Under the pieces are notes generated by a model, which worked only from the letters and a program-made list of their open reading frames with translations, did no database searches and was not told the origin of the DNA. A DNA stretch of 64,000 nt from Anthopleura xanthogrammica (Eukaryota; Cnidaria; Anthozoa; Actiniaria; Actiniidae): assembly GCA_964019055.1 (NCBI GenBank), contig OZ025216.1:186001-250000 (forward strand), written 5' to 3'. A program made the translations under genes and the position numbers. Positions within the stretch are counted from its first letter, which is position 1; each line of letters starts with the position of its first letter. Shown one piece after another: positions 1-64,000 of the stretch.

Positions 1-3000
1 TCATCTGTGCCTCTTGAAACCTAACGGATACAGCTGCGCATGTCCAGATGTGATTCCGCTGAACACCACTTGCTCTTCCGGACTCCCAACGACGACAACG
101 ATTCCTACCACCACTAAAAAAACTACCACCACTAAAAAAACCACCACCACTAAAAAAACCACCACCCCAAAAGTATTTACCGAAATGCCTACCACCCCAA
201 AAATACCTAGCACCCCCGAAAAACCTACTACCACTCTATCTCCAACACCTACGTCCAAAAGCCACCACTCAACAAGCAAGGATTCGTGTATGTCTAACCC
301 ATGTTTGAATGGAGGAACGTGTCAGCCGGGCAAAGGTCATTCTTACCAGTGTAGTTGTCCTGAGTACTACGTGCCCAAACGGTCTTGTGAGATATTCATA
401 GGTAAGAAAACACTGATTCAACTTTTCTCGGCAGAGACTTGTCTACTCTTCTTTAAAGAAAACAAGTGGAAACTGCCTTACGACTTTCACTCCAAGTATA
501 CTAAACATTCTTGGTCGCCACAAAAACTGATAAGAAATAGTCAAAATGTGAAGCGAAAACCAGCTGAGCGGCATTACATTTTCTAACCAATCACAGTCCG
601 TTGCATTTAGTTCTACCTGAAAACTATTGGCAAATGAATCCAATATATTTTCACATAAGTCTCAGAAAAGTCGTAAGTTACGCGTAGTCTTTTTTTCGTG
701 CAAATTGAGCAGCGCACAAAAAAGTTCAAGTTGCACGAGCGTTTTTTAGCGTGTAACACCAGAGTGACATTTCATCTTTGGTTTATTTAAAAACCACTTG
801 AGAAATGATTTTCACGGAGACAAAGAGTGAAGGCCGCAGGTTTTGATCAACAATGCTTTGCGCGATTAGTTTTTCGCTCAGCTGGAACAGAAAAGCAACA
901 TCTCTTCTTTGCTTTTGCTACACTTTCGGCATCAATGTCCTTATTTCTTATTGCGCATGCGCAGTAAGAAATAAGGGCTCTGGCAACGAGATTGTTTCGG
1001 CATTATCTCACCGATATTTCGCACATGCGCAGTACGTCCGTGACGTATTTCATAATAAATGACTAAAAGAATGCTGTTTCTTTCTTTACAGGAGAAGGAC
1101 TAGTGACGATGACGATCAACGGTATTTCTAGTGAAGAGGTACTTTTCATAAATCACTCTTGCTAGTGTTTCAATATTGATTGCCGATTCACATTCATCTT
1201 CATCTTCATGACATTTCTTCTTTTAAGGTGGGAGACCTGATACTTTTGTTAAAAGAAGTGCTGATGCAGATTTTGAATGAACAAAAGTAAGAAAGGCTTA
1301 TTCATTCCAATGATTTTTAACAGATAGACGAGGCATACGTTAGGCATACTACAAGTCATCTGAGACAGATGTCGAATGGTTCTTCATCTAATCTTAGACC
1401 TTTTTTAAATTCATAAAATACCGCTTTTTTTCTTGACTACAGATTCATTTACGCAGGGTTGGCCTCGATTTTGCGTAGAATATTTCTGTGTTCCGTGGAA
1501 TTCAAAGTTTCTGTATTGTTGAAGGAGTTGCATTCTTTACTTTACCGTTGGTATTTTGAATGTTTTGACTTTGAATTGAGACTCTGGGTAAATGAATCTG
1601 TTACACAGCGGTATTTTACGAATTCGAAAAAGGTCTTTGGATTTAGGAACTTTTGCGGAGACAGGAAAACTCGAGAACCCTCGTGCGACATTAATGAGAA
1701 TCGATCCCTACTAGACTTATTGTATCTTGATGTTTATTTCATGTATCACTCCCAGTAATACAGCAAGAAGACGCAGAAGTGCTGACAATAATGCAAACAT
1801 CAAAGCAGACAACATTTTCATCGCTAATCCGCGCAAGCAAGATGGAAATCAGATGGCTGTTGAAGTAGCAGTAATGTACCCATCGGCTGATGGTAAAATC
1901 ACCAGCGGCAATATCATGCCAGCACAAACCTTAAAACAGAAGATCATCAACTCAAAACCAGAGATCAACAAGAAATTAAAGTCAAAGTACAGGAATGCGA
2001 CGGTCTCGAAGGTCGAGGCTACGCCTCGTGGAACATCAGATCGTGAACGACGAACCGGCTCGAAAACGTCCAAGAGTACAATCGCAGCCGTGGTAGTGGT
2101 TGTTCTTCTCATCATTGTCATTGCGATAGCGCTGTTAATTTACTTCTCAAGGTGCGTCACAACACTTTTTTTACTTTACTAGAATTCAATGACGGCATTG
2201 TGTGGAAAATGTTCGGTACATACGGACGAAGGGCTGATTACATTTTGTTGGATGGATATGGATATCAGGCTATTTTTAGTTTAAAATGCAAAATTTTCAC
2301 GTAACTGTATTTATCTCACACCATAGAAAATACAGCCAATCAAAAATCAGGAAAGCCGTTGTATATTCGTCGGTATTTCACTCTTCCTTCCCATTATGCA
2401 CTGCGCGTTGAATCTAAGCATTAGTATTTTCTATGGTGTAGAATAAAATGCTTATACAATGGTTTCTCGTGGCATACCGTGGATATCCCACTCGTCACTT
2501 GTATTTTCTTTGTATACTTGAAACCATCTTATAACTAGTATATCCACGTTTATTTCTAATATTTTATAATATACATGCAACATCGACATATGCTTTCTGT
2601 TTTAGAAAACGTCTTACGAGACAAAGTCCAAAAAATGACGATGCTGCTGTACCCAACGACTTTGCAACTTTCAGCAACCCAGGATACGGCTCCGGAGCCG
2701 AACAGTCAGGAAACTTACCCCCACCTCTAACAGACTCGATAGCAATGTCCCCTAATTTTAATACCGGGTATGACATGGAAGCGGCAAGCAATCCTACATA
2801 CGAGACAAAGGTGGAGAACCCGGGCATTGAATTTAAGACAAAGATGGAGACTCCCATTGATCCCTATTACGACACGCCGATGGAGAACCCGAACATCCCA
2901 CATAAAGAGAAAAAAGAACCAATGGAGTTCACTCCCGAACACGAGTATTCGGAGATTTCTGTCAGGAAGGACGAAAAACCTGCTCCAGAAACACCACCAG

Positions 3001-3119
3001 ATCAACACCAGTACGAAAACCTTAAATGGGAAAGGTTTGATGAACCCGAATACGAAAACCTCTCTAGAGGCAAGTTAGCCTTGAAATTGGATCATTCAGA
3101 AGATGAAGCAACGGCGTGA
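1..3119 (+). CDS. EGF-domain single-pass receptor-like protein, C-terminal part (5' end outside window)
   Basis: Coding exons are 1-401, 1092-1138, 1228-1286, 1756-2151 and 2606-3119 (stop TGA 3117-3119); all junctions are GT-AG and in frame. The visible protein starts inside an EGF-like module of the kind that follows LDL-receptor-family YWTD propellers (LCLLKPNGYSCACPD). It continues through a threonine-rich, mucin-like linker with TTTKK repeats and a canonical EGF module (SNPCLNGGTC...CSC). A juxtamembrane region follows with a basic RRRRS stretch that could be a furin-type cleavage site, then a hydrophobic transmembrane helix (about 2080-2145). The last exon is a cytoplasmic tail of about 170 residues with NPGY and NPTY (NPxY sorting or PTB-binding type) and two YENL motifs (pYxN, Grb2-SH2 type). 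The overall picture is a cell-surface receptor or endocytic protein. The family is not identified because the N-terminal domains lie outside the window. Confidence 0.8.
2317..2440. repeat. Small inverted-repeat element in the receptor-like gene intron
   Basis: The ends at 2317-2333 and 2424-2440 are inverted copies of a 17-base sequence (ACCATAGAAAATAC core) with about one mismatch. The size and the terminal inverted repeats suggest a MITE-like relic. It lies in the last intron of the receptor-like gene and has no coding potential. Confidence 0.4.
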
Positions 3120-4124
3120 AGTGATTAGAGCAACCACAATTACCATGGATACCAAGCCAACGCACTAGATGCTTAAGAAGTAGTATTTTTATACGGACAC
3201 AACTCACTTTTTATCGAAGTTGTTTTGCATTATGAATTTTGAAGCTGATCCTAAGTTTTATGCTTTTCATGAAAGCATATTAGAGATCGTTCAAATTTCA
3301 GAAACCGAAGGCACAATTTTGAGCAAAACTCCGCACTTCAATAATCAAATATGAAGTAATAATACTATATATTATTACTTATAATTTTGATGGTTATGGC
3401 TAACATATATAAGAATAGCTAACAGCTTGACAATGTTATGCATATATGAAAACTATATTTCAACTTTTAATGTTAATATTAAGCTTTCAAAGCTAAAATG
3501 TTTTGGTTATAATGCCAAAAGCTAGCTCAAGCTAGACTACATCATTACTGACAACTCAACCTTTCTGGAAAGGTAAGCAATTATTGCTTGACTCAGACAC
3601 ATTTCAGTCATTGCACACATCAACAATATTCTACTCAATATAAGCAAAAGCTTCATTAAACTATTTTTGTTAGAAACTTTATCGACTTCAGTTGATTAAG
3701 CCTTTGTTATCTTTTCTTCTGCAGTTTTTCTCGTTCTGAAAACAAAATACAACCTTCTTCTAGTTCATTGCTTTGGAGCGGCTCTTCCCGTTTCTGCACG
3801 AAAATGTTTGTCCAAAGTTGCAACATTATCGTTCAACTTTATTTTGTTCGCCTTCATTCATTATTCCTTCCGTCCCAGAGCCCACAGCCCCCACTTATAA
3901 CGTTAAGTTGAAATAAAATATTTAATAAGAAAATAACAAGTCAATAAGAATAAAATAAAATATTGACAAGCTAAACATATATACACATAAAAAAACTATC
4001 TTGCAGCAAGAGAGAACTTTTGGCTAAGGACCAGTGGAAAGGCAATGTATGAGATTAGAGGGTAAGTAATATATTAATAATAGTCTATAATAATAATAAT
4101 AATCGTACAACATCGAGCCGAGCG
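3120..4124. other. Convergent intergenic/3' UTR region
   Basis: This roughly 1-kb AT-rich stretch separates the stop codon of the receptor-like gene from the stop codon of EHMT on the other strand. It should hold the two 3' UTRs. An AATAAA-type signal is present near 3912. I see no coding sequence or structured RNA. Confidence 0.5.
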
Positions 4125-7100
4125 TCATGAATACGGTGCTCTATAGTTACAAGAAGGTGTCCCACATTGGCAGAAGAACTCCTCTTTTTTGACTTCCCAG
4201 AAGCGATCTCCGTAATTAAAACTGAAAAACAAAACGATACGTTAAAGATACTGTAGCCAGTGACTTCAATTGCAAGCCTGTTTGGACTGGCGCGAAATTT
4301 GGGTCTTTTGAGGTGGTAACCTCAATCCCAAAATTCCTTGCGGGTTTTGTTCGTTTCCTATCTTTCTCTATTTCAAATTAAGCCGATCACAAACAATCTT
4401 CATCATCCTTCGGCCTCAGCCGAGACTGCAAGTAAGACCTCCACACAAACAAAATACGTACCAAACTTCTTCATACATTATTATATCTTTCGAGGCGAAA
4501 AATGCTATTCGCGGGAATCGAATATCCTAAAGTATGAAAAAGATTCTCATCAGTTATCATAATCAGTAATATCTACAGACAAGTATTTAAAAAATCACGT
4601 ACCTGATGATCAACGAAGACACGAGTAGGATTCGTATTTGGTTCACACGAATGGTTTATGAAGCGACTAATGTTGCCGTATTTACCGCCATCTATACAAT
4701 AAAGTTCATGTTCGCTCTCCTGAAAAAGAAAAAGACACCAAGTATGTTTGAGTGGAAGAAATATAAACCTAGCTGTTCCCAGGTAAGGCCCAGTTAAGGT
4801 CCAGTTCAAACGTCGATCTTTTCATGAGCCGAACAATGACTTCGAAGAAGACCGCATTATTATCCATTGTTTTCAATGCGTTCAGCTAAAAGTGCTTTAG
4901 ATTTCACAAGGCGAGATCACTGGGTCATTCGACTTATGCAAATCACCGTCTTGGGTACGGTACTTTGACAATACGGCATCGCATTATTCACGTGTGAGCT
5001 ACCAGTATCCAATATGGTGGGAAAAGATCACGTGATCTTCTATTACCTTACAGTCCAAATCGAAAAGGTAAGCATCACTTTCCCTCCTATCAGCCTCGGC
5101 ATCTGAGATCAGCTCTCCTGTGTACTCGCAGAGAAACGTTCCCTTTGGAATGGCACACAGTGCACGCACACCCCAACCTATAATAGCATAACATCTCTTC
5201 AGAACAAACTCTAAAGGCATATGATGACGTCAAGATCACATTGTGGAGGAACTGTGTAAAACGTTACCTTTCTTTTTGGTTTTAAATAACTGCAGAGGAT
5301 ACTGCATTCCCTTCTGAACCACTCGATTGCGACAATAACTCCAACATTTACACATCTTGTTACATTCGAAAACAAGGGGTCGGTCTAGGTTGTGGATATC
5401 TGGACACAGCAACCCTTCCTTGAATCGAAATAAAACACACCTTTGAATGACCAGTACGACAAGTAGACATTTGAAGGATATGATAATGGTCATCCTACAC
5501 CCACCTTGTCATACCAGATGACTTCTTCATCGCACATTTTACCACAAGAACAGTTTGGGTTGTTTCCACAATCTCCTTCACATATACAGGCCTGCAAGAT
5601 AAGAGGACACTTGGGTAAAGAAGGCCGAGTCTTGTGCTAAAAATTTGCTCTCCTGCCCAAACGAGAACCCAAGCTAACTGAAGATGTCGTACTTGAATAG
5701 TGTTAATATTCCATTCAATACCAGCACCACCAACTTCACAGCATTCCTTCACAAAACTGAATTCTGGGAATGATTCGTCGTCAACCTGGAAAAATATTAT
5801 TAAGAAGGGAGAAACTAGTTATACTATAGGTTATCGGTTGTTGTAATGAAGTATCAGGGTACACATGACATACCTCGTTAACACATGGGATTGCTACGTT
5901 TTCTTGACCCCTTGATATATCACTGAAAACAAAGAAAATCTGTGATTGGTTATAGATCTTGACGCATGCTCAGTCGAGATATAGACAATAAGGGACAAAC
6001 TCGACGTGCCGTCACGAGACTGTACAGTGCTGAGAGTTAATGGAAAGGACAAGTCAAAATGCTCATCAAACGCTTATTGTCTTACTAAATGAGTAAACTC
6101 TCTTACCAACTGAGCAGCCTGTACTGAGACTGGGGTTGACACTGAAACAGTAATTTCTTGGTTTCCATGAGCTGTCGTGACTTTGTTTCCGGTAGAGCGA
6201 CCTACGGGATAAAAAAAATATATCAATGAAAATTGGAAAGAAAAGAATGAAAAGGAGAAGGAAGAAAAGTGAATGGCAGGGCAAGGAATGGAAAGGAAAA
6301 TGAAGGGAATTGAAGAAACTTCCGTTAAATAAAACATAATTGACTTACTTGTAATGGAGATGATCCTTCGTTGTTAGTAATGTCAATACGTGCTCCTCGA
6401 TTAAGGAATAACCTACGACAGTCAATCAACAGGTACATTACACTACCCTACCCTACAATAACCTACGACAGTCAATCAACAGGTACACTACCCTACCCTA
6501 CAATAACCTACGACAGTCAATTAACAGGTACATTACACTACCCTACCCTACAGTAACCTACGACAGTCAACCAACAGGTACACTACCCTACCCTACCCTA
6601 CAATAACCTACGACAGTCAATCAACAGGTACATTACACTACCCTACCCTACAATAACCTACGACAGTCAATCAACAGGTACATTACACTACCCTACCCTA
6701 CAGTAACCTACGACAGTCAATCAACAGGTACACTACCCTACCCTACCCTACAATAACCTACGACAGTCAATCAACAGGTACATTACACTACCCTACCCTA
6801 CAATAACCTACGACAGTCAATCAACAGGTACATTACACTACCCTACCCTACAGTACGTATAATAGGCACTAGTAGGATTTGTCATACTCACTGTACGCAC
6901 GAATAGTTGTTTTCTCTTGCTGCGATGTGACTGAAAGGAAACATACGGGCTGTTACGAACAGATCTACAGTTACATCCATTGAATGGGAATGAACAAATA
7001 GATTGACGGGTGAAATGAGATGGGATGAGATGGGATGGGGGGATGGATGGAATGACTGATACATACATGGGGGTTTCACCGTGTCTGTTAATCGCATGAA

Positions 7101-10100
7101 GGTCTGATCGATTCTGAAGCAGCAGCACTGACATTTGATAACTCCCTGCAAAAGCTGCCCAGTGAAGAGGAATGTTTAATTCCTGTAGAAAAAGATAGAA
7201 AAAATAATGGAATTTATAAACAAAGTCTGCGGTAAAAAATATTAAGGTCCCAAAACTGATCTGTGAAGAATACCATTACTACCCATTAAAAAAATAAACA
7301 CGGTTGATATCACCGTAGCTAGTCTCCATAGTCACCCCGTTTGTGTCGGGAGGTCCCATAACAGATCTCTGTGGAACACCAGTTCCTATTCGCGTTTCTT
7401 AGACAAAATAAAATCCTCTATTTACCAAATCTCGAAGATGAACATTGCCGCCTCTTTGTAGCAGAAGTTTGGCCGTTTCTACCATTTTGTCTTCTGCTGC
7501 CCACATGATCGCCGTCCATCCCCCGTCATCCTAGAATCCAATCAAAGTACACTGTATAATATCTTTGACAATTTCACTTTTGTACAACAAATTTTATCAT
7601 AAAGAGACCCAGATAACTGGCTAAAATTCTATTTGTCTGGAATATTGGCTGCAAAAGACCACATATTCAACCGCATGGTAAGAACGGAAGCAAATAATCC
7701 TACATCTGTAATTGCCTCGGACACCCATTACTACGTGAACTCCGAAGCTCTTTTCAATTTCTTTTGGCCCTCAATCAAAGATGGCCAACACTAACCTTTT
7801 GATTGACATCAAACTTTTTGGAGTCCAGAAGAATGCGTATGATCTCATTATGTCCTCTTCTCGCAGCAACATGGAGTAAAGTCATTCCACCTTGGTCCTG
7901 AAACAGTCCATCAAATCAAAGTTAAACCAAACATCAACAAATGTTTTTCATATCTTGGGGGCTCCTTACCTTAACACGCAGAGAAGCTCCAGAATCTATC
8001 AGATACTCGACAGTTTTGATTCTATTGTTTTCGACGGCGTCAAACTAAAAAATAAGCAATTATCAAAGTTAGAAAAAAAATACGCGCCAACTAGAGAAAC
8101 ATACTAACTAAACTTATTTGACCTATACTTTGTACGTTTACACTTGTAAATAGGTGACACGATAATCTATTATGCAAATCTTTACTCATGGGGGTCATTA
8201 AACTAAATAAGTCAAGATTTATTCTCGAGTCCCTAATCAATCGAGAAGACCAAATATCTCAAGTAAATACTTGAATCAACTGAATCCCTTTAGCCACATT
8301 GCCAGAAATATTGGACATTGTCAGCGGTGTTACGCATGAATGAAAATGAAGTGGTTTTCTAGAGGAAAAATATAACTACATGGTTTCCAAGCACATATTT
8401 ATATTCAACTATGATGTTAGTAAAACAATTCTTGCCAAAAAATAGTTACTTGACAATCAAAAGAACAACTATTATTTTTCTGTTGATAAGCCTCACCACA
8501 GGAAGCCCATGAAGGACAAGAAACAAGTTTCAAACGTAAATCGTTACTTTAAGCTTCCTTATTGTATCTCAGCAGTCAATAGGAGCTTGTAAAAACAAAA
8601 TGGCGATATTTAGGGGGTTTTGAAGCTGTTTGGAGCAGTTCTCTGTGGTTTCTTGTCATTTTTAACTGAAAACTACGAGCTAACAACGCGTCGAATCGCT
8701 TAAAATTTAACCTAACTTCAAGCTTCTTGGGAACCTACATTCTGAAGGCATGCTGTCTATTTTGAGCGGTTTTGGATTTATTAAACACTCGTTTGGTGAT
8801 ATCGAGGTGGAGCTCTTTTACTTTTAAATTTTTTCGAGCTCAAATAAGACGATTTTGGGGTCAAGTGTGGCCAGATTTATAGACGATGTATGGAATCTAG
8901 AGCTTTCGAAGCCTTTCGAAGGCAAGTAGTCCGGGAACCAATATGTCGCATGATTCAATGATCATTTTACGCTTATTTAGTAGCTTGTAGGGTGGGTTGT
9001 TTGTCGCGATGTGGAGCTCAGAGGATATAAAACCCTATTCGCCGTAAATAGAGGAAGCTCTATATTCCCCATACATTTCCTATAAGACTCGGCGGCTATT
9101 TTGTAAGCTGAAACGCATCATTGCGCATGGATGAGCAGGCTCATGTCCCATATTTCTGGCAATGACAAGTTTGTCAAGATATGTATGAACATGTCCTTGT
9201 TTGAATCAATTTAGTGAAGATTTTAACGGTTGTATTTAATACATTACTAAATCTCTTTTATTGAAAAGTAAACAATTATTTCTTGATTGACATTTTAAAG
9301 CTAATCTTGAGAACCAAACTGTGAAGTTTTTAAGGATATGCATGGACTTGGATATGGTTTAAAATTGAAAATTGCAAATGAGATGACATGTAGAAGTGAT
9401 TTTCAAACTAAACCGTCAGGGTTGATAGGCACTTTAAGCCAAGAAAAGTTTGTTCTATCATGATATTAAACTGCCTCGATACGAATGAAGTGCCTTAGTA
9501 ACTTGTGTCTAGCCTGCAACATGTTTTGCCACACAACAGAGTACTACCTCTATTAACTATGGTACTACACAGCTATAGTAGTCAAAAAGAATCAAGTTAT
9601 CACTGAGGTTTGGTCGTTGATAAACGACGTAGAAAGATAATATCGGAGAAAAGTGTTTGACGGAGAAACAAAATGTTTACCTCTTGAACGTCTATAAAAT
9701 CTGTATTTTCCGATAAAAACTGTTTAGCAACGTTTGACTTATCTTTGACCTCAAAGTCACAGGCCTTGTTACTATGACACCGTATCCAAACTAGGTGAGC
9801 GTTGAACGAACGAAAAACGGCTGAGAGAGGTCGGTGGATATCCATACTGATATCAAAATACTGGTCAGACAAAAAAAGCTACGAAGCTTTTAACCGTAAG
9901 CGTTGTTTTGTATAGAGATTAAAATTAATCATAGACTTATTGTTCATTACGAATCAAGCGTCATTCTTACCAACGGAGTACGCATGTCATAGTCCAGTAC
10001 GTCCAGGTCGCCACCAGACTAGAGGAAAAATAATAAAAAGATGAAGAAAAAATCTTCTCATTGTCTAGGAGTTAGAGGAGAGGTTATTTCCCGTATAATA

Positions 10101-13100
10101 CCGGTCATTCTTGTACAGATAGGGTAGGTCATTAAAAAAATGCAATAAAAAATGAATAAATATACCATCTTTAAGCATGATATGATGTCCAGGAAACCAC
10201 CAGCAGCACCAGCATGCACAGCAGTTCGTCCTTTCTCTGTGTCCACTTGGACGTTGGGTTTGCAGCCCTCGACTGAGGGAAGAGAAGGAGAAAGAAAGGA
10301 GCTTTAGAACAAGGAACTTTTTTTTCATCACAACAAAAATTCTACTATAAAGATAACTTCGACATCTGTAGAACATTCTTCTTACCAAGCAAAGCTAGTA
10401 CTTTACTAAGGTTCTTAGTCTTGACAGCTTGATAGAGATTCCGCGCTGTAACGCGTAACTTTTTGTACGGTCTGAAACAAAAAGATCTAAAAATTAGGAA
10501 AAAAACAGTGGAAATGTATATTAACCTGTGATTATGAAATATTTCCGTATGTCCAGGTCTTAATTGCATTGATGTTGCAGAAACTGGGGTGGCCCCAATA
10601 TAAAACTGTGGGGAATGCCAAAAACTTTTATCGTTCATTTTCAAATTGAACATTGTTTTTTACAATGAAGTTACTGTTTGTTGTTACCTTTCTCTTTGGG
10701 TTTCTTGCAACATTTTTAGTAGACTATCTGGACTCGAAACAACATCATACTCTTCTTCAAAATAAGAACAGATATGAAATATCAGACAAGACACAAGTTT
10801 TGTGAGTACATAAGAACAGATATGAAATATCAGACAAGACACAAGTTGTACGAGTACATAAGAACAGATATGAAATATCAGACAAGACACAAGTTGTGCG
10901 AGTACATAAGAACAGATATGAAATATCAGACAAGACACAAGTTGTGCGAGTACATAAGAACAGATATGAAATATCAGACAAGACACAAGTTGTGCGAGTA
11001 CATAAGAACAGATATGAAATATCAGACAAGACACAAGTTGTGCGAGTACATAAGAACAGATATGAAATATCAGACAAGACACAAGTTGTGCGAGTACATA
11101 AGAACAGATATGAAATATCAGACAAGACACAAGTTGTGCGAGTACATAAGAACAGATATGAAATATCAGACAAGACACAAGTTGTGCGAGTACATAAGAA
11201 CAGATATGAAATATCAGACAAGACACAAGTTGTGCGAGTACATAAGAACAGATATGAAATATCAGACAAGACACAAGTTGTGCGAGTACATAAGAACAGA
11301 TATGAAATATCAGACAAGACACAAGTTGTGCGAGTACATAAGAACAGATATGAAATATCAGACAAGACATAAGAACAGATATGAAATATCAGACAAGACA
11401 CAAGTTGTGTGAGTACATAAGAGAAAAGAGTGATATGAAAATGTAAAGTATTCCATCAGTTTGGTTTGCTTACCAACAGGTTTGGTGGATGATGAAGATG
11501 ATGGTGAGGATTCAGAGGCAGCAGATGTAGCACTGGAAGAAGCTGCTCTCTCAATTGCCTTCAATCTGTCATTAAATTTTGTTGCAACAGGTGCTTGAGA
11601 TGATGTACGAAGGTCTAAAGTCCTAATTACTGGCGAGGATATTGGTGGATCGCTACAAAACAGAAAAAGGGTTAAATAAGGAAGAAAAATGCTGTAAGGC
11701 TGACAGGAAAAATAAGTGGAAGAAACACAGTAGAGATTGATAACATTAATACAAGAACAGACCCCTAACTGCACATAATGTCAAAGCAGCTCAATTTGGA
11801 GGACAAAACAAAGAATTACAATCTCCTGAGAATTGGAAAACTATTGTTTTGTCCTCGACATTGAGCTTCATTCTGACGTGCTGCAAGGGGTGTATTGCAT
11901 CATGCATCATGTATGCCAGATAACTCACAGCTTTTTATGTAACTTGACATCTGCACTCAATCTTGCTCCTAAAAGACACATTAAAAAGTAACCATAAACA
12001 CTAATAACTTACTGACATGATAAACAACTATTCTGTTGCTATAACTTACTTGTGGATTCCAATTTTTAACTTAATTCATAGTATATTGTGGAATTTATTA
12101 TTAGATTGGAAAGTAAGTATAGAAATGATTTATTATTTGTCACAAGCTGAAAGGAACTCAGAAAAAAAACAGATTCTGTGATAGGAATTGAACCCATGAC
12201 CTTCCAGATAATGATTGGATGCTCTAACAACTGAGCTACAGGAAAGACTCATCATTAAGTATAATACTTACTGTGTCTGGGAGATAATGGAGTAGCCTGA
12301 GGTTCCTTTTGCAAGGCACTGGGTGGTGTCTGTGAGTCTGATTGTGTTTGGGATTCTTGATTTGGTGTGGTTGTTGTTATATTTGTTGTTGTTGCTACAT
12401 CCTGATAAGAAAAAATCAAAAAGTCATTTATTGCAGTTTACAGGACAATTATTGTGGTTTTCAGTACTTCAAAAAGACTCCATGGATGTAGTGTCCTGTT
12501 GGAATCTTTGATTTTGTTGCCACCAAGCAAAATTGTGATCAAATGAAAAACCAATTTTCATCCAATGAGTTCAAAGCTCAGCTAAGATCATAAAATATAC
12601 AGAAAATTGCAGTAAGCACAACCAGAAGTTGAAGAAGAAAAATTCATAAAATTGTATATTACTCACAATATCTGTGGAATGTGATGCTGTAGGAATTTTG
12701 TCATCATTTGATGAAATCACTGTAAAATAAATATCAAATTCTGTAAATTTTAATATACTTTAGGATTTTAAAACAAAAAAAAGACTTTTGTATTTGAGAG
12801 TATAGTCTAGTAAACTTGAGTACACTTTATTAAAATAAATGTGGAAGTTATCTATCAATAAGCAAAAAGTTTTAGTTGATGAATTTCAAAAAGTGTTGTG
12901 TAATTATGTCTCAATAAACATAACTTTTAAACAAACAGCATTTTTCTTCCTTACCTTTTGAAGATGTAGTTGTAGTTGGTCTTACTTCATCTATAATTGT
13001 TACATCATCATCATCATCAGAATCAATCACCATGGGATCACTCTTATTCAACCCCTGTTCTTGTTTCCTGATATGAGTTTTACAGCTGCACTTTTGTTTA

Positions 13101-16100
13101 GGTATTGTACATTGACTAGGAGCAAATTTCCCATGACAAGACATTGGCAAGCAAGCAACAAAAGCATCTGCCTTTCCAACTGAAAACATCTCTGTCCCTG
13201 GTGGCTTCTTTGTATTTGAAATCATATTCCCAGTTATAGGCACGGCATGACAAATCATGCTTTTACCACCAGCAGCTGCTCCTATCTCAGGTTGTCCATT
13301 TTCTTGGGAAAGAGACAAAGTACCACCTGATGTTGCTCGGTTAAAAGGTGCTATCTTTACTGTTTTGGGAGGAGGAGGTCTGTTTTTCTCATTCAGAGAA
13401 GATCTCCTTCTCTTTGGAAATCTTGAAGGAACAGAATTAATGCTGATTATCATTGATGGGCCTGCCTGAACATCAATGCTTTTAGTGTTGTCTGCAGTAG
13501 AAATAGATGGTGAGACGTTTGAACTAGAAGAATCAAGTGATAGGTCTGACAGGTCTGACAGGATTAGTTCATCTTCTACTGACAGTGAAAATTCAATATG
13601 AGGTTTGTCTGTGAAAGAAAAATTTAATATGTCTAAGTAGAAATAACTCACACTTTTTGCAGTGAAAATAATAATATGGTGCAAAAGTAACAATATTGGA
13701 CATGTAAAAATACATTCATTCTAAATCTCTTCCAATACTCAACAAATTCCAGTACAATCCTCTATGCATTCGGTACAGGTCTGTATATGATACATCGTGC
13801 ACAAGGTTCTAAAGTTATTCTTACCAGGTGTTCCGTTGTCAAGAGAGTTCTCCGCAGACATTTCAACAATGGATTTAACTTTTGTAGATTTATCTGTTTT
13901 TCTTGTAACAGAAACAAGTTGTTGGGGTGAAGAGGTTTGAAGAGAATCTGTTGACAGTGACAAATTGTGGGAGGAAGTGGAAGGCTCTATCAGTTGATTA
14001 TAGTCTTCTCGTCCCTTCTCTCTGAGAAGGTGCTTTATCTTCTTGTTAAAAGCTTGCTCAAAATCTACATTTCTTTCACTGGAACATGCTAAAGGAAAAA
14101 TGTAAATAAAGTACTTGATTATACTTCTAAAAATTATCCAAATTACAACAGTGTTAGGGGAAAGAAAGTGGAGTTTCTTATTTATCTAAAAAGCATGTTG
14201 AGTATATTCTAAAAATAAATGTGCAAGCTATTAAACTTTTTCAAAATGGTTGATATAACTTACAACTATTTAAGTGCCTGGAAGGAGAATGGCTAGGTAT
14301 AGGCTCTAAATCTGCAAAAGAAAGCAAATCATTTGTCAAGGAATAGAAAATGCATACCCTCTTGCTCTCAACTTGCAAATATTCCTTGTTTTTCATGGTG
14401 TTCCACAGAGATCAGTCTTAGGACCACTTTAATTACAAATTTGTATGTGCTCGTTTTATGTTCACATGCTCATTTTGATGACGTTGTTTGAATGTTTTGA
14501 TAGGCAAAATATCAAGAAAACCAGTCTTTAGCTTCTTAAAACGTTTTTAGCACTTCAACAAAGTCAGGGATCCCCTTTTTTATTTCATTATTTGAAAGTA
14601 CTTTACAATACCTAACTTTACTGAAAAAAATAAAAATCTGACAATGGGATAAATCAAAATCACATATTTTGTGCATAAATTGCATATTTTGTGAATAGAA
14701 TTTCACTAAATGTGAAGGCTACAAGTCCACCTTGTAGTCCAATATCATTTCATATTTAAATTTTCAGATAGATTTTCTTCATTTTGCACTATGCGTTAAC
14801 TATTTATTATTATCATTGTTACTGTTAATGTAGACATTTCCTTGTTATGTACAGTGTAAAACGTTTCTATGTCATGCTGACCTCACTGTAATTCAGTTAA
14901 TTCTGCCATTGTGAGAAATAAACTACTATTATTATTATTATTATTATTATATTTCTAATTCATAAGCAATTATTGGGTTATTTTCTACAGTTCTGTGAAA
15001 AATGGGGTTAAATGATTTATTTTTCTGTAAAATATGGCTTCTTTTAAACAGCTCTCCATTGTTCACACGTTGTTGCCACTAAAAGGGTTAACTTCCATGC
15101 AATCTGATGGTTAAACAAAGTCGGGGATGCCCATTTTCTATTTGCCCATTTTACTTCTAGTATGATGTACTTTCACCATGGAAATTCTAAAAAGATCTGA
15201 CAATGTGATCTTTTGCCCATGGACATCTTTAATTACCAATAATGTTAATCTTCTTTGCTTTTGGATAAATTATTGTTGTCAAACTAAGATCCACAGCAGT
15301 CATTAAGAGATGCTTAGTTCAACAGACAAATTCTGTCAACCACCCCCCCCCCCCCAATTATTAGCATTCAGAAATGATTTTATAATATTTCTTTTCTTTC
15401 TTTCTTACCAAAAAAATGCAATATGTAAAATCATGTTGAATTTCTCAAAAACCTTCAAGCCTAGATCTAAGATAATACAATACACTATCCAATATTTTCA
15501 GAACTCTGTCTTAAAAATCATTCAAGAAAAAGTTAACTTAGAAAAACTTCTTCAAGTAACAAATATATTGTCATACAGGAAGAGGGTTCACATTGATCAG
15601 TTAAGCTGCTACAAGCTGCAATTTTTTCTTGCGCTGGCAACACAATTTCAGATATTTGTTTGCGTGTATCGGCAGCTTAAGTTTATTTAGTGACAATTTT
15701 CCTGAGACTATTTTTTGTAATTCCCAATCAATAATTCTTCTTGATTGTTTTTTAAACTAAAAATATTCTCAAGGTTACAGAGTCATAACAGACATAATAG
15801 ACCAAAGACAAAGAGAAACAAATGCCCCACCCATAAATACATGAAAGACAGCTGAGGTGGAAGCTTACCATTATGCAAATTAGATAGCTCCATTCAAAAG
15901 ATGCAAGCATTTTGTTTGGAGCACTAGCAAATACAGTACTTTATAACACAGAGCCGTGGATATTAAAAATTCTAATGCTCTTAGAAAGCGTGACTTTCAC
16001 TTTAAGTTTAGACGTTACAAACAGTTTGAAATTTACACCTCGTGCACAAACATTGTCACGCTGTACTTGGCTTTGATTTCGCGAGTGTTTACAAGTACAC

Positions 16101-17404
16101 ATTAAGGTTCTTCTTACATAATACCACTATTTATCTACACATACTGAGATAAAAACTAAACGAGAATAATAACAATTATAATAATAATTGATCAATAGTT
16201 GTTGTTCTACATGGTACTTTTTGACATAGAATGCTAAGTAAGCTATGTCAGTCAATTCATTACAAGTTAATTGAAAACTCTTTATAAACGGTCAAATGAA
16301 CAGCCAATCTAACCTTGTAGACAACAGAAAATAATTCCAACGATACAATCGTAGCAATATAAAGGAAATAAACCCAAGAAACATTTGAAAAAGAAGCTTG
16401 ATTAATTAACTGACCTTCTACTTCTTGACATTGATCGCATGCATCGATCGCCCGCGAAATACTGTCACTAATGCGCAGAATCCAATTAACACTCCCGCTG
16501 TCAACAACTAACGCATACTCATGTACAAAACTCTATAGTAGTTAAAGTAGTATTACAGGGATTTTTATTTTATTTCATTTTATTAGCTTCGCCAAATAAC
16601 TAATTGTGTATAACAACAAGACACAACAAGAACAATGTAAGGCAGGGTAACCGCAACAGCCGTGGTAGGCCAATTACTGCGGGCCCGCACTAGCACTATT
16701 CCATGCCCTACGACCACTTGGAGGAGGAGGATTACATTTTGTTGTAAGACTTTTCAGATTCGTGATCCAAGCCGCAGAGTTATATAGAGGAACTTGGGGA
16801 TGGACAGAAATTTTTAAATTTCAAAAATTGTTGTAGCCCACCGCTACCTTAAAAAGTGACGATGGAGTTATCAGGAACTTTTTAAATTCTTACGCTGAAC
16901 CATCTTTTTAAAATGTAGCCTACGCTTTACAACCTTGCGTTACATATTCAATGTTTGCTATTTGACCTTATGCGAGAAATGTTTTCTATCAATTAACATA
17001 TGTACTGAACGCGACCTTCAAGTGTCACTGAGAACCCCATCTATATATAAATGTTGACATTTGTGGCGGTAAAGCACGAAACCCATTTGAATGTTACAGC
17101 ATATAACCGTACCGTAACCATGCTGACAGTTCTATCAAACTATCAAACCACATATATCTACGATGGAATGTAAACATGGCTAAAGCATCATGATAAAGTG
17201 GCGTTATTGTGCCGACCGTGTGATATTTGATATGTTTGCGAGACGTTACTGAAAGGCTTTCTTCTCCGGTGCACCTTCTGAACCCGGCTCCATGAGTGAC
17301 CAGTTTCATCTATTTTCTTCGATCTTGGTCTTATAACACTATTCTGCTGTTCACTGAGAGTATTTGTACGATCACACAACAGTACCTCTCTTTTCAGTTG
17401 CCAT
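4125..17404 (-). CDS. EHMT: Histone H3K9 methyltransferase EHMT (G9a/GLP type), complete, 28 exons
   Basis: This enzyme methylates histone H3 lysine 9 in the nucleus. Exons from the start: 17386-17404, 14264-14311, 13825-14088, 12955-13608, 12667-12719, 12272-12401, 11929-11968, 11474-11652, 10688-10754, 10526-10624, 10386-10471, 10166-10272, 9971-10018, 7970-8044, 7796-7897, 7426-7530, 7067-7182, 6892-6930, 6349-6412, 6107-6201, 5874-5922, 5693-5785, 5505-5591, 5268-5418, 5047-5177, 4603-4719, 4462-4526, 4125-4221. They total 3180 nt (1059 residues). The N-terminal half is Ser/Pro-rich and acidic. About residues 520-765 form ankyrin repeats ([28 protein letters not shown]), the module that binds methylated lysine in this family. 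Then come a Cys-rich pre-SET region (residues 813-923), the SET domain with [15 protein letters not shown] and NHSCEPN, and a post-[17 protein letters not shown] and the zinc-binding cysteines are present, so activity is expected. The exon 10 acceptor is weak but is the one that keeps frame. Confidence 0.95.
6407..6853. repeat. Minisatellite of nine ~45-50 bp units abutting an EHMT 3' splice site
   Basis: Nine copies of a 45-50 bp unit (core CCTACGACAGTCAATCAACA plus a CCCTACCCTA tail) start near 6411, 6458, 6503, 6553, 6603, 6653, 6703, 6753 and 6803. On the EHMT strand every unit carries a CTGTCGTAG|GTTATT segment, which is the 3' splice site and first exon bases of the real exon 6349-6412. 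The array therefore lies in the intron with its first unit forming the authentic acceptor. Confidence 0.9.
8297..9164. mobile_element. 868-bp non-autonomous DNA-transposon-like element in an EHMT intron
   Basis: The ends are a 22-base terminal inverted repeat (CATTGCCAGAAATATTGGAC at the left, its near-perfect complement at 9143-9164, one mismatch). No transposase reading frame is inside. The element makes up about half of the 1.9-kb intron 9-kb side of exon 7970-8044. Class and target-site duplication could not be determined. Confidence 0.55.
10762..11421. repeat. 48-bp minisatellite, ~13-14 units, in an EHMT intron
   Basis: A 48-bp unit containing AGAACAGATATGAAATATCA is repeated from 10764 with exact 48-bp spacing to 11340, followed by a 29-bp truncated unit and a last unit at 11369. 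Units are nearly identical. The unit length is a multiple of three, so long open frames appear on both strands, but all are by-products of the repeat. On the EHMT strand the array runs up to the 3' splice site of exon 10688-10754. Confidence 0.92.
12177..12251 (-). repeat. tRNA-derived SINE or tRNA pseudogene fragment
   Basis: On the minus strand this reads as a tRNA-like unit with an A-box (TAGCTCAGTTGTTAGAGC) and a B-box (GGTTCAATTCC). The anticodon arm is imperfect: its base of stem is mismatched and position 33 is C instead of U. It is more likely a SINE head or a pseudogene than a working tRNA. It lies in an EHMT intron. Confidence 0.55.
14312..17385. other. Large first coding intron of EHMT, no gene seen
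   Basis: This 3.1-kb intron separates the 19-nt first coding exon from the second. It contains a poly-C run at about 15342-15354, an ATT run near 14930, and two diverged direct-repeat blocks (about 14545-14660 and 15105-15225) sharing AACAAAGTC..GGGAT and TCTGACAATG. The 126-codon open frame in it has no exon-like features. Confidence 0.5.
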
Positions 17405-18183
17405 GATTGTTAGAGTCAAAGTTATATTCAAACTCATCATTGTTCGTTGGTTTATAAATTATATGTGTTACTTACACTGTTCCTGGGGCCTGGTATCAGC
17501 GAAGTACCACCCTGGGAACATGATTACCAGATCACCCAACTGAGTAGCATCCAGTCGATCTAAGTTTCAAACAGACGGCCAAATACACGTCGCTTTGCTC
17601 CACTTTGAACTGGCTTCGACTTTATACTCTGTTTCCTGTAAAGTGCGCATGCCCTAACCGGCAGCTTTTAGCAGGCGTTTTGAAATTCAAAACCTTTACG
17701 AAGCGTCACGGCTTACACCACTTAACCTCGGGCATCTTACTGGTCAGCCATTGCAAATGGGCGGTCATCGGAGTCTTTTACGGAAAAAGCTTTCCTTTAT
17801 TATGATTTAAGTAATCAAGTAAGTCAGTGGTATTTCGGGGAGTTGAAGCAATTATAATAGTATTTTCAAAAAACGTTAAAACATGAAGTCGGATTATGAG
17901 GACAGGGTCAGAAGGTCAGCCTAGGAGATTGTCTTTTCGATAAGTTCATGGATCAATAAATGAGTTTGTCACATACTGAACAGCTAATGGTTGTTAGAAA
18001 TTCAGCCTTGAAACGGGTCATAGAAGACTTGACCCAATGCTGATCTGAGCAATACTGAGTAGACTAGCTACACTAACATAAGATATTATGATTTGTGCCT
18101 TTACTACACTAACAAGTATAGGTTCCAGCCGAGTTCTATCTTGTTGTTTCATGTTCTTGTCACACCAACTAGCCTTGGCGTGA
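17405..18183. promoter_or_regulatory. Region upstream of EHMT and downstream of the acyl-CoA synthetase gene
   Basis: The ~780 bp between the EHMT start codon and the stop of the neighbouring gene on the same strand must contain the EHMT promoter and 5' UTR and the neighbour's 3' UTR. A minus-strand AATAAA is present near 17793. No TATA box or other strong core element is evident. Confidence 0.4.
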
Positions 18184-21100
18184 CTAATCTTCTGTTTCTT
18201 TATCCCATTCCAAGGAGCGCAGTTCTTTTCTTCTTATCTTCCCACTCACAGTCTTTGGTAGATGATCAACGAACTCGATCTGAAAGAAGCAATACCGATA
18301 ATATATCAACCCGGACCAGAAAGTCTAGAAGTGGATGGCTCGCGCGAAACATTTGCGCGTTCGCTATTTAAGGGCGATATCATACGCCTTTAGTTCCGAG
18401 GTGACATGACGAACCGATCGGTGCATGGTGCATTCTGAAAAACATACCTTTCTAGGATATTTGTAGGGTGCTGTAGTCTCTTTCACATGTTGCTGCAGCT
18501 CAACAACCAGGTCATCTTTATTTCCTTCAAAACCCGGTACCAAGATGACAAACGCCTTGACAATCTAAGAGATAAAGGGTTTATAGAGAGGATTGATGAA
18601 ACAAAAACACTCGGGCAAACCCAGTATGATGACAAAATTAACTCACCTCTCCCCTGATGGGATCAGGACTGCTAACAACAGCTGATTCGGCTACAGCAGG
18701 ATGTTCAATAAGCGCACTCTCTACTTCGAAAGGTCCAATACGATATCTACACAACCATGCATTAAAAATCCTCTGTTAGTACAAAATATAGTTAGTCATA
18801 TTTCCAGTTCTTCAGAACCATGAACCCTTCGAAGACCATATGCCGTCATAATGTTCCTTTACCGAGGAACTGACGTCATCACTATTTTCGTCTTAATTGA
18901 TGTCATGAATGAGGTTTGATCATATCCGAATTTAGCAGTGAATTCTAAAGGCGTTCTTGATTAAGACGGTACCGAAAGATTTGACGTTTTAGTTTAACTT
19001 TTTGATTTCATTGTATGAACGTCATTAGCAAATCTTATTCGCCTGACCCATCCTTATTGATGTCATTATTTAATTGATGTTCCAATTTATTAATTTATTT
19101 TTAACTTTATTCTATTCTAATTACCCCGAAGATAAAATAACGTCATCAGCTCTACCGACAAACCACATGTACCCATCGTCGTCGCGAATTCCACGATCCC
19201 CTGAAAATAAGCATCAAAATTTAGCCTTTGATTGCAAATGACTATCTGTAATAACATTTACTAGATCTTCGCCTTAATGAGAGTCTCGTTGGAACAGAGA
19301 CTGACTTGGGGAAGATCAGGTCCACGAGTCAGTCATCAGTGAGTCTTGCTTAGAAATGGGAGTTGGTCATGCATGAGTAGATTCTAACCTGTTAGATAGT
19401 AATCACCCCGGTAGACTGACGATGTTCGTTCTGGGTCGTCCTGCAAATAAATCAATTCATCACTTGTCTTAGGTATCATCTCTGTATGTAGCAGCCCTGT
19501 TCCCTGGTCTATACCTTGTACTCGGTGAACAGTCCTAGAGGTCTGTGTGGTTTGACAAGAACAGCGATATCTCCTTCATTTCCAGGTTTACACTCATTAC
19601 AATCGTCATCTATTATCTAGAAATAAACCCAGTAGTTGATCAGTGATCTCTTACCGAGCAAATAAGACTAATACTGGAAATTACGAGCAAAATTGTTGGA
19701 GATAGCAAAGCTGTTCTGCGAGCATTTCCTTCGGCTTACCTTCACATTGTAGCCAGGAGTAGGTTTACCCATCGATCCTGGTCGATTTTCGATGCAGCGA
19801 AACGTACCACAAAGAAGAGTCTGTATGGACAGAAAAAGTTTAGCAAAAAGCTAAAGTAGATGTTGTCTAGCTGAATTTGACTAATTCGCAGTACGGATGT
19901 GCCCGCGTTAATATGTTGTATCCGTGCAGTGTGCAAAAGAGAGCTACTGTCAGGCATGCGCACTATCGGAAAGATAAGATAGGAAAGGACATCGAGGTTC
20001 CTGAATCACAGAGTGTTTGGAGAGGTGACAAGCTGAATGTTCCCAAATAAAGGGGTGCTCCTTTATAGCATTCTCAGCTTTGAAAATGGACACTTTTTAA
20101 GTAAATCGATTTCTCAACCATTCCCTTCTTCCCGTAAATAACGTACGGTCCCGGCGCGCAAATACTAACATCACCGGCAATTTCTTTGCGATGTCTATTC
20201 TTACCGTTTCTGTTTGACCATATCCTTCTCGGATTTCAAGCCCAGTTCCTTGTTTCCATTCGTCCATGACTTCTGGGTTGATCGGCTCTCCGGCGCTTAA
20301 ACAATGCCTCAGACTTGGAAATCTAAACTGTTTCATGTCATGTTGGACCATCATACGGTACCCAGTAGGTGGCAAACATAACGTGCTGATGGGGTATTTC
20401 TCAAGTATCTTAAGAACGTTCCTGGGTTCAAATTGCGCGTTGTAGATGAACACACATGCTCCTTGGTTCCACGGTCCAAAAAGGCACCCATAAGCACACT
20501 TAGCCCATCCCGTGTCAGAAATGGTCCAATGTACGTCATCAGGACCCAAATCCAGCCAGTACCTAAATGAATGACGCAACACATACTGAGTTGATGTGAA
20601 TTAACGTAGGTACTTGTGTTTTTCGAATGTGTTAATTTAATTTGTTTTTACTGATTAAAAACAATCAGTACCCTTTCGAGGCATAATGTTGCCATAGTCC
20701 TACTATGGCACTCTAATATATTTAAAAAAATGAAAGATCCCATCACATCAAACAAACCTTTTTACCAATACGGCAGCTAACTTGAATTATGGGATGCCCA
20801 GTTACTTTCTCAAATAATTTTACGCTTTGGTGTTTCACATATCGCTCCTACTACCAGAAAATGCAATTGGTTTTTAGATGTGTTCCTCATTGGATAATGT
20901 TAAATTATATAAAAAGACACCCTGACAGCTGTGCATACAATAAATTTTCCCATATAATTACCCCCTCGGTATTCAATAATTTCTTAGGGACGGACCATTA
21001 GATAGGGTGGGGTGGGTTGCGTAAACTCCAAAAAATATCGAGCAAACTCTTCTGTGCAAAAAAAAATCAACAAGCACAGGTCCACCAATAACGTGCAGGG

Positions 21101-24100
21101 GTCAAGACAAAAAAATTAATATCCTGCAACTAAAATTCCTGCAACCCCACCATCAATTATATAATCACCTTACTTAAAAGACAATAGAATTCAAGATGGC
21201 CGCCGTATCGGTCAAAAGGTCAATTGTCAAATGGCAGTTGTACTTTATACAGAGTGGCTCTCCTTCCATCTGCTGAATCCAACTGATTAGGCATATTTAG
21301 AAGTATTGGTTTTTACAGAGGGAGAAAAAGAATGTTGCTGTTTAGTTATGTAATGTCAGTGTTTGTTCTACTATAATGTTCTTCTCGGCCAATTAGCTTG
21401 GAACGTGATCATGATTATACGTAAGAAAAATAATATAATTTGAATGCATAAATTTTCTTGCGTAGGATGATATTTTTAGGTGCAAAACAAAACAAAAAAA
21501 AAACAAAACAAACAACAACATAAGAAAAACATATGTTGTAAGATTTCATAGTTGGTCTTAGAAGCTAAGTTAGTTGGTAAAAATCTGTTGCAGTATTTTG
21601 GGAACAATGGTGGGAATAACAAGTGGGAGTGTGTTACTTCTATCCGACTTTAACCGCTTGTCACAGCTCTGTTGGAGGAGGGTTAGGGTTAGACCTCTCG
21701 ACATCTAACTTAAAACCAATCATTTTTTGTTCTAACACAAATTAAAAAAACGTTTCAGTCCAACGTTCAACAGGAAGTGTTTTCTATTTTCTCTGTGTAA
21801 AAAGTTTAACATGCAATCCACTAAATTATTTTGAGGTTTTTACTTATTTTTTTACAATTTTTATTGAGTTCGGCATTATTTAGTGTCTTATCATAAGAAC
21901 TTTTACGAAGGTAATTACGCTTAATTAGTGTCCGGTTAAACTAAAAAAGAACCGCATTAATTACAAGGTTCATTAGTTTGCATAAAAATAACCAGTAATT
22001 ACGTCATAATGACCCATTCTGTTTTGCTATAAAAGTTCTTCTTCTTGAAATCTCTTCCTTATACTTTGATTTGACTTGAATCAATAAGGTTGAACATTCT
22101 CTGGTCTAAAATGTTGGAAAGTTGTAGAAACGTTTCTCTTTCAATGAACATGAAAGAATTTCAAGAGAGCTTTCCCCTTGATCTTCACCAACAGAGAAGG
22201 AACAGAAACAGTGAAGTGGTGGGGTATTTTCGCGATTCAAGGTCAGTAGACAAAAAGACAAGCAACGCCTGTTGTCCCTCAATTTCCAAACCAGCGATAA
22301 AGATAGACGAGTACGTAGAAATGTCAGCAACCAGACAGGAAGATTCTTTGGTTCAAGGTGTAAGACGTGCGACACTCATATATGTGAAAGAAACATCCAA
22401 GAATCAAACCAACATGGACGAACAGAACCTCAGCTGGCCAAAAAAAGAAACGACAAGGGTATCCGGTACCAAAGGTTTAACTCCTGACACCGAGCTCTTT
22501 GATGAACGTCCCAGTTCAGATGATGTACTGCAAGAAAGTGACTCCTACTTAGAAATGGAGAAACCAAAACTACCCAAAAATAAGAAAAAAAGGAGAGGCA
22601 GATATGCTCGTACGACTGAGAGTCCAATCTCCGTTGGAGATCTAGAGTCTCTTTGTTCAAAACGAGAAAAATCGAAATCAATCCATGCGGGACGTCTTGA
22701 TCCCAGCATGAAAAACAGATTTTCCTTCATGCATAATCTTGACAGTGAACAAATGATCCAGCATCATTCTCACAAGACGCGTAATTGCCTAGCCTTCAGT
22801 CCATGTAGCCCGATGCAACCATTGGAAGAAGTGTTCCCCATGAGTACATCCCCAGGCCTGGTGTCTGGTCCATCTTTCACTAGGATCCAGAAGTTGCCTC
22901 CAATACTTACTCGAAGACGAGAACCGACCTCGATGGCTGACCCACCCTCGCCAGAGCTAAAGGTCAGATCGTTTCTTCCTGCATTACAAGAACAGCCACC
23001 TTTTTCAGCTCTAAGTAATTCCCTTACATATTTGTCTCAATCTGCCCCGCCATGCTACTACCATGGATCACTCTTTGTATCAGAACGAGAAAAATCCCAT
23101 TCCTTTCTGTCGGTCATGGATCCTCCTTCCGCATCATCCTCCTTGACATCAGAAACATCTCTGTATTCAAGCAGTCCCACCAACACAGCACGCAGTTCTC
23201 TTAGTTCGTCGTCGTCATTAGGGCCAATCCCATCACAGCTCTTTCAAAAGAATGAACCATGCTATCTTTTCCCCGCACCTCCTGCTCGACCCGCAAACGA
23301 AAAGGAACGCAATCAACGTCAGAGGCGACGTCCTGGACGCCGTTTGGTTCCTCTGAACAAGATTGATGTCGCTCCAAACCACAAGACAAAGGAGGATATT
23401 CAGCTAGAGATGGCAGACATCGAAGAAGTTAATTTAGAGAAAACTGAAAACGAGCCCTTCAGTGAAGAGGTGGAGAGTGTTTCAGTTAAAGAACGCCGCA
23501 AGATTGAAGAATATCAACGCTTAAATCCAAACCGCAGAAAAGGAATATGTGAAGAATTAGAGAATGATTCCAATATCATTAAGATAAATGGTCAGCGATA
23601 TAATCTGACGATGCTCAGACACGAACTGATTCAAATGACAAAGGCTGTTACAAAGTACAACACATTTCTCAAAAGCTTTAGTGCTTTTATTAACAAATAA
23701 AGATCGCCCGTAATGGCGACCATTGCTCATTTAGACTAAATTCACAAGAAAAATTGTTAGAGACAACTAGTTCGTTACCCCTGCGTCACAACGCTTTTTT
23801 TACGACAACCCGCCTATCGTATTGGTTTCGGCGCGCCATGCATAATTATGATTTCTTAAAAGAAACTGTTAATTGACTATATGCTTAAGAAACTCGTAAT
23901 CACGGAATGATAGTAAAAAGCCAATAAAAATATAGACAAATTAAAACCTAAAATAGAAAGAAAAAAAAGAAAAAAAAAGAAGAAAAGAAACTCTGTCCTT
24001 TGACAGGTCAGGTGGACGGCCTTTCTCGCCCCGTATAAAAAGTAAACCTCTCTGACAATTGTAAATCGCCTGATTTCATACCGAAATATTTGAAATATAT

Positions 24101-26911
24101 AATGTATTGACTTATGAAAACGATGGTAAAAAGAATAAAATTCGACAAGTACTGCCGCAGACATTATTGTTAATATTGTTAGTAACTGAGGGAGGAGATG
24201 GTCGGACAAATATTAACGATATACAGCGAGTCTTAAGGATACACTTTATTCTTACAAATTTGGAGACTGAACGAGATTTGTCATGTACCTGAAAACGGAG
24301 CATGGTTTTGAGTGGGGAAGGGGGCTAATGTGGTAGGTCTGAAGGAATGCCCCACCAAGGCGATTTCCAGTCTCGCGGTTATGAACATGCCAAAGCTTTC
24401 GGCAACTCCTATAATCATTGTTGTGACGTGCGTGGGTGTGTGTGTGGGAGGGGGGAGGGGGTATAAGATCCCCAAAACCCCTCCCCCACCTCCGCGGTGC
24501 CAGAAATTGTGTTTGTATTCTTTTATCACCAAATATTTTTCTACGAGCCAGCGTTATTTTGCAAGCGGTATTCCCTCATATTTGTACTTTATTTTCCGTT
24601 ATGCGCCAGCGCTTTGCCAGCGATTTTGCCTTGTAAAACTGATGGACTTACTTTCCCGTTATGATGTGTCCAAGTCCATAGCTGCCATGCGAGTGCTCAG
24701 TCATTTTAGGCAGTCCAGTTGTACCACTTGTAAAGAAAAACGTCAATGTTTCGTCACTTAATGTTGGAGCACACTGCAAACAGAAAATTCCCTGTCTAAA
24801 CAGCATTTCAAACCACAATTAAAAACATAAATTTAAGGGAAAAAGGATATGGCTACAAATACCTTGTGTGTAGATGGAGCTTGCTCGTACAGCTTCTGGA
24901 AGGGCAGCCATCCTTTTCTGATGTAAGAAATTAAATAAAAATATGTCATTGCACCAGCAGTCTTTCCTTTGGATGGAAACTAAAGTACTCGAGATGTTGG
25001 GAGTCCTCTTGGTATTTGAACTAACACAACGGGTATAAACCCATAACCGCTGTACTACCACTTCAACCTTACAACAGACACTTTGTCCTTTTAAGCTATC
25101 ATGATGTCATTTACCTGTTTTCTTGCTTCATAGATTCCCCCACAATGAGTTTTGTTTCCAAATGAGGTACCAAACCTGCCACCTAAAATAAGAGAGAACT
25201 GATCTTTATGTAGAGTCGAGGCGATCATGGTATATTTGATGAAGTGCAGTAGGTAGTAGTGGTGGTGGTGATGGTAGTGATGGTGGTGGTGGTGATGGTA
25301 GTGGTGGTGGTGGTGATGGTAGTGATGGTGGTGGTGGTGGTGATGGTAGTGGTGGTGATGGTAGATGGGCCGTACCTCGTCAACCAGCTTCGCAGTTTCA
25401 GGATCTGCTACAATACACGTTGCCTTGGAAACGAGTAACCTGGCTAAAATGTCTTTGGATCTTAGTTGTGTTGACCCAGGAATGATGACACTGCCTGTGT
25501 TTAAATAAAATGGTATATCAGGGGTAGAAACGCAAAAAGCGGGAGTGAGAAGCAGAGACAACGCACATAGAGTCATGAACTGGGTTAGGCGCATCGCCCT
25601 CTTCATCTCCGACCCTTAAATCTGTTCCTGCTTTCGGCGAACACATTTTCAGCAAGAAATCAGAGTTATATCGCTTTCTTCTGTCCTAACATAGTGTCTC
25701 TGAAGAGGGACTGAGGCCGTTATGAACGAAATCCATGCAGGTATTGCGGTGCGGTGACTTACCCGTCCTCATACAAGCAATGTTCAAGAGCCACCATTCG
25801 GGAAGCCTGGACAATATTACCATGACACGATCCTTTCTTCTGACGTCACATCCGTCTGTCAGAAGGTTGGCCGCTCTATTGAAAATAAGAAAACAGAGAG
25901 ATTATGAGGACTGATCTTGCTGCTGGCGAAGTTTCGGGTCTACACGTATGCTTACCGTTTTGAATTGACAGTAAGCTCCTTAAAAGACCACTTGATTTCC
26001 TTGCCATTTTCGTTAAGCCACCAGAAAGCAGGTACATCGCGAGTTCGCTCACCTGACTATCAGATATAAGAATAACGGACCAATAAACAGCCTGCTCGTC
26101 TCGCTAATTATTACACACTCCAGTTACATCGAATTTGAATTTGGCATATTCTCGGCTCAAAGCTTACGTTGCTTTTCGTTTCTGCTAATAAATGAATTCT
26201 TCAGTTCTTGGCACTTTTGTTTACCTTTAGGAAGTGCCGCAAGGTTCCAACCCTGGTCCCTCCTTCTATTGCGCAACTTATGTCTTCAGTCGTTACTGAT
26301 TGTGTACGTTGTAGATGGTTATCAGGGAAGATTGAAATAAAATTTTCAAGGCCTGTTGGTCTTTGCCAAGAAACGAATGTATGATCCGACTATCCAGACT
26401 TTTAGTCATTCCAGTCTGAATTTTCTTGCTCACCGAAGCAAAACGTTTAACAAAATGGAAGCAACGTAATTAAGCTAGGGTAATACGAGCAACAAAATCA
26501 CTCAACTCCTAAAAGCTAAACTTGGGAAACTCTTACGATAATAAGCATTTGAAGGATATTTATACTACTAATATAGATATCAGTAACATGATTGCACGTG
26601 TTAGAATATCTAACCTCTTCCTTTCTCGCCCATTCATCAAGAACATCGGCGAAGTTGTAAAATCTCGGCAAAGAAGGGCGAAATTCGGCATGTCCTTTCT
26701 CGTAATCATTAAATCCAACCTTAGAATCAAATGATGGAGGTGATGCTGTGTGAACTATTTGAGAGAAACACCGCATCAAATGCCTTGTTGGTGAAACATG
26801 CTGCTGTTGTTGTTGTTGGTCAGTTGCCAATAGAAAACTTTTACTGAAATGTTTCGCCCTTGCTTTCCATTGGCAAGATCCACGAGACGTCAAAACCCTT
26901 AAGGATGACAT
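18184..26911 (-). CDS. ACSM: Medium-chain acyl-CoA synthetase (ACSM type), mitochondrial, complete
   Basis: The enzyme activates medium-chain fatty acids to CoA thioesters through an acyl-adenylate. Fifteen exons from the start: 26615-26911, 25956-26056, 25763-25875, 25376-25494, 25115-25182, 24863-24917, 24652-24773, 20205-20562, 19740-19820, 19515-19616, 19389-19440, 19125-19200, 18647-18746, 18448-18564, 18184-18279. They encode 618 residues. The N-terminus is Arg/Ser-rich without acidic residues at first ([20 protein letters not shown]), as expected for mitochondrial import. The AMP-binding signature TSGTTGLPK is at residues 266-274. GYGQTETT, GDRG, GRADD and the C-terminal catalytic-lysine motif TVSGKIRR (K601) are all present, so the enzyme looks functional. 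The member within ACSM1-6 cannot be set without a tree. The 4.1-kb intron after exon 7 hosts an opposite-strand gene. Confidence 0.95.
21679..21692. repeat. Short interstitial telomere-like GGGTTAGGGTTAG
   Basis: Two tandem TTAGGG-type units occur in the large intron of the acyl-CoA synthetase gene. At this length it may be chance. Confidence 0.35.
22028..22035 (+). promoter_or_regulatory. TATA box (TATAAAAG) of the nested gene
   Basis: A consensus TATAAAAG lies 76 bp upstream of the ATG at 22111 on the plus strand, leaving room for a start site about 30 bp downstream and a short 5' UTR. It supports the nested open frame being an independently transcribed gene. Confidence 0.6.
22111..23700 (+). 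CDS. Intronless gene nested in the ACSM intron, unknown function
   Basis: A single open frame of 529 codons starts at the ATG at 22111 and ends at TAA 23698-23700. AATAAA overlaps the stop codon at 23697. I do not recognise the protein. It is hydrophilic, without a signal peptide or membrane segment. Its middle is rich in Ser, Pro and Thr, including a run of serines and an SxxPP-type low-complexity region, so it is probably largely disordered. The N-terminal third has basic KNKKKRRGR and a late RQRRRRPGRR stretch that could act as nuclear signals. The last ~80 residues ([20 protein letters not shown], then [17 protein letters not shown]) look like two helices and are the best candidate for a folded domain. 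Sitting antisense in an intron with its own TATA box and no introns, it could be an old retrogene or a lineage-specific gene. Confidence 0.7.
   Translation: MLESCRNVSLSMNMKEFQESFPLDLHQQRRNRNSEVVGYFRDSRSVDKKTSNACCPSISKPAIKIDEYVEMSATRQEDSLVQGVRRATLIYVKETSKNQTNMDEQNLSWPKKETTRVSGTKGLTPDTELFDERPSSDDVLQESDSYLEMEKPKLPKNKKKRRGRYARTTESPISVGDLESLCSKREKSKSIHAGRLDPSMKNRFSFMHNLDSEQMIQHHSHKTRNCLAFSPCSPMQPLEEVFPMSTSPGLVSGPSFTRIQKLPPILTRRREPTSMADPPSPELKVRSFLPALQEQPPFSALSNSLTYLSQSAPPCYYHGSLFVSEREKSHSFLSVMDPPSASSSLTSETSLYSSSPTNTARSSLSSSSSLGPIPSQLFQKNEPCYLFPAPPARPANEKERNQRQRRRPGRRLVPLNKIDVAPNHKTKEDIQLEMADIEEVNLEKTENEPFSEEVESVSVKERRKIEEYQRLNPNRRKGICEELENDSNIIKINGQRYNLTMLRHELIQMTKAVTKYNTFLKSFSAFINK
24430..24500. 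repeat. G-rich then C-rich palindromic stretch in the ACSM gene
   Basis: GTGGGAGGGGGGAGGGGG is followed within 25 bp by AACCCCTCCCCCACC, which can pair with it as a hairpin, or the G-rich half can form a quadruplex. It lies in the large intron of the acyl-CoA synthetase gene. Confidence 0.5.
25250..25366. repeat. Compound (GGT)n/(GAT) microsatellite
   Basis: A run of GGT triplets interspersed with GATGGTAGT lies in the intron between exons 25376-25494 and 25115-25182 of the acyl-CoA synthetase gene, about 10 bp from the first exon's donor side. Confidence 0.85.
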
Positions 26912-27835
26912 ACTAGATCCCGAGGTAATGTAAATAATAGTACGATAAGGATTTTGGCTAGAAAAAACACTGGCGTTCTTTGCACCCTTGTGGATGCTTT
27001 CGATATGATCAACAAGAAGCGTGACGGCAAGACCACAGGAAACCCATGAAAAGATTTCATACTATTGGCTTAAAAACAGTACAATAAGTGTAATGTAACT
27101 GCTGAGAATACCTTCGTACTCTAAATGATTTGTTAAGTGAAGCTGAGTTTTATCTAAAATCATTTTCAAGTGTATTTTTCCTGTTTATTGATCAGTATAA
27201 CATGACCGGAAGTGACGTGAAGGCGTGACAGAGATACAGGGACTATAAGCACTATAACTTTAACTTATTTCCTTTCCAAGAGATACAGGGAGCCCAACAA
27301 AAACTGCAAACTAAATAAAACTTTCGTGAGTTTTATTTGGTTCTCTTTGCTGAACATTACACTTTGCTAATGCTGGTATTCTGATGCACTTGGCAAGTCT
27401 TTTATCATCCCTGAGAGTAAGAATGGTTAAGAGCAAGTCAAAGGTCAACGGCGTTTTGAGGGGGGAGGGGTGGTGCTTTTATCCACGTTTCAGGGATCAA
27501 AGTCCAAATCCTTTTATTGTTTATAATCAATCCCTATTGATCTCTCACACTATCGCTTCTCTTGCAAGTAATCGCATCGTTTTTTGGAAGTATTTTAAGG
27601 TTATTTAGTGGTCGTTTTTTGATAAGATCAGTCAGTAGGAACCTTGTAGTGGTATAGAGTAGAGGCGCGCAAGTCGATCCAGAGGGACTGGAATCCAAGG
27701 TATGTGTTCCAACATGGCTGCTCTTGTATAGTGCAGTGGCTGGTGTTTGGATAAACATCTTTAGCCACTATCCTGTTGTTCCCCGTGCATATTGGACATC
27801 CTGGTTTATTCACAGATGAACTAGACATGATGATT
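26912..27835. promoter_or_regulatory. Upstream region of the ACSM gene with an ETS/CRE-like site
   Basis: This 0.9-kb stretch lies between the acyl-CoA synthetase start codon and the next minus-strand open frame. At 27205-27220 it holds ACCGGAAGTGACGTGA, a combined ETS (CCGGAAGT) and CRE half-site (TGACGTGA), typical of metazoan housekeeping promoters. No TATA box is evident. Confidence 0.45.
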
Positions 27836-28118
27836 TCACATTTCAGGTTCTTCTATAAGCCCCATATGCTTAGCGTTATCTCCAAACAGCTCCTGAAGGT
27901 ACGTTGGTTGTGCATCAAATCCTTCCAGTTGACCGTCTGGTTTTAGATGCTACAGTAGAAGTTTACTCCTTTAAGCGTTTTCTTCTTTTTACAAAGTTAA
28001 TACATATATAAATGATAAAATATATTATAATAATATCTTGTAGCTTGGTTTTATTTGTTTGTCACGACTAAAGATGCTTGTGTAAACGTACCTTTGCGAA
28101 GCACTGGACTTTGATCAA
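27836..28118 (-). CDS. Unrecognised two-exon C-terminal coding fragment
   Basis: Candidate exons are 28092-28118 (9 codons) and 27836-27949 (37 codons plus TGA), with plausible GT-AG sites in phase 0. The joined peptide ends QELFGDNAKHMGLIEEPEM. I do not recognise it. Upstream exons would have to lie under the 5' part of CRAT, and none was found. A second minus-strand open frame from 27828 (start MSSSSVNKPGCPIC) follows directly. The fragment may be a real small gene, a relic, or chance. Confidence 0.3.
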
Positions 28119-28324
28119 CTTAAAAAATGATAACAATAATAAAACTTTGATCTAATTGTATGAACTTTAATCTCATGAACTTTGAATTATTGCATTGAGT
28201 AATAAATTTCCTTTACTTTTGCCCTAAGGTCCATTGATAGTACACCATCCCATTGCATGAGAGCTTATTTGTATGAATCTTCATGTTTGACGCTGTGTTT
28301 TCGTTCTTTAAGGATACAGCAAGA

Positions 28325-31300
28325 ATGCCTAGACTAATCTTGTCCAACACAGCCAAGGTTATCCCTCGGCATTATCATAGTTTGAAGGCATTAGAAGATT
28401 CTCTACCGAGATTGCCTGTGCCTCCATTACAGCAAACAATGGACAAGTATCTCCAAGCAGTAAAGCCACTAGTGGATGAGGATGATTATGACAACACCAA
28501 GACCATTGTGGATGAATTTAGAAAGCCTGGTGGTGTAGGGGAAAAGCTACAGGAAAAACTTTTAGAAAGGGCCAAGTTAACTGATAACTGGGTGAGTTTA
28601 TTGAAATAAATCAAGGAAAATAATAGGTTAGAGCAGTTTTTACACGTCAAGGGGAAATGTATAGTAAAGATGTACAGGACCTACACATTATGGCATATTG
28701 TAACAAATTATGAAATGGCTTCCCACTGTTTTTGCATGCTACCATGCTACCACTGCATTCCACTGTTTCTTCCCATCAGGCATTGCAGTCTTTCTTGACT
28801 AAATGCCCAGTATATGGTTTGCAATAAAATACTGTGCTAAACAATGCTTTCTCTGGGCATACTTATTATTGTCATTTTATGGTAAGCCCATGTGCACTTA
28901 CAGTATACTAAAGATACAAGTGCCTCACGGGATCTTCCATGCTTGTATATAACTGGGATGTTTTTTTAATGTTTCAGCTTGCTCAGTGGTGGGATGACAA
29001 AGGGTATCTTGAGCAAAGAGTGCCATTAGTTATCTACTATAGTCCAGCTGTTACTTTTCCTAAAGAGGATTTTACTGAAAGCTTGAGTTATCTAAAATAC
29101 ACTGCAAGGCTGATAAAAAATGCACTTAAGTTCAAAGAGGAAATTGACAAGTATGTATTGTTTCTGTCGTTAACCATATAATTTAGTTACATTTTTACCA
29201 TGTACCACTCCACCTACAGTATCCCATGCAACTTCCATTCCAACATAACTTAGTTGAGGAAAATATGCATGGTGGTGCAGTGAGATCTCTTGCATGAATT
29301 TCAGCCCCCCATCTATGTACATGAGAAGAGAACATTGTTAACTCTGTTGTTTTTCAAGGGTTTTCCCCAGTTTTCCAGTTACTCTACTGCAATCCTCCCT
29401 CTGTAAACCAACTTCTGTTTATCAATAATCAGAAGAGAGAGCAATTCTTAGCAGTCACTACTAAATCCCCATAATTCTTTCTCTCTATAGTGAAACTCTT
29501 TCTATAGACATGGCTGGTAAGGTTCCCCTAAGTATGATTCAGTACAAGCTTCTCTTGGGGGGTACCAGGAAGCCACATGCCGCCAAAGATGAGTTTGTTC
29601 TTGCCCCACTAGAAAAGTCAAGACACATCATTGTTGCACACAAGAATCAGGTACTTCAATTCATGATAACTGTTGTAAAATAGTCCCTTTCACAGTTCCT
29701 TGTGTCATCTTGAAACATAGCTGTGCCTTTACATCAAAGGGAGACTAATGGTGAGTTTGCAATGATAGAGACATGTGAATAATTGTCCAAGGTGTTAAAA
29801 AAAAGGTCTCTATCATAGCAAGCTCACTGTAGTCTTGCTTTGATGCAAAGGCATGGCTACCTTTGAAGATGGTGCAGGGAACTGTGAAAAGTTCATTTGA
29901 GTATGGTAAACCTGGTACAAAAACATAGTATGGAAACAACAACAACAGCTATAATGGATTTAGTGACTGTATAAGGTCACTGATTGCAATTTGCTGGTCT
30001 TGGCATACTGCTGCGAGTGTGCTGAGATCAAGTGAACTGTTTTAGACCAGCTAGTCTATGTTATAATTAACAACACAAAGTGAAGTACATGTATTGTAAT
30101 CAAAGTCTTCATACCAAGCTCATTTTCTGATTGTATATTTGCACATAGTTTTATTCCATGGAAGTATACTACCCCAATGGAAATCCCTTGAGTGAAGGCG
30201 ATTTGATGGCTCAACTATTGACCATTGTCAAAAATAATGATCCACTAGAAGAGCCTGTTGGAGTATTGGGAACTACTGATAGAACATCCTGGGCTCATGA
30301 GAGAAAGACACTAGAAAAAGGTAAAATACATAGGTGTCTAATATCTATTCTGCATCTAATCATGTACTGTATCTCATTTTTGTTTTTAAATGTTTTTATT
30401 TTTTTCTTCATCCAAAGATAAAATAAACAGAGCAAGCTTAGATATCATAGACTCTGGCCTCTTTGTAATCTGTCTGGACCAGCCACCAGTTCCATCAACA
30501 CAGGCACCAAGTATAATGGAGGATGCAACTCATTCTATATCTGGTAGACAGTGCCTACATGGTGATGGAATAGAATCTAACAGTCTAAACAGATGGGTGG
30601 ATAAATCTAACAATGTATGTTGTACTCATGCATATATCACTACGACTCCACGTCAAAGTGGTAAAGTTGAATAAATTAAGAAAAAATTATAAAATTTCCT
30701 GACACCAATCAAATTTGGACATACTTATGCCATCTATTCTCAACAATTAGCCCAGATTCCCAGATCTGAAATATATCTGACAACAACTCAGATGACATCA
30801 ACAACCTTTGGGGATAAAATATTGACTGATTATGCCAATTTGATATGCTATTGATTCTGCTTTCTTCTGATTGGCTACAGTTTCCACTCTACATTGTGAT
30901 TGGCTGAGGTCAATATGCTACTGATTCTTCTCTCTTCTGATTGGCTATAGTTTTCACTTGATATCCTCATTGGTCAACTTCTTATTTTAAGTCCCTTTTA
31001 GTGTGACCACACAGTATTGATTTATAAATATTATGTTTTATTGTGTGTTGTAGTTTTGTATCAGTGAAGATGGCCATGTGGGTTGCCTGTATGAACACAC
31101 ACCAGCTGAAGGACCAACAATTGCTCGGGTCTGGGAATATGTCATAGATAACAGGTACGTACTACAATGTAATATTGGTTGCAATTTATTCAAAGTTGTT
31201 CAATCTACACTTCTTGACTCTCCTTCAATTCTCCACCTCAATTTTCTATTGTTGAATCTTTTAACTGCAAAACATTTTCTGGTATACCATATATACTGTA

Positions 31301-33959
31301 GGCAAGTGATTAACTAACTAGACGTTATGTTCAATGAATGTTTTAGACATGGCTATGAATCCATAAGTCCTAGTAATGCAACAAGTCATCTTACTGCTCC
31401 ATTAAAACTGAAGTGGAAGATAAGGAACTCAACAAAAGAAGCAATTAAGAAGGCAAAGTACCAACTAGAAAGGTATACAAAGTATTGTTAGTCATCATGT
31501 TTATTAAACAACTGTCATAATTCATCTAACACACCTTCAATAGGTATAGTATATCATAGACTGAATGGTAAGCAGGGCTCAAAATAACGGCCGGTCAATG
31601 GTCAATGTCCAGCCAAATTTGGTACTTGACCGGTCAAATACGGTTTTGGACAGACATGTTGACTGTCATATTTGAAAATACTTTATTTGGTAACACAGGT
31701 TAATTTTCCGGCACCCAAGGGTATGAAAATCAGCAATAACGTTTAGACCGCCAACAATCGCGATCAATAATGATTTTAGTGAAATGCAAGCATTTGCAGA
31801 CCTTTCCACAGTGAGAATGATTAATATAATGAAAATTACCATTCATTTGGTTAATTATTTATCATTTTTGACCATCCAAAAATTGGCAATGACCAGTCAA
31901 AAAATGTGTTTGGCCAGACATCTTGACCGGCGTATGACTGGCCGTTATTTTGAGCCCTGCTAAAATAAGAGATCTACTCTAAAATATGTTAGTGATGGTT
32001 AGGTGTTATGTACATGCCCAGATACCTCAGTGATGAATATAATTATATTTATGACACTTGCTATTTATCATACAATAATTGTCTAAATTTCTTTCTTCCT
32101 CCCTTTTCTTTTTCTTTTTTTAGTTTAGTGAATGATGTAGATGTGCGTTGCTTTAAGTTTGATCATTATGGTAAAGAGTTCATTAAGAAACAAAAACTGA
32201 GTCCTGATGCTTGGATCCAGATTTCCTTTCAGCTTACTCACTACAGGTATGGATGGCTACTATATGTTAATGTGATTCTAATAAATCATTAATACTTAAT
32301 CATATCTAGTGTTACAGCTGGCAGCTCTTTTCTGTGGTCCTGGATGGTCCACATGTTTTTATGGGTTCTCCTGTGCTTAGAGGATGTTTTTATTGGTTCT
32401 CTGGAAAGGGGTGTGGGTTGAATCCCATCTGAAACTCAGATTTTTTTCTGTCATAGTTTCATTACACTTCTCTTTATACTTCTATGCATTAAAAGTAATT
32501 CCCAGTCAGTTTAATAACAACTTTCTTCTTCTCCGTGTAGGCTTCATGGTGAACTTGGGCCAGCATATGAAACAGGTGGAACAAGAAAGTTCAAGCTTGG
32601 TCGCACTGACACCATTCGATCAGCGTCAATACCTACTCTAGAATTTGTACAAAGCATGGCCAATCCCTCTTGCTCGGTAAGAAAATGACTTAATACAGAA
32701 CAGTTGAACTATGATTTTGATTTTCACAGTACCTGGCTTCTAAAATGTTTTATGCTAATTGGCAATATGCTCCAACAGGTCATGTGACATTTTTTAAGTG
32801 GTGATGTAAATATTTCATTTTATGGTTCACACCATTACAAGCAGGCAATTTTGCTAAATCTTGTTTTCCTTACAGAATGCTGAGCGCCTGTCCTTGATGC
32901 GTGCAGCAATAAATGCACATACCACTTACACCAAAGATGTAAGTAAATCGAGAAAACATAGACCAGGTTTGGTATGCATTAATATTATAATGTTATAGTT
33001 CCACATCTCGACAGCCTAATGCCATGATTTTATTTCCCATCATAAAATCTGCATGGCTTTGAAAATTATTAATCAATTTTCTGCAAACAGGCTATAAATG
33101 GACAGGCCATTGACCGCCATCTTTTTGGCATGAAACTGATAGCCCTTGAGTCAGGGATGAATCTGCCAGAGCTCTTTACGGACAGTACATATGCATACTC
33201 ACTACACTTCAAAATATCAACAAGTCAGGTAAGTGTGAATACACCTTTCCATTGTATGAACAATAAACATATTCATTGAATGCTCATGAATGATTGGCTG
33301 TATAAACTTCCATGCCGAACAAAACTCATTGTAAATTTGAAAAGCCATCCAAGAGTCATGATAATGCAATTTTCCTGCTCTTGTCATGGCAATGCAATAG
33401 GTAATGTGCATCAAAGCTCACAAAGCACTCTGTTATTTTCATCTGTTGAAATACTTACATTTCCATAGAAAATGTTGAAGGAAAAATTGTCAGATGAATG
33501 TTTAGAGAAGCCAAAAATGTGTAAGGACTCGGTTTCCCAACATGCTTTGTGCTAGAAATTCGAGCTTGTGCACATTGGCTATTCTTGATTCATGTTACTA
33601 CTAGATGGGTACCAGTGGATCATTGATTTTACACCCTTCCTCCAAGAGAAAACTTGCTTTTCCCCAAAGGGGGAGGGGCAGGAGCAGAGAACTTCTATGC
33701 ACTTCTGCTTACAGCCTTCCTCCAAATTTCCCCTTTTTTGGTATTTATTTAGGTAGCGTTCAAGGAAGAAATGTACCTCCTCTTTGGTCCTGCTGTTCCA
33801 GATGGATATGGTATCTGCTATAACCCAGGGCCTAAAAAACTGATGTTTGGTGTTACAACATACAACAGCAACCCTACCACCAATCCTGGTCACTTTGCAT
33901 CATGTCTGCAGAGAAGTCTGGATGACATGCAGTTGCTAGTTTCTAAAGCAAAACTCTAA
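28325..33959 (+). CDS. CRAT: Carnitine O-acetyltransferase, complete
   Basis: CRAT reversibly moves acetyl groups between CoA and carnitine in mitochondria and peroxisomes. Twelve coding exons: 28325-28591, 28978-29150, 29491-29650, 30149-30320, 30418-30614, 31054-31154, 31347-31472, 32124-32246, 32541-32676, 32876-32938, 33091-33228, 33753-33959. They encode 620 residues, close to vertebrate CRAT. Family landmarks in order are LPRLPVPPLQQTMDKYL near the N-terminus, the catalytic histidine in YEHTPAEGP (about H338), GRTDTIRSAS, STSQ near the C-terminal third, and PDGYGICYNP. The protein ends in AKL, a type 1 peroxisomal signal. The basic N-terminus could serve mitochondrial import, so dual targeting is likely, as known for the mammalian enzyme. 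A 3' splice site just before the ATG indicates at least one 5' UTR exon upstream. The next gene, DOLPP1, is convergent. Confidence 0.97.
29716..29860. repeat. Imperfect inverted repeat in a CRAT intron
   Basis: Arms of about 60 bp (ATAGCTGTGCCTTTACATCA at the left, GATGCAAAGGCATGGCTAC at the right; inner GATAGAGAC/GTCTCTATC) face each other around a short spacer. It is probably a small MITE or foldback element between CRAT exons 3 and 4. Confidence 0.5.
30835..30965. repeat. Two direct copies of a ~65-bp unit in a CRAT intron
   Basis: Two neighbouring copies share TATGCTAxTGATTCT and CTTCTGATTGGCTA. They contain inverted CCAAT boxes but lie deep in the gene, so a promoter role is doubtful. 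Confidence 0.45.
31572..31960. mobile_element. 389-bp MITE-like element with 26-bp terminal inverted repeats
   Basis: The left end (GCAGGGCTCAAAATAACGGC) and the right end (complement of the same, ending GAGCCCTGC) match at 25 of 26 positions. The interior repeats several GACCGGTCAA-like motifs and is non-coding. It lies in the CRAT intron between exons 7 and 8. Confidence 0.7.
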
Positions 33960-36261
33960 AGAATTATTGTAACTAAAACTCCCTCAGTTCTCAGCAAGCA
34001 TGCCAAAATGTGATGCTAGACTATGAGAAGAAGACAAGGCAGCTAACATCAATAAATTGGTATTAGCCTACTTATGTTCTATCACCAATCCTGTGCTCTG
34101 ATAGGCTGAGCTACTAGTGGTATATTAGTGATAGACCACTAGCAGTGAGAAAGGCGGTTTTGGAAACAAAATCAATGACAAAAACAATTATTTATTTGAC
34201 CGATTAATAGGCTAATACTAAAACAATTATTAGACCTCTGGCCCAATAGCCATTGACTCATAGACCATTTGGGATGTGGATGTTATTGTTAATCAATCTT
34301 ATGTCTTTTCTTCCTGTTCATTAGCAAGCTTGCCATAATAAGGGGAATAAATTATTTTAGCCTTTAAAAGACTTTTTATATTATTAATATAATAATAATT
34401 ACAGTACTTAAATATTATATTCTTGTTCTTCTTCTTTAGCCCATATCTGCTCTAGCAAACATTGGGTGGTTTTAAAAAGCCTTAGCCAACCATATCCAGA
34501 TTTCTTTTTAGAGAATGTAAAATTCATCAGTGGTCATGTTGATGTTCTTCAATTATACTTGTTGTTCTAATGTGATCATAGGCCTTCCTAGGTATTTGGA
34601 GTTGGATTTAATAGTACTTTCTCATTCGCACTAGGGCTGATGAATCATTTGATTAAGATGTAATAAAGAGTTAAAGATGTTATTCTAGTCAGTAGTCAGT
34701 CATCTGTACTGGATACGTCAATCATTGCACTTGTCAATCATTAGGCTTGACTATGCAAGGTTTATTTCCAGCTTGCGGCTATCTCGTATCTATCCTCTAT
34801 CCCTCCCACTCTCCTTCCCCATTCATACACAAATGGCAATCCAAGGCTGCTGCCTGGCTGTAGCGGCATTCTCCTTGTCCTCACATTATTGTCCCACCAC
34901 AGTTACCAGCAACTCTTCCATGGAATTGGATTTGCAGATACAGGTGCAGCAGATCAAGCAATTTACATCAAAGAAAGACACCAAGTTGAGAGTAAGACAA
35001 TCTATTCATTAAGGAATAAACAACTAATGATTGTGGAAACCTAGAATAATACATTATAAAAATGACTATGATTAATAGCTATGTAGAATATGGATACCCT
35101 CTTTACCCCCCTGAACATAGTTTTTTATCAGGGGAGGGGAGGGATAACAGATTTACTAATAAGATAATTTTTCTATAATTTTTCTTCATTAATTCATTCC
35201 TAATTTTTGATATATTAGTAATGATCATAAAACAACATGGAATACATGTGTACTGTGACAACAGGATGTGGAATTCAGTGACATGTGCACTATTATTCGT
35301 TACACACTTGTTCATTAGAACTTTAGAGTAAAATTCAGATGAAGAAAAAACCTAATGCACCGCAATGCCTTCCATGGCAAGAATCACTGCAATGCTATAT
35401 CTAGAAAATGCCTGATATCAATAAGCCTGTACATTTTTATCCTATTTAAGATCATGTGTCATTCCATTACTATTCCTTTGTTTGCCATTGATGACAAAAA
35501 TGCAACCAAACAATCTTAATATCAAAGGAATGATATATGATCTGACATGGGAAGGCTACTCGAATGCAGGCTATGGTTGTTGCATGAAATTACAACCATT
35601 TTCATAATAACATGAACAACACAGCCCAAGACATCTGGAATTTTGGCTACAGTCAATCAAAAATTTGCTACCTCAGATTGATGAATTTGATTTACGGAAG
35701 GCAAAAACCCAGATTACTCAAATTATAGCTAGTTGTCCAGGTCACATAATTATGAAAATGGCTGTAAGGTGATAAAGCTATAGATGTTCAGACCTATAAA
35801 ATGATGGCTGCTCAATGGGCAAACATGATGACCAGCCACACCTCACTGATCAACATGTGACCAGTCAAGAGGACTAGCACAAGTGCCAATTTTAGCTGAC
35901 TTTGCCCACCGATCAGCCATTATTTTATTCTGGATATAGTTTGGAAAATAAAAATTGAAAAGGCCAGCTTCTAGAAAAAACTTCAAGGTTCAGTGCATGC
36001 AACTTTCACTGTAGTGTCTTTCAATACTGTTGCATGTTGCTTAGGATGGACTTCCAAATGGTTTCTGCTCAAAACCAATCAGAACGCACCAAAATGCACA
36101 CTGTCCAATCAGAGTGCATGGCCATGGAAGCCACTCAAGAGTCTAAATACAGCTTGTTTTCCATAGTAATATTCATATAAATATCAATGACATGATAGTA
36201 GTCGTAGTATTTGGAGAAGATTACCCCTCTTTTTCCTCCAGACTGAGTCAAGTCGTTATTC
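33960..36261. other. Convergent CRAT/DOLPP1 intergenic region
   Basis: This 2.3-kb AT-rich stretch lies between two stop codons and should contain both 3' UTRs. Plus-strand AATAAA signals occur near 34346 and 34664. A short region near 35800-35935 resembles the GACCAGTCA-rich interior of the element at 31572-31960. No coding sequence is supported. Confidence 0.5.
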
Positions 36262-39200
36262 TCATCTTGTACATTCAGAGAAAGGGGTGAATTTGAATTG
36301 CAACTCAAAATATTCTGCACTCTCCCCACCTTGTTGTTGACCAAGTCTGGAGAGAAAAGAGGGATTTCTTAATGGCCTCCTTGAAGCAGCTGTTTGCTTG
36401 TTGCCAATATTTGAAAGTGAAGTCACTGGTCTTCATTGAATTGATAGTAGTATTGTTACATTTGAATTCCAATCACAGCAATTTTGATCTCATTATTGAT
36501 AATGATAATAGTATTACATGAATTCTTTGGATATTCTGATTGAAGATTGATCAAAGATCTTTGTGCTTCTCTTGCAAGTCTGATGCACAATAAATTCATG
36601 GAAGAATTTTAAGATCAGCTAAAGTAGTCATTCTTTGATTGTCCCTGCAATGAAATTCCATCCATGATTTCTTCCATAGTCACAATAATCAGACATGCAC
36701 AACCTCCTGGTGCTGATTTACAAGATGGGAGGAGTTCATCTTCTGTCAGTATTGTTAATCATAATTCACTTGATGTGGCCTATAACAGGTTCATCATTAG
36801 AGGACTACTGTACAACAGATGGACATTCTTGTTCACCAGTGATTTGATTGGATATTTTGTGATCAACCATGAATGGTGCAACCTCTGATGTTCAGACACT
36901 CATGTTGCCATCATTTTTCTCACTGACTATGGGATTTATAGTAGCTGTTATGAGAGCCTCTCCTTTGCCGTTTCCTGAAGAAGCAATAGACACTGTAAAG
37001 TCACTATGGTGTATTTTTATATAACATTTTCATGGTTATTTATTCTTTTCATTTGTCTTTGCAATATTTACGATAGCAGTTTAATATGAGTGTAACAAAC
37101 AAATCAATGAGGCCTTTTGACTCCTAAAAACCTAGCTTTCCACTTGGAAAATAAAAACAATAGTTTACCTGGTCTCTGCTCTTGATTGGGTGTATTCAAA
37201 CCACATAACGCTTGGTATCAGGGTTGAATCTCTTATCATGAAGTATTCTGCCATGGGCCTTGTTTTCAGTGAATGAAAAAATATGATCATTGTTAGGATT
37301 TTAAAGTGTTTGGCTTAATCCATAAAATCAGCTTAAATCTATAAAACGAAAGTGTTATTCATTTTTTTAGAGGTAGAATTTCTTATGTTCCTATAAATTT
37401 TATTAATAAAACTAGGCTCCGACAGCTTGAAATATTAATTTTATAATCATAAAGCAGAATATTTACCATGCAGTTATGACAGGGAACAATGGTGTTAGGA
37501 CTGTCTGGGTAAATATGAACCAGGCCACACCCATAGCACCTCCTATGACGAGCCCTGCAGATATTTGGTTTATATCATGGTATCTCAGGTAAACCCTGAA
37601 AATAATGTAAGAAAAATTACAGTCATCGAAATTGAGCAATTGTGAAACTAATAGACAATTTTCGAGATATAAATAAAATACCGCAGGCACAGACATGATC
37701 TCAAGACATTTTCAGGCAGGGTCTTGCCTGGAAATGCCTCTTTTTCATGTCTGTGCCTGCAATATTTTTGAAAGCGCTCGCGCATTTCGAAAATGGTCTA
37801 TTGCAAGCCCCCTCTTAGGTGATCTCTGTGTGGTTGTACCTGCTGAATGCCACTGCTAGTGAAAGTATTATTGTTCCTGTAGCCACTGCATGCTTCCATA
37901 AATTGTCTAGAAGATCATCCCACATGGTTGTGGATTGTGAATAATGTAACCTTAAAGAAAAAAAAATTCTAATCAGATGGCAAAGACATTAGGAAATCAT
38001 TCAGCAGAGAGTTCACTGAATTTAATTTGTGAACTATTGGATTTTGTTTTACAGGTTAAATAGAATGATTCCATTTATTAAAAATTAAAAAATCCAATCC
38101 AAGGATAAAGAAAGAGACTTTTGAAGACACAAGAAAAATACCACTTACCTACAATATATAAACAGTACCATATAAACAGCAAAAAAGCCCATAAATTGTG
38201 AGTGATTTGAAGGCATTCCATAAGATGGATGTTCATACATATGGTCTGCACATGGCCGTGGCTGTGCTAGTGTGTGCTTCACCACGGCATTAAGAATTTC
38301 ATTTACTCCTAGACCACCAAGAAAACTTATCTATGAAACAAAAAAATGACATTTCTTATAAGAAATATTTGCTTTGATTAACCACAGTTTTTACACTGAC
38401 CAATAGCATTGAATAGACAATTATCAATCAAATACATCGTAAGAGTATGTAATGGTACAGTACATAGGAATGATTTATTTGATTGATGGCCATAGTCTAT
38501 TGCCCATTAACCTGTTTTGTCTTGATCAGTGTGTAGGAGTGGAAACATTAGCAAGAACATAGTCCAGTAAGAAAATAGTTAAAGTTATTGGGCTACAGTA
38601 ACTCATGTGAGGTGCGTAGAACCATAGTATTATGGGTTTTTTCAAATGTTTAAACGATTAATTGAGTGATTGAATTCCTGGGGTGTAATCAGTTCAAAAT
38701 AGAAGGATGATTTAGTAAAAAAAACAAACACTGAACCATCCGGTCATCCAACATGGCAACTAGCTATTATCTCATACAGTATGCTGAGAATTAAACAACA
38801 AACACATTGGACTGGTTCATACTCAAAAGTTCTATTTTGTACCATATTCTTACATAGTTTACTTACTGTGTGTAATTCTCTACGAAATATGATTAATGTA
38901 ATCATTCCAACAATAATATGGATAGGCATTAGACTGCACCAGGCTAAAGCAAGACCAAGGTAGTCACCTAGGGAAAAGTAACAATGATATATACCATTAT
39001 GAACTATAACCAGGCTACTTCTCTCGATCTCTGATTGACTTGATTAAACTAGTGATAACTAACGTATCTATAAATATCTTTATAAGCTTACTTATTAATA
39101 GTATATAATTTGTATACCAAGTAAAATTCTAAAGCTTTTACTTGAGGAAAAAGACATGCATGCAAGGAAAAATAGAAGATAAACTACAAGGAAACAGCGA

Positions 39201-39532
39201 AAGAACAAGGAAAAATCACTACATAACCAAAGATATTCAGGTTATTAGTACACAATTAAATTAAAACCAGATAGAACTACCAGTAAGATGAAAAAAAAGG
39301 AAGGAAAATAAAGCAATACAATGACTGAAGATGCCGACAAGCCTTCGGAGAATCGAATATTCGGTGAAAAACACAGCACATAAATAAAGCTTAGGCGATG
39401 GATCTCACCTTTAGGGTATTCTACATGTGTTAAAGAAATGGGTTTCCATTTTGGATTGTCTCCAATGTAGTCAAAGAAGAGGTTATCATGGGATCTTTGG
39501 CAAGACTGCCTGAACGTGGCATCTGCCGCCAT
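36262..39532 (-). CDS. DOLPP1: Dolichyl-diphosphatase 1, complete
   Basis: This ER membrane PAP2-family enzyme removes a phosphate from dolichyl diphosphate so that the lipid carrier of N-glycosylation is recycled. Seven exons: 39409-39532, 38867-38967, 38149-38330, 37840-37950, 37467-37595, 37169-37258, 36262-36346, giving 273 residues. The match to the family is clear: [29 protein letters not shown] (PAP2 motif 1), [10 protein letters not shown] (motif 2), [20 protein letters not shown] and [15 protein letters not shown]. The N-terminus is about 30 residues longer than I recall for vertebrates and the last exon is divergent. That last exon is the least certain part. A YY1-like CCGCCATCTTGG overlaps the start codon. 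CRAT is convergent and the GGCT-like gene divergent. Confidence 0.95.
37650..37803. repeat. Foldback element in a DOLPP1 intron
   Basis: Outer arms (AATAGACAATTTTCGAGAT against CGAAAATGGTCTATT) and inner arms (GCAGGCACAGACATGA against TCATGTCTGTGCCTGC) form nested inverted repeats with an inner GGCAGGGTCTTGCC loop. It is probably a MITE relic. Confidence 0.55.
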
Positions 39533-39752
39533 CTTGGATTTTACCCAGCATGCTTCGAGGTTCTGTTGATCTTCCCATCATCGTTTGCGGGGTGAGTATA
39601 GCAACCAAAATGGCGTCCAACTTGAACAAAACTGCAACAGAAAACCTGGAAAAACTTCATTTTCTATTTACTCTGAGGCGTTTTAGAATATTTTAGAAGG
39701 AGAAGAAGTAGATTGATAGTGTTCATGAGTTTGTGTAGCTGTCTTTTGCCAA
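39533..39752. promoter_or_regulatory. Bidirectional promoter between DOLPP1 and the GGCT-like gene
   Basis: Only 220 bp separate the two divergent start codons. YY1-like motifs occur at the DOLPP1 ATG (about 39525-39536) and near 39607 (AAAATGGCGTCC). No TATA box is seen. Confidence 0.6.
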
Positions 39753-42700
39753 ATGGTTGAGAGACAGTCAAGTGGGAAGTTTTCCAAGCAGTTTTCATCT
39801 CGTGGGTCATCCTCACCTGCCAGTGAGTTTGATGAAGATAAACTACACTTGGAGGGGAAATATCTAGAAAATGGGCTAGAAATAAGGCCTCCTAGTGGCA
39901 CTTATCACCTGGTATAGTTGTGGACCGTATATATTACTATATTTAACACATACTTTAATTATGAACTGTACGTAATTTGATGCACATCATTTGTAAACAT
40001 TGAGATTTGCCGATAGCTCAAAGTCTGTAAAACTTCAAAATATTAATATTTTCTTAGAGCAAATGAATACTTAACGGCAAAAATGAAAATTTATCATTAT
40101 ATTATCTGATATACATTCATTTTTTGTATCCTTTTAGCAACCTGGTTCACACTTGAGCATTGATACAAGGCTTTCAGAGCTCAGTCTAGGTAGGTCTTCA
40201 AACCCTGTTTAGAACCAAGTGAATGCTAAAGCTATGGACACATGGTGCAACATTGCGTGCAATGTTGCAGGCAATTGATGTTCCTAGTCATGTCACATGA
40301 TGCAATTTGTTGCACGCAATGTTGCTGAAATAGAAAAAGATCCTATTTCAGCAACATTGCCTGCAGTATTGCACGCAATAAGCCACTTCACGGTTTCGTC
40401 CTCCATCTTGAAATTGGGGCAAACGCAGCAAAATATATAGAAATCTAGATCACTTTGACTTCCCGTAACTCCGCTCAATTCTGATGGATTTTCAAGATTT
40501 AAACTTTTTTGAAAAGATATTTTCTTTGTTACTTATACCTCTAAATATGATGGAAAATGGAAAGCTTTAAATTAAGAAAATAAGATGTTTGTTTTCATAA
40601 TAAAACGATGGGCACGTGAATATGAAAAATTTGTAAAAATAAGATGAGTCGCAAAACTAGTTAAAACACCTACATTGGTTTTATTTTCCGTCCGACAACT
40701 GGTATACATGGCTGCTGATAATTGAAGTTTAAATTTTGAAAATCCATTAAAAATGAGCGGAGTTACAGAAAGTCAAAGTGATCCAGATTTCTATATATTT
40801 TGCCGCGTTTGCCCCAATTTCAAGATGGCGGACGAAACCGTGAAGTGGCTTATTTTGTACCGTGTGTACTTAAATGTGGCAGACAAGTTAGTATTTTTGG
40901 GGGACTTCAAAATTGTTAAAAACTATCCTTAGCAATTGGTTATAATTGCTATATATTTCTAATTAAGCTCCAATCAGTTCCAATGAATGCAGAAAACATG
41001 TCAATATGTTTTTGTTTTGTTTTAATATTTTTTATAGGTACAGTTGATGACTACAATGAGGTCAGAAATGGGTCGTTTCATGAATCTCGTTCTGTCAGTG
41101 CATCAAGCAATAACAAACACAGAGTGCAAGTAAACAAGCCTAACTGTTACATAACCTCTCCTTTCAAACAAGGATATCAAGTACCAAGGAAGGGTGCCCC
41201 TTCTAAGGTACATTTACTATCAATCTCATAATATTAAAAGAATCAATATTATTACTAGTACTATGACAAAGGACTACATGTAATGTCTGAAACGTCATTA
41301 TACACTGTAGTTACAAACTATTTTACATGTTGTTTATTCAATACACTAGAATATCTACAGTCCCAACTAGTAACCACTAGTCATTATGTGAACTGATCTC
41401 AAGTGGATATTTCTTGATTACCTAGTGATGATGAGTGTAGGAATTTATTTGATTTCAAAGGTAGTTGATCCAAGTTATGAACTCAAAAATGTAACCAAAG
41501 AGAGTATTGCAAGAGTTAGACAGCAGTTCAGAAAACCAAAGCCACCCTCACAGCCATCTCACTATGCTCAAAGACTAAGGAAAGCTAGGTACATTGATGC
41601 TGTCTTCTCCCATTACTTTCCTTTCCTAAACTTGCTTTTTTCTCTTTTTTCTCTTTACTCTTATTTCCCAATCTTTCCTTTTATTTTTCTTTCTTTCTTC
41701 CCTCTTTCTATCCTTTCCTCCCTAAGTTCCTTCCTTTTCCATTTTTATTTTTTATTAATTTACCTATTTTTTGTCACTAGCAGACCTGAAAGTACTCTTA
41801 TTTTTTAATGACCTTGATGTTTGAGCATTACTGACAATACTGTACTTCTTGACATGTTTCTGTAGGCTCAAGACCACAGGGAGACCATTCAGTGGATCTG
41901 GTCCATCCATCCAACAGTGCAAGGGAATTCAGTCAGGTACACATAAATACTCTCTATACCTGTACATGTAGGTTGTTCAACATACCGTCAGTAAGCTAGA
42001 CTACCATGTATCTTTATTTTCCCTTCTTAAATATCCCTCCTTCTTCACAGGTGTGCGAGTGATACACAGCTCAGGTCAGCCTGGTTTGTACTCCAATGAA
42101 GTCTACTCCCGTATGGGATCCCCCTCTCTAAGACCAGGCAGTCCTACAGAACTCTTAAGACCAGAAAGCTCTCTTCACTGTCCGTCCAGGGCTTCTTCTA
42201 AGATAGACTCTAATGAGGATAGCATGTCTGAGGACAGTTTTGAAGCTGATGGTGCTTTTGATAGCTGGATTAATGCATATTCAAAATTTGAGAGAAAGGA
42301 TTCGTCTAGTCGTGGTGCAGACTATGACAAGGAATATGTCAGAGATCAAGACCCTATTAGCCCTACATGTAGGATGAATATTAGTAATGAATTATGTGGA
42401 CATGTGCGAAAAATCAAACTAGAAATCCCTCAAAATGATGTCGTATCTGATGCAGGAGTGTTGCCAACTGAAGGGGAGCGCTTTCCAAAAGGAAACACTG
42501 GACTCATTTCTAATGAAGAATTGAACAAACAAAATCAAAAGGAATTGAGTGATTTAAATGCGAATAAAGATGATTATAGAAAACACAGGACTCAAAACTA
42601 TGATGGCTGCAAGCCGTTTACTGATGATGGTGATGCAGACCATGATGATGATGATGATGGTGATGACAATCAAAGAAAACCTCAAACATTGCTATCTAGT

Positions 42701-45502
42701 TGTCATAGCAACAGGTTGGGTGATGGAGGACAAAATCTTACTTCCGGTTTGAATCGTACCATTCAAGGAACAAAAGAAGATGAAAATAAGACATCTGAAA
42801 ACCGATCAACAAACTGCGCTAATGCTGAGTCATGTTCTTCTATTGAGAATGGTACTCAATGTAGTGGTTCAATTGAAAGTGTAGTTCCGATGAGAACTGA
42901 GAATCGTATGGGAAGTGAAGTCATAATAGAATCATCCGCAGGGGGTAGTTCACCCATCATGACTGTACATGTCACAAAAAGAGACACTACAGAAACTGCA
43001 GACGGAAGCAAAGAGTCCGTGCGCAACAGTCCTTCTCACAACGAATCGACCAACGTTAACCTACGATGCCATAATGATGATGCTGATGATGAAATTCATG
43101 GCCTGGTTGATGATGATGATGACAATGATGACTTGGATACAGATCGAATACCTTCAGCACAAATATGGAAAAATCTCGACCAATTAAATCTGAGCATGAA
43201 TGCGCACCTCAATAGATTTGAATCCAAAAATCATCTTGACTTCCCCTTGAAAGCACGCAAAGTACAATCCGCTGGAGCACAGAGAAAGCCACTTAAAATG
43301 GACACCAGTGATCAATACTCCAACTCTCACAAAACAAAGCAAAGATCTAGAGCATCCTCTGCTAAACGGAAAAATAAAAATGAATCTAAAACCATGATAA
43401 ATAAAACCGAATTGTTGCGCAAGTATTTGTCTGAAGAGAACAGAAGATTTTCTGCAGATTTGCGGTCAAAACTTCCTGGGTATTTCATGGATCAGTTTGA
43501 CATCATACAACAAGGAAAGCTTGGGAATACGTCTTTGGAATCGGATGATGTTCAAAAAATACTAGAAAAAGCCATAGTAAAGTTTGAAGAAGAAAAAACG
43601 GAATCTAATTGCAATACGGAAGAAAATATGAAAAGTGAATGGAATGGTAAAGAAAATGACAGGGACAGCATGCTCTGGGAATGCAAAGATTTCCAGGCGA
43701 ATCAAATAGTCGAGTCATACAGTGATCCCACATCATTTGGGGTGTTCTTTACCATGGATTCAACAAGTACTGAAATGGAATCCATGTCAGAAGGAACAGA
43801 AGAGACGACAGGAGATCACAGCGAAAGCAGGGAGTTTAGTGATGATACAGGCTTTGAAACTATGCCCGGTAGTGCAGGAGTACGCGATAAACAGAGCTCA
43901 TACGATGCTTTTAGTGATGATGAGAAATCACCATTCAAGGTAATTAGAAAATCGATGGAAGGATACAAGAAAATGTGAGGGAGGGGAGGGAGGGGCATGA
44001 TGGTTCTTTTCTCTCAAGGGAAGGAAAAGAGAATTAAAAGAGATGAAAATAGAATACATATTCTTCCCATTCAATTGCTCCACTCCATTTTGTTTTGCTC
44101 CCATTTCATCATAAGGTTTATTACTATTTACAGGTACCTGACTACAAACAAGAAAAAACGAGCTTGTAAGTGCGTCTGATCTGCTTCATAGTGTCTCACA
44201 AGTTAATTATTAAAGTATGAGTTTGATCATTCGAAGAGGACAAGATATGAAACACACAATATTTTAATTATTGCTTATTGTTTCAGTTATATGCAAGAGA
44301 CCCTTGAAGTCATAGCCAAAGCTAAACATCTCACTGATCCGAGGTAAGTTAGTATTGGTAACTGTCTTCAGTCACCACTATTCCATGCCTATAACACAAG
44401 TATGTATGTATGTCTGTCTGTCTGTCTGATTTGTTTTAGTTCATCCATCAAGAATCATCTACCAGCTCCTTATGAGCCTTTGAAGTTTTACATCAACGCT
44501 AAACCACCCGCGGGATACCTGTTTTACTTCGCGTATGGTGTCGATATGAACATTAAAAGGTATGGAGAAGAAATCCTCGTTACCACAGGAAGCCCAGTGT
44601 GTATGATTTGTTTAGCTGATGATAATAGTCTGTTGCAATAAAGGTTTTATAAATACTGATTGACATGTATATTTCCAGGATGTCTATCTATCTACGCCGA
44701 GAGCATAAACGAAGGTGGGGGGTGCTCTTTGGATTTAGACTTTGCTTCAATAAGAAAGGTAAGAAAGAGATTGATTGACAGTCTGCGCTCTCTCGTTCAA
44801 AGCGCGCTAAAACCTTAGTTATCTACAACCATTATCGGCCACCTTAGCATCCTATCAAAACACCTGTTACAAGTGCCTACCAATGCGCACAGGATGTCTT
44901 TGTGTGCTCGTGTTTGTAGGGCATTCATGTTACTTCTTATGGTCTCGGTTCAATCGTTCTGTTTTGTTCCATGCAGGTTCATCATCTGACGCTGGTGGAT
45001 TTGCAAACGTAGAGTTCAGTCCGGGGAGTTCAGTAGAGGGCTGTGTATACACACTGACAGATGCAGAGTTATCAATGTTAGATAACTGCATGGGGTGTCC
45101 CAAGGTATTTTATACTGGCTAGTCAAAAACACACTAATCAAAGTGAAATTGAAGTTCAAACCTTTTTTCCGTGCACAGCATTACACCCGTGCCGTTCTAC
45201 CAGTGTGGATGTGCAATTCCTATCAGCCCTCCCTCCACGGAGTCGCCCAATACTGTGTACCTACAGTACTTTACATTGCTGAACAACAATGGATTCAACC
45301 CGGTAGGTGTCCATTACCATGATCTTTAGTGTACCGATGGCCCTATTATTATAAGGCCTTTTTAATGCCGTGTTTTTCGTTTTAAGATGCTGGTGACACC
45401 CTTGATAATAGCTACAGTGTGAGTCAGTGTCTAAAGGCAGCAGATATATTAACACCAAGTTATGTGGAGTACTTGAATCACCTTAAAACCTCTGGAAACT
45501 AA
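39753..45502 (+). CDS. Long disordered protein with C-terminal gamma-glutamylcyclotransferase-like domain
   Basis: Thirteen exons: 39753-39911, 40138-40189, 41038-41207, 41461-41588, 41866-41936, 42051-43939, 44134-44165, 44287-44343, 44440-44559, 44679-44758, 44977-45104, 45179-45302, 45387-45502, coding for 1041 residues. The first ~850 residues are hydrophilic and low in complexity, with Ser-rich stretches, two Asp-rich runs encoded by GATGATGAT repeats, and no signal or membrane segment. The last ~170 residues resemble the GGCT/AIG2 fold: GYLFYFAYGVDMN (substrate-loop type YGxxN), WGVLFGFRLCFN, GCVYTLTDAELSMLD and an HYTRAVLPVWM strand. In active GGCT enzymes the segment after LD carries the catalytic Glu (LDxxEG). 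Here it reads LDNCMGCPK, so catalysis is doubtful. No named orthologue is recognised. Confidence 0.85.
40230..40379. mobile_element. Foldback repeat family member, copy 1 (interrupted)
   Basis: The sequence contains inverted copies of GTGCAACATTGCGTGCAATG and a central palindrome TTGCTGAAATAGAAAAAGAT/CCTATTTCAGCAA. A relative lies at 53453-53577. Its right end is broken by the element starting at 40380. Confidence 0.6.
40380..40851. mobile_element. 472-bp element with ~125-bp terminal inverted repeats
   Basis: The left arm (40380-40503, AAGCCACTTCACGGTTTCGT onward) and the right arm (40727-40851, ending CCGTGAAGTGGCTT) are inverted copies with few mismatches. No coding frame is inside. It lies within an intron of the GGCT-like gene and appears inserted into the foldback repeat at 40230. 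Confidence 0.75.
43978..43995 (+). other. G-quadruplex-type G tract
   Basis: GGGAGGGGAGGGAGGGG, four G-runs with one-base loops, lies 40 bp downstream of the donor site of the large exon 42051-43939 in the GGCT-like gene. It could influence splicing; if the intron is retained the frame stops at 43978. Confidence 0.5.
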
Positions 45503-45914
45503 CTTCCACTCAGTTCCTGCGTGCGTTGTACGGGGTGTGTAGAGTGTATTGTGTGAGAAGGCGTGCGTTTAGAGTATGAACACCAATAATAAGGTTTTGT
45601 ACGTGTTCTCAAAGGAATGTTGGTGTTACGTGTAGAGAAGTAGCGTATTCGTGAATTGAGCAGGTAGAACGCGTTACATGTCACGCGTGTCTTTAGAGTG
45701 TTGGTGTATGACTTATGGCCATGGTGTGACAGGGTCATAAGAGTCAATGTCTTTGCAATGAAGATAAGAATATCAGTCGTGAAAAATACATAAAACTATT
45801 TATTCAGTCTTTCAGAAAGTATTTTTAGACTTATAATTTATTGAATAAAGCATTTTATAATCGCATCTTTTAATTTATTCTTGTGGGACAAAGACTCAAA
45901 TTTGATCTTTTTTT
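45503..45914. other. Short convergent gap between the GGCT-like gene and the first secreted-protein gene
   Basis: A plus-strand AATAAA lies near 45844 and a minus-strand AATAAA near 45797. The left edge of the tandem duplication (45663) falls here, so the 3' end of this convergent pair was duplicated along with the secreted-protein gene. Confidence 0.5.
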
Positions 45915-47071
45915 CTATCGAATTTGAACGTCAACTGTTGCAAGATACGTCTTGCCAATGGTTTCGGCGAGTTTTCTGAACTGAGCTTTAATGCCTGCCA
46001 TATTACCAGCGATGTCTTGATAACGTAGATCCTGGACTACACCCGCGGCACTGACGACTCCTGGGAAGGGTGCGGTGCCATTAAGGTACATCTCCTGAAA
46101 GATAACATTTATTGTTCATGATCCATGACCGACTCATTATATACAGCTTGACCTAAACCTACTTGCTTACCGATATTTTCATGGCCATGATGAGCGTGTT
46201 AATGCCACCTTTATTTAGTGTTACACAGTTCTGTATCTTTTGACTGAGCGAGGAGTTGGATGAATCAGGCCTTACTTCTTCGAATAACAGAGAATAGATC
46301 TGTAAGTCTCGACGATCAAAGGCGAGTCTTTGTGATTCCTATTGAAGAAGACCAAAACCGAGCTGGTTTTAATAGTGAACAAGGTGTGGTGATCAAGGCG
46401 CGTGTTTGAAAGGGCAAGTGAACGCGGTAAGTAAATTACTCCAAAACTAAGACAGCGCTTTTTGAATATAAGTAGCAAGTCTAAAGTTGCCCATTTGCTT
46501 CACTTTGATTGGTTCAAAGCGGATGCGTATGCCATTTTAAAGGAAATTGTGCGCAGGCACATTGGAAACAAAATTGAAATAAAGCATGCATAGTTAAGCA
46601 ATACAACGTTCATTACGTACCGTGATGCCGGAGCTCATCAGTTGAGATGTTTTATTGAACACTATTTTTTCCTGAAATTAAAGCAAACATACATCAAAAT
46701 TACGATGAGTATTATTTAGTATCAAGATGTGCGCAAGATCTGAGGATCTATGAAGATCAACTTGTGCATTCAGTAAAGTGCAAAATGATGTAACATCCTT
46801 TCAGTATTGACTTACAAACTGCTGCATAGTCCTGTAAACATGTCCCGTCATACTGACGCACCAGCCATCAAGGGACTGGTGATGGGTATTGGTTCCTGAA
46901 GGGTTGACGGGCAGTACTATCATGGTACACCTTACTTGACCTATCATCACAACAACCATGATGGCTGTCCACAGCTGAAGGAAAGCTTTGCCTGACATAG
47001 TTCAGCTTCAATTGGTACTAGATATAGAAAGCCACCCAAAAAAAAGTAGGATGTCACTCAGTAGGTTTAGA
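45663..47071. repeat. Tandem duplication, copy A (1409 bp)
   Basis: This segment recurs at 47075-48483 with an offset of exactly 1412 bp. Every stretch compared is identical, including introns and 3' flank. GAGC microhomology is present at the left junction and three bases (GCT) separate the copies. Confidence 0.95.
45915..46998 (-). CDS. Small secreted helical protein, copy A (candidate class I helical cytokine)
   Basis: Coding exons are 46816-46998, 46621-46671, 46171-46338 and 45915-46094, with all three introns in phase 0, giving 193 residues. An in-frame TGA just before the ATG fixes the start. Residues 1-24 form a signal peptide (hydrophobic TAIMVVVMIG core), so the product is secreted. 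The mature chain is helix-rich with two cysteines (C47, C116) that could bridge, and three N-glycosylation sequons (N67, N106, N139). Four coding exons in phase 0-0-0 with a 51-nt second exon are the known layout of IL4/IL13/IL5/CSF2-type genes. The cytokine assignment is my inference; no sequence-level family match is claimed. This copy has no promoter or 5' exon of its own: directly upstream lies the 3' end of copy B. Confidence 0.75.
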
Positions 47072-47074
47072 GCT

Positions 47075-48483
47075 GGTAGAACGCGTTACATGTCACGCGT
47101 GTCTTTAGAGTGTTGGTGTATGACTTATGGCCATGGTGTGACAGGGTCATAAGAGTCAATGTCTTTGCAATGAAGATAAGAATATCAGTCGTGAAAAATA
47201 CATAAAACTATTTATTCAGTCTTTCAGAAAGTATTTTTAGACTTATAATTTATTGAATAAAGCATTTTATAATCGCATCTTTTAATTTATTCTTGTGGGA
47301 CAAAGACTCAAATTTGATCTTTTTTTCTATCGAATTTGAACGTCAACTGTTGCAAGATACGTCTTGCCAATGGTTTCGGCGAGTTTTCTGAACTGAGCTT
47401 TAATGCCTGCCATATTACCAGCGATGTCTTGATAACGTAGATCCTGGACTACACCCGCGGCACTGACGACTCCTGGGAAGGGTGCGGTGCCATTAAGGTA
47501 CATCTCCTGAAAGATAACATTTATTGTTCATGATCCATGACCGACTCATTATATACAGCTTGACCTAAACCTACTTGCTTACCGATATTTTCATGGCCAT
47601 GATGAGCGTGTTAATGCCACCTTTATTTAGTGTTACACAGTTCTGTATCTTTTGACTGAGCGAGGAGTTGGATGAATCAGGCCTTACTTCTTCGAATAAC
47701 AGAGAATAGATCTGTAAGTCTCGACGATCAAAGGCGAGTCTTTGTGATTCCTATTGAAGAAGACCAAAACCGAGCTGGTTTTAATAGTGAACAAGGTGTG
47801 GTGATCAAGGCGCGTGTTTGAAAGGGCAAGTGAACGCGGTAAGTAAATTACTCCAAAACTAAGACAGCGCTTTTTGAATATAAGTAGCAAGTCTAAAGTT
47901 GCCCATTTGCTTCACTTTGATTGGTTCAAAGCGGATGCGTATGCCATTTTAAAGGAAATTGTGCGCAGGCACATTGGAAACAAAATTGAAATAAAGCATG
48001 CATAGTTAAGCAATACAACGTTCATTACGTACCGTGATGCCGGAGCTCATCAGTTGAGATGTTTTATTGAACACTATTTTTTCCTGAAATTAAAGCAAAC
48101 ATACATCAAAATTACGATGAGTATTATTTAGTATCAAGATGTGCGCAAGATCTGAGGATCTATGAAGATCAACTTGTGCATTCAGTAAAGTGCAAAATGA
48201 TGTAACATCCTTTCAGTATTGACTTACAAACTGCTGCATAGTCCTGTAAACATGTCCCGTCATACTGACGCACCAGCCATCAAGGGACTGGTGATGGGTA
48301 TTGGTTCCTGAAGGGTTGACGGGCAGTACTATCATGGTACACCTTACTTGACCTATCATCACAACAACCATGATGGCTGTCCACAGCTGAAGGAAAGCTT
48401 TGCCTGACATAGTTCAGCTTCAATTGGTACTAGATATAGAAAGCCACCCAAAAAAAAGTAGGATGTCACTCAGTAGGTTTAGA
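47075..48483. repeat. Tandem duplication, copy B (1409 bp)
   Basis: This is the second identical copy of 45663-47071. Unlike copy A, its right edge (48483) continues into unique sequence that carries the 5' exon and TATA box. Confidence 0.95.
47327..48410 (-). CDS. Small secreted helical protein, copy B (candidate class I helical cytokine)
   Basis: Coding exons are 48228-48410, 48033-48083, 47583-47750 and 47327-47506, identical to copy A and encoding the same 193 residues. This copy has a complete transcription unit: a TATA box at 49036-49046 on the minus strand and a non-coding exon ending at a GTAAGT donor (48936), which splices to an acceptor just before the coding exon. Copy B is therefore the likely parental gene. 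It points away from the related gene at 51632-53960, with about 2.5 kb between the two TATA boxes. Confidence 0.78.
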
Positions 48484-48935
48484 TTAATGAATAGGACCTA
48501 GTGAGGGCCGAGTGTTTTCAAAGTTTCAATATGGCAAAGTATTAAGAAATGAGGGAGTATCCTTAATTTCATACAATATATAGTTTATATATTACTGGAG
48601 GTGAGTGCGGTATGAGACAAGAAAACGTTAATCAGGAGTTAAGATAAGAGATGCCGTTTGAGAAATTCAAAGTTTTGCTCTTAATTGAGAGAACCACCCT
48701 GACTAGCCACACAACATTTAACTAATTTTGCCCTGAACATAACAGAAATCAAATACTCGCGATCTTAACTACAACAGTTTGGTTCATTACATTTAACAAT
48801 TTCGTGAAGTTGAAATTTGCGTAAAAACCAGTACCCATATAACAAAAAGAAATTGTTTTTGCCTAAACATTTCTCAGTTTTACTTTCATCAATGATACAC
48901 ACTACTTTGTTTATAATAAAAACAAACTAACTTAC

Positions 48936-49046
48936 CGCGGCTTTCGATAAAAAAAGTTGCTTAAACTTTTCTGATTCGGTTCAAAGGGTAGGTTGTCGGA
49001 TTAGTGTCGGTTCAGTTGAAGGGTATCGAATAGCTCTATTTATACC
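48936..49046 (-). promoter_or_regulatory. TATA promoter and 5' UTR exon of copy B
   Basis: On the minus strand, GGTATAAATAG (49036-49046) is a consensus TATA box. About 30 bp downstream begins a short exon that ends CCGCG|GTAAGT at 48936. The matching acceptor (TATATCTAG) lies about 20 bp before the ATG of each copy. A TATA box suits an inducible gene. Confidence 0.6.
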
Positions 49047-51516
49047 ACAGTTCATCAACATGATCACAAAGTAAACTGAATTGTTTAAGTCGGGCTTGAT
49101 TACGTCAAGAACTATTTGAACACAATTATTATCACAGAGGAAGAGATGTGAAAAGTGTTTGAACGTACAGTAGCCTAGTGTGTGTTGGAAATCGTTGACT
49201 ATAGTATCTTCCAGCTTCCGGATTCGGAATTTTGCTAAATTTTATTTTAAGAATTTTTGAGAAGTTTTTGAAACTTTTTTGGACGAATTTTCATTGAGCG
49301 GAAGCCATAAAGATAGTCCTTTAATGTTCGGGAATTAGAACAAATTCTTAGGAGACTCAAACGTCTAGAGTTATCTCTCCTGATAAACAGGCCCTTGGTA
49401 ATGCCAATGTTCATTTTATATTATAACTCAGTGAATCCATTTCATCAGTTTATTAACACTGGTAATGAACAATCTCGCTTGAAATACTTTTTTATTAAAG
49501 GTATGTTTGTTTCAGTGTGAATCATTTTAAGTTACCATCACTGTCGGAGAAGTTTTGTTTTTTTCGCGACGAATCTGAGTCAGCATTTGTCAACGATAGC
49601 CCCACATCAGTACTGCAAATGGTCCATATTGGAAAAATTTATTCGCAAATTGATTTAGCAAAAAACCCTGATCTGATCGATTGCGGTATTTGAAACATGT
49701 ATTTCCTATGAACTCGGTAGGGAATTTTACCTCGTGTCTTTCTTTGTGCAAGGTATCCTACAGCTTCCTGACTAATGATCGGAATAAACGGCGAAAAAAA
49801 TAAAAATAACGGAACAAAATAAAAAGACGGTTTGCGGCGGTGTGTAATACGTACGTACATATTCCTCGGAGTTTCTAATGCAATATTAAATTCATTTAAA
49901 GAAGTTAATAGATTGGCGTAAGCATAGAAATATTTTCTTCCTGTAATAATTAATAGTATTCTACTTACAAGTAAGCTTACAGTTCGTACTTTTGTTAAGC
50001 AATCAAATCCAAATTCGATGAATTTGAATCGATGACAAAACCGTCTTCTTGTTGACATTCTTGGAAGTAAATTACAAAGTAAACCCTATCCATGACACGC
50101 TGATCACTGCTGAAGGACAACACTGTAGAATTGCACGAAGTTTTTCAAACTTTAGACACTTTGTTAAAGTTGTTTGAAAACTTTGTTGAAGTTGTTTCGC
50201 AGCAAGCTGAAGCCAATGTTTATAAATAAAGACTTTCAGAAGTTTATATTGAGTCAGTATTCAACCCCCACGTTAATTCATGAAGAGAGATATTTCGAGG
50301 AACTTATGTGGGTGGACTTGATTCAACGATTCTTAGAATTAACGGCTGAATGAGTTTGCTTCTTGACTGGTTCGGCAGCCCGTAAACCTGCCATTAAACA
50401 CGCAATATAACCTAGAAGAAATTTTGAATTATTCGTTAAATAAATTATTCAACTTCGAAAATTTTCTATTTTTCTTTATAATTTTTACCATGAAATAAGG
50501 TCAGAATATATATATGCGCATGACAGCTGTAACTTAACCGCTTCAACTTAGGAATGGTTCTTAATTAAAACAGCTGAAACGCTTGAAATCAAGCAAAACT
50601 CAAGTTTAATCTTCTTATATAAAATTGACTCTTGTAAAAACAATTGGACTACGTTATATGATTCAGTTTTGAACTCATTGGATGCTCCACTCAAATACAC
50701 TTCTACTTAACTCCTACACCTCTATTCATTCTCCACATGACTTTATTATGACTGGCGCCAGCTAATCTGGACGTGGGACTCACTGTAACGGTGTTGCGAA
50801 ATACCCGCCTACTACAGTGTATGTTTTATTGTAATATTTTTTCTGGGAAATATGATCTAGATATTGAGCCACATTTGATAAAGCGAAAGCTAGAAAAAAG
50901 AGCAGGAAACGCGACGGAAATTCGTGTCAGTATACTGTTTTATATGATAAAATGATAAAAACAGAAAATCAAAACAAGACTGTCATTTGGCCTTGGTATT
51001 TTATCGAAAAATTGTCGTCTCTTTGATTTTCATGTAGAATGATAAAACTTGGCATTTAGTTGGTGGAAGTTTCTAGAATATTAAGAAAAAGAAAATAAGA
51101 TTTTGTATTTTGTACATGACATTGCGATTGTTCTAAGTTTAACCTATGACACCCTCAAATACCAGAACAACAAAGTACAATAATCCTATCTACAAATACC
51201 TACATACACTTTCTACTCGATAGAAATTTTGTTTAACTCCCTCAATTTGCCTCATGATCAAGAAATCAAATGAACCGTACGAAGTATTGTTGCCTAAGAA
51301 TCGGAGTTTTGTCTCTCTCGCGGGGCTGTCGAGCAAAATTACCGGAAGTGGATCCAATGAAACCCATGACCGTTGACTGAATACTCGGAAGTAAGAAGGG
51401 AAATGATACTTTATAATTATAAGGGAATTTTTAGCTTTTGATCGCGAGAAAACCCTGCAACCTTATATTTTATTTAGCCCATGACTTCAAACATGAAGTT
51501 ATTATTAACGAAGTGT
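49047..51516. other. Divergent intergenic region between the two secreted-protein promoters
   Basis: This 2.5-kb AT-rich region probably holds shared control elements. On the minus strand it has two weak coding candidates. One starts with an ATG at 50058 and includes an exon-like stretch 49863-49945 (RKYFYAYANLLTSLNEFNIA). The other is an exon 50323-50411 with a good acceptor that ends in a hydrophobic YIACLMAGL segment and a basic tail; a possible first exon has its ATG at 51367, next to an ETS site (ACTTCCGGT). Neither could be joined into a complete gene. Confidence 0.4.
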
Positions 51517-51529
51517 GATATATATATAG
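51517..51529 (+). promoter_or_regulatory. TATA-like element of the 51632 gene
   Basis: GATATATATATAG lies about 105 bp upstream of the ATG at 51632 on the plus strand, in a position that fits a short 5' UTR. Confidence 0.45.
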
Positions 51530-51631
51530 TTACCGAGGCTGATATGATATCAGTTATCAGTGAAATTCGATCAAGGCAGAAGAAATTCGACACCACCAAA
51601 AGACTTGAAAACTATTTGAAAGAATTTGAAA

Positions 51632-53146
51632 ATGGCGACGACAAACTGTGGTAAGTTTGGTTCTAGATGTTCTTATTATTTCAACAATTTTTCCCCGTTT
51701 TTATTCCTGAAACGGTTTACAGTGATGATGATTTTGTTTAAAAAGTGTTTAGTTTTCATCTTATCGATCAATTTTTTAAGTGAATTTTGAAAAGAAAAAG
51801 AAAAGAAAAGAAAACTAATTATTACACGGGTTTTGCCAACTTTTTTTTTTCTTATAAAAAATTAATGATTATTGTGGCACTCAGTAGCAATTAATTTTAA
51901 CCTTATATAAAGATACAAATATATAAAAAAGTGCGAAATGTTAGAATATAAATTTATCTAAGTATAAAGGAGTTTATTACTCATAGTTTTTCCGTCTTTT
52001 TTTTTTTTACAGTGGTCATAGCAACCATACTTGCCCTTGTGTTGTGTGCATACACATCCAGTGGGGTACCCCTACGGGTGTTAGATAAGCCAAGGCAGCT
52101 GTACCCATATGTAGTTCAGGAAAACTGCTTCAGATTGATGCACCTTGTCAGCATTACTCACTCTGAATTTGTAAGTATTGCTTCAGTCATTCATTATGGG
52201 AATATTTAGTCCCCGTCGGGGGAGGGGAAGTGAAATTGAAAGACTTTTAAATTTATCGTCATTTGATTAAAATACTGATTTCACTTTCAATCGCTTCAAG
52301 AGGAAATTGGAGAATCCTAGCTGAGCTCAAATCTTATCGATTTTGATATATTAATTGTTCCTTTTTTAGGCAAAGGAGCGATTCAAGGATGAGACCTACG
52401 ATCATTTCATTATATTACCGGGGATCGAACCTGTGTTGGATTTTGCCGCTTTATCGGTAAGTATTTTGAACAAGACATTCGTAGAAGTGCCGTCGCTTGT
52501 GGTTATTGAAATGGCTTCCCATATAAAGAACGTACGATATATGCACACATGCCGAAACACTGAAATGGCTTCCCATAAGAACCGTATCGTACGATGCACA
52601 CATGCCAAAACACTGAAATGGCTTCCCATAAGAACCGTATCGTACGATGCACAAATGCCGCAACACTAAAATGGCTTCCCATAAGAACCGTATATTGTTA
52701 GATGCACACATGCCGAAACACTATTAAAAATGGCTTTGCATAAGAACCGTATCGTAAGATGCACACATGCCGAAACACTAAAATGGCTTCTCAATTAGAA
52801 TGGGTTTTTCATAATCGAGATAATAACGGTACTGTGTTGCATTATTAAGTCCATCACTCCTAGAAGAGAGATGCTTGAGAAGAGCGATAGGGCTCTGTGG
52901 TTGAAAGTCAAATAATCCAATATATTATTTTGTTACCACCGGAACAGATAAGGCTACTAAGGCCCAGGGGGCACCCCTTTATTCTTCCTAGCTATAGGGT
53001 CAGAACCGAGATATTTAAGAAATGTTTTGTAAATAGATGTCTTTTTCTTCTATTCTTGGTCATATATTTTAGTCATTTTACCTACTTTTATTATCATTAT
53101 TTACATGTAAGCTTAAACGTTTGTTTTAAGTAGATTAATAAAGACC

Positions 53147-53182
<36 letters not shown>

Positions 53183-53960
53183 AAGGTCTTTATTATAATT
53201 ATATAATTATATAATTATAAATATAATAATTATTATTATGTTTTAGAACGAAGAATTTCTCAAGGAGCAAGTGGTTTTGTTCTACCAATTCAAACAGATG
53301 ATTCAAGAAATCACCGCCCACGAGCGCAAGAGAACCAGCCCTGGCAGCTTTAAGGATAAGTTCCAAGAAATAAATAACAAGGTCAATGATATCTTGGCGT
53401 GGCTTCGTCATATTGTAAGTTTTAACACTAATGCTCATTACTTCACACCATTAAGCTACGGACACACAGTGCAACATTGTACGCACGACGCAATTTGTTG
53501 CACGCAATGTTGCTGAAGTAGAAAACGATTCCACTTCAGCAATATTGCTGTCAATATTGCGCGCAATGTTGCACCGGGAGTTTGCGCCTCTAGCCGTATA
53601 ACACATTATTACTGCGCATATATAATAGAGTTTTCATACCCATCCCGCAAAGTGATACAATACGGGGAAGATGGCACCCTTTAAATCCCATAGCGCACCT
53701 CGCACCACAAATCAATTCATCTTTTCTGCGTCATCGAGCATGATGCATGTATGTATATTTCATTCTAATGTATTTTGTCCAATCTTTATCAGCAAAGTAG
53801 TTTGAACTACCACGTAACGAACAGCATGCCTGTGTATCCAACTATGAAACCAAAGGCAACCCAAAAGGAGCAGGACGAGTGGACACTGATGGTTCTTAAA
53901 GAACTGACGCTAAGCCTCTTGGCTCTGGCGCAAGGATCACGAGAAAAGATGGCAGCATAG
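51632..53960 (+). CDS. Small secreted helical protein (candidate IL6/CSF3-layout helical cytokine)
   Basis: Exons 51632-51650, 52013-52170, 52370-52456, 53247-53414 and 53793-53960 encode 199 residues. Intron phases are 1-0-0-0 and the first coding exon is 19 nt. Five exons with these phases are the layout known for vertebrate IL6 and CSF3 (G-CSF). A signal peptide (VVIATILALVLCAYTSSG) indicates secretion. Predicted amphipathic helices fall near residues 40-59, 66-88, 89-144 (two segments around a GS-containing turn) and 171-195, with each main helix on its own exon. Only C45 remains after signal removal and no N-glycosylation sequon is seen. At the end of exon 2 the spacing C-x6-V-x2-T-x3-F is shared with the 193-residue proteins, and exon 4 is 56 codons as is their third exon, so the genes are probably paralogues. 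The cytokine role is inferred. Confidence 0.78.
52503..52795. repeat. ~55-bp tandem repeat, about five units
   Basis: Units contain GAAATGGCTTCCCATAAGAA and GCACACATGCCGAAACACT. They lie in the third intron of the 51632 gene. A single related unit is at about 57200-57240 near RAD50, so the family is dispersed. Confidence 0.85.
53147..53240. repeat. ATT microsatellite and AT palindrome
   Basis: A (TTA)n run is followed by AATTATATAATTATATAATT, just before the acceptor of exon 53247-53414. Confidence 0.85.
53453..53577. mobile_element. Foldback repeat family member, copy 2 (intact)
   Basis: It is similar to 40230-40379: GCTACGGACACACAGTGCAA start, a TGCTGAAGTAGAAAACGATT/CCACTTCAGCA palindrome and GCGCGCAATGTTGCACCG end. 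It lies in the last intron of the 51632 gene. Confidence 0.65.
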
Positions 53961-54791
53961 AACGGAATCGGAGAATCCGGTTTAACCTGTTCATTGTATC
54001 AATGCACTATAACGTAGAGCACTATGTTCTTTATATTATTAAATCTACTGCAGCGCAGTTAAATTTATTATTTTGTATTATTTAAAGGTTGCGACGCTTA
54101 AATGGCTTTGCGACACTTAATGGCTTCGCGACACGGCTTTCAACAGAAAAATAAATTTCTATTTTTTTTCGTAAAGTTTACGAAAAAATTCGTATAAGCA
54201 TTAAAAAAAAACTCTATTTTTGTACGAGAATATTTTTGTATACAGTCAAACCAGCATTCAGTTATAATGAATTTTTAGTTATCAGTTTTGTAAGAAATTC
54301 CAATCTTTTTGTAATAAAAGCATCACTAACAAAGTAACCGTGTATCTTCATAATTAACAAATGTATGGAAGAAAAAAAAGGAGGATGTTTGGCATCTGTT
54401 TGGAGAATCGTTATACAATAAGAATATGTGCCATACCATTTACTTTTATTAAAATAATTTCTCTCTAAAACTTGATTCTCCTAGATTCTCTCAAAACTAG
54501 TGAAAAAGTTCTTATTTTTGTCCCCAGATAAGAGATTATACTCTGAGACACTTATGATCTCTTATCTGGGGACCTTAGAATAAGAACTTTTTACTAGATT
54601 TGAGAGAATCAAGTTTTAGAGTGTTTTTCATCAAAATAATTGACATTAAAACATACCATGTTTTCTCCCTAGCTGCAATTTCATAAATATCTTCATTTGA
54701 TTTGAAATGTTTTGATTGTTTTGTTTTGTTGCTTATGGGATATCAAAATAATTCAAAATTAAAGAAACGCTAGTAAATTAAATGATCCAAG
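53961..54791. other. 3' region of the 51632 gene with a long inverted repeat
   Basis: AT-rich 3' flank with AATAAA-type signals near 54152 and 54313. It contains the inverted repeat described at 54462-54622 and no coding sequence. Confidence 0.5.
54462..54622. repeat. Long inverted repeat with ~70-bp arms
   Basis: The left arm holds AAAACTTGATTCTC...AAAAAGTTCTTATT...CCCCAGATAAGAGAT; the right arm is its complement (ATCTCTTATCTGGGG...AATAAGAACTTTTT...GAATCAAGTTTTAGAG). The loop is about 25 bp. It is a foldback element or MITE. Confidence 0.8.
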
Positions 54792-56369
54792 TCACCATTG
54801 TGGCACCCATCCACAACCAGTACATAGTTTACTATCATTACTATGACTTTTGTCACAAGCTTCTTTTTGAGCTATGAATTTACATGGCAGGTCATTATGA
54901 GTTCCATCACATAATGGGGGTGAGCCTGTGTATTTACATCCACAAAGTGAATAGATTTTCTGGGGATTTTCAGGTACTTTCCATTTTAGGGACTTGAAAC
55001 CAGTTCCTTTGTGAGTTCCTGGACAAAGGAAAAGAAAAAAGACAAAGTTGGATATGGAGATTGTGGAAGTTGCCTTTAAAGTCCTTAAATTTTATTGCTA
55101 ATCAGAAACAACCTCTAGGCTGAAGAAAGTTATGAATCAGGACACAGCTGACTTAAATATCAAATTGAACTTAGTTTGTTAGGTTTTGTGGAGGCAAGAA
55201 AACCAGAGAAAAACCCTGGAATCAAGGGAGAGACCTAGCCTCCTCTGCAGGCATCTCCTTTAGGAAGCCCACTATAGAGTTAAACCGCGCTTGCTAGAGA
55301 GTAGTTTAGAGTTGCCTGCGGAGGAGGCTAGGAGAGGCCTAACAAACCAGGCCTGTGGCAAGACCTGAATAGCTGAGGTGGGGAGGGGGAAGGGGGAAAT
55401 GTTGCATAACATCATTTTGCAAGTGTGACTGATCATATTTGTGTTGATTATATAAAAAACTGGGGAGCATGGTCCTCCGAACTCTACTCAAATGTGATGA
55501 GAGACCCTAGAGATGAGAGACAAGGGCATGTTACTGCTAATATCCCACCCATGATTCTTAGCAGCCTTGTCCCCCTTTACTCATACCTCCTCTCATATAT
55601 TCTCAATTCCATTCAGGTTATCATTGAGGGTATTTCTTACCATCACACCAGGGTTGCTTCTTACTTAAACCACAGGTACACCACTTCATAGTTTTTCCAG
55701 GTTCAAGATCTTTTACATTGTATGGACCATACTGAAAAACACATGGGATAAAAGATATCTTGAGCAAATAATTCTAAGTTTATACTGGATGAGAATTGGA
55801 CAATATTATGGCTGCCATAATAGGTCAAATACCCCCCTCCCCCACAGATTTCCACCCCCCTCCAACAACCAAGAATGCTATAAATAACCTTTTGAAAGAC
55901 TCTGAAACATTTTTAAAAACATTATCCCAGTTTTAGGAAACAAGAATATTCCTATGGCAACAATTGCCATTTTTATATGTGGTATATGTTGGGGATTTTT
56001 ACAAACACTATTAAAAGCACCTCACTCACTGAACAGGAATCCCCTTGAAAGAAAGAAGTCCCAAAAAAATTATACTACAAAAGTTAAGCAATCTTGAAAA
56101 CCCCTGATATGACCCGAAAAGTATTGATCTACCTTCAAATAGAACTCGTAATGAAAGATTTTCAGGTCAAAGGATATCAAGGCTTATAAACAGTTTATAG
56201 GTAAGACACTAACCATTGCAACAGCAGGGAAAAGCTTTGGTTTAACATCATTCTCTGACCCTAATTTTCTGTCCATTGTTTCCTTAGATTGTCCTTCGGC
56301 ATTTGATGGTAGTTGATCCTGTATTTTTTGTTTCTTGATCTTCACTTCATCTTCACAGGAAGTGGCCAT
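54792..56369 (-). CDS. CISD3: Two-CDGSH iron-sulfur domain protein (CISD3/mitoNEET-related inner protein type)
   Basis: Exons 56214-56369, 55641-55731 and 54792-55018 encode 157 residues. Two CDGSH motifs that each bind a 2Fe-2S cluster are complete: CTCGLSKKQPWCDGTH and CGCKYTGSPPLCDGTH. The tandem arrangement without a transmembrane anchor is that of CISD3, a mitochondrial-matrix protein; CISD1/2 have one motif and an anchor. Unusually, the N-terminal 52 residues are acidic and Lys/Gln-rich, with no clear mitochondrial presequence, and after the second motif there is a tail with four more cysteines including LCTGCGW. An upstream in-frame ATG at 56441 would add 24 residues but gives no better targeting signal. 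The first exon faces the RAD50 promoter region. Confidence 0.9.
55085..55260 (-). repeat. SINE-like repeat, same family as in RAD50 introns
   Basis: On the minus strand it reads GGTCTCTCCCTTGATTCCAG, GGTTTTTCTCTGGTTTTC and a CCTGATTC...AGGTTGTTTC end, matching in order the repeat at 60185-60430. It lies in a CISD3 intron. Confidence 0.6.
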
Positions 56370-57740
56370 GTTCGATCTGTTCTCCCTGGTGGGGAAGCTA
56401 TTTGCCCCGGGTGGATGTGGAGGCCCGAAACCGCAATACAAAAAAAAAGTTCAGCGGTATTACCCTTCTTACCTATACGACTTCCGGTTGTAATCCAAGC
56501 CTCGTAGACTAGTGATACTAGTCACGATATTCTTGTTAGTTACCATGAAGCGATCCATTATGGAAGTGAATTGCTGCGATCTAGTGCCTTTTTGCGGGCC
56601 TCTACATCCACCCGGGGGAAATTGCTTCCCTCACTGGCATGGTGACTGTTACGTTCCGGAAATAGTGTTGCGGGTACCCTGTGGCGGTTAGTAGCCGTGG
56701 TTGACTGGTGTTGGTTGGGCTTCCTGTGATTTTTAAGCGCGGGAAGAAACAAGATGTCAGCATTCTGAGTCTCGTCAGGTACGCAACAAAACATTGTGTT
56801 TATTTTATTTATACTTGGTTTAAAGGCTGTAATTCTTTCACTTATCTATAGTTTATTCGTGTTTCTTTAGTGTTTTTGTCTCAAACCGCATTTGTAACTC
56901 TAATTTCGAGATTAAATGGTAAAATATTGCTTAGATATCTCTGCTTTATATCTTACGTTGTAGCTTAGAGCTTAAGCTTAGGATTTATTTGAAGTTAATT
57001 TGTCTAGTCTTGTGTTCTCTTCTTTGAATGAAACTATTTTGGTACCTTATGTGGCTGATGCAAGATTTTAGTTAGTCACTGATACATATATAATAGTTAC
57101 AGGAAATCCCCTTCCCACCCCTCCCTACTGAAATGCGATGTGCATTAGAGTGGTTTTCGTATGAGTGGGAAACGTACGGTACTGACTTACACCACGTACA
57201 CAGTACGACATGCCATAACACCGAAATGGCTTCCCATTGTCTTCCAGTAATTCATCCAATCATGACGCGTTGTTACAGCTGTGGTAAGATACAGTACGGC
57301 CACAGTACGGCTATGCATCCTTTCCCACTCACACCTGTGATACTTTTGACAGAAATCACCACAACATGTCAAAACATCAGAATCAGACTTCTTCATTACC
57401 AAAATTTGAGATTTTAATTGATTTTGATAATCTATAATAAATAAAGTTATTTGTATCATATGTAAACAGCATGCCTATTTCAGACCATGTGTCATTCTCT
57501 TGAGTATCATTTCTTTGTTTACCAGTAACACTTAAGTATATTCATTAGTATGGATGAGGCCAAAACAAAGGATGTTATTGCTACCTGTATGGGATGACAC
57601 TTGGCCTAAATTGCAGGGAGAACATTTGCATATGTACTTCAGAATAAAAATATTATTACTTCACTGGTTGATGACAGTGTTTCTATTGTCATTTTTTAGC
57701 TATCATTTTCTACCTGCATACTGACTAACTATTGCCCAGG
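56370..57740. promoter_or_regulatory. Divergent CISD3/RAD50 promoter region and RAD50 5' UTR
   Basis: The region holds an ETS site (ACTTCCGGT, about 56480-56490, minus-strand CCGGAAGT) and another TTCCGGAA near 56655. A likely first non-coding RAD50 exon ends at a GTCAG|GTACGC donor near 56778; the matching acceptor (GCCCAG) directly precedes the RAD50 ATG. A single GAAATGGCTTCCCAT repeat unit lies near 57223. Confidence 0.5.
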
Positions 57741-60700
57741 ATGTCAACCATTGAGAAATTAAAGATCCGAGGTATCAGGAGCTACTCCCACATAGAACCA
57801 GCTGTAATTGAATTCTTCAAACCATTAACATTGATTGTTGGTTCCAATGGAGCAGGAAAGACTGTAAGTTAGTAGAGGATATTTACCAGCCAGTGGGTCC
57901 AGAAAGGGGTAAACTATGTCCAACATCTTGAATACACAAAGCAAGGCCATTAGGCTGAGGGCTTTGTTTTTCCCTATCTAGATCGACTTTAGGATGGTAA
58001 ATAACTCATTGTTTTCCCATTTACTTTCCACTTCTTTTGCAATTTGTTTTGTTGTTTAGCAATCCATTATTCCAGGATACCGGACCCAATCAGATAGAAA
58101 ATACTGCCTGCTCCAACAGCCAATCAGAACACACAATGTTTCGGATACTAGCCTGAGAAAACAGAAGTCCTTTCTCAGGTTATTAGGATACCGGATAAAA
58201 AAATTATTTTACAACTGCATTCCTAACAAAATAATGATAGAATAGATAGAATAACAAAGCCATAGAGAAGAGCAACAATGGGTTGATGTACTTTTGAATT
58301 TGGTTGGATTGCAATGTAATTATGTTTATTTTGTTCTTCAGTCTATTATTGAATGCCTGAAGTATGTGACGACAGGTGACATGCCTCCAGGAAGCAAGAA
58401 CTCATACTTTGTACATGATCCAAAGGTAAGCATGGGTTTTGTGTGTTAAGTTCATAATTATAGACTAGATGGTAATCAAGTGAGTAACAGTATTGCACTC
58501 ACCTCTCACCTCTGGGGGTTGAGGTTGGATTACTGGACCCAGCAACACATGTCCACATTGACTACAAGGCATAGCCTGACACTGCATATATGTTTTCACA
58601 GTCAATTTAATGATCTAGGATATGAATAACTATTGAATTCCAGGTTGCAGGGGAGCAAGAGATTAAAGGACAAGTGCAGCTGTTGTTTAAAGACATTACT
58701 GGTAATACTGTAGTAGTGACCAGAGCTCTGATATCTCAACAAAAGGTTAGTTGTAAGTTATAAATGACATTTGCACCTCTCTTTGATATCAATCATCTTT
58801 TGATCTTTTAGCAATGACCATTTTCATCCATTGGTCCAATCAATATTTTCATTGCTTTAGGGTAAAAAACTTGAAACCAGAAGTCTAGAGTGTGTCATCA
58901 AAAAAGATATACACGGAGAGGTAACATAACTATTAAATGGCTGTCTAGTAGCTTGCAATGTGCAGTTTGTTCTGTTATATAATTATACAAGGAAGTTCTG
59001 TTATCTTATTACCTCCAGGGAAAATGTTCAAAAAAAATGGGCTTTGAAATGTTATGATTTTTTTTTCAAAACCATATTGATGACCAAAATGGCCAACGCT
59101 TGGTAAATGAATCAAAAACATTGCAGCATAGATGAAGCACACTCTATGTTAGTAATATTATGAATTTTCCTTTCATTTCTAGAGACGAAGTCTGAGTTCC
59201 AAATGTGCTGAAATGAATCATGAAGTGAGTTCATGAAGATCAACTACACCTTGTGCTAATCTTACAATAAAAGAATACATAATTTATTCATAAATAAAAC
59301 AGCCCTTTCTTTGCTCTGTTTAGTAATACAGCATGCAGGAAATGATGAAAGCAACAAAGAATATAAAAATGTGTCTTGAGTTTCTTTGGTACTTCCTAAT
59401 TCCTGTATTACTAAGTATGGAAAAACCTGTTTTAATTGTTTCATTAAATATAGAATTAAGAAAAAAATGTGTTCTTTTCAATGCTGTTTTCTTATCATGC
59501 CAGTACTACTATATTTTCAAAGCAGGCTGTGCTCTGTTTACTAATACAGCACAGTTCACCAATCACAGCATATGATTGTAGTAACTGTATAACTTACAAT
59601 AAAATGACTTTCATGCTTAACAATTTCTTCAGATGATTTCTCTGCTTGGTGTCTCTAAAGCTGTGCTGGAGAATGTTATCTTCTGTCATCAGGAAGATTC
59701 TAATTGGTATGTAGTACTGTATGATTACATTCACCCAACATGTCTTCTCTGACCCTACAGCTCCTACTCTCATTAAATTGCAGATTAATTGATATTCCAA
59801 ATCATTCTGTTTTTGAAATATTAGTTACCATTGTCTATTCTTTCCAGGCCTCTCAGTGAAGGAAAAGCCTTGAAGCAAAAGTTTGATGACATTTTTGCTG
59901 CAACAAGGCAAGTTGCAAGATCCATAAAGAAACCTTGTAACTCGATGCAACACATGAAAGTTGATTATTTTATTATCTGTTGACACTAGATACATTAAAG
60001 CTCTTGAAGCAATACGCAAGCTGAGACAAGAACAGGTAATCTATAATAATTTGAAGTTGATAGTATTAGAGAGTAAGGGTGGTGTTACAATATGTAATCC
60101 ATCTGTCAACAATAAGTAATTGTATACCTTAGCATATAGTTATTGTGTATGTCACTATCTTAGTACACCAGCTAGTTGTACAATAAAGACCTTGACCACT
60201 GATTATGCACTTGTCTCCCACCTCTGGGGTCTCAGGTTTGATTCCTGGACTCAATATCACATGTGAGAGCAGAGACGTTTTTGGTCTCTCCCTTGATTAA
60301 AGGGGTTTTCTCTGGGTTCTCTGGTTTTCCTCCTTACCAGCTAAATTTCAATTTGATCTATGTTGAGAGTTTGCTGTGCCCTGACTTTGATCAGATCAAA
60401 GGTTGTTTCAGGCTATTGATAAAATTTGAATTTTTTGGATATAATTATTTAATACTTGTGATATGGTGATCCCAGGATGGGGTGAATAATTATGTCTTCT
60501 TCCTTTCAGGGTAGAATTGTAGTCCAGTGTGACACAGAATTAAAATACCTAAAGGAAAATAAAGATAAAGCACAAGAGGTAAGACGATAATGATATTTCA
60601 AGGGAATATAGAATCAATGGTGGTGTAATGGTAGTGCTCTCTCCTCTAACCTTTTTGGTCTCTGGTTTGATTCCTCTGTGGATGTGGTTGTTTCAGGGTT

Positions 60701-63700
60701 TTATATGTGAGTTGGTTATGCCCTGACTTACATCGAAACCCTTACATCAACCAAGAGGTTGTTTCAGGATTCAAAAAAACATTCTTTTGTTTGTTTATCA
60801 TGTAGATTGCTGAGCAGTTGGAAAAATCTCAAGGGAAAGTTGAAGCCACCAGGGATTCTATTGTCAAGATAGCAAGAAACTTAGAACCAGTGGAGGTACT
60901 TTGCATCTTAATAATATCATTAGGATATTATTAGTTATGAGGAGTCGTATTACAGTGCAAAAAAGGGACTCACCTATTACAATTTTTTCTTTTTCTTTTT
61001 GTAGAAAAGATTGGTAGAGATTGAACAGATTGCTGGGGAAGTTAATCAGCTGCAAAAAGAAAAAGGCAAGCATTTGCTGATTTCTTCAATTTAGAGTGTT
61101 TGTTATCTTGCAAAACATGAGATAAGCAAGAGTATGTTAAAGGGTGGTTTAGTGGTCAGTAGCATCTCAGATTCTATTCTTGGACTAAAAGTATGACTGT
61201 TCACTCTTGGTTCTTAAGCATGCAGTGCTCGGGAGTACAGTTCTTGTTGGGCACTAATGTGAACACTAATTTTGAAGTACCCACCCCAAAGTGTGATGAT
61301 GCTTAATCAACAGATGTGAGCAAAGTTTGTTGGTTTTCTTGTGTACTTCAAAGTTTGTTGGTTTTCTTGTGTACTTCAAAGTTTGTTGGTTTTCTTGTGT
61401 ACTTCAAAGTTTGTTCTCCAAGTTCTTCATTTTTCCTCATTCATGAAACCCAATATGGTAAATTTCAATTCTATCTGTGAGATAGCCATGCCCTGATAGA
61501 TCAGCCTGAAGGTTGTTTTAAATAAAACAGATTTTTATGTTAACTTTTGACTATTATAATAACAGGACTGTTGATGGCAAAGAAGGAACAGTTAGCAGAT
61601 ATGGAACAGGATCTTCTACAAAACATCACAGATGTCTTTACAGGTACTGTATGTACTCTATGTAATATCTGTGTCAGACACCATACAGGATCATTAAATA
61701 ATAGTCTTTATCAATGTAAGATAGTACTAGTACTGTATGTACTCTATGTAATATCTGTGTCAGACACCATACAGGATCATTAAATAATAGTCTTTATCAA
61801 TGTAAGATAGTACTGTATGTACTCTATGTAATATCTTTGTCAGACACCATACAGGATCATTAAATAATAGTCTTTATCAATGTAAGATAGTACTGTATGT
61901 ACTCTATGTAATATCTTTGTCAGACACCATACAGGATCATTAAATAATAGTCTTTATCAATGTAAGATAGTACTGTATGTACTCTATGTAATATCTTTGC
62001 CAGACACCATACAGGATCATTAAATGATAGTCTTTATCAATGTAAGATAGTACTGTATGTACTTTATGTAATATCTTTGTCAGACACCACACAGGATCAT
62101 AATCACTCTCTGATTCCCCAGGGGGAGGGGGAAAGGAATGCATCTAACATTCCAGTGTAGTCGATTGAGAAAGAATTAAGGTCAGCCAAACACATTTACC
62201 TCCAAATGATCTTTGTTCAAAGGTCCCACAGAAGAACTACAAGGGATTTACCAGGATTTTCAGAACAAGATCAAAGAAAAGAATGAGCTCCTAAAGAAGG
62301 TATTGTTTTGTGATTGTGATTTCTTTTGTTCAACTATTGTCTATCTTAATTAACAATTACTAACAATATGTTTTGTCATGGTGCCTTGTAGAAAGAGAAT
62401 GAAAATCATCATCTTGCTGTAAAACAGCAAGAGTTAGCCCGTCAAAAGAGCTCCACCTTGCAGGAGCAGGGGAAGCTGGAGCAACAAGCACAGGTAAGAA
62501 ACATCTGTTCATCTGGGTGCAAGTCAATCAACCATTGTCACCAAATATCATTACCACCATCATCATATGCATCAGTATCATCACCATTATCATCATCATT
62601 ACCATCATCTTCATCACCTTCATCATTGTCATCATCATCATCTTCATCATTACCATCATCTTCATCACCTTCATCATTGTCATCATCATCATCTTCATCA
62701 TTACCATCATCATCATCATCACCATCATTATATGTATCATTATCATCATCATTATATGTATCATCTTCATCATCATCACCATCATTATATGTATTATCAT
62801 TATCATCATCACCATTACTCATCATTATTATTATCTTACATTTATCCATCAGTTGTAGTATAAAAAGCTTGTTGATCCTCAAGCTTGAGTCTGCATTAAT
62901 CATTCTTTCTTCTCTGTTTCCTTCAGAGACACCAAACAAACCTAGAGGATAGAGATCGCATGGTTTTGACCCTTGCAAAGCATTATGAAATTGAAGGTAA
63001 TATATTAACTGGACTTAAACCATAGGGCTTTTATTTTTGATTGTTGACAGAGGTCATAACTTATACTTTTAGGTTATAGCAAGGCACCTTTTACAGAGGC
63101 ACAAACAGACAGATTTATTGAGGATCTTAAAAAGAATTATGCAAATATTGTAGAAGAAACTAAACAGCAAAAGGTATGCCAAAATTATTTCCTCTATTTC
63201 TGCAACCCTCCTTCCCTCCCACAATTCCCTCCCTCCCACAATTCCCTCCCTCCCACAATTCCCTCCTTCCCTCCCACAATTCCCTCCTTCCCTCCCTCCT
63301 TTAATATTTGTTTGATACATCGATCAGGAGTTGTTTAAGAACAAGATAGAAGTGGCACAGAAAAAGATTGATGACATCAAGAGAAGTCAAGCTGAGTATG
63401 GTGAAACAATCAGGTTAAAGAGAAAATTGATGGTAAGACTACACACATTTAGATACCATTTGGAACATCTAGTGATCTGAACATCTGTCACTATGAGAAA
63501 GGATCATGATGATGATCTTTTAAAGTGGGCCATCACAATTAGGTATACTGATAATCTCAGTGGAGATGTTAATGAAATACTGAACATTGCCAATAGGGAG
63601 ACAATCAAAGAGAACTGAGAGCCATTGGTCAGGAACTTAGCAATGTGAATGCATCTGCCAACAGACTGAAATCACTTGATGCTGAACTGCAGCATGCGGT

Positions 63701-64000
63701 GAGTAATAGTATCAGTAGACAAAAACGCATGCTGTGCTGTATGCAGTTATAAAACACATGGGGATGTATGTAGCACATGAGGAGTGTTACATCAAGCACA
63801 TTCTGCCTGGTTCTTTATAACTGACTGCACACAGCACAGCAAGCAAGTTTTATTTATTTATTTATTTATTTTTGCATAAGACTTTAATTGAAATGTACTG
63901 TAGCTGTTGTTTTGGAAACAAATGATGAAACAGAAAGTGTGCATCCAACCTTTGTTCCCTCATAAAGCATGTGAATGATTGTAGGTGAAAGAACTTGAAG
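57741..64000 (+). CDS. RAD50: DNA double-strand-break repair ATPase RAD50, N-terminal part (cut by window end)
   Basis: RAD50 is the SMC-like ATPase of the MRE11-RAD50-NBS1 complex in the nucleus. Exons: 57741-57863, 58342-58425, 58644-58745, 58861-58920, 59183-59224, 59633-59706, 59848-59907, 59990-60035, 60510-60578, 60806-60895, 61005-61065, 61566-61643, 62223-62299, 62392-62493, 62927-62996, 63073-63173, 63328-63432, 63597-63698, 63985 onward. About 487 residues are visible of roughly 1300 expected. Walker A (GSNGAGKT, residues 34-41) ends exactly at the first intron. The Q-loop is in [20 protein letters not shown] (Q157), and SLSSKCAE and [12 protein letters not shown] match the family. 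From about residue 190 the chain is heptad-rich coiled coil. The introns after 59907 and 61065 use GC-AG sites. The zinc hook and C-terminal ATPase half lie beyond the window. Confidence 0.96.
58465..58620 (+). repeat. SINE-like repeat in a RAD50 intron
   Basis: CACTCACCTCTCACCTCTGG, GGTTGGATTACTGGACC and AACACATGTCC parallel the repeat at 60185. The tRNA-like head is degenerate. Confidence 0.45.
60185..60430 (+). repeat. SINE-like repeat in a RAD50 intron
   Basis: It has a B-box-like GGTTTGATTCCTGG, then GGTCTCTCCCTTGATTAAAG, GGTTTTCTCTGGGTTCTC and the conserved end TGCCCTGACTTTG...AAAGGTTGTTTCAGG. Confidence 0.6.
60612..60776 (+). repeat. SINE-like repeat with tRNA-like head
   Basis: GGTGGTGTAATGGTAGTGCT resembles a tRNA A-box region and CTGGTTTGATTCC a B-box. 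The body has TTATGCCCTGACTTAC and ends in GAGGTTGTTTCAGG like the other copies. Confidence 0.6.
61135..61535 (+). repeat. SINE-like repeat with an internal 28-bp tandem array
   Basis: The head GGTTTAGTGGTCAGTAGC and the end ATGCCCTGATAGATCAGC...AAGGTTGTTT match the SINE family. At 61323-61412 it holds about three copies of CAAAGTTTGTTGGTTTTCTT plus GTGTACTT. Confidence 0.5.
61644..62100. repeat. ~81-bp tandem array, six units, starting at a RAD50 donor site
   Basis: Units begin GTACTGTATGTACTCTATGT and include CAGACACCATACAGGATCAT. They start at 61644, exactly at the donor of exon 61566-61643, and recur about every 81 bp to about 62055. The first GT of the array is the working 5' splice site. 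Confidence 0.9.
62555..62832. repeat. (CAT/ATC)n microsatellite
   Basis: Nearly uninterrupted ATC triplets with TTC and ACC variants and three ATTATATGTATC blocks, in the RAD50 intron after exon 62392-62493. Long open frames on both strands here are artefacts of the triplet repeat. Confidence 0.95.
63205..63301. repeat. Pyrimidine-rich CCCTCCCACAATT tandem repeat
   Basis: Repeats of CCCTCCCACAATTCCCTCC lie in a RAD50 intron just upstream of the acceptor of exon 63328-63432. Confidence 0.85.

Follow-up and report, generated by a model that had tools for sequence, protein, structure and literature searches.

The question raised by this locus is whether a sea anemone possesses genes for helical cytokines, two types of which may lie within the window, i.e., the whole stretch of 64,000 nucleotides that was analysed. 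The origin of the helical cytokines is hard to resolve because they evolve so fast. One survey, in the part cited here, could not locate any IL6-superfamily members in invertebrates (PMC8226699), and attempts to find genes of type-2 immunity in invertebrates and jawless fish are described, in the cited passages of another article, as having been difficult or impossible (PMC4690019). Among the open-access papers listed, none describes, to judge from its title and the opening of its abstract, genes for helical cytokines from cnidarians, sea anemones included. A preliminary description of this DNA had proposed class I helical cytokines in an early-branching animal, and the latter is borne out by the mitochondrial gene order, which points to a sea anemone. 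If the former is also true, a cnidarian class I bundle would make the fold older than the bilaterians and would give the orphan receptor CRLF3 a candidate ligand. New here is that RAD50 lies only a few kilobases from these genes for small, probably secreted proteins with cytokine-like exon layouts, and the RAD50 neighbourhood is a concrete address for seeking such genes across animal genomes.

Three genes, two of them identical, had been claimed, and all of them could be rebuilt from the window with GT-AG introns and with the phases and the 51-nt and 19-nt exons as described. Gene A occurs in two identical minus-strand copies, A1 (45915..46998; coding exons 46816-46998, 46621-46671, 46171-46338, and 45915-46094) and A2 (47327..48410; coding exons 48228-48410, 48033-48083, 47583-47750, and 47327-47506), which encode the same secreted-type protein of 193 aa in exons of 183, 51, 168, and 180 nt with phases 0-0-0 (in total 582 nt, 193 aa plus stop). 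A2 is offset from A1 by 1412 nt, and both belong to a tandem duplication of 1409 nt (45663-47071 versus 47075-48483; start-to-start 1412) with zero differences. Gene B on the plus strand (51632..53960) has five coding exons, 51632-51650, 52013-52170, 52370-52456, 53247-53414, and 53793-53960, of 19, 158, 87, 168, and 168 nt with phases 1-0-0-0 (in total 600 nt, 199 aa plus stop), and encodes a secreted-type protein. The lengths of 193 and 199 residues were given correctly before, but they are those of the precursors including the signal peptide and not of the mature proteins; likewise the exon layouts hold, but rather than being seen directly they are derived from the DNA alone, for B from open frames and splice sites. 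Both proteins have a hydrophobic N-terminus, B with an SSG|VP-like cleavage context, and both are putatively secreted. The presumed mature B contains one cysteine. The annotated frame is narrowly the best of six in codon usage for A (0.025 versus 0.022) as well as for B (0.048 versus 0.037); with stop-free stretches from 44-57 kb as the null, the exons themselves included, P is 0.056 for A and 0.016 for B. In motif counts, the 700 nt upstream of A2 and of B contain no strict NF-kB or AP-1 site. A slight, uncorrected excess, in front of A2, of C/EBP- and STAT-like motifs and, in front of B, of motifs like those of IRF, GATA, and heat shock is unconvincing.

Exon 3 of A (47583..47750 on the minus strand in the A2 copy; 56 codons) is the part that has a relative outside this genome, as the metagenomic protein P0001 is 84% identical across this one exon, and the residues flanking the match are compatible with the same splice sites. 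For B, the genome gave no second match at E <= 1 and the searches that were run brought up no relative; in viral and prokaryote contigs, no relative of A or B could be confirmed. Both proteins gave no match above chance in Pfam, zero matches in NCBIfam, and nothing meaningful in a sequence search of the PDB. A and B were also compared pairwise with nine human cytokines, and B gave scores with IL11 (global z 3.55), IL4 (global P 0.030), and CNTF (local P 0.043). Kinship by pairwise score was rejected, being no better than the best reversed-sequence score, as reversed A reached z 5.15 against IL11 and thereby exceeded these scores of B; this test cannot decide, since 10 out of 16 true cytokine pairs also score nothing in it. 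Using hhalign against a profile of five long-chain sequences, P was 0.056 for B, 0.34 for A, and 0.12 for the control IL4, with helix C, the C-D loop, and helix D of B in register. Sequence kinship between A and B was rejected (mature global z -0.70). Among several tests, exon 3 of A and exon 4 of B, both of 56 codons, gave an ungapped P of 0.029 and hydropathy correlations with P of 0.028 and 0.12 on two scales. Neither Chou-Fasman nor helical-moment profiles of the two proteins could be used because of their noise.

The one piece of structural evidence for B is a low-confidence partial model (mean pLDDT 40.6), in which exons 4 and 5 form three long helices with one short and one long connection. 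Exon 4 (53247..53414, plus strand) comprises the modelled helices 90-115 and 120-144 with a 4-residue joint (block pLDDT 38-50, 34 at the end), whereas exon 5 (53793..53960, plus strand) comprises a 23-residue connection at 145-167, containing a short strand in the model, and the final helix 168-199 of 32 residues with Trp174 (block pLDDT 31-51). An up-up-down-down arrangement necessitates long loops, as stated in the cited part of one article (PMC7378365), and since such a bundle needs connections of this kind, the short B-C and the long C-D connection count for a bundle. The modelled helix and loop pattern would fit a class I bundle, and so would the allocation of the segments to the exons. 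Trp174 near the start of the putative helix D recalls Trp157 of IL-6, a hot spot of site III according to the same passages (PMC7378365), and may correspond to it. The model is without helix A and includes 126 residues encoded by introns, part of them likewise modelled as helices and strands. A fold search of the PDB with this model (Foldseek) yielded 156 matches, none of which reached E <= 0.001, and the 50 that were listed included no cytokine. The model of A (mean pLDDT 33.9) is unusable and has one 9-residue helix, in exon 3 only; A is regarded as a second, putatively secreted protein of uncertain fold, which may be a short-chain bundle. For the proposed cytokine identity, the partial model of B fits the class I pattern, whereas Pfam, NCBIfam, and PDB sequences lend no support and A yields no usable model.

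The strongest circumstantial point for the cytokine reading, absent from the preliminary description, is the adjacency of A and B to RAD50. The 5' part of RAD50 (57741..64000, plus strand; E 1.2e-85 versus solved RAD50) has its start codon at 57741, which is 3.8 kb beyond B and about 9 kb from A, and the gene continues to about C11:262260. A gene for a CDGSH-type iron-sulfur protein (exon-bearing frame 54795..55091, minus strand; zf-CDGSH with 27 bits, short of the 29.5 needed) sits between B and RAD50. However, none of 16 human 5q31 queries, namely KIF3A, IRF1, and 14 more markers, matched C11:86001-350000 (264 kb) at E <= 0.01, while a RAD50 C-terminal control did match. The wider gene neighbourhood of vertebrate 5q31 was thus not found to be conserved here, and the adjacency to RAD50 may therefore be a coincidence. 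The gene layouts had also been put forward as evidence, and both cytokine-type layouts are indeed present, but the phases 0-0-0 and 1-0-0-0 are weak evidence because introns in phase 0 abound in this region (8 of the 10 RAD50 introns that were read).

We tentatively pursue the reading, to which we give somewhat less than an even chance, that the anemone genes beside RAD50 code for small proteins that are secreted, of which B would most likely be a long-chain four-helix bundle acting as a secreted signal. B would then bind a cell-surface receptor via its helix faces in the manner of IL-6/LIF/CNTF-type cytokines; the secretion, the bundle fold, the receptor binding, and any immune role are what we infer for B, and its cytokine-like nature is credible though short of probable. 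In an exon-wise genome search, the JAK Phl and STAT_bind domains gave nothing over the cut-off, which is a weak negative. Close to an even chance is given to A and B being young secreted proteins that are specific to a sea anemone lineage, e.g., of mucus, venom type, or symbiosis effectors, which are partly helical and have no link to cytokines, next to RAD50 by accident. The lack of found relatives of B and the single one-exon relative of A, the absence of family matches above chance, the unmatched 5q31 queries, and the phase-0 introns next door all agree with this, but the helix and connection plan of B with its allocation to exons fits a class I bundle, and RAD50 adjacency is unlikely for a random gene by a rough, post hoc estimate.

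In mammals, gar, and elephant shark, RAD50 and cytokine genes of the IL-5 and IL-4/13 families sit at one locus, which is described as conserved in the cited parts of two reports (PMC4690019; PMC9465101), and in the anemone RAD50 adjoins one layout of the short-chain type (A) and one of the long-chain type (B). It is nevertheless unlikely that cnidarians and jawed vertebrates share this locus as the remnant of an ancestral cluster of helical cytokine genes linked to RAD50, as the 5q31 markers are unmatched, the CDGSH-type gene intervenes, and the model of A gives no fold. We judge it slightly less likely still that such a locus predates the cnidarian-bilaterian split; A would then derive from the short-chain and B from the long-chain cytokines of class I, and both lineages would have retained the adjacency, perhaps via cytokine regulatory DNA in or around RAD50. 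Least probable is a non-functional B, the exons of which would have come together by chance or be what is left of a decayed gene: its missing relatives and its modest codon-usage signal, with the narrow lead of the best frame, would agree with this, but five in-frame exons, four canonical introns, and the P value of that same signal argue against it.

Short-chain class I genes (IL-4/IL-13/IL-5/CSF2) have four coding exons with phases 0-0-0 and a short second coding exon, and A resembles them in all of this as well as in its tandem copies and the RAD50 region. A differs from them in that there is no sequence similarity, in that B and the CDGSH-type gene lie between A and RAD50, and in that KIF3A and IRF1 have no match nearby. 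B is like IL-6/CSF3/LIF/CNTF in size, its putatively secreted type, and the phases 1-0-0-0 of IL6-type genes, shares the first coding exon of 19 nt with IL6 and LIF and the last coding exon of 168 nt with human IL6, and in its low-confidence model would also share the long final helix with a short B-C and a long C-D connection. It is unlike them in that sequence and profile similarity are not significant, mature B allows no cystine pair, and helix A is unmodelled. The Unpaired ligands of Drosophila, which act with Domeless, are described as IL-6-like in the cited parts of two articles although their BLAST similarity is below threshold (PMC8226699; PMC7378365), and as secreted ligands of an invertebrate they would be a parallel to the anemone case. 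CRLF3, finally, is an orphan class I-type receptor that is reported from cnidarians in the cited part of one study (PMC6797617), and in this system a ligand of the kind of B is wanted.

The preliminary description had proposed three genes, two of them identical, and the gene models rebuilt from the window agree with it in exons and intron phases; the observation of three genes with these exon structures stands. Gene A is present on the minus strand in two copies, A1 and A2, offset by 1412 nt, and both specify one identical precursor of 193 aa in exons of 183, 51, 168, and 180 nt (stop included; intron phases 0-0-0), and gene B on the plus strand encodes 199 aa in exons of 19, 158, 87, 168, and 168 nt (phases 1-0-0-0). 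The introns of A1, A2, and B are bounded by GT-AG. For both A and B the annotated frame has, narrowly, the best codon usage of all six, with P 0.056 (A) and 0.016 (B) when compared with nearby stretches free of stop codons. This measure is blunt, since five coding controls from outside the training set range from -0.024 to 0.080 around the scores of A (0.025) and B (0.048). Across the genome of 290 Mb, neither A nor B has another match at E <= 1.

Each copy of gene A is contained entirely in one unit of a perfect tandem duplication of 1409 nt (window 45663-48483), and the copies are identical either because the segment was duplicated very recently, through gene conversion or because the assembly doubled it. 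Upstream of its start codon A1 shares just 73 nt with A2 before the 3' flank of A2 begins, and may therefore lack a promoter of its own. Intron 3 of B harbors four copies of a 66-nt repeat (52510-52793), spaced 53, 53, and 112 nt, and intron 4 carries at 53484-53567 a sequence that recurs, at 85%, from the 84 nt at 40296-40379. The latter lie just before a 130-nt inverted repeat (40377-40506 and 40725-40854), the arms of which are 93% complementary and 218 nt apart, and both are perhaps small mobile elements. Elsewhere in the window, a long tandem array with a unit of ~48 nt, open in several frames, is located at 10684-11412, and Rfam predicts a tRNA at 12173-12245 (40.6 bits) that ARAGORN does not call.

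Both genes had further been proposed as candidates for class I helical cytokines from their helix-rich products and their layouts, which we take to agree with the vertebrate short-chain (A) and IL6-type (B) classes; a literature search found no paper setting cytokine intron phases side by side. In the neighbouring RAD50 gene eight of the ten introns read off are in phase 0, and therefore a 0-0-0 pattern tells little at this locus, and 1-0-0-0 not much more. More specific are the short first coding exon of 19 nt and the way in which loops and helices are divided among the exons.

Sequence comparison detected no kinship between A and B. Among 41 candidates from the protein database only one scored with A, namely P0001, a metagenomic protein of 122 aa on a contig of 2088 bases with 84% identity over 29% of A. 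The similarity corresponds to exon 3 and ends past the flanking residues Q (before) and VS (after), which fit a CAG acceptor and a GTAAGY donor; this match supports exon 3, its boundaries and conservation elsewhere. For B, none of 177 protein database candidates matched at E <= 10, and a protein search with exon 4 alone found no relative in collections with few animal genes. In viral contigs and prokaryote genomes, both collections poor in animal genes, three and 14 stretches, respectively, fitted a pattern and none was confirmed. B matched no family in Pfam, and A had a single chance-level match (AIG1, E 0.1); NCBIfam gave zero matches for either protein. Among PDB sequences the lowest E values were 2 for B, with a protein of artificial design, and 1.7 for A, neither of them meaningful.

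Both proteins were also compared pairwise with nine human cytokines, whose sequences were entered by hand. The best values of B were a global z of 3.55 with IL11, a global P of 0.030 with IL4, and a local P of 0.043 with CNTF, the last alignment running in register from helix B through helix D; however, reversed A reached z 5.15 against IL11. Six of 16 true cytokine pairs score clearly in this test (IL4-IL13, IL6-CSF3, IL6-IL11, CSF3-IL11, CSF3-CNTF, LIF-CNTF), whereas ten, LIF-IL6 and IL5-CSF2 among them, do not, and A has no score with IL4, IL13, IL5, or CSF2. When B is aligned to a profile of five long-chain sequences, the two are in register from helix C through helix D (P 0.056), compared to P 0.34 for A and 0.12 for the IL4 control. 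All of these results are hints at most.

The structural model of B is a contiguous read-through of exons 4-5 including the 126-residue in-frame intron (mean pLDDT 40.6), and leaves out exons 2 and 3, to which helix A and the A-B loop, respectively, are assigned. It has helices at residues 90-115, 120-144 (reaching three residues into the intron), and 168-199. Because the intron-coded part is structured too (helices of 12 and four residues, several strands), secondary structure alone is no proof, but the exon-coded helices are much longer. An up-up-down-down bundle needs a short B-C and a long C-D connection, and this low-confidence model would provide both, with four residues and 23 residues including a short strand, respectively. 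At E <= 10 Foldseek returned 156 matches, of which none reached E <= 0.001; the 50 listed include no cytokine, which says little as half of the chain is intron-coded. The model of A exons 1-3 (pLDDT 33.9, a sole helix of nine residues in exon 3) is useless, and the tentative four-helix reading of A was made by eye, in the preliminary description as well as here.

An exon-by-exon search found no JAK Phl or STAT_bind family over the cut-off (best 19.5 and 18.2 bits), which weighs little given the exon-wise search and the fact that cnidarians have STAT genes. As to receptors, excerpts of one study report that cnidarians have CRLF3, a class I-type receptor without known natural ligand, whereas sponges, placozoans, and ctenophores gave no hits (PMC6797617). 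Taken together, cytokine identity is plausible for B, if somewhat doubtful, on the low-confidence model and against the missing sequence and family matches, and is not demonstrated; for A it is undecided. Neither is filed as a class I cytokine member.

The preliminary description did not mention RAD50, whose adjacency makes a testable proposal of what was, on structure, a weak argument. RAD50 starts at 57741, 3781 nt after B ends, with the start of A2 ~9.3 kb away; a join of nine of its exons matches solved RAD50 (E 1.2e-85), and the C-terminal exons lie at C11:261667-262259 on the contig holding the window. According to excerpts of two papers, elephant shark, gar, and mammals have a conserved locus that holds RAD50 together with IL-5-family and IL-4/13 genes, while finding these genes in invertebrates and jawless fish proved difficult or impossible (PMC4690019), and KIF3A/IL4/IL13/RAD50 form a block (PMC9465101). 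Assuming 25,000 genes, one gene falls within three genes of RAD50 with a chance of ~6 in 25,000, but as the marker was picked after the fact, with perhaps thirty equally striking neighbours of vertebrate cytokines, roughly 1 in 100 is fairer. A CDGSH-type gene between B and RAD50 counts against a shared locus, and none of 16 proteins (sequences entered by hand) of other markers from human 5q31 has a match at E <= 0.01 within 264 kb around the locus. Approximately 4.4 kb past the last RAD50 exon found, a frame at C11:266655-266990 encodes a small cysteine-rich, probably secreted peptide. Sugar-phosphate cyclase-like frames lie beside an O-methyltransferase-like gene at C11:284784-287782 (by eye), a pairing as in sunscreen (mycosporine) clusters, and two closely similar homeobox exons ~5 kb apart (C11:300530-306122) are a likely duplicate pair.

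In the same assembly COX1 is also present on two short contigs, C59 and C44, the former of which we take to resemble dinoflagellate mitochondrial DNA, and therefore the animal probably carries algal symbionts. Its own mitochondrial genome is contig C125 (20,039 bases), readable with table 4, under which the tRNA that has the anticodon tca and that ARAGORN labels SeC is tRNA-Trp. The minus strand reads, by eye, nad5 (5'), nad1, nad3, nad5 (3'), this tRNA, nad2, cox2, a 646-aa open frame, nad4, nad6, cob, tRNA-Met, cox1 interrupted by an intron that carries an endonuclease-like frame, nad4L, atp8, and atp6; cox3 is absent from the listed frames and may cross the contig end. The visible order, in which the rRNA genes were not located, agrees with the one that, according to excerpts of one paper, most Actiniaria have in identical form (PMC9213748), and a nad5 intron with only nad1 and nad3 is ascribed, in excerpts of another paper, to Actiniaria, Antipatharia, and Zoanthidea (PMC10261974). 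The animal is thus most likely a sea anemone. The open frame between cox2 and nad4 is to be compared with the ORFA-type frames of sea anemones.
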